A stretch of 64,000 nt of DNA, taken from assembly GCA_021029095.1 (NCBI GenBank), contig JAJOHG010000008.1, forward strand, positions 620,001-684,000. Direction: 5' to 3'. The notes under the pieces were generated by a model. The model was not told where the DNA came from, made no database searches, and worked only from the letters and a program-made list of their open reading frames with translations. Numbering within the stretch: position 1 is the stretch's first letter; the number at the start of each line of letters is the position of its first letter. This document shows positions 1-64,000 of the stretch, one piece after another. Origin of the DNA: Phellopilus nigrolimitatus. Its lineage: Eukaryota; Basidiomycota; Agaricomycetes; Hymenochaetales; Hymenochaetaceae. A program made the translations under genes and the position numbers.

Positions 1-1290
1 CATCTCCTCCTGAGGCGAGTGTCTGTCGCGCGTTGGCGACGATCCAGACGGCTGGGGAAGCCTGGTTCTGTCACGGTCGTAGGAGCTTACTGAAGGCGGC
101 GGAGGTAGAGCTGCGGCGTTGCTGGGCCTCCGTTCTCGCAGCATCTCTGGACCTTGTTTCGTATCCCGATCGGGGGAGTATCGCTCGCGCTTACTGTCTC
201 CGGAAACCGCGATGTCGCGACCGTTCGTTGGGGAATGACGCTCGCCAGGTCCAAATCCAGGAGGAATAACGGGGCCACTAAGCCGCCTACTTCTTGGTGC
301 ATCGACCTGCATACGCGAGTCATCCCTGCGCGGTGGCGGTACGTCCCGAGGGGCAGATCCAGTGAATCGGACGCTAGGTCCGGTCCCAATCTTTGGTGGA
401 CTAGGACGAGACGCTGAAGGACCCGGCGGAAAGACCAAAGGCTTTTCGGAGTCCGAGCCGCTGCCTCGCCTGCGACTTGAGCCAGAATCCCCACTTCCGC
501 TGCGTGGACGAGTCAAATCTTCTCCACCACGAGGAAGGGGCCGGCCCTGCGACTTCACGGTGACAGAAGAACTAGGCATAGGAAGAGAAGCGGGGAGGGG
601 GAGGGGAGAGTCGGGAGGGGATGGCGCTGAGCTGGAGGTCATAGCATCACCAGGGCCCGGGTTTGTAATCATTAATACGGAATTCCTACGTCCGGGGGGC
701 TCTGGCCGCGAAACGGTAGTAGACGTCGCCGTCGTCATGGATTGCGTAGTCGTGTCCAAAGAAGACGTTGAGTAGCTTGTAAGAGTATCAGATTCGTTTT
801 CAGAGCGTTCATAGATGAAAGCATTGGGAACATGTGCGTTAGGGTAGATCTTGAAGCCCCCGTTCGTAGAGCTGTTTTTCGAATTGTTTCGATCTACAGG
901 CGGCATTTGGGCTCCAGAAGATGCTGATTTATATTCAGGCCTAGAAACGTTCGACGATGCCGATACATATTGCGGCGCGGGAGCCTGCGTGTATCCGGGA
1001 GCGGTCTTTGTCGGAGGATGACCTGGGTACCCGTAGGAGGGCGTTGCGAGTCAAGAGAGTAGGGAGCAGAGCCAGAGAAACCATATTGTATTGGTATAGT
1101 CTGCGGCGCTAGGGTATGCGTTTGTACCGGTACAGTCCTCGGTACGTGCGCCATGGTAGTCTGCTGGAAGAAACCCGCTGTCAGCGCCCCGATGACTCGC
1201 CCACCGCGTCGACCGACCTTCTGGGCTTTTAACTGGGCCTTCCTCCCGAGGGGCATGGGGGTTGTATGCCAACCGAGCATCGACAGCATC
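1..1290 (-). CDS. Partial Pro/Ser/Arg-rich protein, C-terminal side cut by the window edge
   Basis: On the minus strand a frame stays open from about 1040 to position 1, roughly 345 codons, and leaves the window with no stop. It is low-complexity and rich in Ser, Pro, Arg and Gly, with stretches such as GGFKIYPNAHVPNAFIYERS (about 850-790) followed by SR- and PP-rich runs. Upstream, a frame with the same flavour (MAHVPRTVPVQTHTLAPQ, 1154-1100) is preceded by a plausible 52-nt intron ending TTTCTTCCAG near 1165. It does not join the downstream frame without a shift near 1040-1050, because the intervening DNA holds no usable intron. No domain is recognised and the composition suggests a disordered protein. 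The true start, possibly as far up as 1596, and the function are unknown. Confidence 0.5.
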
Positions 1291-1596
1291 TCGGTGTTGG
1301 GTGGTAAGGGTTTATGAGTTCATGTACGATGACGGGGACCATTGATCGCCTTCTTATATAGAAGAGCATAGAAGAGAAGGAGAAGACGATGACCTGATAC
1401 ATCGAACATGTTGGTTTCCGCGCCACTCGCATGAGCCCCTAAGCTGGACGCCTACACGAGGAGAATGTGCAACCTTGAGAAGCATGTTGGTGACGACGGG
1501 CGTCCGCACACACTGTACACGTGTCGCGCTCGAGCTGAAAAGGGGAGTCTTCTTGATTGACCTATACATTAACGAAGAAGCCTGCTTTTCGGCCAT

Positions 1597-2321
1597 GTCA
1601 TGGCAAGGCTAAACGGTGAGGCTGAATATGAGGTCGATCGCGGTGTTTGTGCTGCTCGCGAAAATGAACTTTCTTCGGAAATTTTGGAACTTAGCCATAC
1701 TTATAGAGACGGGAGATACCACACAGAAGACACTCTAAATGCTATCACGTGTGTGCCTTCGACATCAAATAACATAAGGATTGAACGTTCCGTGGAGGAA
1801 CGCAAGTGACTCGCAAAATAGGGTCACGGTACTTGAATTCGAAATAAATTCCAAAAGTGAGTACATGTATCTAATTGAAGACCGTCACTCACTAGTGTCA
1901 GAGCCATGCCGAAAACCTGGTGATGAACAGATGCCGGGAGCTACAAGCACTGGTGGTTATACTCCTCATTATCTTCCTCGGCTTATGATCAAACAAACAT
2001 TTTACTTTCCAAGCTCTAAGATCCTTCACAGCATAAATGAAGAGAGTGTGTATTAGCAAGCTAGGCTGATTTGTATTGACCAAGATATCTGTGAAGTTGA
2101 TCGTGGCAGAACAAGCTGGTGGTATACAGCAAGACACCACGCATATGTGATGTATTCGTGGGAATGCCCTGCTTTGTCATTTTAGGGCTTCCTCCTCCCC
2201 GTCGCATCTTGTTTGGTGCTCTGTGAGCCATATTGTCATTTCTTCCAAGCCTAGGCATTCAGCGTCCGTGCTTCAGTGTTTCAAGTGTGGAGACGAAGCA
2301 AAACAAGAACGACTTGCTGGC
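1597..2321. other. Intergenic stretch without a supported gene
   Basis: Short open frames exist on both strands here, but none shows family resemblance, splice structure or a protein-like composition. The 3' part must carry the CFT1 promoter and leader. No tRNA-like or repeat structure was noticed. Confidence 0.4.
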
Positions 2322-5300
2322 ATGCAAGCCTTACGCTACGAACTTCTTTCTCCGAGTGGGGCAGAATACGCAGCGAGCCTGAAGCTTCTACCATCCACTG
2401 TCAACAGAAGACGATCTCGAGATGCAGGAGAAGATTTTCCAAAGGCAGTCTGCAATGTGGTCGTAGCTCGTTCAAATTGGCTTCGAATATATGAAATAGT
2501 CGAAGAGAGCGCTCCGGTGCAGCTAGGCCAAGGAAGGGGTAACTGGTCACGTATGAGGAGGGACACGGAAGCGGTTGAGGGCGAAGTTGAGATGGACACG
2601 CAAGGAGAAGGATTCGTCAACATGGGCGCAGTCAAGGTAGTCCCACTACTCTTCGTCTTGTCTACAACTTTTTGTGGTTACCGACTCAATGCAATAAACG
2701 TTTTGACTTGCTGTGATCTTTTAGTCTGCTTCAGCAATGAACCCGACGTCGGCGACAACGTTTCGCTTCTACTTTATTCGTGAATACCGTCTTCATGGCA
2801 ATGTCACTGGAATCGAAGCTGTAAAGATTGTTTCAACGGCGGAGGATAATCTTGACCGTCTTGTAGTATCGTTCAAAGATGCAAAAGTCAGTTTGCTACC
2901 TTCGCTTTTAGGATGCCTCACTGAACTTTCCTAGGTTGCACTGCTGGAATGGTCTATTCCAGTGCACGATCTTATAACTGTCTCTATACATACTTATGAA
3001 CGAGCACCTCAAATGGTAAGCATGCGTAGTATCTTTGTGTGTTTAGTCTCGTAATACATTTTATAGGCATCTTTGGATCCTGTGGCATTCAAAGGAGTCC
3101 TGCGAGTTGACCCAAACTCGCGCTGTGCCGCTTTATTGCTTCCTAGAGACGCCCTCGCCGTTCTCCCGTTCTACCAAAGTCAGGCAGATTTAGACTTGAT
3201 GGATTTAGACCAATCTCTCGGAAAGTGCGCATCCACTTTTTTTTTTCTTCCAAAGAGAAATAATAACCACGGACCAGAGAGATACCATACTCTCCGAGCT
3301 TCATCATTGATTTCCCCGATGATGTGGATATTCGAGTTCGAAATATCGTTGACTTTGCCTTCCTTCCTGGGTTCAACAACCCAACTGTCGCTCTCCTTTT
3401 TCAGACGCAGCAAACTTGGACAGGGTACGCTTCTTGTATCCTACTACAGTAATTAATTCTAATCTAATGCTAATAGGCGCCTCAAAGAATACAAAGACAC
3501 ATGTCACTTATTCATCTTTACCCTTGACCTTGTTACTCGCAAATATCCAATTATCACTGCAGTCGAGAACCTGCCCCACGACTGCTTTTCTATATTACCA
3601 TGCAGTAGCTCTCTGGGTGGCACAGTCATTCTTAGCTGCAATGCGCTCATTTACGTCGACCAGGCTTCGCGCAAGACTGCGCTTCCCGTGAACGGCTGGG
3701 CAGCGCGCGTATCAGATATGCCCATGCAGGCTCTCCGCACGGAAGAGGAAGAGCGCGACCTGAATCTCGAGGGAGCCTGTGCTGCGTTCGTAGACGAACG
3801 CACTTTCTTCGTTATTGCGCTCGATGGAATGATATACCCAGTCGAGATCGTGATGGACGGCAAAATCGTGACGCGCCTGTCGATGGGCGCTGCGATGTCG
3901 CAAACGACAATCCCTGTTTTTGTAAAAAGTATAAGCATTGGCATCAGTGGCAACGGTGAGCGTGCTCAAGGCGATCTGCTGTTTCTGGGAAGCACCGTGG
4001 GCCCGTCGGTGCTTTTGAAGACAACAAGAACTGAGGAGGAAGTTCCGAAGGACGTGAAACAGGATGGAACTTCACCTGCAGCTGTCGCCGACTTTCCGCA
4101 AGCCATAGATATCGATGACGAGGATGGTGCGTACTATTGGAACGATCACTTAGCTTCAAATAATGACACAAATGTTAAAAAGATATTTATGCCGACGTCA
4201 TCAAGGAGACGCAAACAGTACCCAGTCATCTTTCAAATGGTCACTTGTCGAATGTTGAGACTAGAACAATCATTCACCTGTCGTTGTGCGACTCTTTGTT
4301 TGCATACGGGTCTATAAATGACATGGCTTTCGCGCTAACTAGAAATGGGGTGCGTATTGCCTTTTCACCGAGCGTAAGCTTATCTCATGAAATCTATAGG
4401 ACAGGCCAGCGGCGGAGCTAGTTGCTGCGACTGGCTATGGGAAGCTGGGAGGGTTCACGCTATTCCAGGTACGTACTTCTCCATTGACGTCTTCTTTGTA
4501 TTGACGCTGTTGATCGTTAATCGTACTTCTCGTTAATCGTACTTCTCAGAGGAATTTGCCAACGCGTACGAAGCGGAAACTACACGTTGTTGGAGGTGCT
4601 CGGGGCGTGTGGTCTTTGCCAGTCCGCCAGCCTTTGAACTTTAGCGGATCATCTACAGAACGAACGCGTGGATCGGCTTCCGAGATATTCGATACGATCA
4701 TCGTGAGCACAGATGCGAACCCTTCGCCCGGTTTAACTAGAGTACGTGTTTTTGTTCATTGGCTTCTCTAGGAAATGCAATGTTGAAGCTAATATTGCAG
4801 TTCGCTTTGCGAACGTCGCGGAACGATGTTGCGATTACAACACGTCGGACGGAAACTACGATTGGTGCAGCGTCGTTTTTTCAACGGACTGCAATTTTGC
4901 ACGTCACCACTGATCTCGTTCGAGTGCTCGAGCCCGGTTAGTCCCTCAGATAGCATTAACCCATGCAAAAGAGCAGACAAGTCTAACGATTGGCTCCTGT
5001 GCTTGAATAAGATTGCAGCGAGCGACAATGCATCAAAGACATGGATGGCGTTGTTAAGCGGCCAAAAATCCGTTACTGCTGTATCTCAGACCCATTCGTT
5101 CTCATTATCCGTGAGGATGATTCCCTTGGGCTCTTCGTCGGGGATGCAGAGCGCGGGCGCATTCGAAGAAAGGATATGACTCCGATGGGTGAAAAGGTCG
5201 GCACCATTATGTCTTGATTGTCTTATAAAATAGATTTTGAACAGCATTGTTACACCACTAGGTATCTCGGTATTCTGCTGGTTGCTTTTTTTCAGACCAA

Positions 5301-8042
5301 AGTGGAATTTTCGAGTTACATACCAACCCAAAGTCTACTGCTTCAGACAACAAGCAGAAGGGTGCGACCGCGTCGCTTGAGTCAGCCGTCGACGCACAGC
5401 GTGGAACTCAGTGGCTTATTCTCTGTCGGCCACAGGGCGTGATAGAGGTAAGTATCCACCCTTTTTTTATCTCGCTAAATTGACTCGCCGACTCCGTCTA
5501 CCTTGTCCAGATCTGGACTTTACCAAAATTAAGTATCGTGTATTCGACGTCGATCATCAAAGACCTGCCATCCGTATTGTCAGATTCGTTTGACCCTCCC
5601 GCGGTATCGCTGCCCGAAGACCCGCCGCGAAAACCCCAAGAGCTTGATGTCGATCAACTGCAATTCGCTCCGATAGGTGGAGCATCCCCTCAACCTCATT
5701 TAATAGTAGCTATTTCAATGATATCATCGAATATGTCTTACTGATCTAATTCCCGTACTTCCCAGGTACTATTACGCTGTGGACAAATGGCCATTTACCA
5801 AGGGGTTGCTATTGAAAAGCCTGAGTGGCCGGAAAGTCCGCCTCGGAATACCACTCTGCAAGTCAATTTTGTGAGAATGGCCTCTCGATCCTTCGAGCCG
5901 CGGCAGAACGAGACAACGGAGAAATCGTCATTGATATCGGAACAAAAGCGAATCTTCCGGAACCTCGTTACGTTCACGACGTCGCCCACGCCTGAATCGA
6001 CGCTCTCAGGCGTGTTTGTCACGGGAGATCAGCCGTCATGGATTGTGTGCACTGACAAAGAGGGTCTTAGGATTCACTCATGCGGTTACCAGGTCGTCAA
6101 TTCATTCACGACGTGCTCAGTCTGGGACTCCAAGGGTGATTTTTTGATGCACACTGACGAGGTTTGTGTCATGCTTGCATGTCTGTTCATATGGAATTCC
6201 ACTGATACTGACGCATCTATTCAGGGCCCATGCCTCCTGGAGTGGATGCCTGACATGAATTTAGGCACTAAGATGCCTTCTAGATCTGTCCCTCAGCCTC
6301 GAACATATACCAACGTGACGTTTGATGCAACAACCGGGCTTGTGGTTGCTGCCTCCTCAATCCACAATTTGTTCACCCTTTTCGATGAAGATGGGAATAA
6401 ATTGTGGGAGCCTGACGGTTAGTATTGTTTGCTTACATCTTGGCGATGGAAGCTAATTCCTTTATTCCAGCGCCGAATGTAAACTATCCTCAATCTGAAA
6501 TGTCGACGCTGGAACTCTTTCCATCAGATTTCTCATGCGTGATGGATGGGTGGGTGTTTACATCTATTTATACGTCTGCCGTCTCATTTACGTTTGGAAT
6601 TTCCCTTGAATTAGGTACGAATTTCAGCCTAATGAGTTCGTCAATGGGTTGGAATGCATTCAGCTTGAAACACAAAGCACAGAAAGCGGCATGAAAGATT
6701 TCATCGCCGTCGGCACAACAGTAAACAGGGGAGAGGATTTGGCCGTCAAGGGCGCGGTAAGCATTCCATCTGATCACTTCATATAAGTACTATATTCTTG
6801 AACATTCACAACTTCCTACAGACGTACGTATTTGACATCGTAGAAGTTGTGCCGGATCCCGAGAAGGCTCAGACAAGATGTTTCAAGCTTCGCATGTTAT
6901 GCAAGGATGATGCAAAGGGGCCTGTCACGGCATTATGCGGAATGAATGGGTACCTTGTTTCATCTATGGGACAGAAAGTACGTGCTATATTGAAACGGTA
7001 GGGCTATGTTGTTCTCAGAATTTCTTCATACATAGATTTTTGTTCGTGCACTCGATCTCGACGAGCGGCTCGTGGGTGTCGCCTTTTTGGATGTTGGGAT
7101 ATACGTCACGTCTCTGCGCTCAATCAAGAACCTCCTTCTTGTCGGGGATGCGGTGAAGAGTGTGTGGTTCGTCGCCTTCCAGGTAGCGTTTTTACCTCTT
7201 TTGTCATGCTGAAGAATACTTGAGAACTGACCAAGAGGGCCTTTGTAGGAGGACCCATTCAAGCTTGTGGTCATCGCGAAGGACATACAGCCGCTCTGCG
7301 TCGCCACTTCTGATTTCTTGTTCGCATCTTCTGGCCTGTTTTACATTGTTTTAAGTGACGAGGAAGGCATCGTTCGACTACTTGAGTACGACCCTTTAGG
7401 TATGCACCTTGCAGGATTTATATATTCCCATACATTCTTAAACATCGATACATTAGACCCCGAATCGCGGAACGGACAATACCTCCTACGCCGCACTGAA
7501 TTCCATGGACAAATGGAAAGTCATGCAACAGCACTTGTCGCGCGCCGCCTACCCGGAGACGAGGGCCTTGTTCCGGAGGCTCGGCTTTTAAGCGGTAATG
7601 CATTTCGGGATAGGGTTTATTTCGGAAACCAGTTTCTGATTGCGGTTTTATGAATAGGGGCAGCAGACGGCTCGATGTACGCGCTGACGCCCGTCGACTC
7701 AGAGGAAGCCGCGAAAAGGCTGCAGCTTCTGCAAGGTCAGCTCTCACGGAACATGCAGCACGTTGCGGGGCTGAACCCACGAGCATTCCGGTACGATATT
7801 TTTTGTCGATGCGAATCAACAACGGTTTAAAGTCATTGCAACTCATTTTACTCGACTCTAACAACAGAATCGTACGCAACGAGTCCGTGTCCAGGCCGCT
7901 TTCGAAGGGGATCCTAGATGGGAATCTGCTAGCTGCATTCGAAGAATTGCCAATCCCGCGACAAAATGAGATTACACGGCCAATTGGCACTGAAAGACTC
8001 ACAGTGCTCAAGGATTGGATGTCGCTGAGTGGGCCTTGGTAG
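2322..8042 (+). CDS. CFT1: Cleavage and polyadenylation specificity factor subunit 1 (CPSF160/Cft1)
   Basis: Large scaffold subunit of the nuclear cleavage/polyadenylation complex that recognises pre-mRNA 3' ends. The protein opens MQALRYELLSPSGAEYAASL and soon has NVVVARSNWLRIYE, the hallmark N-terminus of Cft1/CPSF160. It continues through typical beta-propeller blocks (LRVDPNSRCAALLLPRDALA; NPTVALLFQTQQTW; DGNYDWCSVVF) to a C-terminus DWMSLSGPW resembling the family end. At least twenty short introns interrupt it. The first exons are 2322-2636, 2725-2886, 2935-3015 and 3067 onward, all joining in frame. The start at 2322 gives the standard family N-terminus; an in-frame ATG at 2223 would add a non-conserved leader. 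Length, about 1.4 thousand residues, fits the family. Later exon limits were not all resolved. Confidence 0.93.
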
Positions 8043-8140
8043 AGTAGACAAGTAATAAGAACGTCGTAATTATCGAAAATGTAGCATTAGCTATTATTTA
8101 GTGTCGTAGTGTACCGTGGGAAAGTGATTGCTTGCCGAAT

Positions 8141-8157
8141 CGCGTCGCGTCGCGTCG
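8141..8157. promoter_or_regulatory. CGCGTC repeat upstream of the PNKP-like gene
   Basis: A 17-bp run cgcgtcgcgtcgcgtcg lies about 140 bp before the proposed PNKP start. The identical 17-mer occurs at 26343-26359, 79 bp before the first E(z)-like gene, where it is extended to include ACGCGT, the MCB core bound by MBF-type cell-cycle factors. Regulatory meaning is inferred only from position and the shared sequence. Confidence 0.4.
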
Positions 8158-8296
8158 AACCCATCTCTTCGAGCTTTACACTATTCACGTCTCGTTGGGC
8201 GCCGTTTTGACGATTCTGCAGCTGTAACGTCTATACTGACTCGAACTTGTCTTACTGTGAATATCGAACATTCGTCTTTAGCCCGTTTCTATCTGC

Positions 8297-10215
8297 ATGG
8301 GTTAGTGAGACATCTGCGTTAACGATTTCCAGTCCCGCCGTTATTTATTGACACATTGAGCAGCAGCTGCACCAAGTAACTCTTCATCAGCTTCTGCAAA
8401 CCCTGTTTCGAGGAAGCGATCATCGAAAGATGCGGGGCTTACTTCCAAATCAGAGCCACCCGCGAAACGAGGTTCGCTGTCCTTTAGTGTGGAATGTCTA
8501 TCCGGAGAGTAACCACATCACAACTCTAACAACAGTATTTCCTATCTTTGGTAAATCCTCGGACATCTTACCTCAAGACGAACCGTCTGGGCCTTTCCGC
8601 TGGAGGCGACTTCCGTCTCTGACCGCATCCTGTCTTTATGGCGAAAACTCAGCTCCGGAAATCCGGACGAAGATAGCTGCGTTCGATCTGGACGGGACAG
8701 TCATCAAGTGGTCTTCTTTCAATAATGGATCTCAATGGGAATACTGGAATAAAAAGGTCCCGCAAGCCTTAAAGCAAGCTCATGAATCGGGGTATGTGAT
8801 GTTTCTTCTTGGTCTTTCCGTGCATTGATCACCGTTCCGCCACTTTCCTAGGTACACTGTGGTTTTCTTCAGTAATCAGTGCTTGCATGAGAAAAAGCTG
8901 GTACAATGGAAGCAAAAAATACCCTCTATCGCCAAGGCTGTACGTGTCTAGCACCCGCGACAAAAAATCTAGCCTGAATCCTGTTTCTATAGTTGCACGA
9001 CGTCCCATTCGTGATATTTGCTGCCACCGCTAAAGATGTGTACAGAAAGCCCATGCCTGGGATGTGGGTAGCTCTGGAGAAACTCGCGTTGGAAGCAGGG
9101 ATTACTATAGGTACTTGACATGAGTACGGCGCTCGCTTTCTTCGATCTCTGAACACAACTATTATAGATAAAGCTCAGTCTTTCTTCGTCGGTGACGCTG
9201 CTGGTAGGAAAGCAGACTTCTCTGGAACGGACAGGAAATTTGCATTGAACTTGAACTTGCAGTTTTATACTCCCGAAGTGAGCAACCCTTTTTATCTCTA
9301 TTGGCCTTGCTTTGGACCATCGTTTATATCTATGTTTTTATAGGAGTACTTCTTGCACCAAGCACCCGAGGTTTATACTCTTCAGGGATCTCATGTGAGT
9401 AGCCTGCTTCCAACAGAAAGTTAGTCTTTCCTCTAGATGCACGCGTTAATACCATTGAAGCTGATGACTGACGGTCGCAGTTCCAAGAATCACTCCGACA
9501 TCTTCACCAATCCTACCAATGGCGTCAAAGAAGCAAGCAGAGATAGTTATTTTTGTCGGATCGCCCGCCTCGGGAAAGACAACCTACTATGAGAGTGTCT
9601 TTCTTCCAGCAGGCTATGTACACGTCAATCAGGACAAGCTGGGGAGTCGTGCCAAATGTATGAAGACTGCAGAAGAATATGTCAAGAAAGGCGTCAGCTG
9701 CGTGATAGGTCTGGAATGCCCCTTCCCTATCTTTTGTTTATGTACCTGACCCGCGTCCTGCTGTAGACAATACAAACAGAGATAAAAAGACCCGACAGCA
9801 TTATCTAGATTTGGCGAAGACCTTGGACGTTCCAATCAGGTCTATTTTGACTCTTTTCGTATGTGCATTGAAGACTGAGCTAAGGCAGGTGTTTTTGGTT
9901 CAAATCGTCGCCGGAGCTCGCATGGCATAACAATTTATATCGCGCCTTCTGTCTCCCCTTGCTTGCGGAAACGACAACAGCGGTTGCCAAGGTATTTCAT
10001 TCTGAGCTCTCCTCGTAGGTTGATTGATGTTGATGAGATTATAGTCGGACAGAAAGCTCATTCCCTATACTGCCTTTTTATCTTTTGCGCAAGGATTCGA
10101 AGAGCCTTCTGTCCACGAGGGGTTCCACGATGTGAAGACGGTGAATTGGATTTTCGAAGGGGACAGTTCAAAAGAGCGTTTCTGGAAAATGTGGCTGCAG
10201 ATAGATGGCAAGTGA
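8297..10215 (+). CDS. PNK1: Bifunctional polynucleotide 3'-phosphatase/5'-kinase (Pnk1/PNKP type)
   Basis: Restores ligatable DNA ends during single- and double-strand break repair, removing 3'-phosphates and phosphorylating 5'-hydroxyls in the nucleus. A basic Ser/Lys leader with a PPAKRG-like nuclear signal (8364-8500) precedes the HAD phosphatase domain with [14 protein letters not shown] near 8670, YTVVFFSNQ (8850) and [13 protein letters not shown] (9185). The kinase domain follows, with Walker [15 protein letters not shown] (9555) and a C-terminus ending [10 protein letters not shown]. As in other fungal enzymes no FHA domain is seen. The start is inferred: ATGG at 8297-8300, an intron 8301-8363, then an in-frame [10 protein letters not shown]. 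The join of the leader exon to the VFPIFGKSS exon near 8535 is unresolved, so the N-terminus is less certain than the catalytic parts. Confidence 0.88.
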
Positions 10216-10394
10216 TGCCGCATACTTGTACACTTTTTACAAAATGGATTTAATTTGTTTTGGTATATGATGCTGTGGTTATTCGTGTCTACAAGAGCGA
10301 CTCGTTACTCCTCCTGTGCGGCGAGTCCACTTAGGTCTCTTGTTGTGCTGCAATCGAAAAAGATCATTAGGTTGCAGCGAGAATGGGAAGGGAA

Positions 10395-11104
10395 CTACAC
10401 GACGCACTCGTTGACACTTCCAAAGAACTCGATGCGATCGATTCGGGTCGTTTCTTCATCGCCTTGATTGCTTGCGACAAAAATCTAGTAAATAAGGATA
10501 ATAATAAGTTTCTTTTTGCATAGACGCGTCACTCAGATTCCACAAAGATGCGTACGTGTAGGCTGTTGACATTCTGGAAACGGACGTAATGCAGTTGGAT
10601 GGGCTTGCCCGAGCGGGCATCCTCTTCGCTACGGACGAACGCTTGTGCCGTCTGCGCGTCCTCCACGTCCTCAAAGCCGATGGATGGTTGATTTACGAAT
10701 ATCCGGACGTCCTGCGGGGCCTGGGATATGTGCGCTTCGTTTGTGTGGATCACCAGGCTCCGTACGCGAACTTTCTGGTTGAACTGACGGGGACAGCATA
10801 AGTCAACGATAGTCGCTCCGATTCAGAACTCACAAAGACGTTAAGAAGCAGCTGCTCGTCCGCATCGCTCTCCAAGAAGGCGGCATCGACTGGGGCGTCC
10901 TTAGATAGGATGCTCTTCAAGGGGTGCTCGTGGGCTTCGTTGAGGCAGTTGACCTGAGATGGATCGAGCTGGTCACGGAGGCTCTTCTGCATGCGTCCGA
11001 CGGGAGAGGGAGAAAGCAAAAGGTCATGAGGAGCTTGTCTGTCAAAGGGCTTTTCTACGTACGTCGCCAGTGTCCTTGGACCCAGCGGTCAGAGTCGTGC
11101 TCAT
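10395..11104 (-). CDS. PITH domain protein (TXNL1/PITHD1-like, without thioredoxin domain)
   Basis: The PITH domain is the proteasome-interacting beta-sandwich found at the C-terminus of thioredoxin-like protein 1 and alone in PITHD1. The product starts MSTTLTAGSKDTGD, then after an intron NCLNEAHEHPLKSIL and DADEQLLLNVF, then FNQKVRVRSLVIHTN, IGFEDVEDAQ and IQLHYVRFQNVNSLH. The last exon (from about 10484 down) gives IFVASNQGDEETTRID, the diagnostic PITH end, and stops at 10395. Four exons join in frame across GT...AG introns. About 170 residues and no CXXC thioredoxin motif suit the stand-alone class. It converges on the PNKP gene with about 180 bp between stops. The last intron begins with bases encoding a near repeat of IFVAS (see findings). 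Confidence 0.87.
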
Positions 11105-11299
11105 GGCGGTTTGAAAGAAAGTAGGTGACAGCCGCATTCCCAGTGTATGTATGCGTGTACCCCTTACAGACGACGCGTATATGCAGCGCGTAATTGGCAC
11201 AGCCTCCCCAGCTTACAACTAGCTGTGAATTTTTATAACTGATCCGTACATTATTATGCGAGTAGTTAAAGTTGGTTTTCCCTTCAGTTTTCAACAATC

Positions 11300-12605
11300 T
11301 CACGTTCCGGTACTTCCAGGAGGCCCTCTCATCCTAATTCTGCTTTTCCCTCCGTCGCTTTTCTCCTCCGGCTCCGAGTTCTTTTTTGCTGCCTCCTGGC
11401 GCGCCTTTGCGTCCCGCACAGCCTCGCCCTCTTTACGCCATTCTTTGCGCTCGTATGCGTCCCAGTCGTCCTTCGCGTCGACCCAGCGCTCCTGAACATC
11501 GTGCACGTTGCTGCGCACGCCCGGCAGCGGGCCCGCGGCGCTCGAAAAGAGTGCGTACGTGTTCGGGCGGCCGGCGTCGGAGTTAGGCTGGGAGCTGGAG
11601 ATAGGGACGGTACCCGCAGGCGCAGACCCTGGGGGAGGAACGTAGACGTACCCGGTCGCGCGGTCGATCGCGTGCGTGAGGTGTAGCATCGAATGTTTGT
11701 CCTGCAGAGAGATTATATGCGAAGGTTAGATAGTGTGTTCATGTCGTGTACTTACCTCGACAGCGAGCGTTTCAAAGCCCACAAGCGCGTAGTCCTCGAT
11801 CAGCGAGCAGATTGCCATGTTGAGGGCGGCGTACCGCGGCGACGCGGATGATAGGAGGTTTTCGAGGTGTGAGAGGTCCTGTACTTCCGTGTAGAAATCG
11901 AGATTGAAATCTGTTGTTTGGACGTTGAGTACTATACTACATGATGGTAGTGTATTTGAGGAAGGCGCACCGAGTTCACCGTACTGAGTGATTAGGTCAA
12001 TCTTGGAGAGCACGTTTATGTGCGGGAGCTCGAGGTGCAGCATCGTCCGCAGCGATAGAAGCAAGACTGACACGTACTTGGACGCGTCCGTCACGTAGTG
12101 TGCATCACACAGATGCACGCATGCTAGCTAGACGATGAGCATTTAGATTTTTCTTTTCTTTTTCTTTCTCATGAAAACATGGCGAAATGTGGAAGAAACC
12201 CGCACTACGCACCCGGAAACCGCGCTTGGTGAGCTTCTCGATGATGCGCTTCAGGCTTTCGTGGTTCGTGCTGAGCTCAACCTGGCCGGGGAGGTCGAAC
12301 AATACATAAGCATCCTTCCCGAGGGCCTGCAGGCGGACGTCGAGCCAGTCGAAGTTGGCGTCGAGGTACTCCATGCAGTAGAGCATGGCGCCGTTCGGAC
12401 CTAAGCCGTGCTCAACCATGACATCCTCGAGAGTGACGAGCGACGCAATGTCGAGGGCGCATGGATACGGTATGTTCTCGTTGGCGGGGTCGAGGTTGAC
12501 GATGGAGATGGGGCGGTCGAGCGCGGTAAAGAGCTGGTGTTTCCCGTACGCGTAGGTGGACTTGCCACTGCCGGGCGAGCCTATGACAATCTCACCAAAC
12601 GGCAT
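11300..12605 (-). CDS. GPN2: GPN-loop GTPase 2
   Basis: GPN GTPases act with GPN1/NPA3 and GPN3 in assembly and nuclear import of RNA polymerase II. The protein begins MPFGEIVIGSPGSGKSTYAY (P-loop) and has NLDPANENIPYPCALDI, the signature GPN tripeptide in GLGPNGAML, G3 DLPGQVE and G4-like NVLSKID. C-terminal conserved blocks are LITQYGEL / DFNLDFYTEVQDL, split by an intron, and ENLLSSASPRYAALN. Four exons join cleanly, and the last (11300-11700) encodes a charged tail. The start at 12605 matches the family; an upstream in-frame ATG at 12683 would add about 26 non-conserved residues. It is transcribed divergently from SEC31 with about 475 bp between starts. Confidence 0.93.
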
Positions 12606-13080
12606 CTTCTGCTGAACAATTATATACTTTTGTTCCTCCTTGACTCCTTCAGTATATACAGTCAATGGTAAGCTGGATATCAAGCAGGCGTTTTTTCTAT
12701 AGTCAAGTCAGTCTGAAGGCAGTCAAAGTCAAGTCCAGGAGTAAGTCAGCAGCAAATACTATGGAAAATCTGAACATCTTGAGTCTTGACGACTCCTCCG
12801 CATACTCTTTACTCTTTTTTCTTTCGTTCCTCTTCCAAATTTGTGAAACTAGTAAGTAATATTGTTCAAAAGTTACCGGATTTTCCAACATAATTTTAAG
12901 TTAGGAAAGCATGTCTGTTCAATATCAGCGCATACATACGCGTAGTACTGACGTGTCTACTAACTCTACCTTCCGCTACTTCGGTTTAGGGCCGGCATTT
13001 GCGTACAACGCGTACTCTACTTTCCAAGTTACACGTTACCTCTTATTCCACCAACTCCTCACCGTCAGCCCCCAGTCCCC
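12606..13080. other. Divergent GPN2/SEC31 promoter region
   Basis: This spacer separates two genes read outward and so must hold both promoters. It has pyrimidine-rich tracts and one ACGCGT hexamer near 13006. No coding region is supported. Confidence 0.4.
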
Positions 13081-16000
13081 ATGAAGCTCAAGGAAATTCA
13101 CAGGACAGCGACGTTCGCATGGTCCCCCTCTCCTTCTGTACCTCTTCTAGCGTCGGGAACGGTGTCGGGCGCGCTCGACGAATCCTTCAGCAATGACAGC
13201 CAGCTGGAAATATGGGAGCCTGACTTTATGGACAAGGCCGAGTATGACCTGGGTGGCCTGGAACAAAAAGGCCCTAAGGCTTTTGTTTCGTCGACGTCGA
13301 GGTGTGGTAACTCGTCTATTTCGGATGCATTTAGCTAAGTAGGTGTGCTGCAAGGTTCAATCGCATTGCATGGGGATCCCCCAACAGCGGCCGTGGTCGA
13401 GGTGTCATAGCCGCTGGTATGGAGAATGGCGAGTTGTGCTTGTGGGATCCAGAGAAGATACTTGAGACCTCAGAGTATACTTTTCACTGAGTTCAACATT
13501 TATGTGATATTTATTGTCTGGTATTGCAGCTCTGCCGGGTCACTCATTCTGCGCAATACGACTCATCAGGGCTCTGTTCGCGGACTCGACTTCAACCCGA
13601 TTCAAACCAACCTTCTGTCGTCCGGTGCTACTAACGGAGAGGCATGTCTTCTTTTATCGCTTCCGGAGGCGCTTTAACACGCGTTGCAGATCTACATATG
13701 GGATCTGAAAGACCCGAGTAAGCCCTACTCCCCCGGGACGCGCTCCTCGAAGCTCGACGAGATCACGTCACTCGCGTGGAACAGGCAGGTCCAATATGTC
13801 CTCGCGTCGTCCAGCAGTTCGGGCCAGACGGTCGTCTGGGATTTGCGAAACAAACGCGAAGTCGTCGCGCTCGCATACGGCGCTGCGATGCAGGGTCTGA
13901 ATATCATGGGCGCCGGAGGCAGAAAGGGCATGAGCGACGTCGCATGGCATCCTGATAATGTATTTCTTTCTCTTGGATTTGAATTCTTAGATGTGTAAAT
14001 AACTGATCGCGGTGTAGGCGACGAGACTCGTTACGTCCTCAGAAGATGACGCCTCGCCAGTTGTCATGGTCTGGGATCTGCGTAATGCGCGCGCTCCTGA
14101 GAAGGTGTGTGTCCGATTTAAATGGTGATGGAGTTGGTGCTCATCTTTTCTTCAAAAGATCTTGACAGGACACGAAAAGGGTATTCTATCACTGTCGTGG
14201 TGCAAACAGGATGCCGATCTACTTTTATCTTGCGGGAAGGATAATCGTGCGCTCTGCTGGAACCCTCAGACCGCTGAAATCATTGGCGAAGTACGTCGTT
14301 TTGTCGTTGAAAAGCTTTCGATAAATTAACACGTGTTTCAGCTTCCATACGCTGATAATTGGGCCTTCCAAGTGCAATGGTGTCCCCGAAACCCTGATCT
14401 TCTCGCGACCGCCTACTTTGATGGCACGATTGGTGTTCACTCGTTGCAGACAACGAATGAACCCTCGGATGACCAGCTGACCGCCCCGACGCCCAAGGCA
14501 GACGGTTCCGATGTGTTCGACGTACCTGGCTTCTCCCGCACGACGCAAGCGACGCTCTCTTTGAAACAGCCGCCAAAGTGGTTGAGGCGGCCAGTTACAA
14601 GCTCGTTCGGTTACGGCGGCAACCTCGTATCAGTGTCAAACCTACCGTCTGCGCAAGGCAAGAATCAGAGTAGCGTCGTGCATTTGCATAAGGTCGCGAC
14701 AGAGCCTTCGATTGTCTCGCGTGCGAAGGAGCTAAAGAGCGCGGCGGACGAGCAAGCGCTGAGGGCGTTCGCTCAGGGCAAGTCGGCTGAGGCGGCTGCC
14801 CGCGCGGGACACGATGCAGCGAGCTGGAAGGCGCTCGCGAGTCTCTTCAAAGCAGACTCGCGCGAGGAGCTCGTCATGCTGCTTGGATTTTCGAAGTCGG
14901 AGATTGCGGCACGTGTTGTGGAAGCGGTTGAGAAGATCAGGGCGACTGCAACGCCTACGCAGGCGCCAGCGGACGTGCTCGATGAAGAGAGCAAGGTGCA
15001 CGAGCCTGTAGTGTCCTTCGCCGAACCTGAGGCGGAGCAGGAGCAAGAGTGCGAACGCACGCCGTCTGAGCAAGGAACAAGTGTCGCGTCAGATCACACT
15101 GATGTCACCAAAGCCGTTGACGGGGAGTCGACCACGACTGCTCCGTCCCTATTCGGGGACGACATCGGCGGCACGCCGCAATCGGACGCGGAGGCCGACT
15201 TCTTCAGCACGATGGGCACCACTCGCAACACGATCCCGGATCACGTTCAAATTCCTCATCAAAACTACGCACACGACTCATCCGTCGCGGCCACGGTCGG
15301 CTCGCGCCCATCTTCCTCGGCGTCGGAGGTTATGAAAAGCAATACGTTCCGGATCTACCCCTCGGAGGAGTCGGAAATTGACCGTCTGGTGACCAAGTCG
15401 CTCGTCCTCGGCGATTTTGAGTCGGCGGTGACGTTGTGCTTGTCGGCCGAAAGGTATGCTGATGCAATCCTCCTGGCCGTTAAGGGTGGCCCAGCGCTTC
15501 TACAGCGTACACAGCAAACGTACTTCGAGAAGCGGACGATTAACCTGCCGTACCTCCGCCTATTCCAGTCTATTGTTACCGAGGATCTGGATGACATTGT
15601 GCAGAACGCGGATCTGCAGGAGTGGCAGGAGATCTTTGTGGTTCTCTGCACGTTTGCGAAGCCCGATGAGTTTGCAAACCTTGCGGAGCAGCTCGGTCAG
15701 CGTTTGGAATTCAATGCGAGCATGACGAAGAGTGCAGAGGCGCTTGGTGCGGAGGAGCTCAGGAAGAACGCGACACTGACTTACCTCGCTGCGGGCCGGC
15801 TCGAGAAGGTTGTCAATATCTGGACGGAGGAGATGGCGGAGGAAGAGGGCCGGCTTCTTGATGGCGCGGACGAGAAGAGTAGCTTGCGCTATTCTGCTCA
15901 CGCACATGCTTTGCAGACATTTATGGAAAAAGTAACCATCTTCCGCAGTGCGAATAACTACGCCGACGCGGACCTGAAGGTGACGCCGGACCCCTCGGCC

Positions 16001-17852
16001 GTGCGGACGTACAAACTTTCGAACCTCTACGAGCGCTACTTTGAGTATGCCGACCTGTTGGCTACGCAAGGCCTCCTTGAGGAAGCCGTCAGCTTCTTGA
16101 AGCTCATTCCATCAGATTATCAAAGCACTACTGGTAACTCAGATTTCGACTTCACAATGGCACGCGAGCGCCTGCTGGCTGCTGCGGGTCATTCTCAGGC
16201 TTCGAAGGTGCCGGCTAAAGTAGTCCATGTTCCTTCTGCATCTACATCAACGATTCCGCCGCAGGCCAACGTCTACGGTTACTCTGCATATTCGGCTCAA
16301 CCGGTCCCTGCCGCAGTTGCCCCAGCCAGTGTTCGTGTACCTTCGACACAGTATCCGTCATACAACTCGAACGGCTCTGCCGCGCCGAGCCAAGCCGATA
16401 ACCCGTACATTCCGCCTTACGCAATTGCGCAGGCTGTCCAAGTTCCTGCGCCGCCTCCTCCTATTTCGAGCACATCCCAACCGAATGTCCCGCCTCCGCC
16501 ACCCAAGAAGCGTGATAACTCAGGGTGGAATGACGCGCCCGTTTTGGACCGCCGCACGCCTGTTTCTCACCCGCCTGGTAAGGTCGCCGCAATCACGTCG
16601 CCGTTCCCAAATGTCACTCCCCCACCTGGTTCTGTTCCTGGATCTCCTTTGCATGGGCCCCCGCAGGGTCTTCCGCCTCCGCCTCGTCCTGGGAGCGTCA
16701 ACAGAGGGCCTCCGCAAGCCTTGCAGGGCCCGCCGCCTGGTGCCGGCCAGCATCGAATGCCGCCCGTCCCTCAGCAGGGGCAGGGTGCATATGCACCTCC
16801 TCCAGGGAGAACCTACTCTCCTTTCCAGCAAGGCCAGGCGCCTCCAAGTCAGCAGGGTCCTCCGCCGTCTCGCGCACCGTCCCAGTTCGCTGCACCTGGG
16901 CGTGTGATCTCTCCTCAGCAATCCCAAGGAGCCCCGCGCCAGATGCCGCCCCCTCAAAGCCAATTTGGAGGGCCGGCGCTGCGCGGTCCCGGGATGCCTT
17001 CCACAAGTGGTCCTGGAGGTCCTGGAGTATCGAATCCATACGCGCGTGCGACGCCGCCGCCAGGCTGGCCGGGTCCTGCAGGGCCAGGTAGTATACATGG
17101 AGCGCAGCAAATAAACAATTCTGCTCCCTCGCAGATGCAGCCTCCTCCGGGACCGTACGGGCCGCCGCCGACTGCGGCGAGGCAGATACCTCCTCCCGGT
17201 GTGTCTGGCCTTCCTCCGCAGACACAGCATGTTCCGCCGCCTCGTGCGCCATCTGCTGGATCTCTGCCTCCTCAGGGTCCGCCTTCAGGATCTGCGGGTG
17301 CATCACGTCTTCCGCCTTCGAGGCAAGGTCCGCCTCCGCCAAAATATCGTGAGTGTAGCGTCTATCTCGTAGAGGAAATGTGAACTAATTTAACTCGAAC
17401 TCAAACAGCGCCGGGTGACCGATCCCATATCTCTAATGATTCAAAGCGGGCATACGAGATCCTCCTTCAGGCTCTTGGTCACTTGAAGCAGGTTTCCCCG
17501 GTACGTTGGATGCCTTCAATCACAACAACTTTATACTCACGCTGCCAATCGTAGCCCCAGCAAAAGCGGATGGTCGACGATACTGAACGCAGACTTAATT
17601 CTCTGTTCGATGCTCTCAACTGCGAAGCTCTATCTGAGTTCGTTGTCAAGCAACTCAACGCTCTCACAGAAGGTAGATTCTTTCTATCGAAAGAAAAGGT
17701 TGTGATATACTCATATCTTTTTTTCAGCAATGGCGACACACGACCAACAGCGCTCGTTGATGATTCACGGGGAGTTGCTGGCGCAGGGATCGCGAACAGA
17801 TGATATTGGGTTGTGGATGTCCGCCATTAAGCTGCTCATCATGCGGCTGTGA
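13081..17852 (+). CDS. SEC31: COPII outer-coat protein Sec31
   Basis: With Sec13 it forms the outer cage of COPII vesicles leaving the endoplasmic reticulum. The N-terminal WD40 propeller starts [17 protein letters not shown] and shows repeated blocks ([85 protein letters not shown]). A long exon (14333 to about 17346) carries the alpha-solenoid with [20 protein letters not shown], then a Pro/Gln/Gly-rich disordered arm containing many PPPP motifs, as expected for Sec23 binding and GAP stimulation. Two 3' exons encode the C-terminal helical domain ending [16 protein letters not shown]. Parts of the big exon (14799-15205 and 15400-15540) are the parents of inverted copies in the transposon at 20706-22693. 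Confidence 0.95.
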
Positions 17853-18114
17853 TTATATTACGAACAACGCTGAATATTGTTAATATTTGCGAATCAGCGT
17901 AGAAATTGGAGTCTCTTCTTCCTCTGCTGAAAAATACATGGTTTCGTTTATTCTGAACAATATTCAAGGAAGAACGTCTTCAGAAAATTCCGACTTAAGA
18001 GATCGACAGTGAGACCGCTGTTGCCTAATATGGACGTCAGTAGCCTCGTCAAACGACTTTCTTTTGTTCTTCGACCTCAGCTTCACGAGGCTTCATCTAG
18101 TCTTGCGCTCACCA

Positions 18115-19527
18115 ATGGCTGAGATGAAAGTCGAGGACGAGGCCATGGCTGTTGACCTTGATGAAAGCCGCAGTGTCGAGCACTTCCGGCTATCTATGGA
18201 GCAGTTCTCGTTCAAAACCCCGGAATCGTCGCCGTATCGCAGGTCTGCGCGGCTAGGCGTCAAGTACTGAGAGTGACGAAGATTTGTTGGCTTCTGCTTC
18301 TCCCTCCCCCTCTAAATCTCCGAAGAAACTGTGCTCGTCAGGTAGACGAAGAGTCGCCTAAGAAGGCAAAGAAGAAAAGAGGGTACGCTCCTCCCGAGAC
18401 ATACGCGCACTTGGACTACTTGACAGATTGCCTTGCTGAAAATTTGGACGGTAAGCTCTAGCTACAGTTTTTTTTTTTCTTTTTGAGCTTATTACGAATG
18501 AATTCGCTACTCAGTGATGTTTTGTGGTATAAAGTACGTTTGCACTGCCCAGAGAATAAAGCGACTTACTCATCACGTTTAACTTCTAGTCCCGGAAGAG
18601 TCTCTGCCGAAGTCGGGCATCATTTCGCCCACCCCACAAATCTTTTCTACAAGATACTTTTCAGTTCGGGTAATGAAACGCACTTCTTCACTCCTTTGGA
18701 CATGCTAACGGCGACGTAGGTCTCACCGATCGCCTCATCCCTGCGTCAGAGGATCATACTCTTCCTAGTCTATACTCACTTGGTATTGTAAGTCATGTGT
18801 GCATGCGTTTGACTCAATATAACTGATGTTTTGTTATTTAGACTGATTTGGTGGATCGTCCTTCTTGCAGCGTTCGTCCTGTCTCATCTTTTGTCTTAAC
18901 AATGCAAGGGGGTGACGTAAAAGTTTTCTGTTTCGCAAAATAGGCCGACGAGCTTTCTGACAAAGAAATGGTTGCTGCGGTGCCCTCTTTCCTCCAGAAA
19001 GTAGTCAAGTACAGACCGCGTGCTGTGTGCTTCATCGGAATGGGTATGTGGCTCAACGTCGAGAAGGGATTTAAGCGTGCGATTGTCGAAAAGGGAGGCA
19101 CAGACTCGCTATGGTCGACTCTCGCAAGTCCAGGAAAGACACCATTCTCTCGATCCCAAAAGGGAATGCCCAATCCGAGAAAACGTGGTACCAAGGGGAA
19201 AGCTCCGAGTGCCAGTGGCTTGCAACCCTACAAGGTCGTACACCCCAAAAGTGATACTTCCCGTGAGCACAGTGTTCCCATGTTTTGCTTTCACGACTAA
19301 CCTTCCGTCAGCTGTCAGTGAAACAATATTCTTCTCTTCGCCAAGTTCCTCGGGCTTAGCGGCAAGCGTGACAGTGAGAGCTCTTGCTTATATGTCATTT
19401 GCTCTTAGAGCTGATACGCTTCCAGCTAGCGGAGAAAATTGAGCTTCTGCAACGACTCCGCGACTATGTTCGCGATCACAAGAGTGGGGTACTCGATACG
19501 ACAAATATGCAGGAAGTGCCAATCTAG
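18115..19527 (+). CDS. G/T(U) mismatch-specific DNA glycosylase, TDG/MUG family
   Basis: Removes thymine or uracil mispaired with guanine to start base excision repair in the nucleus. A charged N-terminus (MAEMKVEDEAMAVDLDES) and a Lys-rich linker (SPKKAKKKRG) lead to the fold core. VMFCGIN and PGRVSAEVGHHFAHPTN are joined across an intron, giving the GINPG catalytic motif with its Asn. Then come LTDRLIPASEDHTLPSLYSL, GITDLVDRPSC and GLQPYKVVHPKS. The 3' exons join as SETIFFSSPSSSG and a helical tail ending NMQEVPI. All later introns are phase-consistent. The join near 18259-18345 is the weakest: a GTCAAG donor removes a Ser-rich stretch and keeps frame. Length, about 300 residues, is normal for fungal members. 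Confidence 0.87.
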
Positions 19528-19595
19528 CTTTTAGGCTATTATCTAACGCTTAATCAAGCAGCATCTCATGATGTCTTCCCATTACAATAATCCTA

Positions 19596-20380
19596 AGGTA
19601 GGCGACATTCTATCTCGACCACTGTGACATGTCACGGTCACGCGGCCAAATCTTCGGCTTGGGCGGATTTTTTTTTGGGGGAAACATAGAAATCAATCAA
19701 ATCAGACGAAAACAACTTTTCGAAGACAGATTTACTGTATTTTGCAGTCATACATGTTGTAGCAGTACTATACAGTAGTATAAAAGAGAAATTAAAGGCT
19801 AAGCTAGATGTTTGCATTGGCAATTTCTTCCATGATTGAGGTAGGAACAACTCGGTGTCCACAATAGTGCTTTGCGGCACATACGGCTTGTAAGTGAAAA
19901 AAGTAAAAGGAGATGGCTCACCGGCAAGTCTGCACTAAGGAAACAGAGTCAAGGCACTCCAGCATATTCTTTTCCATAATAGCTAGTGAGGATGTTCGTG
20001 GTGTAGCCCGATAACGTTGCTTTGTGAATTCTGTTGAAATTACCAAATAAATGCAGTGGCTGATTATATTATATAATTACCAATATACAAATAAGGCAAT
20101 GTAACGTCACGGTAACGCGGCCAAATTCTGGCAGATTTTTTTCCAAACCATGCTCAAACATGCAGAAACGACGTTTAGAGTACAAATAAATCAACTTTTT
20201 TTTCGGGCTTATTTCTTCATGAAAACTTTTTTTTTCTGAAAACCCCTGCATCATTCAGTAGCTATACATGATATCTTCATGATGTAGCTGTTAGAATGAG
20301 CCTTTGTGGGATGTTGAGTGAGGAATAAAGTGAGGAAAAAAGGTGTCACACAGGTGGTCGAGATAGAATGTCGCCTACCT
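19596..20380. mobile_element. Non-autonomous TIR element with TA target site (MITE-like)
   Basis: The ends are perfect 27-bp inverted repeats: AGGTAGGCGACATTCTATCT plus CGACCAC at 19596-19622 on the left, and its reverse complement at 20354-20380. TA dinucleotides flank both sides (19594-19595 and 20381-20382), as expected for Tc1/mariner-type insertion. The interior is AT-rich and codes for nothing convincing. It also holds a direct repeat: gtcacggtcacgcggccaaa (about 19629) recurs as gtcacggtaacgcggccaaa (about 20107). No transposase is present, so mobilisation would be in trans. The superfamily is inferred from TA alone. Confidence 0.8.
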
Positions 20381-20382
20381 TA

Positions 20383-20705
20383 TTCCTAATAGCAATGATG
20401 CAACCGCGTCATCTCTGTATTATGTGTACTTCTTTGAGTCCTCGTCGCCTACGAGAAAGTTTGAGACTCCTTTCAATTATGAGATTCATTTATAGCATGT
20501 TTGATTGCTTCTTCTCTACTGTTTATAAATGCCACCTTGTTGCGACACGTATTTCCAAAAGGGATGCTCAAGTGCATTGAGTACATGTGCTCTGAGTCTG
20601 AAGGGATTGACGTTGTGGACCAATACTTTCCTAAGCGAGATGCATCCGATCCAATTCGGGGTTTGTGTTGAACGTCGTGCTGTCGTACTTGCCTTAGCCT
20701 TCAGG
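20383..20705 (+). pseudogene. Remnant of an open reading frame between two transposon insertions
   Basis: Removing the 785-bp element and one TA leaves a frame that runs open from about 19550 through the junction into sequence encoding SSLYYVYFFESSSPTRKF, then stops near 20503. Removing the next element and one target copy leaves the 20529-20705 frame continuing open into 22701-22764. No family is recognised. Either an unrecognised gene was hit twice, or two short open frames are coincidental. Confidence 0.3.
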
Positions 20706-21115
20706 CCCAGTGAAAAGTCACTCTTGTGAGATCGGACTGTATCGTATGAAATCGTATAGAGTCTTGTGGATTCGAATCAGATCGAGTGAACTCGGATGGT
20801 GGTCCGAAGGCTGTGTTGCGACTCAATTTAGACGTCTGATTTTCCGTTGCAACTTACTCAGGAGATCGACGGGAACGAGAAAAATGGCCAAATAAAAATA
20901 AATTTGCCCAACAAACTGCACTCGGCTTATGTAAATTGAATTCGTTCAACTCAATCAGTCGCTCGAACTCGCTCGAACTTGTGCTCTCTCGTTCAAGTCG
21001 CTTCTCACGTGCTCAGTTTAGAACTCCGCTGCCCTCCGCCAAAGAATTTGCGGTTTTCACTCGATTGCCTAGTGACAAAACTTCTCTCCACCACCATCGC
21101 CCTCCACAGCAAAGG

Positions 21116-21249
21116 CGATCATCCGCTTCTCAAAGTATGTTTGCTGTGTGCGCTGCAGAAATGCTGGGCCACCCAGGAGGATTGCATCAGCATACCTTTC
21201 GGCTGACAAGCACAACGTCACCGTCGACTCAAAATCGCCAAGAACGAGC
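21116..21249 (-). pseudogene. Captured SEC31 fragment A
   Basis: Read on the minus strand this encodes [20 protein letters not shown] then [17 protein letters not shown]. That matches Sec31 coding sequence at 15400-15540 nearly base for base, except for a 9-bp in-frame deletion (gccgttaag, residues AVK) and scattered substitutions. It lies inside the 2-kb TIR element, inverted relative to the parent about 5.7 kb away, and cannot make protein alone. Confidence 0.9.
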
Positions 21250-21289
21250 AAGAGTTGCACTTTAGCGAACACACTCCCGCAATGCTCAC

Positions 21290-21845
21290 AGCTGCAGACG
21301 GCGTGCCGGCGGGTGCGGCGGCGGTGCGGCGGTGGGTGCGGCGCTGTCGTGGGACGCGCTCCCCGAGGCGCTGCTCGCGGACTGCGTGCAACTCGTCAAG
21401 GCGAGCTTGATCGAGGGTGCGTGGCGCCAGCCGGCCGTTCTCTCTTCTTTTTCTTTTCTTTCTGTTCTGCGAGAGCTGAGGGTGTGCTGGCAGGGAACAA
21501 GAAGGATAATCTAATAGTAATATACACGCCCGCAAGCAATTTGAAGGTGGTCGCGGCTGCGGCGCTGGGGCGGGGGCTTCGCCGGCTAAACTATGCGATG
21601 ATAATTGCTTTTTTCTTATGGTAGAAAACGGGAGACATGGCCGTCGTTTCTAAGCGCGACAAAAATGTGTGTCCTTCCCCTCCCCCTTCTTCACTTTTCC
21701 TGGTGTCGAAACTCAAAAGTAACAGGTGAAGTGCGTGCCCCTCCCCTCATAAAAAAACTCCTGCTTACTTCGTCCGACTTCGATAGTACACGTTGCGAAG
21801 CGCGAGAATGCGATCGTGAGCCGGCTGAACAAGGCGAAGCTGAAG
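21290..21845 (+). pseudogene. Captured fragment of a Jlp2/CCDC25-like (NFACT-R domain) gene, introns retained
   Basis: Plus-strand exons spell LPEALLADCVQLVKASLIEG, then after a 70-nt GT...AG intron NKKDNLIVIYTPASNLK, after another intron KTGDMAV, and near 21790 VHVAKRENAIVSRLNKAK. These are the consecutive conserved blocks of the NFACT-R protein Jlp2/CCDC25. N- and C-terminal parts are missing, and the third and fourth blocks are separated by a degraded segment. No parent gene is in this window. Retained introns show capture of genomic DNA, not a processed transcript. Confidence 0.82.
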
Positions 21846-22240
21846 AAGTCCGCTTCCGCATCCAATTACGCCGTACCGCCAAAGTCATCCCACACAGGGA
21901 CGGAGCGGTCATGATCGACTCACCATCAACGGTTTTCATGACATCAGTGTGGTCTGACGTGACGCTCGTTCCCTGCTCGGACGGTGTACGTTCGCACTCT
22001 TGTTCCTGTTCAGCTCAGGGTTCTGCGAAAGAGACTACAGACTCGTGCACCTTACTCTCCTCAGCATCGAGCATGTCCGCCAGCACTTGCGTAGACGTTG
22101 CAGTCGCCCTGATCTTCTCAACTGCTTCCATGTGATCTCCGACTTCGAAAATCCAAGCAGCATGACGAGCTCTTCGCGTGAGTTTGCTTTGAAGAGACTC
22201 GCGAGCGCCTTCCGGCTTGCTGCGTTGTGTCCCGCGCGGG
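21840..22240 (-). pseudogene. Captured SEC31 fragment B
   Basis: The minus strand corresponds to Sec31 coding sequence 14799-15205, about 400 bp, with substitutions and small indels. Recognisable parent blocks include the [14 protein letters not shown] region (copy reads TVDGESIMTAPSL), and the reverse frame [16 protein letters not shown] is shared by both loci. Its boundary with the Jlp2 fragment overlaps at gctgaagaagtcc, a short microhomology. Indels destroy the Sec31 frame. Confidence 0.88.
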
Positions 22241-22700
22241 TCGGTGTTGTGGATCCTTTCCGGATGGAAGGCGGACAGGTCTGGTGTGCGGGGCGAGGGC
22301 GATTGGTGTGCAGGGCAAGCGTGACTGGTTGCTCGTCCTCGATGTCATTTTTGTCGCTGCGTGTTTTTATGTTTTAGCGTAGCGTACAACCAATACAGTG
22401 CTCGATTTGATTTTATAAAGAAAAGAGTAGTGTGATGAACTGTCAGATTTAATTCGATAACATCCGATGAGACACGATACATGAATAGAAATGACACGAT
22501 TTTGCGCGATCCTGCTATAGATTCTGTCGAATGAAAACGGGCCTGCTCGAATGATCCGATTTCACTCGTTTTCACTCATTTTGACGATAAATAAATCGTT
22601 TTATTCTTAAAATATATTGTGATATCGGACCAGTTCGATTAGTCCGATGTCATGCGATCTAATTCGATTTCACACGAGTGACTTTTCACTGGGCTTCAGG

Positions 22701-23386
22701 TCGGACGCTGCTAAAGCACTTCAACACGTTCCGCGCGTACACTGCATCTACTCCAGTAGTGTGTAGCGGAAGTTAGTTCCGAGAGCAGGCGCCTTCTGAG
22801 GAACAAATATTACGAATGTCGATGTGGACCGCGTCTTCCCGGTCGCAAGCGGATGTGAGCAATGCCGAGGAAAGCTGAGGATAGAGTTGTGCGACCAGCG
22901 ACGAAAAGGATAATAAAGCAGGAAAGGACAAGAAGTGAATGACGCGCTCTTTTCCACCTTCAGATCGTAATCCAGCCCGTGTTGTCGATGAGAATTGTTG
23001 AAATATGGGTATGACATAAGCGGCTCGCGTGTCGGTGGCAACGCATTTCCATTTCCATTTTGTCTCATATTATGTGATCGCGGCTGCGGCTGACTATTTA
23101 CAATTTTTCTGTCTATATGCGCACCTCAGTCTTGTACCGTCTAGACTGAGGTGCGTATCTATTCTTTGCCATTAGTTTACTTTCATATTGACTACCTGTA
23201 AATAGCCGGTTTTCTATTGCAGGTAGCTAGTCTGAATATAGAGTCTTGTACCGTCTAGACTGAGCCGGTTTTCTATTGCAGGATTTCTTTAAGAATTCGT
23301 GTTTTGATTCTGCTTTCACTAGTAAAGCAGTCAAGTGCTCGGAGGATTCAGTGCACAAAGTACACCGAGCTCGCCGGTCCGCCGGT
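22701..23386. other. Spacer with a hairpin and duplicated short blocks
   Basis: There is no supported gene; a 106-codon minus-strand frame (22748-23068) has no recognisable family. Near 23120-23157 lies an inverted repeat with arms cgcacctcagtct / agactgaggtgcg. The block agtcttgtaccgtctagact plus gag occurs at 23128-23150 and again at 23242-23264. The block agccggttttctattgcagg occurs at 23204-23223 and 23263-23282. The latter looks like a 3' splice site, so a leader intron of the next gene is possible. Confidence 0.55.
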
Positions 23387-24783
23387 ATGGATTCCAACAC
23401 CACCACTGTCGAGCTCAGCCCCTACGAGGTTCCCAAGCTCGAAGCGAACCTCTACTATGCCGGCGTAGGTCCCAAGGGACGCGGGCCCAAGCTCATCTAC
23501 AGGACCTCTGAGGACGTATTCGAGGACCCTTCTGGCCCTGAGGCGTACAAGCGTCTCATGAGGGTCGTGTGCGTTCCAGACACTCACGATTTTGGTACGG
23601 ATGATGTTACGTGGGACGCGATTCGCGACCAGGTGCGTGGTCTTCTCGTTACGCAACAGTTTCTTTGCTCACGGTTCGTTTCTTAGGTTGTGGTGTTACT
23701 CGACAAGAAGAAGATCAAAGTCACGTCGGTCGATTTCGTTCGATTCACCTGGCTCAACAAACACGCTGACCGGGAGATCTCGGACGACGAGGACGACGAG
23801 GACGAGGACGATGCCAAGGAAGAGCAAGACTTCAACTACGACGATATCCCACGCATCCAGCCCGTCGAGTACGGAGACCGTCACTACACCAACCCGACTA
23901 TCTGGATCGGGGTCTTGCCTGACACTCTGACCGGTGCCGTTGCGCACGACTCCTCCATGGACATCCGTGCCTTCCTCGAATCGCTCCACGTCCAGAATAT
24001 CGACATTGCCTACCGTGAGTCACTCTACATGCCCGCTCATGGTCCAGCCCTTTTCCCCCCCGTCGAGGACGGTGACTCTCTCAAAGACGTCATCGACGAT
24101 GTCTCTGTCGCACTCAGTACTCCTATCGCCGGACGCAAGACGACTATGCAGGGCACTCTGGGCCCATATTTCCGCGTGGGTGACAAGCTCTACGCCATCA
24201 CAGTCCGTCACAACCTCTTCGTGCTTAATGGAGATAACGAAGAATATCACTACCACGGTGCGTTTTGACTTTGCCATCTTGAGAATCCAAGAGCTTCTCT
24301 GGCCTTGTTCCTTCGTTAGAGTCCGCGCCCAAGAAGGAGGTCATGGTCATGGGCGCGACCGCGTTCAAGAACTACCTGGCCTCCATCCAGGCCCTGATTG
24401 GCACGCTTATCTACACAGTCTCGAGTCTCGAGAAGAAGATTACGACGTTTAGGGACCGGGTGCAGGATGGAATCAACGTCGAGGAGTCGCAGAAGAAGCT
24501 GGACGAGCACGAGACCCAGCTGGCCAACACACGCGCCAAGATCGAGGATCTCAAGAACTTCTTCGTCAATATCAAGAAAAGGTGGAGCAAGGCCAAGGAG
24601 CGAGTTATTGGGTTCGTCCGCTGGGCTCCCTCCATTGGCGTTGGCGTCGCTCCTCATAGTTATACGCGTGATCTTTGCGTTATCGAGCTCGACAAGGAGA
24701 AGTTTAGGTCTATGATCGGAAACGTGTTGAGCCTTGGTGCGTTGCTAGTCAATCTCTACTAAATACCGCTGATCTCGGCTGTG

Positions 24784-24814
<31 letters not shown>

Positions 24815-25303
24815 GGTCCCGAACGTGACGACGACCCGTCTGACTTCAAGTACCCCGACAACGGGCTCCTTGCTCTCCGAGGCATGCTGACCGCCGACCA
24901 AGTCAACAACCCCACGAACCTAAACCTCCAGGGAGATCGCGTTCGTCGTGTTCTCAAGCGTGGCTTCACCACCAACACCACCGTCGGAACCCTCACCAAG
25001 TTTATGTCGTTCGTCCGCCAGTACTTCCAGACCGGCAACCGGGAGTCGCTCGAGGTCGCCATCCTCTCCCACGAGCAGGACTCGGGCACCTTCTCCAAAG
25101 GCGGCGACTCTGGATCGCTCATCGTCTCTACCATTGGCGAGTTTCTTGCCCTGCTCACAGGCGGTACCAACAAGGGAACGGACTCATCCGATATCACCTA
25201 CGCAACCCCCTTTGAGTGGGTCTGGGATCTCGTCAAGGCCGAGTTCCCTGGCGCCAACTTGTATTTCGACAACCTCGAAGAGTTCTTCGCCGACATGGCC
25301 TAG
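23387..25303 (+). CDS. Trypsin-fold (S1-like) protein with GDSGS motif, basidiomycete family
   Basis: The product starts MDSNTTTVELSPYEVPKLEA and has an acidic stretch of about 20 D/E residues near 23785-23830. A protease-like domain follows. LGPYFRVGDKLYAITVRHNL supplies a His, RDLCVIELDKEKF an Asp, and FSKGGDSGSLIVS the GDSGS nucleophile elbow, in the His-Asp-Ser order of chymotrypsin-like peptidases. A coiled-coil insert (EESQKKLDEHETQLANTR and NFFVNIKKR) lies between His and Asp. No signal peptide is seen, so the protein is probably intracellular. Four exons join in frame, and the last intron ends in a CT microsatellite. Peptidase activity is inferred from the triad only. Confidence 0.8.
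24787..24815 (+). repeat. (CT)n microsatellite serving as an intron polypyrimidine tract
   Basis: About 14 CT units run directly into the cag acceptor of the last intron of the GDSGS-protein gene. Confidence 0.9.
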
Positions 25304-25899
25304 GTTCGTCTCTTGTCTCCTTTTTTATCCTTGTTATACCCGTGACTTACGACCTTTTATGTCTAGGAACGGCAAGCGCGTCTCTCGTCTTTTGTTTTTT
25401 TGTGCGACTCCTTTCTCTCTTCTGTGTCCCCCACGCTCACTCACTACCATTAGTCTGTGAACTCCTTCCGCTGTTTTTGATGTTTTCTTTTTATCGATTG
25501 GACGGTTTCTTGGTGCAGACAAGGTGCTTTTGACCGTTGGGCGGCTGAAAAGGTTCGTCTGCCGTCTTTTTGTCTTGTTCTTTCGCCTTGATGGTTGACG
25601 AGCGTCGACAGCCTGGGCATTGGCGAGCCGTTTCCACAGAGGAAGAAAGGGAGTGTCACGAACATCCAGACTACAAAGCAACAGTCCGACTCGAGCTACT
25701 TTGCCCCATTAACTTTTGAAATACCGTGCGTGCCTTTCCCTGTTTTTTATTTCTCTATGAATGCGGTTCTCGGTAGAGTCGGCAAGGCCGACCCGTTCCA
25801 AGTAGAATACAATATTGGCTGTTTACTAAATTTGGCAATAATATGAATACCAAATAGGGTATAAAAAGCTTAAAATGTATATGTATTTGCTTGAAACTT
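25304..25899. other. 3' flank of the GDSGS gene, no gene seen
   Basis: T/C-rich sequence after the stop probably contains the 3' UTR. Short frames on either strand lack any family resemblance. Confidence 0.4.
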
Positions 25900-25919
25900 T
25901 AATATGTGTTCAATAATGC

Positions 25920-26098
25920 TGTATGCCGTATTTACGGCCGTATGCGACCGTATTCTACGGGTATAATACGGGTACGGACCGTGCAATACGGTGCCGTATT
26001 TTTCTCTTGCTGTTGTCCATACGATACGGTCCGTAACCGTATACGGTACGGCCGTAAACCGTAATTACGGTTACGGTGCGGAGCCCTAGCCCAGGGCT
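25920..26098. repeat. Degenerate transposon end rich in CCGTA/TACGG repeats
   Basis: A dense cluster of short palindromic TACGG/CCGTA motifs ends at gcggagccctagcccagggc. The cluster and a CAGGGCT-type terminus (read on the minus strand) look like the subterminal and terminal repeat of a hAT-like DNA element. No partner end was found in the window, so it is called a solo remnant. Confidence 0.5.
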
Positions 26099-26342
26099 GT
26101 GGTCTTAACCAGTCTCGGACATGTTGACGATGAGTGACGAGTCATTTTTCAACGCTGACATATCATCTAACCATATCGACGAATCACCAGTTGATGCTAC
26201 TGCGTTTTACGTCCGCAAAATGGCGACGCGGACTAAGGATATGCGTCGTGCAAGGAGGAGAGTAGTGATTCTAAGTGAAGACAGGGTATTCTTGGTTGGC
26301 ACGTGCTCTACGCTGAATATCCGATGTGTAGTGACCAAACAA

Positions 26343-26359
26343 CGCGTCGCGTCGCGTCG
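26343..26359. promoter_or_regulatory. CGCGTC repeat with ACGCGT core upstream of E(z)-like gene 1
   Basis: This 17-mer is identical to the one at 8141-8157, 79 bp upstream of the start codon at 26438. It is preceded by aa, giving one perfect ACGCGT (26342-26347). A role as an MBF-type cell-cycle site is inferred. Confidence 0.4.
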
Positions 26360-26437
26360 TGTCAAACACCACAACCACTACCAACCTTGTTCTTTCCCGC
26401 TCATGACCGCTCAGTCCTGGACTCATTGTTATCCTTG

Positions 26438-29262
26438 ATGTCTGAATTGGATGAAGACGGCACTCGGGCATCCGTCGCATCTCTCGCCTCTTCAGTCTAC
26501 GAAGATGTATGGGAGGAGTTTTATTCGTGGGACAAAACTTACTCTGAATCTGTTATTCGGTCTCTTCAACATGATGGAAATCTTGTTGTCCAAAATAACA
26601 CTGTGGAACGTGATATATACACACCACGGTCTTTCACCCACAACTGGGAAACATTAGATTCCGAGCAATGTAAATGGGTATATGCGCCAGAGAAGATCAC
26701 TGTCGGAAGAAATAATTCAACAAAAGGCGATGGTACTTTCATAGAGTTCGCCATAGCAAGTCTAGAAGCTCCAAACTTGACTCCTTTACCGGCGTATGAG
26801 TCCTGTACTCCTATGAATCGGAGTTGCTTCGCCGGAGATGATTCTGACGATATGCCCTTCATCCCTTTCCCCGACGATGCAGCTTTCAACTTAGACGAGT
26901 ACCAAGACCAGCACAAGTCACTTGAATGGCAATCTCGAGTTCTGAATGCGGATCGTACGTGGACTTTGTTACGTACGCCTTCTCTTTTTATTGCTGACAG
27001 TGCATAGTCGAAGCTATCCTGCTGGAAACCATTAAAAGACTGCACTGGAATCATGACATCCCAATTGCGAGCATTGAGGATACTTCTGTTCTTCCAGATA
27101 TACGCTTGTCGAAGCTAGGGGAGAGGTACGTCCTGTCAGTCGAAATCAAACACTCCTCATACTTTTGGTAGGGACCTTCTGCAATGGCAAGTGTTTCCTG
27201 TAAAACACAGCGAAATTCCAAAACACCCTTTACTTCCGGATCACTCGGACATCCTTGCACGACTTGAAAGTACAGTGAATGTATTCTGTCCGAATTTAAA
27301 CTGTATTGAAGCATTCTGTAGCGCCCACGGTGAGTGGTCGACCCTCATCTCTTTCTTATCGATAGCGATTTAGAGGCCTGGTTTCCGGAACAGAAACGAA
27401 TCCTGGAATGGGGCCTCCTGCCCGTGCATCGATAAATGAAAAATTGAGCGGAACGTCAGGACCATGCGGACTGGACTGCCATATGCTCGCAGAACATCGT
27501 TTTAGTCCAGACGAGGTACGTACTCAGTATGGAGGGCTGTACTTTACTCGGCTCATAACCTGCTGTAGAAGAACATGCCAGATGACTTCCTAATACAGGA
27601 GACCGCATCCACGATCCTGTCCGTTTTACCAGACCTCACGACTTGCCGGCTGGCCGTCGCTTGCCGTCGCACCTGTACAGAAGTGCTTCCTCGTGTTTAC
27701 AATTAGAAAGCCGCGTTTTATTGAACAAATTGTCAAGATGTTTGCTATACGCCGAAAGCTGTCTTCGGAAGACGAGCTACCGCGCGACGATAATACAAAA
27801 GTCGAGTCTGAAGACCCAATTGAAATACGCAAGTGAATGCAGTTCCTTACGATTATCTCTGTAGCTGACTAGCAACCGACTTCCAGTTGAACATTTTGCT
27901 CTGACATATACTCCGTGAGTTGAGCGTGGATACAAAACACGTTCCGAATGCGCTCAAACGAGATTTTCCAGTGACGATCCTTGCAACCACGCCGGACCAT
28001 GTGACGGTGCGGCTAACTGCCCTTGCTATTTGAACAAGACCTACTGTGAGAAGAGCTGCCGGTGCTCTCCCAGATGTGAGCTTCGTTTCGCCATTTTTTA
28101 GTTCATTTGACTTGTAAGACGTGCGCTAAAACGCTCATCAACGCTTACAGGTCGACGTAAATATCGCGGTTGTAGTTGCAAAATCTCAAAGTTGCATGTA
28201 TGTACGAGCGACAAATGCCCTTGTGCGCGCGCCGGAAGAGAATGTGACCCTGAAGTCTGCGGGTCCTGCAAACCATCGTGTGTTCCCAAAACTTTACTAT
28301 ACTTCATATATGCCTTAATTTCAGTCTCCTTTTTCTTCCCTCTCTCTTCTCAGAGGTGAGATATACGCGTTCGTCTATAGAAGAAACGTCATACAGATTT
28401 TGCAGAAGCGCATGGCTTTTATCCTTGTCGGAACTCTCAGATCCAGTGTGGAAAGCGAAAAGCAAGTCCATCATTCTTTGTCTCCAACTAAACTGATTTT
28501 CGCATCAGGAAACAATAGTCAGACATGGTGAATATGGTTTGGGCCTGTTCGCTGCCGAAAAGATATTCGAGCACGATCTTATTGTCGGTAAGCATTGACT
28601 TGCTGCACTACATCTCAGACAGAACTGATGTCCCCTTAGAATACGTTGGAGAGATCATCTTCGAGCCAACGGTAGAAAGCCGAGAGTGCGTTCGTCCGCC
28701 TTATTCATTTGTCCGACTTCTACTTATCAACGCGATACTCTACCCTCGCTCATTAACCTTCTTATCCGAAAGCTACATATGGTTATACCGCAAGCGAAAT
28801 TACCTTTTTTCTCTCAATACGCTGGTGTCGATCGACGCCTCGCCTCTGGGTAATGAAGCGCGGTTCATCAACCACGGGAAGATGAAAAAGGCAAACTGCG
28901 AAGCCCTATGTCAGTGACAGAGTTGTGAAAATTATCGGCGGCCATTTTGACTGAGCTGACGCACGGTGCGTGCACTTTTAGGTCGTCTCGTCAACGGCGA
29001 GCAGCGTATAGGAATATTTGCCAGTACGTCAGCTCACCCCGGATTTTCGTGTCGAAGAGTTTGATGGATGACGACAACGCTGATCTTTGCTCTTTCTTCG
29101 TCAGCAAAACACATAAAGGCAGGGACGGAGCTTCTTCTCAACTACGGCGATTACTTCTTTGTAGATTCAGATCTTAAAGGGAAGCCGGTGTCTGAGTTCT
29201 CTAAGTCGAGGCTCTCGATGGGGAAGTCGGAAGTGCTGGGGAAAAAAGCACTGCGGTCTTGA
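26438..29262 (+). CDS. E(z)/EZH2-like histone methyltransferase with CXC and SET domains (copy 1)
   Basis: E(z) proteins are the catalytic subunits of PRC2, methylating histone H3 lysine 27. The N-terminus has SVYEDVWEEFYSWDKTY, shared in pattern with copy 2. A CPNLNCIEAFCSAH block and a TTCRLAVACRRTC block precede the Cys-rich CXC domain (CNHAGPCDGAANCPCYLNKT; RGCSCKISKLHVCTSDKCPC; GRECDPEVCGSC). The pre-SET exon gives CRNSQIQCGKRK. The SET domain has YGLGLFAAEKIFEHDLIV, EYVGEIIFEP, RNYLFSLN, ARFINHGKMKKANC, RIGIFA and AGTELLLNYGDYFF. Roughly a dozen short introns are needed, and nearly all joins keep frame. The one before the CXC near 27965 is unresolved. The usual NHS is NHG here. Nuclear H3K27 activity is inferred. 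Confidence 0.85.
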
Positions 29263-29661
29263 TGATTACTTGTTGTTCGTTTAAGTTATGTTTATGCCCT
29301 TTGCTATGTCCGTACGCATGAGAATCATTTTTGTGGGACCCAACGAGATATCAAGGACATCAGAAACTCATGTAAGAGCCAGTTTCCGAGGATCAGAACT
29401 CGCCATTCGATCGCAGAGGAAAACATCAGGTTGACTGCAAAAGATCAGCCGTTGTTACACACACTTTTGCGTTCATTCGCGTTCATTCGCGTTCATACAG
29501 TTTGACGAGCGGGTGCGAGAGCGATAGCAACGGTCGAATTCATATCCTAAAGAAAAACAGTATGTGCGCGAGTCTGTGGCCACCAGGGCCGTATTAGAAA
29601 CAACGAATAAAGATACACCCAATGATGTTACAGCCAGCCGGATTCTAGAGTTTGGTTTTCT
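29263..29661. other. Spacer between convergent E(z)-like 1 and HAP3
   Basis: The two genes end toward each other. The spacer holds a small direct repeat gcgttcattcgcgttcat near 29470-29500 and otherwise nothing recognisable. Confidence 0.4.
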
Positions 29662-30324
29662 TTAATCGTCGTCGACATCCACAATGTCTGCTGCGCGGTT
29701 CGCTGCAGTGGTCGATTGATGCTGCATGAAGGACATTCAGCTTTAATCATTCATGGGCTCAAGAGTCAAACGGGTCAATGGGATAAAACGCAATATATCC
29801 GTCGTGCACAGAGCCTAGAAGTGAAGTTTGAACGCACACTCACCTGGCGCAGTTTCGCGAGGTGTATCTTGAGCGTCTCCGCGTAGTTTTCGAAGCCGAG
29901 GCTGATCATGGCGTACAGGATATCCTCGCCGCCTATCGTCTTGCGCTTCTCCATCTGGCACTTCTCGGCGGCCTCGCTCGTGATGAAGCTGATGAACTCG
30001 CTCACGCACTCCTGCACGCACTCCTTCGCGTCCTTCGCAATCTTCGCCGTCGGCGGCACGCTCCCCTTCATGATACGCGCGACATTTGCAATCTGTGTGT
30101 ATTGTTCGTGTAGCATATTCATAAATGGAGTAAATTATGAGTCGGCCCGTGGAGTGGGCCAAGAAAAGAGGACGCACGGGGAGGTAGCGGTCCTGCTCGC
30201 GGTACTCACCGACCTCGTGGTCTTCGATAGCCTTGGGCTCGGGTACGTCTTCCGGAGCATCTGGAACGGCGGCACCATCTGCTGAGGGCCCGGGTGCTAT
30301 GTTCGCAGGTGTAATTTCGGACAT
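29662..30324 (-). CDS. HAP3: CCAAT-binding factor subunit B (HAP3/NF-YB)
   Basis: Histone-fold subunit of the heterotrimeric CCAAT-box transcription factor, pairing with HAP5/NF-YC. Exon 1 encodes an acidic leader ending YREQDRYLP. After an 85-nt intron come [40 protein letters not shown] and [20 protein letters not shown], the complete NF-YB histone fold. A third exon joins LAKLRQ to [19 protein letters not shown] and a stop at 29662, giving a short acidic tail. Reading through the second intron instead gives an alternative stop at 29775, which looks less natural. About 145 residues is a small but complete member. Confidence 0.92.
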
Positions 30325-30427
30325 GGTTGTTCACGGGCACGAGTATACGTGCGTCGTTAGCTGCAACCACAAATGGCCTTAGACCGTACATGTAATGCCA
30401 AATCGGGATATGAGTAATCATGAGGCG

Positions 30428-30445
30428 ACGCGTTCTGCGACGCGT
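30428..30445. promoter_or_regulatory. Paired ACGCGT (MCB-like) hexamers upstream of HAP3
   Basis: Two perfect ACGCGT hexamers at 30428-30433 and 30440-30445 lie about 105-120 bp upstream of the HAP3 start (minus strand), spaced 12 bp start to start. The motif is the MBF core known from fungal G1/S genes. Function here is inferred. Confidence 0.4.
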
Positions 30446-30652
30446 CTCGGCAGACACGTCACGATCTTTTAAATCACTTCGAGGAGATCCGAAGACTGTG
30501 CATTGCAGGGTATACAAAATCATATGACGACAAGAATGAGGATAGGAAGAAACCCGGGGCTCTAGGTACACAAGAGCGATATTCAACAAAAGAGTAAGCT
30601 CCGCAAAATAATAGAGAAAAAAATACATAAATCCAGGATCAATAACTGTCAT

Positions 30653-32038
30653 TCAGTCCTCACCGCGACGCGCAAGGAAAGCACCGCTGTTCGTCGTACC
30701 CATGCTGTTCGTCCTCCTCACGCCACCGAAGCCAATGCTCGGGAATTTATTTGTCTCCTGCGGGATCTCGTCGAAAGCTATCGGGCCGGGAGGCAACATG
30801 CCGGGCGCTTGGGAGGAATTGTGCTCGACAATGTACGGCTCAGAGGGAGCGAAACGCCTCGAAAAGGATGTATCGATTGGTGACTCGACAGACTGCAGTG
30901 ATGCGGACTGCGAGGTCGGGGAGCTTGACTTCTTCCCGGCGGACTGAGATCCCGACGACCGCTTTTTCCGGCGCGGGGCTTCGGAGAACGGGCCAACGGT
31001 AGCGACTGGGCTCAGAGCTTGGAAGCCTCTTGCCGAACTCAATAAAGAGGGGGACGGCAAAGGAGGGCCACGCGAGAGGTACTGATGGGTGTACTGAGAA
31101 GAACCCGCATTCGAGTGAGACGCAGATGTCTGCGACTGAGACTGCGTGCGCGAGCGCGAGCTGTCTGACCCGCGAGATCGCGTCTTGCGCGCGTAGGCCT
31201 CACCACCAAAGTCTGCCTCTCCGACCGCGGCGTCGTCGCCACAGACAACAGGAGGGATCGCGCCGCCGATGTATGGCCCAAACTCCTCCACAGGGGCATT
31301 CGGAACAGTAGGCGAGCTCATTACCGACTCTGAGACTGCGCTGAACGGCGAGCGCAGCTGCCCACTTCCGGGAAAGCCCTCGAACTCTTCGCCGTCCATG
31401 TTCATACCTGCACCATTCTGCAGAGCCTCCGCGACCCTCTTCAACTCGCGCCGCTCACGGCGGCGACGGCGTCTCTCCTCCTTTTCCTCCCGCTCCTCGC
31501 GGCGACGCTGTTCCTCCGCCTCATGCAAGAAGGCCTCGTGTGCTGCACGTGCTGCTATGTCCTGGGCTGAGAGCTGCGAGATAGCTGCAGCGTCAAGGGG
31601 CGAAGCATCGGAGTCAAATGCGGATATCGATGAGGACGAGTGCGCCGAGGAGAGGCGCCCGAGGCGCTGCCGACGCGCTGACAACGTGACGGGCTCGTCG
31701 TCCTCAGACTCAGAAAGGTGAATGGGCCGACGTCCGAAAAGGTCATATCCAAAGAGTCGTATACTCTTTTTCGGTCCGCGCTTCTTCTTTTTCTTCCGTC
31801 GACCATCTGCACCTTCGTGACCGATGTTCGAATGGAGGGACATGGTCTCCGCATCAACATCCATCTCGACATCGCCAAGCAGCCCCTCGAGCTCGTCGTA
31901 ATGCGATGCGCCTCTCCGCGCACTCCTGCCTTCGTTCTCGTTCGCAGAGTCGCCTGGGTCCTGCTGGGTAGAGGCAAAGCATGGCAGACATGTGCTGACC
32001 GTGGCGCGTACGCTGTCAGTCCAGGAGAAAGAATCCAT
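30653..32038 (-). CDS. Unrecognised intronless basic/acidic protein with coiled coil
   Basis: This is a single uninterrupted frame of 461 codons, unusual among these intron-rich neighbours. The N-terminus MDSFSWTDSVRATVSTCLPC has a CLPCF pair that could be lipidated. Then follow an acidic segment, a Lys-rich RRKKKKKRGPKKS and a conserved-looking IRLFGYDLFGRRPIHLSESE. A predicted helix or coiled coil of EEQRRREEREEKEERRRRRR type comes next. The second half is Ser/Pro-rich, with a basic PRRKKRSSGSQSAGKKSSS patch. The composition suggests a partly disordered scaffold or nuclear protein. No enzyme domain is seen. Start at 32038 and stop at 30653 are unambiguous. Confidence 0.8.
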   Translation of the reverse strand: MDSFSWTDSVRATVSTCLPCFASTQQDPGDSANENEGRSARRGASHYDELEGLLGDVEMDVDAETMSLHSNIGHEGADGRRKKKKKRGPKKSIRLFGYDLFGRRPIHLSESEDDEPVTLSARRQRLGRLSSAHSSSSISAFDSDASPLDAAAISQLSAQDIAARAAHEAFLHEAEEQRRREEREEKEERRRRRRERRELKRVAEALQNGAGMNMDGEEFEGFPGSGQLRSPFSAVSESVMSSPTVPNAPVEEFGPYIGGAIPPVVCGDDAAVGEADFGGEAYARKTRSRGSDSSRSRTQSQSQTSASHSNAGSSQYTHQYLSRGPPLPSPSLLSSARGFQALSPVATVGPFSEAPRRKKRSSGSQSAGKKSSSPTSQSASLQSVESPIDTSFSRRFAPSEPYIVEHNSSQAPGMLPPGPIAFDEIPQETNKFPSIGFGGVRRTNSMGTTNSGAFLARRGED

Positions 32039-32334
32039 TTAGGTGCCGAACGAGATGAGATGTGGCCTTTGACACGTCTGTTGACGTTCGCTCTTTTAAA
32101 GACAAGTTTGATCAACGCTGGCCTGTCAGACGGCGTCCAGATCTTCAGAGCTCGTGGCGGTCTGGAAGAAAGATAGAAAAGCACACGAAATCCAAGTTGA
32201 ACTTGAAAGCCTCCTCCCAGTCGCCTGATTCCGGACACAATGATTCATTCACGTGTAATGGAGAGAAACCCGGAAAAGGAAGCATTGCTGTTTACAGAAA
32301 TTGAATGATCTGCATGTTATCCCGCTGGTGGCGG

Positions 32335-32382
32335 CGCGTCGGCAACAGCGACGACAACCACGACAACCACGACAACCACGAG
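32335..32382. repeat. Short CGACAACCA tandem repeat
   Basis: Units of cgacaacca repeat about four times between the intronless gene and EXO70, upstream of the EXO70 start at 32469. Confidence 0.7.
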
Positions 32383-32468
32383 AGCGTATACACGGCACAA
32401 CTTTTGCTTGCGATTACTTGCAAATCTCGTTGATTCTTTGACTTCTAGATTTACTGTATATATCCCAA

Positions 32469-34833
32469 ATGGAGGACGAAGCGGCTGAGATCGAGCTGGT
32501 GCGAGCAAGATCTCAGCAACCGTCAGCACATACTAACCTCGCAATAAAAAGCTAGAACAAAACCTCAACAAAACGCGTCAAATATCTCAGCGGATGATCT
32601 CAATCCTTACGAGCTTCGATACGAGGCTCGTCAAGCTGGAGAAATCGATTCTACCGCTGCACAATTCCACACAACTATTGAACAGGAGAGCTGCAAGTTA
32701 GGCTGTCGCTCTTGACCGGATTGGATGTTTCTGACGCGTATGCAGATATTGAAGGGACGCTACAGGTCATTGATGAGGTGGCGTCCAGCCAGCAAGGTCT
32801 TGCAGTGGAGGAGGCACTCATTCTTCGAGGGTATGAAAAGCAAACGTGTTTACCTTTCGTTCTACTGAAATCTGAGTGTTTTCAGTCCTCAAGCGACTCA
32901 GCTAAACGCATATATCGATGCATTGGAACGAATTAATGCGAGTATCGCCTTTAAAGGCACTTCGGGAGATTCAGGGGATTCAGTGCGTTACTCTGGGTTC
33001 CTAATGTAAAGGTATACTAAGTAACCTCCATGGCAGGCGCGTCTTGTCGAAGCTGGCGCGAAGAAACTCGCTCAACTCTACACCAAACTTGTGGCAGAAG
33101 CGTCGTCGGGAACGCCTCCCGCACGTTCTTCCTTTGATACCGATCCAAGTGTTATTCTGGTGCCTTTTCCAGAGGACATTGTCAAAATGCTTAATCCGCT
33201 CGTATCATTCATCCGCACGCTCCCACTTCCCGCAACACATCCATCTCATCCTGCTGCGATTTCCATCCAGACTGCACTTACTGACGCGCAGAGAGGGTAC
33301 GCGGATATGCGTGGCACGTGGATACGGAGGTGCCTCGAGTCGGACGCTAAACGGGTTGTAGAAGGACACGGAGATGGCTATGCTAGCGGAAAGGACATAG
33401 ATGCAGCAACGGCGGGGATAAGAGAGGGTCAGGAATTTGGTATCTGGGTTGAGGGAGTAATAGACGTTGCTGAGGCTTGTACACTTTCTTTTTTCAGATT
33501 TGTCCATTCTGACAGACATTTTAGAACGAGTACAACCTTCTCGCAAGGCTCGCACTCCTGCCCTCGACCCCCCAGCTCACAGGCGCCTATGCCTCCCTGA
33601 TCACTCCCCTCCTTACTCTCCTCTCGTCTTCTCTCGGGCAGCTCACCATGCGCGTGAAGCGTGCGCTCCAGCGCAACACGTTTCTCGCGCTCTCCGCACA
33701 TTCGCATCTTGCGGGCGCCGACGTCATGGGCCGCTGGGACGAAACTGTCAAGCGGCGCGCAAGTGGCTCGACGGCGAACGTGAATGTTCTAAAAGAGGGC
33801 GTACATAGCCTGCGCGCCGTGTGCCTGCGCAGCTTCCCTGAGTTTCTCGTCGACATCAAATCGGCTGCAGTACCGAGTGCTGGTGGGGAAGTGGGCACGG
33901 ACGTTGCTGAGATTACAGAAACAGTGGGTCTCCCCTTTATTATCGCTGAACTAAGGAAACTCACAGCGAATTCAGGTTCTTAAATATATGAAAGCCATTC
34001 CCGCGGTTCAGATCGCGGTCGGAACTTCACTCCTTACACTCGGTGACGGTAACTGGAAAATGGGTGAAGGTGTCCAGGTCTCGAAAGGACCCAAACTCGG
34101 AGAGGGCGATGAGAGCGTCATTATCGAACATTATTTCTGTAAGTCATTTCAACATACGTCGACCTCTTCTGACAAGCGCGGTTCAGACGACATCATCATG
34201 ACTACCCTCTCCACACTGACAACGCTTTCGCGCTCCGCCCGTAGACCCGCATACGGTGCCATCTTCCTTCTGAATAACGTCTCCTATTTCCTTTCTGCGC
34301 TGCTCTTCTCCCCGAGCGACTCAGCCGTGCCCGTCGAGGCGCTGCTCGCTCCGCCCGCGCGGAACGCGCTGCAGTCCGGCTTTCGCACTGCGAAAGCTGG
34401 CTACTTCGACGCGAACTTCTCGCCGCTGCTGCAGGCGCTCGGCGACGGGCCCGGCGCAGGCGGCGGCAGCGGCAAGGCGGGCGTGAAGGAGAAATTCACG
34501 CGCTTCTTTGAGCTGTTTGACGATATCGTCGAACGCCACCGCATTGTGCGCGTGCTGCCCGATGATGAGCAGAACCGCGAGTCGCTGGCGGAGGAGGCGG
34601 TGAAGCTTGTCATCCCGAGCTTGCAAAGGTTCATACAAAAGAATAAAGATTTCAGTAAAAGTAAGTCTCTTCTGTGATATAACGACTCTTATACTAAAGA
34701 ATGGTTCTATGCAGACCCGCAGAAGTGTAAGTTCTTATGAATACTTCTGACTATCAACCCTCAGTGACCCGCTTCGACAGATATCAAAATTTCCCCCGAT
34801 GACGTAGAGAAGCAGATAAGGAAACTTTACTGA
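32469..34833 (+). CDS. EXO70: Exocyst complex subunit Exo70
   Basis: Tethers secretory vesicles to the plasma membrane and binds phosphoinositides and Rho GTPases. A short first exon MEDEAAEIEL splices to LEQNLNKTRQISQRMISILT and SFDTRLVKLEKSILPLHNST, the classic Exo70 N-terminal coiled coil. Further blocks are GLAVEEALILRGPQ, LSAHSHLAGADVMGRWDETV, the AIFLLNNVSYFLSALLFSP helix and FTRFFELFDDIVERHRI. The C-terminus ends ISPDDVEKQIRKLY after two very short 3' exons. About eight exons keep frame throughout. The C-terminal domain has an extra Gly-rich loop (GDGPGAGGGSGKAG). The product is about 620 residues, the usual fungal length. Confidence 0.93.
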
Positions 34834-36643
34834 ACTTCAAGGAAAAGATAGCTTGAATAATGTACGTCCTGTCGAGTTTTTATTGATAGCTTGCTTCCCT
34901 TCAGTCTGATTTCATGGACCAGTGTACACATTAGGCTGGTTTTTTTGTAATCGGCATTGTAAACATAGACATTTCGTGGAAACGCTATACTGCTCAATAG
35001 TTCTAGTTCTCCCTTTAGAGTTGAACACATACGCATTGTACAAGTTCTTCGAATACTACATGCAATCGAAGCTGCGCCCAAACTCATGGAACCCCCCCTC
35101 TCTTGCGACCTGAAGGCGAAATAACGAAACTGACATCCAGACTTTAATACTACTCGATTGTCATACTACTCGAGTGTCATCTCGGGCAACTCAATGACCT
35201 CCATTACCTTCAATGTTTTAAGCCTCTTCAACATCCATTTAAGCTTACCGCACGAAGGAGCAGCAGGGAGAAAAAGGAGACACATACAACTCTTAATAAG
35301 AGTACTAAAGCATCCAAGCTTGTAAATGTGGCGAAGCTAACAAGTCATGAATCATAACTAACCTATTTTGCCAGCTTTGCCAGTGCTGGGGACAGTATCA
35401 TTCCATGTCGCTGCTTTGACTTGGGTAGACCACTAATCATATTGGTCTTTCGGCCCCTTCAAGTCATTCTTGCATTATTCAATCCCTTCTTGATAATCAA
35501 AAGCATCGCTCGTATGATCGATCAGCACAGATACCTCAGAGTAGCCTTCTGGAGTTTTACCAAGAACACTCTGGAAATGGTATTTGTCGATAAGAGAAGC
35601 ACTCTGTTCGAAAGCCGCAAGTGCTTGAGGATGATACTAAGCAATGTGCCGAGGAAGATCTTGCGAGGGAGAAAGCAGCCGCCAAGATCAGGAAGCCGCT
35701 GATCAGAAGAACATCAGTGACATCGAACAGACAGCAGACAGCAATGAAGCAATGAGGTAGGAAATATCGGCCCCTCGTAAGAAAGGAGTTATCGGAATAG
35801 CTATCGCGAGTACTGATCTCTCGCGTCCCAAATGCTTGCTATTCAGAGCGACGACGTTTGGCACAGAGGTCGTCGCCCCACTTCAGTGTAGGCAGCTCAG
35901 AACGTGTTTGTAGCGCTATGCAGGGCTCCCTGAGCGCGCTCATTGGCAGGAGCTCGGGCTACATTGAAACCGCTTGACAGGTCGAAAGTTATGGGCCCGT
36001 CATTCTTCGAAACGATTGGAGTCGACACATCTGCAGATTTGTTGGTCGGTCTCGGCCGGTCAGATGCGACGGCCAACCATCGGGTCGGCTATTGGAGGGA
36101 GATCGAGTGTCCACCGAGGAGGCGCACGAGGCCGCCGTTTACATCGAGTGAGCAAACAGCAAGCTGCACACAGGCATGCTGAGCTACTCTGCAAGAGAGG
36201 CTTTTCGTTGCAGTGAGCTGCATCATTGGCGTATGCGTGACTCTTCGGAACAAATTCGAAAACGCGCGTGAGAGCGGTTCTCGTCGTTGCTATGCATCTT
36301 ATCGGAGTAAAAGGTCAAGCGGTAGTCTGCGTACGAGCGCGTAGGGTGTGTACGCGAAGATAAAGGAGCAGAGGACAAGTCGATGTGCACGCAGCTCGCC
36401 GACGGCGGCTCTGACTCAGCACATTGCCCAAACAAGCTACTAGTACTGTACTGCTGAGCTGAGGGCTGATCTAGCTTGCCTCCTCTGTCCGTGCTTTCAT
36501 GTTCGTGTTCGGTGCTTGGTTCAGTTTATTTTATTACTTGATTGGATCTACCTAGCTTTTCTACTCTGATTGAGTGCCTTTTTTTGCTGAGCTTCATTCG
36601 TGCCCTCGATTTTTTTCTCTGAATACTACTCCCCAATTGGTAA
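34834..36643. other. Long gene-poor spacer with decayed open frames
   Basis: No gene is supported. A plus-strand frame at 35421-35702 and overlapping frames encoding VLEDDTKQCAEEDLAREKAA (about 35625-35685) have the charged look of a transposase or coiled-coil tail but contain stops and no motif. This may be an old element. Near 35150-35180 tcatactactcgattgt-like words repeat. The last part carries the promoter of the second E(z)-like gene. Confidence 0.35.
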
Positions 36644-39462
36644 ATGTCCAGCACACCTAGCCTATTCGACGGTTCTTCTGTCGAGAATAGCCCCGTGCCA
36701 ACAGTCGATGATTTCGAGCCTATACTTACCGCTGGATTTGCAAACAATTTATATCAAAACGTATGGAATGAATTCTATGCCTGGGAACATAACAACTGCG
36801 CACAGAATATTTCTCTACTTCTTGCCCGTGAGGGGCCGGATTTTCTTACAAAAAATTTCTTGCTTTCGCCTGTGGACAAGGATGAGTATGCGTGCACACA
36901 GCTTCGCGATACGTGTACTGAGGACAAATCGATCGTGACTTTCGTGCACTCTGATCGCGTTCTTGAAGTGGACGTGTACAACAAGACTTTCCTCGCGCCG
37001 CATTTGATTCCATGTCCTACGTACGAGGCATGTACTCCAGCTACAATCAGTATTGGACCGCGTCGTTTTCAGATCCCAAGTGACGAGAGTCTGCCATTCT
37101 TCCCTTACATTGATGACGAAAACCTCGACAGTGCGGGCCTCGCATCCATTTATCCAAAGTTTTTGTGGATGGTCGAATCCAGGGATCCTGATGGTAAGTA
37201 GGAATCGGACACTAGATATCATGAGTTGGCTGATGGCATGGCGTAGTCGAGCAGATCCAACTAGAGACTTTGCGACGGCTCATCGCTATCCCTGGGACAA
37301 CATTCTCTATGATAGATAACTTGAAATCCGTCCTTCCGAAACTGCATGAGACTGACCAGTCTGGACTTCTATGGGTAAACGCACAGAGGTTTTACTTTTA
37401 TTTATTTTAAAAAATCAATTGGCTTACCATTTCCCACAAGGGATCCCCTCTTGTGGGGCGGGGAAACTTTAAAAGAGCAAATGGAGGACCGCTTGACCAA
37501 GATGTATCCACAAGCATATCGGTTTAGTAAAACCAATGAGTCTGGTCGCCTGGATCTAAACATACAAGTATTATGTTCGAATCTAAATTGCATAGATTCA
37601 CATTGTCGTACTCACAGTATGACTTGCGTTCGTCTTATGATACGTTTTAAGTGCTCATGCGTTACGAAACAGGTGACCCAACGTTATATAAACCGGTTAG
37701 GTTTACTCCCGAAATGACTAGTAGCCAACTTTACTCTGACGTAACTCAGCCGTGCGGCGAAAAATGCTTCAAAACTAACATTGTGGAAGATCCAGTGCGT
37801 ATATTCCAATAACGTCCCTCATACTTTATCAACTCATTCTCCGAAGGACGATGTGATTTGGGACAATGACACGCTGTACAACTTACGCAACATTTTGACC
37901 GTGTGTCCGGACGTAGTTCCATGCAAACTGGTGCATGCATTTAGGATGCCATGTTATGAAGTAAGCTCTATGCTCGATTCAGATGCAAGCGGGCTGACTT
38001 CTATGACTCGGGAACGTAGATTTTTGTTCAGCGCCAGAAGCTCATTCTTGATGCGGACGTTGCTGCTCCAGGTCCTCTCTTAGCAGAATCGCCTGAAACC
38101 CCGAGTAAAGGTTTGTCTTCGACATGCAACTTTGGGCTCTATATTACTTTTGCACTTATTAAAATGCTATATGTAGAACGAATAATCGAAGGCAAGGAGA
38201 CGTTTTCGTACGTTTTCGAATTGTGGGTTTTTCTTTTTCAGTACAATGTATTCCCTCCAGGTCGTTGCCGTGTCAGCATCTCGGTCCGTGCGGCGAGCAG
38301 ACTAAATGTATATGCTGGGAAAATGGGCTTTACTGTCAGCGATCGTGCCACTGTGATTTGTCTTGTATGATTTAATTTATGTCTTTGTTGATACACCTGC
38401 TTACCACAAAAAAAAAAAAAACAGGTGTTCAGCGATGGAAAGGCTGCAGGTGTCGAGCGACCTCCTCGAAAGGAGCCTGCAAACCTTACTTCATCGGGAG
38501 TCGAGTTGTTTCCTGTCCATGTGTGAGGGCAGATCGGGAGTGCGACCCAGAGTTGTGCAAGAGTTGTCAATCTTCGAAGTAGGATTCACTTGTATCCAAT
38601 GATGTCTTTGGGAGGAATTGAACTAATTTTCTTTGGGCAGATGTATGCTTTACCATTCTGTACTTGATCTCCTTCTAATGGCCTTTATGAAGGCTCAGGG
38701 CGGTTTAGGCCTACGTGCAGAAATATGTCAATTCAGCATGGAAGGGGCAAGGTAAACGAAAACCATCTTTATCGATCATGCATGCTGTCGGATGATTCTC
38801 TTACTCAATTTGATAGCGCATAAAAATTGCACCTTCACTATACGGGTTTGGTGCCTTTCTCGTTGAGGGTGTTAGGAAATTCGACCTTGTTGGAGGTAAG
38901 TCTTTTTCCACCTTAGAGCGTGTTTTCTCGCATTTTTAAAATTGTTACGAAGAATACGTCGGTGAAATGGTTCCCAAGGAAGAGAAGCAAGAAGTTAGGG
39001 AGTACGCACATAATTATTTCTAAAGCGGCGTGATGGCTTCGCATAATGACAGTTCACTCTAGATTCCACAACAATTACCGACATCGAAATTACGCGTTTA
39101 CCCTTGTAGACGGAGACTCAGTTAATTACTATCTCGATGCTCTGGGGATATCAAATGAAACACGTTTTCCGAATCATGATTCTGACGGTCGAGGGAACTG
39201 CTACGCAAGAAGTAAGTTTGCTTCTACGTTGTCGGATATTGTCAATATGCTAACGAGGGCTACTCTCTGATCTTCAGCGCTTCTGGTCAATGGGCAGTAT
39301 CGCATAGCCTTATTTGCTCTCAGTAAGTCAATTCGAAGCATAAGCATATTTATCTAACGTGATTTTGAAAATTGTTAAGAGGACATCAGAGCTGGTAAGG
39401 AAGTGCTATTTGATTATGGTGATGGGTTCTTCGGGAATGAAAACAACAAAGGGTCCGGGTAA
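36644..39462 (+). CDS. E(z)/EZH2-like histone methyltransferase with CXC and SET domains (copy 2)
   Basis: A divergent paralogue of the gene at 26438. The N-terminus has NNLYQNVWNEFYAWEHNN and PCPTYEACTPATISIGPRRF, aligning with copy 1. The block VLCSNLNCIDSHCRTH matches its CPNLNCIEAFCSAH. CXC follows: SLPCQHLGPCGEQTKCICWE, GLYCQRSCHCDLSC, GCRCRATSSKGACKPYF and RADRECDPELCKSC. The pre-SET is TCRNMSIQHGRGK. The SET reads YGFGAFLVEGVRKFDLVG, EYVGEMVPKE, RHRNYAFTLV, TRFPNHDSDGRGNCYA, YRIALFAL and AGKEVLFDYGDGFFG, stopping at 39462. All exons join in frame. Several introns fall at the same places as in copy 1, for example just before EYVGE and after the first CXC half. NHS is NHD here. Confidence 0.86.
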
Positions 39463-39626
39463 TGATGTACATAGTCTACGCATCTATTTTTCAAATGTTT
39501 TCTGTTATCTTTCTGCAACGAATCTGCGAACTCGATGATCGACGGCGTGGCGGTGTGGCGAGGGAGTCCGAATTAGGGTTGCCGTGAATGCGACGGGTCC
39601 GAGTCGCGCAGCTCGACTTGACCGCC

Positions 39627-39650
39627 TCGACCTCGACCTCGACCTCGACC
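39627..39650 (+). repeat. CCTCGA hexamer repeat abutting the ATG18 start
   Basis: About four cctcga units end directly at the ATG at 39651, in the presumed 5' UTR. Confidence 0.8.
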
Positions 39651-41319
39651 ATGCTGCCTCACGCCGAGCGCACAAACGCGAACATGCTGTTCGCAAACTT
39701 CAACCAAGACTTCTCGTGAGCCCCCAAACGCCCGAGCGAAGCTGCGGATGATATGCTCAACGACTGTCGGCCAGGTGCATCTCCGTCGGGACCAAGAAGG
39801 GCTACAGCATCACCAATTGCGATCCGTTCGGCAGGGTATACACCATGAGTGAGCGGACTTCTCGACGTGTTGTCGGGCGTAGACTGATTATTCTCAAGAT
39901 GATGGCGCGCGTGGCACCGTGGAGATGCTGTTCTGTACGTCGCTCATCGCGCTCGTCGGCGTCGCAGACCAGCCCCAGTCGAGCCCGCGCAAGTTGCAGA
40001 TTGTAAATACGAAGGTGTCAGAGACTTGTACATTGTCTTCTAATTGCTATTCTGACATTCTCATCCTTCGCAGAGACAATCCATGATATGCGAGCTTTTA
40101 TTCCCGTCATCCATCCTCACAGTCAAGCTCAACCGGAAGACGCTAATTGTAGTGCTGGAGAACGAAATCTACATCTACGACATCTCGAATATGCGCCTCA
40201 TGCATGTCATAGAGACGACTCCAAATCCAGAGGGTACGTCCTTGTCGGTTTGGCTTCGTGCTTGATCTTATAGAGTTGCAGCTGTTTGTGCACTATCCCC
40301 ATCTGCCGACTCCTCGTATCTGGCTTATCCTTCTCCTGTGCCCTCACCAACCTCACCATTGTCCCAACAATCGCAACCTGCTGCTGCCGCTCAGCCTCCA
40401 GCAGCGGCCCAGCAGTCTGGGGACGTGATTCTATTCTCGACACGCAACCTTACGGTAGCAAATGTCATTCAGGCACACAAGTCGCCGATCTCCTTCCTCT
40501 CAATAAACTCCACCGGGACCATGCTCGCAACTGCATCTGACAAAGGTACGGTTATACGCGTATGGGGTATTCCCGGCTCGGATAAGCTTTACCAATTCCG
40601 ACGCGGGACCCGAGAAACACGGATTTACTCGATGAACTTCAACACTATGTCTACGCTGTTGGCAGTCAGCTCCGCGCATGATACAGTGCACATCTTCAAA
40701 CTGGGCCCACAGAAGCCGTCCGGGTCGTCACCGAATGGAAAGAGTGCGCCACCGCTCAGCCCTTCTGCTTCAATAGACAGCCGGGAGGGCACCCAGGGTA
40801 TGGATGGTGGATATGAGGCGTACATCGATGGAAAGAAGAAGAGCGGTGGTGTCTCGTAAGCGGTCCTCGGACGCCTCTTGAGAATTGTGCTGAGCATTTC
40901 TACAGGCAAGTCCTCCGTCGACGGTCAGTGAAACTTACGAAAAATCTCACTTCATCCGTTGGCGGTTACCTCCCGAATACTCTGACTGAAATGTGGGAGC
41001 CTTCGAGAGACTTTGCATTCCTGAAGCTGCCTGTTAGTGGAGCGCGCTGTATTGTGGCATTGAGCGGGTGAGTTATTCGGCACTTCAGAGGCAGCAACTT
41101 TTGATCGTCGCACATTAGTACTATGCCGCATGTAATGGTGATCTCTTCAGAAGGATATTTCTACTCGTACAACATCGACCTCGAGAACGGTGGCGAGTGC
41201 TGTCTTATGAAGCAGTACAGGTAAGTACATGGGTGCGTCTCGTTCCGCTTAGTCAACGTAACTCATCCGCACATAGCTTATTAGACTCTACCGATGAGTC
41301 CACAGGCTTGGTGGACTGA
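39651..41319 (+). CDS. ATG18: PROPPIN autophagy protein Atg18
   Basis: A seven-bladed WD40 protein that binds PI3P and PI(3,5)P2 in autophagosome formation and vacuole homeostasis. It starts [20 protein letters not shown], followed by [20 protein letters not shown] and [40 protein letters not shown] comes before the Gln/Ala/Pro-rich insert. The lipid-binding FRRG motif lies in [20 protein letters not shown] (about 40585), and the membrane-anchoring loop region is Ser/Pro-rich after it. It ends in [13 protein letters not shown] at 41319. Six to seven exons join in frame. The presence of the FRRG motif and the length indicate the ATG18 subfamily over HSV2. Confidence 0.9.
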
Positions 41320-41739
41320 TTCCCGCTTTTTATATCATATTTCTCTCCGTCTATTTGCACAGGTCTTTTTGTACAATACATCCCGATTTTTTTTACGTCT
41401 TTAGGCAGCCTCTGGTAGTTTTGTATATTCGTCGTAATGTTTTTAAATCAAGGCGAAACGTTCTACGTACATGTACATACTTACTGGTTTCTTTGCCGCA
41501 CGAGCGCGTGCCAGTGCCACCATCTCAATATCGATCACCGCATTTGGTCAATAGCAATTCAAACCCACCGCATCTGTCTTATGCCGAGTCAGAACACCCT
41601 GGCGGTGTGTCTGAGAATCAGATCCAACTGCAGCCTTGGTCTGTGTGCTTTCTTGCGTCTTGGTTTCTTTCCCCCATTTTCAGCTCGACGAAAACTTTCG
41701 ACTACGAGCAAATTTTCAATCGCGTCCAAGACACCGACA
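41320..41739. other. Spacer between ATG18 and TRL1
   Basis: No gene is seen. A frame open from 41437 runs into the TRL1 coding frame but lacks conservation before the ATG at 41740, so it is treated as leader sequence. Confidence 0.4.
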
Positions 41740-44558
41740 ATGTCCTCTTCGCCCACAGAAGCAGAGGCAGAGGCAGACCACCAACTCATTAGCAAGCTCT
41801 TTGAGCTCTCGAAGGAGAAAGGGAGGCTCGTCCGCACGTCGACGTACAAAGTAGACCCGGATGTGACCGTGCGTAGCTGGAAGATGGACGAATACAAATA
41901 CTTCAAAGTGCCTTCGCTGCTCCCGACGCTGGCACGCGGCCTGTTTTCGGCTCGGGTATCTGAAGACCCACAGAGCGAGGCAGACGATGAAGATGCTCCA
42001 GGGAAGCATAAAATTGTTACACGCGGGTACGACAAGTTTTTCAATATCGGAGAGGTGCCGTGGACGACAGTGAGCACATTTGTTCTGTTTATTCGCAAAG
42101 CAAGAAAAAGGCCCTTAAGATATAACTTTTCTTGTATAGTGGGCGGCGCTGGAAAAACACACGTCCGCGCCGTATATCATGACGCTAAAGTCGAATGGAT
42201 GTATTATATTCATCGCTGCTCTCTCACCTACAAAATTACTCGTCACATCGAAGCACTCTACGGGTCCTCTCCAAAACGTACCCATCAGCCACGCACAGAT
42301 GGGTGAACGATGGCTTCTCAAGCATCTCAAGGGCAAGGGGAAAACAACTGAACAGTTGGCGCGGGTTCTTTGGGACACCAAATGCACTGCTGTAGCAGAG
42401 GTAAATCATTTATCCTTGTTAGCAACGTGTCTAGGGGCATATATGCGTCTGGCACTATGATCAGACCGACCCGGGAAATCTTATTTCAACGCCTGTTCAG
42501 CAGACAAGCGAGAAGGAGCAACAAAGTCAAGATTTTGTTTGGGACATTTCTCGCTTTGCAGGTAGGATCTACACGCAGACCATATATGCCCTTAGAACTT
42601 GTGGGTCTAGTCTAGGCTAAGCAATATCTTCCCTCTTTAGTTGTGCGACGACTCTTTCGAAGAGCATGTTCTGGCCTACTCTTCCGAAAAGACAGGGCTT
42701 CACCTACATGGCATCAACAAATCTTCCGGTGCCTTCAAAACGTTACCGTCCGACGAGGTTGCGGAATTTGCTCGAGAATGGGGTTTCATTGAGACGCCGC
42801 ATATTAGTGTGAACTCAATCGTCGAGGTTCAGAAATTCTCCGATCAGATTGCGGAAAGCGGGAAATGGAACGGTGAAGCGATCGAGGGATTCGTCGTACG
42901 CTGCCATGTCGCATCCGAAGCGTTGAGCGACCGCGACGCACCACCGTACCCGCCGGGATCCTCATTCTTCTTCAAGGTCAAGTACGACGAGCCTTACATG
43001 ATGTATCGGGATTGGCGCGAGATTACAAAAGCCGTTCTGTCTTTGAAAGACCCCATCCAAGAGGAGTCTGTCTTCAAGAGGAAGCAGCGTCGGCCGGAGA
43101 ATAAGCTCTACTTGAAATGGGTGCGCAACGAGATCATACAAAATCGCCAGCAGTTCGACGGATTCGCGCACGGCAAAGGCATCATCGCGACGCGCGAGCG
43201 CTTTCTACAATGGATGCAGAGCGACGCGGCGCGGACAGAGCAACTAAAAGATGCGCTCGAATCGATGGACCTCGGCGGTAAGCCGACAAAGGAGTTTGGC
43301 AAGACAATCATTGTGCCGGTTGCCATTCCTGGCTGTGGTGAGTGAGAGTGAAAATGACTTTTTTATATCTGACTTGAGTATGTAGGGAAAACCGTAATTG
43401 CTGTCGCGCTCCAGTATCTTTTCAGATTCGGACACATCCAGAGCGACGATATCCCGGGAAAAAAGTCAGCTTTTAAATTTATCAATAAGGTTGTTGAGGA
43501 ATTGAAAACGTACGACGTGGTGGTCGCGGACAAGTAAGCCAGTTCTGCACTTGTAATTTATTTTCTATTTTCGACTCATAATCCCGCAGAAACAATCATC
43601 TGAAACAACACCGCGAGCAGCTGCGGAAAGCAGTTGAGAAAATGTCACCGCCTGTCCGACTCATGGCGCTCTACTGGCCACTCGACAAGCCACCTGCAAT
43701 GGTGCACCGCATCTGCGGCGACCGCGTGATGGACCGCTGGCGACAACCACCAAACGTTGCCTGCAGGACGCCATCACAAAGAATCACGAGAAGGTCGTCT
43801 GGACGTTCCTGCAGGATTACCAGGATCTCGATGATAACGAGGTTGATGAAGTGATCGAGATGGACCTCGAGGAGGACCTTGGGCAGAGCCTAGATCGCGC
43901 CGTTGACTCGTGTGTGCGTATTCTAGGAGTCGAAAAGCCAACGCGGGAAGCAATCGGACAGGCGCTTGCTGCTGCGCGCGGTTATACGCCTACAACGAAG
44001 GGCGAGTTAAAGATAAAAGTAACAGATGCAGAAACGCGATTCTACGGCCTGAGTCCGGAAGTGAAATTGGAGGAGATTATTCAAAGACGGCTTGCGGAGA
44101 CAGATGCAAACGAGGCCGCGAAGGAATTCTGGGAGACTCTGGTGAACGACAAGCGTGTGAAATCGGTGTCGCACATCACGCTGGTGCACAAAAAGGAGCT
44201 TCCAGTCCTACAGAACCTCTGGAACCGCTGCCACAGCCTGTTCATCAACCCTTCGCCCCCGATGTTCTTCATCGAGCTGGGACATCTGCTATACGATGGG
44301 CGTGTCATGGCTATTTCGGTGGAAGAACTGCGGCCCGCGACAAACTCAATTGAAGACACAAGCGCAGACGCCATCGACTTCATGAACGCGGTGAATATTA
44401 AACTCAAGAACAAGTTGCATCTCACCGTCGGCACGCGCTCAGATGATGTAAATCCGTTCGAAGCCCGTTCCTTGGTTGAAAAGTGGCAGAATAGGAATGT
44501 ATCCGAGGGTGTTGGCGGGCTCTTGTTAAAAGGCATTATAGTAAAAGGAAGAAGTTAA
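41740..44558 (+). CDS. TRL1: Fungal tRNA ligase Trl1 (ligase, kinase and cyclic phosphodiesterase), with two frame breaks
   Basis: Joins tRNA halves after intron removal and splices HAC1-type mRNA in the unfolded protein response. The adenylyltransferase domain starts at MSSSPTEAEAEADHQLISKL, with nucleotidyl-lysine motif TLKSNGCIIF (about 42185) and IEGFVVRCH. The kinase P-loop is IPGCG, intron, KTVIAVALQY (43330-43410). The C-terminal 2H phosphodiesterase has SHITLVHKKE (44170) and KLHLTVGTRS (44415). Between 43732 and 43766 the conserved RVMDR-GDNHQTL-LQDAITKNHE string is spread over three frames. One extra base lies near 43738 and another near 43760, each shifting by +1, and no intron explains it. 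The gene is either a recent pseudogene or allele, or the sequence has two base errors. Everything else looks under purifying selection. Confidence 0.88.
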
Positions 44559-44808
44559 GGGATATGCATATTGACGTTTATGCTATTGCACTCAGTATCG
44601 CGGGTCGCAATTATCTTCAACTTACAAGTGTTTGACTTACTAATCTTTTTGCATTCGTACGTTTAAAAGCATGCTTTCTCCGCACGATTTCCCTAATTAT
44701 CGATTATAAAGACAAGAAAAAGTTCGTCGGAAACCGTCAGACGTCAAAAAGCAATAAAAGGATCATGGCCAAGCATGCTTGACATTCTCTCGGACATCAT
44801 CCATTTTC

Positions 44809-47290
44809 CTACTTCCTGGCACTCGCCATGAGCCTGTCATCGTCCTCGGACAGACCGATAACGCCTGTGCTCGAGGCTAGTCCCGCCTTAGGAAATGGCG
44901 ACTCGTCGACTTCGCACACGAACTCGTTCGGCGGAAGGGTATCATTGATGTAAAACGCGCGGTATGCCTTCACCGTGCACAGAGATAACAGCGCAAGAGA
45001 ACAGTGCTAAGTGCAATTTCACCCCGGTCAGGGAAGCCCAAGGATATGGTCGATTCAAACGGTGCTCACCCCGGGAGAATTTTGAATCAGGAGTCTCGAG
45101 GAGTTGGAGAGAAGTGAATTGACAAGATGACCGCTTACGATGGGCGTGACTCTAGAGGGAATAAGGATAGAGAGAAATTCAAACTGACAGAATGAGGGAA
45201 GAGTCTTACGGATCAGCCTAAAGCGCCCAGATACCGAGCTTAGTATTTCGAGATTTTTATTGAAATGTAAGGCATAAACATACCGTATTGGAGACGATAA
45301 GGATTGGGTTCTTAAGTGTATGGTTCCAAGGACCAGTAAATCTCTCCGGGCCCTTCACAGGCCAGAACTGGCACCCGCCATCCGGCTCGCTGATGCTCAC
45401 ACTCATACCGAAATGACGAGATACCTCTCGGATAGTACTCAAACCAATGTCGGAGAGCTCCTCAGGAGTAGGGAACTCAGATGAAGATGCAGGCGGTGGA
45501 GAGTCGAGACACGTCACGGCGAGCCGCGCGAGATCACCAGAAGAGGAGAGGTCCGGAGCTGGGTATGAAACATACTTCGGGAGCAACATGTTAAGAACTT
45601 CTGTACCGTCTCCTTCATGGCATCAGCGAGATAACGAGAGCCCATAGGCCATAGCTTCGGCACTTCCATGAAGATGAGCAGTAGTGCTGCAGCACAGTGT
45701 CAATGCAAGCCTTAAATCCAGATTTACTCATTATGTTCCTGCGCTTACCTCTCACGCCGCCTGCTGTAAGAAACCCCGGCCTCCGGGCATTGGGAACGGG
45801 TAAGGATTGATCGCTGAGTTCATCGAGGAACTTATCGATGTGATCACCGATTTGCCCCGGGTCCTCTTTCTCGTATTTTGAAAGAGGGCAAGATTCAGGT
45901 CCAGCCTGTAAATAAGAGAGGTTCAGGTTTTTTCCATGAAATTTCTTGAGAATTCCATTGTACCTCGGAGCATTTTTCGAGGAAGATCTTGAATGTATCC
46001 TCAGCGGATGAGATCCAATCTCTGTGCCAGTACTGAGATGGTTTGGCTCGATAGATGTTAATTTGGAATATAACAACAACGCCAAAAGGCGACATTCTTA
46101 CCTGCCCAAAGCACAGGGTTAGCTACGCCATCAATAGCAACCTTACCCACGCGGTCGGGGAACCTGGTCTAGGATAAGAAATGTGTCGGGGCATAGATGT
46201 GACACATACATATTCACGAGATAGGCACCAAGGATGGTCCCGTACGATGCACCCCAATAGTTTCTAAACAGCGAGTTGAAGTCAGATTTCACTTAGAGAT
46301 ACAAAGTTTAATCGAACTTGCATGAGGGCATCTTCTCCATCCATAACCGTAGTCATGAAATCGATATCTCTGGCTACGGTCGCAGTTCCCATATACTTGA
46401 GATCTTCGCCCATATTTTCAGCACAAAGCTCTGCTTGAGTCTTCTTAAGAGCCAAAAATTGCCGGTACTGCTCGACGAGATGTTCCCGCGTCCGAGGGTC
46501 CGAGAGGTTTGAAGACACCGTAAAGCCTTGTTCGAAAACAGTATTTGAGACAAAATATTGACGGTGAACTGGGTTAGGGAAGCATTGGACTTTTGGACTT
46601 TATCAACGATTTTATTTCAATACATGAGTGAAACCGGGAACAAAGTATAATCAAAGTATGGGCTTACGTTGTCTTCCCAATACCCCTGGGATCAAAACCG
46701 ACAAGATCATAATACGGTCCGATTAGTTGAGCAAGATCGGGACCAGTGTTCATTGCCAAAGATACTCCAGAACCACCTGGTCCTCCTAAAAATAAAGGCT
46801 GAAGTTGACATTCTTCAATACGCATTACAAGACGTGACGGTACGAACCTGGGTTTAGAAACACGGTGCCTCTTTTCGGAAATTTAGTCGCCTTGTACCGA
46901 GCGAGGGCTAGCGTACTTGTTCGATTACTCTGATTGAGATAATCGAGAGGAACACTGTAGTCCAATCACAATTCGCCATCTACTAATTTATTCAACTCGA
47001 ACCTCGAGGATAGCTTACATTATTGTACCACAGTCAATTCCAGGCGCACTCGGCGTACCTACAGTCAAACCATCTGACAGTACCTACGGTTTTCATACTG
47101 CTGTAGGCGAAGTTTAGGCTCCACGATCGTCTCGCAACGAGAGTCGGGCCATAGTACTGAATAAAGTGTAGTCCGATAATGCAGAGAAAGATGGCACGCA
47201 GGAATCTAAGTCCTTTGAGTCTACCGGTGCCACTGGTTATTTCCGAAGCGTCATTTGAGCTCAGCTTTCCGTTGTCATAAGAAAAGCTGC
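44809..47290 (-). CDS. Membrane-anchored alpha/beta hydrolase of the TAP (tripeptidyl aminopeptidase-like) family
   Basis: Serine hydrolase or peptidase of the bacterial SCO7095/TAP type common in Agaricomycetes. Near 47100-47230 a hydrophobic helix LRFLRAIFLCIIGLHFIQYY suggests a signal anchor. Then come VPLDYLNQSNRTSTLALARY, KRGTVFLNPG / GPGGSG (oxyanion HGG-like turn) and YDLVGFDPRGIG. The nucleophile elbow is NYWGASYGT (about 46255). The second half has PTPEELSDIGLSTI and GPERFTGPWNHTLKNPILIV, then SNT with the acid-bearing DPITP-type loop. The catalytic His lies in QNSPG-HCSLALLS, split by an intron. It ends LMASARK at 44809. About ten introns. The initiator exon could not be fixed because no ATG is in frame directly before the helix, so 47290 is approximate. 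Confidence 0.82.
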
Positions 47291-47551
47291 CATTTTTCGA
47301 AGCTTTTCAGACATTGCAGACTCGGAGCAGTTGGTAGTCAAAGACAAGGAATTCAAACGTCATGCGACGCGTATCGAATAGCACACGTGATCAAGAATCA
47401 GCACTGTTGGTACTAATGGTAGTGCCACTTTGTCGTTATCACCGAGACACAGTGCATATAACTTCTGCATATGTACATACAATACGATCAAGCGAAAATG
47501 ACACGAGGAAAGAAGAATTGAGGTCCGCAAGCCTCCAAATTCTGCAATGTC

Positions 47552-49682
47552 TTACACTTTGACACGCTTAATCTCCCACTTCGCTTTCTCCCCGTCCTTC
47601 AGTAACACAATGACCTTGCCAGCATGTTCATCCCAATGGTCCAGTCTCCGCAGGTTGGGACATTTCCATGCGATAACTGACGCGACTTCATCATTCTTCC
47701 TGATGCGTGAACGGTCTGACATCAAAGTAGAAGTGAAGGAAGCATGGCCATCGGTAACTTCGTAGAAGAAACGAGCGCCATGGAAAGTTGTCAGTCCAGG
47801 AAGCTGGGCGAGCAGGTTCGCCCAATCCAACTAGAATTTTTAAAGTCAAACGTGATGTTCTCCTTAGGCACAGCAAGAGTATAGGATTACTTACGACACT
47901 GGAAATGGACATTGGTCCCTTATGTGTCGCCGAGCTACTTTTCTTTCCAATATCCAGCCATGTGACATTCGGCAGGCAGTCAACCAGTTTCCGGATGTCC
48001 TCAAACTCATTGTACCCCGCCAGTTCAACCCGCTTGATTGCCTGTCTCCTTAAAGCGTCGAAGAACGCGTGGTCACGCTGTCCCGTTAGACGCATACCCT
48101 TGATTGTCTCGAGCGGGCGCGGTAACACAGAATCGGACGGGCACGCCATGACTGCGCACGCGAACTCCTTGTTACATCTGAGCTCGCGCAAGCGGGGAAG
48201 TGTACCCGGTACTAAAGCGAGGGTTGCCAAGTGCGTACGCGGCCCAACATCCAGGTGGAGGACCTCGATATTAGAATGTGCAGCCAAGAATGTAGCTACG
48301 GCATCAAAGCCGTCGATGGTGCAAGAAAGGTGCGTTAATGTCAAGGTACGCAGACTTGGCCAGCGTCCGTACAGGAAAAAGTCATCAGCTCGTGGGTACG
48401 CAAAGCCCGTCTGGGCAGTGTAACGTATATCAAGCTCCTTTGTATGGAGTCAGCACTTCTGAAAATTTCATGAAATTAACAGTCTTACCTCCAAATTGGG
48501 GCAATGGTGCAGCATGTCGGTGACACGAGTCAGCTCCGCATTCTTGCTCTGACCATATCCCTTACTAATTGAGCGCACAGCAACTGATGACAATCGCGGG
48601 AGCTTGAAGCTCGCTCTCAGTAGCTAATCAAGAGAAACACAATCAGGAGAGAATACTGACTATCGTCGGGTGCTTGGTAACGCCCGTGGTCCCCTCGACA
48701 ATCGGACCAAAAACCAAATTATCGTTTATCTCAACGGATTTCAAGGAATGACATTTGAGTATAGTGGGCCAAATACTTTGCAGAGAAATCAAAGAATGAT
48801 TGCAGGACCAAATGAATACGTTCAGTGAACACATTTTGGCCAGAGCAGACGAGAAGAGTCTTCCTTGTTTACTATGCATGCCGAGCTCGTCATCACTCGA
48901 TTCGAGCTCAGTGTCTGTTGCCAGTATATCTGAGGGGATAATAGTGTTTTCCGTCGACCTTTCGTCCAAAATTTCCAGACGACGCACGTTAGCCGCGACC
49001 GAGCGATTGCCAGCAAAATGGCCCCAGACCGCGATATTACTGATTTTACAGCGCACGACACGATATTCATAGTGACGAGGGAAAACAATGTCATGCATGC
49101 GCTTGCAAGACAATGCAAGCGCGAGTAAATCGCGCTTTGAGTCGATGTGCGTGACAATTCCATCCAGAACTTCGGTCGATTGGCGCGTTAATGTATGGCG
49201 AGAAGGCGAAAACCCAATGAACTATCGCAGATAAGATTGACTTCTCGCGACCAAAAAAAAAAAGTTTAACAGTCACTCACGGGCTCGACGATCGCTAGCA
49301 AGTGTATCGACAATTTCTGTTCCTCCTGCGTTAATTTAAACTGGCAACCTCCTATTCTCGATGGCAGAGCGGTTAAAAGCTTTCTTAAGACGTTGAAAGC
49401 CGCGAAGGGATCCTTGCGATCGTAGGATGCGACGTTCGTGTCGACAGCTTGTAAAGGTCGTCTAGTACAACGCATCCTTGACGCCGTCGGCCCCTTCGTC
49501 CTAGGATTTACAGCAAGCTTGCTGCCTGGTACTGACAGCAAGCATGGTGGGCGATAAGCACCTTCCCAGCTATGCTCGTCCAGATTGATATACTGATGGC
49601 GTTTATAGCCACTCCAGATTCGGAACGCATTAGACCTGGATGCCGCATGCAACTGCCGAATAGACACCGTTAAGCACATCAA
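47552..49682 (-). CDS. F-box protein with leucine-rich-like C-terminal part
   Basis: Probable substrate receptor of an SCF ubiquitin ligase, one of the many lineage-specific F-box proteins of mushrooms. The F-box reads TEVLDGIVTHIDSKRDLLAL / ALSCKRMHDIVFPRHYEYRV (49180-49060). Then comes VRRLEILDERSTENT and spaced Leu/Cys-rich segments (MLHHCPNLE; LRTLTLTHLSCTIDGFDAV; NIEVLHLDVGPRT; LPRLRELRCNKEF; LPNVTWLDIG; CPNLRRLDHWDEHAGKVIVL) like irregular LRRs. It ends WEIKRVKV at 47552. At least four introns. A first exon from 49682 (MMCLTVSIRQLHAAS) splices at GTGAGT near 49275 to FIGFSPSRHTL in frame, but this extension is not conserved, so the start is tentative. The substrate is unknown. Confidence 0.72.
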
Positions 49683-50011
49683 ATCTAAAGGAAGGCAGCG
49701 AACGCGAGAGTTGCGAACGACTGCATAATTCAGTTGGAGGGCCAGAACGTAATTTGCCTTAGTAGTAGGCCGCTAGGCTGAAATTGCACAAGCACGGCTT
49801 ATCTTGGAAAGGCAGGTGTGCATTGAGTTTACGTAAGTACACCATTGTGGCTGGCGTTATTTCTCAATTAACTTGTATTTAAACTGCAAGACACAGTACT
49901 AGAAGGAATGAGAAATGCACACGCTTAAATTTTGAAAAGCTGATGAACCAGATTTGTGCCGGTAATATACAGTAAGGTAGCCCTGTTCACCGCCAATTCA
50001 ACCACGTAAAT
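49683..50011. other. Spacer upstream of the F-box gene
   Basis: No coding feature is recognised. It separates the F-box gene start from the stop of the next minus-strand gene. Confidence 0.4.
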
Positions 50012-51071
50012 CTAGCATGGCTCTTCGGAGAAGTGAAAGTCTTGGCGAGCGTAAGAGTATGGACCATTGTGAGCTTGAGACCAATGATGCATGGCATCTC
50101 GTGCCATTTGTGTTTGCACCGGACCATTCTGCACATCCACAGTAATCGCTGGAAAGGAGGGAGTTTGATAAACAGGTACGCTTCCTTCTGCTTCCGCGCT
50201 GTGAAATTTTTAATAATTAGAGTATCACGAGAATAATGACTAGGGCTAGCACTTACCGCGGGCTTGGAAGGGCAGGTTGATGATTGTTCACGGCCCGAGA
50301 AGGCGGCCAGAAAGTGACACCCAGAGCAGAGCGCTGGGTCATCGATATCTCGCCCGCTTGCATTGAGCTTCCGTCCATTAGGAAGGATGCACGATAACCA
50401 GATGATGGGGTCGTTGTCTCGGTCGAGGGTGATAGGAAGGTGGGAGTCTGCGATCCCGTGTAAGCAGATAAAACCGGGGTTTGCACCTGTTCTGTCATTT
50501 CTTGAAGGCTGGTCGGGGACTGTGTGACAACTTCAATTCTTTGAACATCCTGATGAAGACCAAAGTAAAATTTCAGAAGAGTCCCAGATAAGTACGTCTT
50601 TCGATGTTTATTGTATAACAGAAAAAAACGGACCTCGCGCATCATCCCCAATGCGGCTGGGTCGTTCCTTGAAGTGGGCTTCTTTGGAACACAGGAGAGA
50701 AGACCAAGATCTCTGCATTTTATGCACAGAGAATTAGATAAGGTTTCGCACTGTTATTTAAGAAAACAATGTTATCATCAAGTTATCATGTAAGAGAAAC
50801 GACGTACTCTCTGTCTATAGTACGAGCAACGACCACATGGGTTGGGATTACGCTTTGGGTGCCGCCTAAATGATAGAGGCTCAAAATGCACGGACGTAGT
50901 GTCGTTTCCAATCATGGGCCCTGGTACTCGAACATCTCCGGGGTCATCAGAATAGCTCGAGAGCTGCCGTAGGGCAGGTAGAATATCTGTCTCGCGGGCG
51001 AGTACCTCAGCCGCACTGACCAGAGGTATGAGCCTACGAGCAATATTCGAGATAGCTTCAGAGTCCGCCAT
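50012..51071 (-). CDS. Unrecognised protein with a small Cys motif
   Basis: Exon 1 encodes MADSEAISNIARRLIPLVSA, a helical N-terminus, then FRRHPKRNPNPCGRCSYYRQ, a short CXXC motif in a basic context. Exon 2 continues CRDLGLLSCVPKKPTSRNDP with more Cys. Exon 3 is Thr/Ser/Pro-rich (VQTPVLSAYTGSQTPTFLSP). A last exon gives AEAEGSVPVYQTPSFPAITV ending FHFSEEPC at 50012. Splice sites are regular and the frame is kept, so the gene looks real. The Cys pattern might bind zinc, but it does not fit Zn2Cys6 or C2H2 spacing, so no function is proposed. Confidence 0.6.
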
Positions 51072-52073
51072 CGCTTTTCCCTTGGCTTTAGAGATTCATT
51101 AACCGTTTTATACTCACGGCGAAAGGTCAAGTATTGGCTAAAACACTTGAGTAATACGAAAAGATTGAATACGCGCATTACAGAAGATCACTCCTGGTCG
51201 TGCTATTCGGGCGCCATATTTCTGCGACTTCCGAAGTTCGCGGTAGAGCCAAGCTCAAATGCCTCGACTCGCAATGGCCAGGAGCGCCATGTATGGAAGC
51301 TATCCGCATGCTCACATCGCGGTTACCGATCACAGGAGAACATGTAAGCCTATGCAAACTCGTGTTGACTCACATGGTTACTCGCCTACGTTGTATCCTG
51401 TAGGCAGAGAGGTGATTGCAACATTGAGCGTTGTCGAATGGCAGCCCTGTTTCAAGATCGTGGTTGTCAAAGAGGAAACCGAATGACTTCGTTTCGTGTC
51501 GCGCTCAATAGGCGCCCGTACTAGGCTCCCGTATAGTTACTAAGGTCAGTAGCCCATACTCTTGTTCAAAACCTTCATCGGCCGAGTAATTACTGTCTTG
51601 AGAAATACAGTGATGCCACTATTAATATTGTTCCCACGTGATGATCTTTTTTTCGACCTTATAGTCGCGATCTCATCTCTAAGCACAATTCCTCGTGGTG
51701 TAAGGCGCTTTTCGGAATTAAGGGATAGATATACACCTGTGCTTGTACTCAGAGCCTTTTGAGGCACGCGTGGCATTGAAACTTGAGACTCTTGTTTTGA
51801 ACTATGGCTGACGGTGCTCATCCGAATCAATCGTACGAGTGTGAACCTTCAGCGCACCCAGAGTCTGAGTCTTACTAATACTTGCAGTGCTCCTTTTTTC
51901 TCTTTTCAAAACACGACACTTGCAGAACAGATGTAGTGATCAAAGGATAGTAAAGAGCCGAGGTAAAGCGACGAACGACGTTAAGACGATAGAAAAGGCA
52001 ACTTTTTATTGATCCGCATCACAGCCACAACGGCAGGCTCGCTTTCCGTTACTTCCTCTTGCCCGAATTTAAT
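51072..52073. other. Gene-poor kilobase
   Basis: Overlapping short frames at 51147-51486 and 51546-51830 lack family resemblance and splice structure. They may be decayed coding or element sequence. The 3' end of the dehydrogenase gene lies at the right border. Confidence 0.35.
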
Positions 52074-54248
52074 TTACGGGTGCAGCAGGATTTTTGTATA
52101 CCCATCCAAACGTTTGTCAAACTTCTCATACGCAAAAGGCGCGTCAAGGAGAGGGAGATGATGCGAAACTACGAAAGACGGTTTTGCCTTGCCGGCAATG
52201 ATCAGATCACCTAAAAAAACCGCAGGAATCATCATAGGTCGACGGTAGAAAGTGATACAACGTACGAAGATAGCGGTTGTACGCCTTGTAAACGTTCCGA
52301 GTAAGAGAGACAGATAAACGTTATTGTTATTCCAATTTTTTGATCCGACAAGGAATTGATACCGACCTTGACATCGCATAGTCCAGTGCCTATAGAAATG
52401 CCCTTCATGAAGAGCTTGCCTTCATTGCTATCATTTGGTAACGAGAAACTTGGGAGTCAGTGTTCTGTACTCACCGAATGGGAATGATACATAGCCCCTA
52501 CACGGAGAGAGTACAGACATGTTACACTTATTAAATAGTCCTTTACGCAGATAAATAAAAAATGCTCACTTTGCCGCGGCTGAGTCGGTAGCGCCAGGGT
52601 CACTAGGCATGTACATACCAGGCACGCCTATCCCGCCGGTCGGTCGTACGATATCAACAAGTGCCTCAAGCACTGCATTTGGCTTGTCCGTTTTGCCATC
52701 TGCCGCGGTGGCACGGTATCCTACAGCTTTTCGGCGGCCGTTATGATTGCCATTGATAACGCGGATCGTTAATATGAATAGATATTGCGTACCATCAACG
52801 CCGCGATCGACTTCGCTACTGCATACCAGATCAAAGCGGGTATGAATAAGAAGACTTGACTTCTTTATGACAACGCTCACCCTCCACGAAGTGTTCTGAT
52901 TTGCCCTGCAGGATCGCTTACGGAAAAGTCGATAGGAGTGCAGCCTATGTCTTTGGCTTTCTGTAGACGCTCTGGGACGCGGTCTACAACGTATACCTCA
53001 GATGCGCCACGGATGATGGCAGAGTATGCAGCCATGAGGCCCACGGGTCCGGCTCCGAATATCACTATGGACTCTCCGGGATGGAAGCCCTGTGAGTCAG
53101 GTCATGGTTCGATTCACATTTTCAGCAAAGGGGAACAGCGCACGGATAGCTGCACGCCATGCCAGCCCTGTGGTCGTTTCAAATAAGAGGAGGCAACGTA
53201 TGTTAGATATACTCAGCTCACCGTTGGAAATATGTCTGAAAGTAACGAGAAATCCGCTTCGTGCTCCATCCCAGGGGGTAATTTAAGTGCATTGAAGTCC
53301 GCGAAAGGCACCTTAACGTATTCCTGAAAATAGTGAATGCATTAAAGATGAGTAGCGGGGGCTCGGTAATAAATGACGAATTTACAGCCTGTCCTCCCTG
53401 ATAAGGGCCCATACCGACAAATCTACGGTACTCTTAGCGCACGACATAGAAATGAGATGAAATACTCTTGATATACCCATATGCTCTATGTGTTGAAATG
53501 AGAAAGTGTTTGAATCAATCATTGGATATAGAACATTTATAATCAAGCGACTCACGCCCCAACCTTTCCGGTTGAGTTTCGACAAAATGGTCAAAACAAA
53601 ACACATCTTTGAGCAAGCGAATCTAATGCTCACTACTCCAGGGTTGGTTATCATGCAGTAAGCGGACCGTCCTTCTTCGCAATTGGAGCACCGTCCGCAT
53701 GAGACGTTGAAAGGCATCACGACGCGGTCACCTCTTTTGAGAAGCTAGCATATAAGTGTTAATCAACATTCACTACGGCGATACAGAAAGACGCACAGTT
53801 ACTCCTGTGCCAACTTCCTGAAATGTTCGGGTCAAATATGAGATATGTAATTCAATTGCTTTATTGCTGAATCCTCACATGAACAATTCCTAGGCTACAC
53901 ACCAAAGAAGCGATTTATCATCATCTGCAAATGAGTTTCAACAATAAAAATCACAAACTTCTCGTGTCCGAAGACAAGGCCCGCTCCCGCGGCAGTACGG
54001 CCTTCGTACATGTGCAGGTCACTGGCCGCAGTGATGAGCAACAGGCTGAAGACACTGGTGTGATGCCTACCTGCCACAAATTCCGGTCGTTGTCACTGAT
54101 TATGTCACTAGGAGTTAGGCCGGTAGTCATTTCATAGCTGAAGGAAGAATTGACCCTTGACAATGACATCATCTGGATGGGTCAACTCAGGCTTTGGCAC
54201 ATCCTCGATGGCCACTTCAAAAGGTTTCTTGAACACGACTGCACGCAT
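52074..54248 (-). CDS. Zinc-dependent alcohol dehydrogenase, glutathione-independent formaldehyde dehydrogenase-like
   Basis: Medium-chain dehydrogenase/reductase, NAD-dependent by family. It starts MRAVVFKKPFEVAIEDVPKP, and ASDLHMYEGRTAAGAGLVFG is followed by HE (catalytic-zinc His). The structural zinc lobe has four Cys in CGRCSNCEEGRSAYC. The Rossmann motif VIFGAGPVGLMAAYSA is followed by VYVVDRVPERLQKAKDIGC. Family-specific blocks are MEHEADFSLLSDIFPTGYHG, KPNAVLEALVDIVRPTGGIG and PFGKLFMKGISIGTG. It ends DGYTKILLHP at 52074. About ten short introns. The catalytic-zinc Cys expected in CGSDLH is not encoded in frame: the local reading is LITAASDLH, although the bases tgcggc survive out of frame. 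Activity is therefore doubtful unless splicing or sequence differs. Confidence 0.86.
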
Positions 54249-55270
54249 TGGCCACGAGTGGTTGACTTGAGGTGGTGGAATGTGGGGGAGTGAGGGATTT
54301 GACAGGCACTCATCCTCTCGCGCAATCTTATATTCTGCCTCCGTCAGAGTTCAAAAATCTAGCTTGCAAGTTCTACACTTGTCCGTCAAGCTCGCGTGGA
54401 AGCTGCTTCTGAGCAGAGCTTGTGACTTGCAAAGGAAGTCCTGAAACTCAAAGTTTTGGAGCTATGTCCAATGAGGCGCCGTTTTCAAAACTGGAACGAT
54501 AAGGCGCAGGCCTGAAGCGGGACTCACTAACTCAGTCCAACTTTAGTGACCTGAGGTGCTGAAAATAGATGATAACAAGCCGAAATCGACGTCATTGCTC
54601 GATCCAAACAGGTAGCTAAGCCGATGCAAGATGCAGACGAGCTTGACTTCGTATGTTCAATTGCTTCCGAGTTGCGAGGCTTCAAATTGAACTCAAAACA
54701 ACTGCACTTTGAAGAAGAGTGGGTAAGCCTTCCCCTCAGTTCTAGATACAGTCGATAAAAACACCTCTGGCGAACGAACTAAAATTCCGTCATGTCTTTC
54801 TCTCGCATAATACCTATCTGCGAGAGTCGAAGCGAAGAGATTACAGAGACGGTAGCCTATGCGCCTCGCAGACTTTCATACACGCGTTATTTGCTATTGT
54901 TTGTTTGAACTGCCTGCTATATAATTTGCAAAACTTTCGACTTTTTCCCATCTACGCCATCATCTTATCACCCTCAGCACTCTGTTTCACTGCGGTAGGG
55001 TCATTTTTACCTTGGCGAGAGGAATATTTAGCTTCGCTTTCGCTAGCAGCACTATGCTTTTACGAGCCATGATGGTCGTCTAGATAGTGGTGAAAGCTAC
55101 ATAAATTTGTGCATAAATATATATTGTCTCCTTTCGACTTGTTCGCTACAGCGTCAGCGGGAAATGATGCGTGCAAAGGCTCTGAGCTCGAACAAAAAAA
55201 AAAAAAATTGAATTTGTTGGTCGTCGAGGGCGTTGAGCGGGCATGTCCGTGTCTTCTTGTTTCCACAACC
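54249..55270. other. Intergenic kilobase
   Basis: No gene is supported. It holds the dehydrogenase promoter and a T/A-rich stretch with an A13 run at 55195-55207. Confidence 0.4.
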
Positions 55271-56255
55271 ATGAATAGTGCACCTGTAAAGCTCTCCGAC
55301 CTCGAGCATGACGATGGAAGGAAGAAAGCGCCCAGATGGTTGCCAATCTCGCTCGTGCGTACTGGATTCGCTGGATTCTGTAGTATTGTTGACGGCGAGA
55401 CAGCTGGCGCTGACGACTGTAGCTCTCACCGTACCTGCTGCGTTGCTCTGGCGGCAAAAACGCACACTCGGTTTACAATCTAACATCACAATCGGCAAGA
55501 AGCACAGTACTTCGCCTCCATTGCGCCGACGCGCAAATGCGGGCTGGGGCGCGACGTCGGCGGCAAGGGCTACTTCGAGTCGACCGTCGGAATCTCTGAA
55601 GGCCTCTTCTTCCTCACCTCCGCCTCGAAAAACATCCGGGGCCGGGAGAGGCAGAATCATCGGCTCTGATACTACTGTTGTTGCTGCGTCATCCCAAACA
55701 TCTTCGAAAACCACTAGCACGACAACTTCAAATACGCCCCCTTCGCTGCTCGATGGGCCTCTCATCTCACTCGGTGCGTTCGGGCTCGCTACGGGTCTAG
55801 TTGGGTTTGCTTTGGTTCTTGGTGTATGGGGAGTTCGGCAAAGCATGGGCGTTGACAATGTGCGTAACTCTTGTGCTGCCTTTCCCTTGAGGCTTTCTTT
55901 ATGGACATTCGGCGATGTGTCCCTAAACGAGTTCACAATTTAAACAACAAACGGACAGGTCGACCAATTTGCCGCGCGTGTTCGCCAAATACTTCGCACC
56001 CGCATGCCCGCACTGTCCCACCGATTATATCGCTCCACAGATGACGCTGGTGGTGGCCATGACAAAGGGCTGGAAGACAAGGAGACAGGGGAAGCAGACG
56101 GGTCCGTCAGCGGCAAGGGCGCTTGGACGTGGGACGCAGCCGAGGAGCGCTTGCGCACAGCGTTCGATCGTGGCGGGTTGAGCGAGTGGGCTGAGTGTGC
56201 TGTGGGCGAACTGGAGGCTGAAAGGAAGCTCGAGCGTGCTCGTCGCGCGTCATGA
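55271..56255 (+). CDS. Small two-helix membrane protein
   Basis: Helix 1 lies in LLTARQLALTTVALTVPAAL (about 55390-55450), followed by a basic/Ser-rich linker. Helix 2 lies in LISLGAFGLATGLVGFALVL with GVWGV (about 55760-55830). After a GT...AG intron the soluble tail reads VDQFAARVRQILRTRMPALS, with an acidic Gly-rich part, then WDAAEERLRTAFDRGG and a charged end ERARRAS. The two-helix layout with a short C-terminal helix recalls small mitochondrial inner-membrane proteins such as TMEM242 or AIM11, but the match is not firm. The start is ambiguous: ATG at 55271 (MNSAPVKLSDLEHDDGRKKA) would need a very short intron, while ATG at 55308 reads straight into helix 1. Confidence 0.6.
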
Positions 56256-57640
56256 ATGCAGTTATAGCTGTGTACGTGCAGTGCGTTTGTTTTTTTCTGC
56301 TTGCCAGCTTCATATCCACTATCTCCTCGGTCTGATGATCCGAATTTCTTCGATGTGGTTTGTGGTAGTCTTGGATGTTCAACGCGCCATAGTAAGTATC
56401 TGGCTGAAACATGTTGTGCAGCTGAACGCTGGATCGAGATCGATTGTGCACTTTATGATCGAGAGCGGTGTTCATATGCCAGCGTGGCGTTTCACGGCAC
56501 CAGCATAGTCGGAGATTATTTGGCAGTGTCCGTCGACGGCCTACATGTGCAGAAAACGGTCGGAAGAAATATGGAGATAGGGCCGAAACTTCAGGCACAT
56601 CATCACCACGCAAATTACCGCTTTCTCGGAGAAATGTTTGTCTTTTCTGGTGTCCGCCCATGTCGTTTGTGTTCGCATGCCCAGCGACTTTTCATGTTTC
56701 ATCTTTGTCACACATTCTCGAAATCCGGATATTTTTGAGTCCCCCCTTGATCGCAGACATGCAGCAATGCAATTGTACTGCGAGTATCCAGACCAGTCTT
56801 ATTATCGACTCGAATCTTTTTTTTTCCCACTGAAATGCACCAGCGCGTCCGAGACTTTAATCTGAACAAATATGGCCGCCAGTGAAACAGCCTCACTTGC
56901 GCTGGTCAATACGGTACGAGCAATGTCGCGATTAACTTTTGGAACACAGGGGGCACTACCAAGGACAGCTTACTGTATTTCCTCCAGATAGGAGCACTAT
57001 TGTGGTGTACGTTGGTTCTCAACGTGTCGTGACTCGCGTGCTTTCTTAAACGATAAAAATTCTGGAAAATCTATAATCATATGGCGTATGTTCATGTACT
57101 CTCTCGTTCATCCGTCGTCTTCCGGTCTCAAAATATCAACAGTCTCTGAAGATTAGGCACTATGCAGTTATACCATTTCAACGTGCGTAGTCGGTCTCGC
57201 TCCAAATATGTAAATCCCGTTTTCTTCCAAGTATCTTTTTTTAACGTTTTGCGTCCGCTTTGCAGACGTACCCTAAAGACGCCCCACGGATGCCTTTTAC
57301 ATACCCGACTTGGTAACTGTCCTGCGTAGCGAATTCCGGAGCTCGATCCTGAAAAAGGATGATTTCGAATCTAATGGCGTGGTGACACGGCGAACGTGGC
57401 GACGCACGACATAATATTCTAACCATCTAGGGTCTTTGTGATGAAGAGCGTGGTTGTCACTTAAATGTCGTGGGGCAAATCTGAGTGAAAGGTCTTTCCA
57501 GACACGAGATTCCAGCTGAGAACACTACGTCCAAGAACTCCTGTCTCACAGCTCTAATATTTTCCCGGATCGAATCGAGGACTCCCACCTTTATACCCTC
57601 GCTAATTGCTGACGAATCTGACGCCCTTTCTTATGAGGTC
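56256..57640. other. Gene-poor stretch with weak open frames
   Basis: A plus-strand frame at 56301-56738 is open for about 145 codons, with protein-like but unrecognised sequence (CSYASVAFHGTSIVGDYLAV). No exon partner or conserved motif was found. Confidence 0.35.
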
Positions 57641-58050
57641 GTGATACCAATATGTATACCCAAATGCCGACACGTGTACGCTGGCATCCCGGAATTACCT
57701 GTCTGAGAGCTCTGTCGCAAACGCAGAGTTAGCCGGCCATTATACTTGGGATCGCTAGTGCCTTCGATAGTCGGTACATGGTGAGTAAGCACAATAAGAT
57801 GACGCCCTGGTTCTTCCCCATGTATGTGCGTGAGTGCATCTTCGAGCCACGCAAAATCGCGCTCGTGCAGTGCCTGGTACGCAGACAGGTCGAATTTTAC
57901 GATGGCATGAAAGTCGGTCAAACTACACGGAACGATGTCGGGATCAACTGGATTTAGACGCGACCAGAATGTGCAGCCCAGAACCGTTATATTGGGAGAA
58001 ATATCAATTCGAGAAAGATAATATGGCCAAGAGGTTTGTCAGGAGGCAAG
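57640..58050 (-). pseudogene. Broken calcineurin-like metallophosphoesterase fragment
   Basis: The minus strand reads YLSRIDISPNITVLGCTFWS, VDPDIVPCSLTDFHAIVKFD, QALHERDFAWLEDALTHI and RHLIVLTHHVPTIEGTSDPK, a typical central part of fungal calcineurin-like phosphoesterases including the LTHH metal-ligand His pair. At 57725-57735 the expected NSAFATELSD continues only after a one-base shift. The upstream side stops at an in-frame TGA near 58050, and neither the N-terminal DxH motif nor the C-terminal GHTH motif was found nearby. It is a truncated, frameshifted relic on the spacer before RPL14. Confidence 0.72.
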
Positions 58051-58395
58051 CTTTCTGCTGCGGATATGCTGTCGGAGACGACCTGGGCGAATTTGCTGGT
58101 TGCTTCCGTCTAGACGAGCAAAAGTCCACTTTGGAAGAGATCAAAAAAGATTCCACTAAGACTACCATGATCAAAATTATCGTATATATGTATATACATG
58201 ATTTTGTAAACGATTTGTGACCGCCTGAATTTGTCACTTGTGGCTGATGACCGACCAATTGCAGACGTCTCAGTCGTGAGAAACCGAGTAACCCACACGC
58301 GCGCCGATCACGTGTTTGCGCCTTCCTTTCAAAGTTTTGCCTAAATCGCCTGCCAGCGAGCGCCGACAACAGAAACGATCTCAAGCACCAAAACC

Positions 58396-59125
58396 ATGCC
58401 GGTGAGTGTGTCCTCAAGCTGTGTTTTTGCTGCGTCTGGGTGCTGGTATAGGCTGGGGATGAGGATTGGTCGACTGGTCGCCGGAATTGAGGTGGATGGG
58501 TTGGTCGATGGGTGGATGACATCGACCGTTTGACGAGTACACGGATGGATATTTGGACGGATGTGAAGGAACAATGGACTGGGCAGACGACGTGGATTCT
58601 GGGGACTCGACAGCCAGAATGCTGACGATTCGTGCTGTAGCAGGAAAGACAATCGACGTTCAAGCGCTTCGTTGAGGTCGGGCGCCTCGTTCTCCTCAAG
58701 TCCGGTCCCTCGGCTGGCAATGTCGCCGTCATAGTCGAGATAATTGACCACAACCGCGTACGTGCTCTTCGCCTTAAACTGAGAGGCAGCTGAGAGTAAA
58801 ACTTTGAGCTGGTTATCGCTTTTCGCAGGCTATCATTGACGGCCCCTCCGTCCCGCGCCAGGCATTCCCCTTCCACCACCTCACCCTCACCCCCCTCGTC
58901 GTCCCTAAACTTCCTCGCGCTGCCGGCACGCGCATCGTTGCCAAGCGTCTTGAGGCTGAAAAGACACTGGAGAAGTGGAATGAGTCGTCGTGGGCGAAGA
59001 AGCTCGTCACCGTCGCTGCCCGTCGCAAGACGAACGACTTCGATCGCTTCTCTGTTATGCTTGCCAAGAAGCAGCGCCGGGATACCGTGCGCAAATCCCT
59101 TGCCAAAGCGAAAGCGAGCGCATGA
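58396..59125 (+). CDS. RPL14: Large ribosomal subunit protein eL14
   Basis: Cytosolic 60S ribosomal protein. A tiny first exon ATGCCG (58396-58401) splices across a 239-nt intron, long for this genome but usual for ribosomal protein genes, to [20 protein letters not shown] (from 58641). [19 protein letters not shown] gives the KOW-like core. A second intron follows, then [60 protein letters not shown] and [20 protein letters not shown], ending AKAKASA at 59125. These match eL14 throughout, and the length of about 140 residues is standard. Confidence 0.94.
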
Positions 59126-59704
59126 TCGGTCCTTGGGGCGTTTGAGTTGCGTTGAAGAGGGTCTTCATTGTCGGTCGTTGCGTATTTTTGCCATTTCTTT
59201 CTCTTCTGTATGTCATGCATTCCCAGACCTATGCTCGCACCAAAATCGCATCGCATTCAATATGATCACGACTTCAAAACCATGATTTCAACGAATGCGA
59301 CAACTTCAGTCGTCTCCGTCCTCATTTTGACAGCCGACGACTGTATTCTCATGCTGTCGCCTATTCGCAGGACAGTCTAGCACAATGTCTTCCGGCCAGT
59401 GGCTACGAATTAGGTAGCTAGGGCACGAGGCTATGCCGTGTTCAAACACTCCGTTTAGGACTTGGTTCAATTAGCTCGCCTGCTCTCTGTTTGTAGTAAG
59501 TGATTGTCTTAAGTAAATTCAAGTTTTAAACCCTCTGGAGCGAATATTGTCGACTTACGAATGGATATTTATCCCTATATTCCATCTGTCATTTCGAGAT
59601 TCCGCTCATGCCACTAATATCTCTCGGTCAGCCACGTTCTGAATCTGTCTCGGATTTGTATACGATACAATTAAGGTTGCAATCAACAAGACTTGCAAAT
59701 ATCT
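59126..59704. other. RPL14 3' flank
   Basis: No gene is supported. It covers the RPL14 3' UTR and the DNA into which the gypsy element inserted. Confidence 0.4.
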
Positions 59705-60231
59705 GTGTAACCCGGAGGTTTCACTTAGCTACATTACGGACTCTCGTAGGTCGTCGATCCTTACGATCGACGTACGTCACACACTTTCGCCCCCGCCACC
59801 ATTTCCTTTCCTGTCCTCGCATATATAGTCACCCCCTGGGGTTCGAGTTCTCTACTTCTTACTACTCGAATCCCAGGTGCGTACACAGCAGACATATTCA
59901 GTTGTATACTACTTCTTACTACTCGAATCCCAGGTTTTTCTCCTGTTCTGTATTTGAGTGTTCTCGGCACAGCCGAGTTCCACTTTTTTTTTGAACACCA
60001 GAGAAAACCTATTGTGTTACCGCCGTGTGCCACCGGCGTGTTCACAATACCCGAGTACCTGGCCGCTAGAATAGCCGCCAGGATTCCCTAACCAATCTAC
60101 GGACACCGGTTACCGTAAAGCGACGTGTTTGCCGACGCGTGCCACCCGGATCAGACGCGTGCCACCCGAGCTCGCTACTCAGAAGCGTGCCACCACCCAG
60201 CTACTCGAGTTCCCACCTGCATCACGTAGAA
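59705..60231 (+). promoter_or_regulatory. 5' LTR/leader region of the gypsy element
   Basis: Upstream of Gag lies a segment that may begin at tgtaacccgg (59705). It holds a TATA-like atatata at 59821-59827, a 27-bp direct repeat (59852-59878 and 59909-59935) and, nearer Gag, three gcgtgccacc words (60139-60195). The 3' LTR is outside the window, so LTR limits and primer-binding site cannot be set; the start coordinate is a guess. Confidence 0.4.
59852..59935. repeat. 27-bp direct repeat in the retrotransposon leader
   Basis: The sequence beginning ctacttcttactactcgaat and ending cccaggt occurs at 59852-59878 and identically at 59909-59935, 57 bp apart. Confidence 0.9.
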
Positions 60232-63200
60232 ATGTCACGCCCACACCCGAAGCCCGCGGTCATCCTCAACGCGGACAAGCCCACACAACCACCGGTCCTC
60301 ACGGACGGTTTCACCACGCCGATGGTCCTCGACCAATGGTTCAACCACGCCGAGAACTTCCACTCGCTCAAGGACATTGAGGACGACCACCGTGTCAAGA
60401 AGGTCGCTGGCGGTCTACAGCCGGTACGTGCTCGCAACTGGTACTACGCACGCAAGGCCGACGTCGACGCGCTCGACTGGGACGAGTTCAAGGAACAAGT
60501 CCGCGCCACGCTCCTCGAGACCGGATGGGACCGCAAGGAACGCCTCGCGCTCAACGCGGTCCATCAGGAAGGACGAACCATCGCGGAATTCGAGAACGAC
60601 ATCCTCCGACGCAACGTCCTCCTCCGTGGTACGGGTTCCGAGATGACGCCCGGCCAAATCCGTTTCCACATGGAGGCTAATATGGACTGCGACACCATGC
60701 AAGCAGCGGCGGTGGCCCGGACTCACACCATCCAAGACTACGAAGACTGGATTGCCGCAATCACGGCGACGGACGAACAGTGCCGCATCGACCGCGAGAG
60801 ACTCACGGACGCGCTCGCCCTTAGAGCTGCCAACAAGAAGATCACTCGCGCCCCGATGCCCGCTGCTGTTGCTAGCGCCTCACGGATCACAAACGACGGG
60901 CCAGTGCTTGGCAAACTCTCCGCACAGGAACGCACTCTCCTAGCAAAACACAATGGGTGCTTCAAGTGTCGCCACTACTATGCCGATCACCGTGCTAACA
61001 ACTGCACCACGCCCCGTGACCGGATCAACCACGCGCCGCTCTCCGATGCAGCGGCGGTGCGCGCGAAGGTCAAGAGCGAACCTGTCGCGGCGATCCACCC
61101 GGTGACACCGCATGAAGATGCACCGACCCCGGAGGCGGCCGCCGTGCCCATAGGCGCGGTCATGCCGCCATCCTCGGTCTACGAGTCAGGATTGGACTCA
61201 GATGAGTACGTACCCTTACAGACCCCCCATTTCTTCTGGGACTGCAACCTCTCCGGACCCGACTCGGACCCCTGCTCTGTACATGCACTCATTGACCACG
61301 GATCCCACCTAGTGATGATTGACGAGTCTCTCGTCAACAAACTCAACCTACGCCGCCGAGCGCTCCGGCACCCGCTCACCATCTCGCTTGCTGTGGGAAC
61401 GTCGGGGCCAGCGGAAACAAGGTTGATAGAATACGTTAAGATTACTCCTTCTTCACTCGACTCAGCTTGGACTTCGCGCTCTCTACGCGCTATTGTTGCC
61501 CCCTCTCTCTGTGCTCCTCTCCTACTCGGTGGCCCCTTCCTTGCCGCAAACAAGATTGTAATTGATCACGAGACTCGCACATGTATTTCTAAGAACGGTA
61601 AATACGATTTACTGAACCCAAAACCACCCAGTCCATCCCCTCCCCGACGTTTCATGCCCAAGTCGCAGTCCCTCAAAGTCATTCGCAAACAAGCAACGAC
61701 GAAACGCGCTGTCCTGAAGCAACTAGTCCAAACGACGCCCAAACTCAGTGAAGCGTCCGGGTGGCACCCCGGCGCAACATATTCTCACCCGAGTAGCTCA
61801 CGTAAAGAAAGTTATCCTCGTCCTTATGTTCCGCACGGCACCAACGTAATCGCGGCGGTTCGCGACAAGATCAAACTCCTCGCCTTCGAGCAAATGATCA
61901 AGGATGAGGAGGGGAAGGTCCGAAACGAATTCAAGGACCTTTTTCCGATCGACATCCCGCCAGTCGACGAACTCCCAACCGACGTCCTGCACCGATTCAA
62001 GCTTAAGGATGCCAACAAACAGATCAAGACGCGCAACTACTCCTGTCCACGCAAGTACCGCGAACATTGGGAGACGCTCGTCAAGCAGCACCTCGACGCG
62101 GGCCGCATCCGACCATCATCAAGCCCGCATGCCTCGCCGGCCTTCCTCATTGCTAAGGCGGACCCACTCGCATTACCACGATGGGTAAATGATTTCCGTG
62201 AGCTAAACGAAAATACCGTTCCAGACAGCCACCCGCTGCCACGCATCGACGACATCCTCGCTGATTGCGCGCGCGGGCGGATATGGGGCAAAATAGACAT
62301 GACAAACTCCTTTTTTCAGACCCGTGTTCATCCCGACGACATACCCCTCACGGCAGTCAGCACCCCCCTTGGCTTATACGAGTGGACCGTAATGCCAATG
62401 GGTTGCAGGAACGCGCCAGCAACACATCAGCGCCGCATGAATGCAGCGCTGCGCCACCTCATCGGAAAGGTATGTCATGTCTACCTAGACGACATCATAA
62501 TCTGGTCTAGCTCCCTCGAAGAACACAAGCGCAATGTGCGCGCCATGCTTTCCGCATTGCGTGCCGCTAGCCTTTACTGTTCCCCCAAGAAAACGAATCT
62601 TTTCTGCACCTCACTAGATTTCCTCGGACACCACATCACCCAAAACGGCATCAAAGCCGACCCCAAAAAGACCGAACGCATCGCGAACTGGCCGCAACCA
62701 AACTCCGCATCGGACGTGCGCGCTTTTCTCGGCCTCGTTCGATACCTCGCTCCCTTTCTCCCCAACCTCGCCGATCACACCGGAATCCTCAATACCCTTA
62801 CTACCAAAGACGCCGACAAAGATTTCCCCCCCTGGACGACAAAACACCAAGCCGCCTTCCAAAACATCAAAACACTAGTTCTCTCCGCCACCTGCCTAAC
62901 GACTATCGACCATCAAGACCCACGCAAGAACAAAATTTTCCTACACACCGACGCTTCCGACCGCCGAACGGGTGCAGCACTCTCCTATGGCGAAACACCG
63001 GACACCGCAAGACCAGTAGCATACGATTCTACTGCACTCACCGGGGCCGAACGCAACTATCCGGTACACGAAAAAGAACTGCTCGCCATCGTCAAAGCCT
63101 TGAAGAAATTCCGTTCCGACCTGATTGGCACGCACTTCACCGTCTATACGGATCACCGAACCCTCGAAGGGTTCATGCAGCAGCGCGATCTCTCACGCCG

Positions 63201-64000
63201 GCAAGCACGCTGGCAGGAATTTTTAGGTCAGTATATATTTGACATTCGCTACATCCCCGGTGAGCAGAATGGTATCGCCGACGCACTGTCCCGCCTACCT
63301 GACGAGGTAGACGCGCGTGACAGCATGGCAGGATCGCCGCTCGGAGCAGTGCTCTCGATCACCGCAGATCAGGAACTCCTAGCTAAGATCCAATCTGGAT
63401 ACCCAAAAGACACATTTACCGCACATTTGCTTAGATCGCCGGAAACCAACTTAGGCTGTCGGATCGAGAACGGCTTGATCTATCTCGGCGACCGCCTCGT
63501 TATACCGAGAACTATGGAGCTTCGCGAGACCTTCTTCCAGCTCGCACATGACTCCCTCGGCCATTTCGGTGCTGAAAAGAGCTATGCTTCATTACGAGAC
63601 TCCTATTACTGGCCTAACATGCGTACCAATTTGGAACGCGCATATATTCCACAGTGCGATGCGTGCCAGCGCAACAAATCCGCCACATCAAAACCCGCCG
63701 GCCCGCTCCACCCTTTGCCCATCGCCGAAGCACGCGGTGACACAATCTCTATTGATTTCGTTGGTCCCCTACCGCTTGATTCCGGTTTCAACTCCATATG
63801 CACAATCACTGACCAGCTTGGTTCCGACATTCGTCTGATTCCGTGTACTACGGATATCTCCGCGGAACGGTTCGCGCAACTCTTTTTTGATTCTTGGTAT
63901 TGCGAAAATGGTCTACCCCTCAATATCATCTCCGACCGAGACCACCTTTTTGTCAGCAAATTCTGGACCGCGCTCCACCGGCTCTCGGGAGTCAAACTCA
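60232..64000 (+). CDS. Ty3/gypsy Gag-Pol polyprotein, 3' end beyond the window
   Basis: One frame is open from ATG 60232 to the right edge (1256 codons) with no stop between Gag and Pol. Gag starts MSRPHPKPAVILNADKPTQP and ends in a zinc knuckle CFKCRHYYADHRANNC (residue 243 on; CX2CX6HX4C, wider than the usual CX2CX4HX4C). The aspartic protease has ALIDHGSHLV (Asp about 355). Reverse transcriptase shows the YLDD motif (about 751). RNase H has FLHTDASD (about 907). Integrase has an HHCC finger from HDSLGHFGAEKS (about 1106) to CDACQ (about 1142) and catalytic Asp at about 1175 (SIDFVGPLP) and 1235 (IISDRDHLF). The Glu lies past the edge. The RT, RNase H, integrase order marks the Ty3/gypsy class. 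The intact frame implies recent insertion. Confidence 0.96.
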   Translation, partial: MSRPHPKPAVILNADKPTQPPVLTDGFTTPMVLDQWFNHAENFHSLKDIEDDHRVKKVAGGLQPVRARNWYYARKADVDALDWDEFKEQVRATLLETGWDRKERLALNAVHQEGRTIAEFENDILRRNVLLRGTGSEMTPGQIRFHMEANMDCDTMQAAAVARTHTIQDYEDWIAAITATDEQCRIDRERLTDALALRAANKKITRAPMPAAVASASRITNDGPVLGKLSAQERTLLAKHNGCFKCRHYYADHRANNCTTPRDRINHAPLSDAAAVRAKVKSEPVAAIHPVTPHEDAPTPEAAAVPIGAVMPPSSVYESGLDSDEYVPLQTPHFFWDCNLSGPDSDPCSVHALIDHGSHLVMIDESLVNKLNLRRRALRHPLTISLAVGTSGPAETRLIEYVKITPSSLDSAWTSRSLRAIVAPSLCAPLLLGGPFLAANKIVIDHETRTCISKNGKYDLLNPKPPSPSPPRRFMPKSQSLKVIRKQATTKRAVLKQLVQTTPKLSEASGWHPGATYSHPSSSRKESYPRPYVPHGTNVIAAVRDKIKLLAFEQMIKDEEGKVRNEFKDLFPIDIPPVDELPTDVLHRFKLKDANKQIKTRNYSCPRKYREHWETLVKQHLDAGRIRPSSSPHASPAFLIAKADPLALPRWVNDFRELNENTVPDSHPLPRIDDILADCARGRIWGKIDMTNSFFQTRVHPDDIPLTAVSTPLGLYEWTVMPMGCRNAPATHQRRMNAALRHLIGKVCHVYLDDIIIWSSSLEEHKRNVRAMLSALRAASLYCSPKKTNLFCTSLDFLGHHITQNGIKADPKKTERIANWPQPNSASDVRAFLGLVRYLAPFLPNLADHTGILNTLTTKDADKDFPPWTTKHQAAFQNIKTLVLSATCLTTIDHQDPRKNKIFLHTDASDRRTGAALSYGETPDTARPVAYDSTALTGAERNYPVHEKELLAIVKALKKFRSDLIGTHFTVYTDHRTLEGFMQQRDLSRRQARWQEFLGQYIFDIRYIPGEQNGIADALSRLPDEVDARDSMAGSPLGAVLSITADQELLAKIQSGYPKDTFTAHLLRSPETNLGCRIENGLIYLGDRLVIPRTMELRETFFQLAHDSLGHFGAEKSYASLRDSYYWPNMRTNLERAYIPQCDACQRNKSATSKPAGPLHPLPIAEARGDTISIDFVGPLPLDSGFNSICTITDQLGSDIRLIPCTTDISAERFAQLFFDSWYCENGLPLNIISDRDHLFVSKFWTALHRLSGVKL
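60232..64000 (+). mobile_element. 5' half of a Ty3/gypsy LTR retrotransposon
   Basis: The coding body and its leader lie between RPL14 and the right window edge. Neither the env region nor the 3' LTR is visible. The coding body appears richer in C than neighbouring spacer DNA, judged by eye. Confidence 0.9.

Follow-up and report, generated by a model that had tools for sequence, protein, structure and literature searches.

The 1,988-bp element with terminal inverted repeats (TIRs) at positions 20706-22693 of the window, as we call the whole analyzed stretch of 64,000 nucleotides from contig C614 of the wood-decay fungus Phellopilus nigrolimitatus (Basidiomycota; Hymenochaetales), is very probably a cut-and-paste, non-autonomous Pack-type transposon, which would be mobilized by a tnp2 transposase of the kind carried by two longer relatives and would have gained its cargo by gap repair. 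Its ends are those of a family that duplicates 7 bp of the target on insertion; both of its cargos, pieces of SEC31 and of a CCDC25/Jlp2 gene, are genomic DNA with introns retained, and the form with this cargo has spread to no fewer than five places in the genome, four of the copies being near-identical. The parts of the element and the neighboring host gene are, in window coordinates:

14330..17383, plus strand: long open frame of the host SEC31, 1017 aa, closest SEC31 donor sequence found; its end lies 3.3 kb from the element
20699..20705, no strand: left copy of the target-site duplication (TSD), CTTCAGG
20706..20723, plus strand: left TIR, 18 bp, CCCAGTGAAAAGTCACTC, tip of a 50-bp arm (84%)
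20706..21119 (element 1-414), plus strand: left end common to relatives with other cargo
21118..21249 (element 413-544), minus strand: SEC31 piece A, 86% to window 15400-15540
21250..21256, no strand: SEC31/CCDC25 junction, 7 bp found in neither donor, the same in all five same-cargo copies
21257..21839 (element 552-1134), plus strand: CCDC25/Jlp2 piece with introns, donor L035 1216-1261 and 1477-2035
21839..22240 (element 1134-1535), minus strand: SEC31 piece B, 83% to window 14799-15208
22323..22693 (element 1618-1988), plus strand: right end common to relatives with other cargo
22676..22693, minus strand: right TIR, 18 bp
22694..22700, no strand: right copy of the TSD, CTTCAGG

The 18-bp inverted ends are perfect and the 50-bp arms surrounding them are 84% complementary; these ends, the 7-bp flanking duplication and the lack of a transposase in the element stand as given in a preliminary description of this DNA. 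A Pfam search of five ORFs of the element, the SEC31 frame and two other frames of the window returned no family, Rfam gave no match over the window at gathering scores, and the element ends gave none in IMG/VR. The interior consists mostly of pieces of the two host genes; bases 1536-1617 of the element are common to the relative C614b and had no traced donor match. The arrangement described earlier, with two SEC31 pieces around a Jlp2 piece with introns, also holds, except that the SEC31 pieces are not inverted relative to each other: they are collinear, both on the minus strand, and the CCDC25 piece alone points the opposite way. Just to the right of the element lie 19-bp hairpin arms and direct repeats of 20 to 36 bp (window 23114-23161 and 23128-23282).

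Donors were found for both cargos, which bears out their original naming. The SEC31 gene of the window was identified from solved SEC31 structures (E 6.9e-26). The CCDC25 donor lies on contig C346, at 78% over element 633-1134 together with two short pieces at 83 and 87%; its frame matched CCDC25 structures (E 1.6e-17) and NFACT-R_1 (1.2e-14), and NCBIfam gave no match to this frame. The alignment of the CCDC25 piece to this donor runs through the introns, and their retention indicates capture as genomic DNA, in agreement with the earlier proposal of acquisition at the DNA level. Contigs C434, C146 and C2 contain partial SEC31-like copies that align with the window gene along about 1.6-2.4 kb at 94-95% identity, and hence this gene is one candidate donor among several. 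The C434 and C146 stretches are identical to each other over 3,410 bp, with 87-bp direct repeats (91%) flanking the SEC31 part.

The family was delineated by searching a single assembly of 56.4 Mb in 635 contigs, with counts that are lower bounds. The terminal 18-mer with up to two mismatches occurs 55 times, as against two for a reversed control, and a 29-base pattern with up to three mismatches 61 times, as against none in its control. Two-ended elements are present at 22 distinct loci (C434 and C623a being counted as one), and 17 more single ends, several with a common flank, lie outside this count. Perfect 7-bp TSDs bound the elements at 20 of the 22 loci, those at C623b and C625 being without a TSD; every one of these 20 duplications has A at position 5 and 18 have T at position 3, giving a symmetric nnTnAnn pattern. 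Elsewhere in the family the left 414 and the right 371 bases of the window element are found again, over varying lengths and at 74-92% identity, around quite different interiors. Thus the search for copies with the same ends and different cargo, suggested in the preliminary description, yielded 22 two-ended loci, five with the same cargo and the others with different interiors. Cargo named in these other members, which covers part of the family's interiors, comprises coatomer beta' (E 1.3e-35; PF23953), a Na/Ca exchanger (PF01699), APC1 (E 1.9e-31), Argonaute (PF02171 at 1.8e-5, below the Pfam cut-off) and importin beta (a weak match of 0.0028, below the cut-off).

Several further observations concern individual members. 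One locus is present twice (C623:599-8090 and C434:76416-78465, flanks 94-100%), with an element of 7,492 bp in one case and 2,050 bp in the other. Inside the element at C603:31877-39053 is a 1,515-aa frame assigned by eye to a copia-type retrotransposon. With 40 of 48 candidates scored, the captured Argonaute piece matched the genome in at least 42 rows, at 69-86% apart from itself, some being haplotype pairs or pieces of one gene, and it seems likely that the genome harbors an expanded Argonaute-related family. In the left flank of L013 (C614:1065398-1065959) lies a sequence of about 200 bp that is found in inverted pairs about 200 bp apart on C78, C625, C182, C57, C323 and C301, a pattern characteristic of what would be a fold-back repeat family.

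Two family members, of 14.8 kb (C246) and 15.6 kb (C90), combine the family ends with an open tnp2 frame (PF02992), so that the search for a transposase-bearing relative with the same ends, also proposed at the outset, was successful. This tnp2 was found at only two places in the genome, both inside family elements. It has the Transposase_21/RAG1-like DDE fold seen in the CMCT (CACTA-Mirage-Chapaev-Transib) clade; the predicted-structure model is of moderate quality (mean pLDDT 61), and in the comparison the matches ranking below RAG1 and Transib were short or unrelated and were left out. Given the co-occurrence of ends and enzyme in two elements, there is a strong likelihood that this CMCT/RAG1-like transposase acts in trans on the shared ends.

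Other transposases were weighed against this assignment. The genome holds 73 KDZ match rows, seven hAT matches and no MULE match. Membership in the Mutator superfamily, as for Pack-MULEs, was rejected in view of the absence of MULE matches and the 7-bp TSD; Mutator elements have TSDs of 8-11 bp. The strongest competing proposal holds that the mobilizer is another transposase making 7-bp TSDs, either hAT7-like or Kyakuja/KDZ-like, with the tnp2 of C246 and C90 as a passenger. Duplications of 7 bp have been described for hAT7 and Kyakuja, those described for CMCT elements being of 2-5 bp (PMC12730594), KDZ is abundant in this genome, and the symmetric nnTnAnn pattern was also counted in favor of this proposal. 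However, merging of neighboring rows leaves 40 positions for KDZ, and neither these nor the seven hAT positions include one inside the 23 element intervals checked; a transposase gene could still lie on a single-ended element. MULE is absent altogether, whereas both places with tnp2 are inside family elements. Kyakuja elements, moreover, are described as being without TIRs (PMC12730594), which are present here, and the tip CCCAGT resembles the CCC tips described for TRC-type Transposase_21 elements, e.g. CCCAGTCAAC of Aedes (PMC1636069). On these grounds hAT (including hAT7) and KDZ/Kyakuja were both rejected as mobilizers within the intervals checked, and the passenger role for tnp2 appears unlikely.

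A 29-kb element on C555 (C555:757906-787048) that could be taken for an autonomous form was set aside, as some 27 kb of it (element about 272-27331) are an insertion nested in a 2-kb element, with 404-bp inverted ends of its own (95.8%; CACCTGTGCCCC...) and an 8-bp duplication, AGTTTATC. This insertion carries a Plavaka transposase (PF18759), pieces of STT3 and TRIP12, and a DUF6532 domain, and perhaps represents a second gene-collecting family. Plavaka was itself rejected as mobilizer, its transposase being found, among the scanned ORFs, in the C555 nested insertion only, and the TSDs described for Plavaka being of 2-3 bp (PMC12730594).

The order in which cargo was acquired can be read from relatives in which an older piece is still whole. 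In C614b, 663 bp of SEC31 run uninterrupted where the window element is missing 191 bp, between pieces A and B, and has CCDC25 instead, indicating that SEC31 came first and that CCDC25 was later put into it, replacing those 191 bp of the older piece. Likewise, the Argonaute piece is continuous in C246 and C43 and is interrupted in C90 by APC1. APC1 is inserted as one unbroken piece of genomic DNA, 94% identical over 2,117 bases to a donor that is present on two contigs. At the right junction of the insert donor and Argonaute have ACTCG (5 bp) in common, at the left a single G; the insert has ACTCG on either side, and not one Argonaute base has been lost. This pattern is what would be left by copying of the donor into a break followed by a switch back at microhomology. 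At the CCDC25 junctions a single base is common on the right, and on the left are 7 bp of untraced origin without microhomology, the same in all five copies. The identities of 78-86% to the donors point to the SEC31 and CCDC25 captures being old, and the original breakpoints may therefore be blurred. Judged from sequence, the captures are serial and nested (CCDC25 in SEC31, APC1 in Argonaute); gap repair appears well supported by the one young case, that of APC1, and the CCDC25 case of the window is compatible with it without proving it.

We infer that capture probably proceeded by gap repair with template switching at microhomology. Under such a mechanism a break or an excision gap inside the element would be filled with sequence copied from a host gene, the copying would switch back to the element at microhomology, and cargo would thereby build up serially in the interior, the ends staying intact. 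A different route, told in reviews for the CACTA-type Pack element of Arabidopsis (Pack-CACTA), is that two close elements lose opposite ends and the remaining outer ends come to enclose host DNA. Such a hybrid would enclose the DNA lying between two elements, but in this family CCDC25 is embedded in SEC31, and APC1 in Argonaute, the donors of CCDC25 and APC1 are on other contigs, microhomology is present, and in the APC1 case the older piece was kept whole; we accordingly regard this route as rather improbable, slightly more so than a passenger role for tnp2.

As to the state of the cargo, the SEC31 pieces contain indels whose lengths are not divisible by three, among them one gap of 1 bp and two of 5 bp, and on account of these frame-breaking changes the SEC31/CCDC25 cargo is best interpreted as a decayed passenger without an intact reading frame. 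An initial suspicion that the CCDC25 piece had lost its start codon was dropped, since the ATG in question is internal to a donor exon. The captured pieces might still be put to use, as chimeric genes or as a source of antisense or small RNA directed against the donors: with CCDC25 oriented against the SEC31 pieces, transcription of either strand would yield RNA antisense to one of the donors, and a part of the animal Pack-TIRs is described as transcribed (PMC8277862). Set against the frame-breaking indels, such a use seems quite improbable.

The mobility of the cargo-bearing element, which had been put forward as an expectation, is evident from its copies. The same SEC31/CCDC25 cargo is present at no fewer than five loci (the window, C368, C468, C163 and C445; 40 of 57 candidates scored). 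Searched with the whole element, the genome gave four full-length matches at 97-100%, one of them the window copy itself, and a match in pieces on C445 at 90-94%. The tips delimit all five copies, the TSD is a different one for each (CTTCAGG, GCTCAAC, ACTCAAT, CACTAGG and GCTTAGC), and the flanks of the copies showed no similarity to one another at E 1e-8 (up to 1 kb per side, 115 bp on one side of C163), which excludes segmental duplication, named earlier as an alternative, for these five copies. The window copy, C368, C468 and C163 differ from one another by 0.26-0.50% substitutions and from C445 by 4.2-4.4%. Four of the five copies have lost some 200 bp of CCDC25 that lay between short GCAGACGGC-type repeats; C445 retains them, which marks it as an older form.

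Unoccupied sites were sought by joining up to 160 and 140 flank bases with one copy of the TSD for 18 loci (40 of 296 candidates scored). For at least eight of these 18 an uninterrupted match with a single 7-bp target copy was recovered across the junction in the same assembly, at 99-100% identity for C445, C468 (on two contigs), C163, C268 and C43, 95% for C246, 93% for C334 and 89% for C555; the junction bases were identical at 50 of 50 positions in the first five cases and at 49 of 50 in the last three. Three of the five same-cargo loci (C445, C468 and C163) have such a counterpart. The check for an empty site thus succeeded for the family and for its same-cargo members, and for the window's own locus none was found among the candidates scored in this assembly. 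The assembly seems to contain both haplotypes for many regions, allowing occupied and empty alleles to be compared within it. The sites at 99-100% probably belong to the other haplotype of a dikaryon; those at 89-95% could be paralogous repeats. That segmental duplication or repeat decay mimics a transposon here, as the location of a SEC31 gene 3.3 kb away in the same window might suggest, has a negligible probability: the five same-cargo loci have unrelated flanks and distinct TSDs, three have empty sites, and the empty sites refute this explanation for the family.

Taken jointly, these results lead us to lean toward tnp2 transposons of the RAG1-fold, CMCT type that form a lineage of their own, in which the target is cut at a symmetric nnTnAnn site with a stagger of 7 bp and gene sampling continues in a cycle. 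In this cycle internal breaks would be repaired with stretches of host genes, new pieces entering older ones; short forms with new cargo would spread, the few 15-kb members supplying the enzyme; and the process would apparently be recent enough for heterozygosity in one fungal individual. How TIR elements pick up genes is debated among excision-linked, gap-filling and neighbor-hybrid models. Here one genome offers several successive captures, and the parental genes, the common ends, a likely autonomous partner and the unoccupied sites are all present in one assembly, which makes the junctions readable against these models. A link between a RAG1-like enzyme and 7-bp target duplications would, if true, widen the description of the CMCT clade.

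In its features the window element agrees with Pack-TYPE and Pack-TIR elements: it has TIRs and a TSD, no transposase inside, an interior of host-gene pieces with parental copies elsewhere, and retained introns. C246 and C90, with the same ends and an open tnp2 frame, are by sequence candidate autonomous relatives. CMCT elements are described as having TSDs of 2-5 bp (PMC12730594), mostly with CA..TG ends, and CACTA a TSD of 5 nt (Gisby and Catoni 2022, PMC8903248). With 7 bp at 20 of 22 loci and CCC..GGG ends, the present family is not to be filed as ordinary CACTA. Among the matches listed in the open-licence literature searched, neither a Pack-type TIR family from a basidiomycete nor a tnp2 element with 7-bp TSDs came up.

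Plant Pack-CACTA and other Pack-TYPE elements (as described in PMC8903248) are likewise non-autonomous TIR elements with host gene pieces and a CACTA-type partner, but the Phellopilus family is fungal, has nested captures and 7-bp rather than 5-nt TSDs, and has ends of CCCAGTG, not CACTA. Animal Pack-TIRs, in the account of PMC8277862, likewise include multicopy elements that transpose, and they gain cargo by template switching or the filling of gaps at microhomology (median 2 bp there), the route that is probable here; there hAT and Tc/Mariner are commonest, whereas the present family is of the tnp2 type with several successive cargos in one family. In fungi, transduplication is described for hAT and Tc1/Mariner elements of Dothideomycetes, in one case from a transcript (PMC3538342, PMC6710886). 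The histone-H3-carrying hAT elements among these also have an autonomous form, but in P. fijiensis they have an 8-bp TSD and intronless cargo (PMC3538342, PMC6710886), as opposed to the retained introns and many sampled genes seen here. The TET/JBP-carrying DNA transposons of basidiomycetes, as described in PMC12730594, are TIR elements with an extra gene, some in the CMCT clade; they keep one enzyme gene, thought to serve the transposon, and their CMCT members have short TSDs, in contrast to the decaying fragments of unrelated housekeeping genes in Phellopilus. Helitrons of Pleurotus ostreatus also carry captured host gene fragments in a basidiomycete but are rolling-circle elements (PMC4289320), unlike the present family with its TIRs and TSDs. 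The TRC-type CACTA elements (SmTRC1, PMC1636069) share Transposase_21 and the CCC tips, with 2-bp duplications described there as against 7 bp here. To the known gene carriage of fungi the Phellopilus family adds serial, nested and intron-keeping capture of housekeeping-gene fragments by a single tnp2-type family. By its activity it would be a Pack-TIR and by its partner it would stand near the CACTA/TRC elements; what appears new is a Pack-TIR with a likely partner of the tnp2/CMCT type and TSDs of 7 bp, where 2-5 bp had been described.
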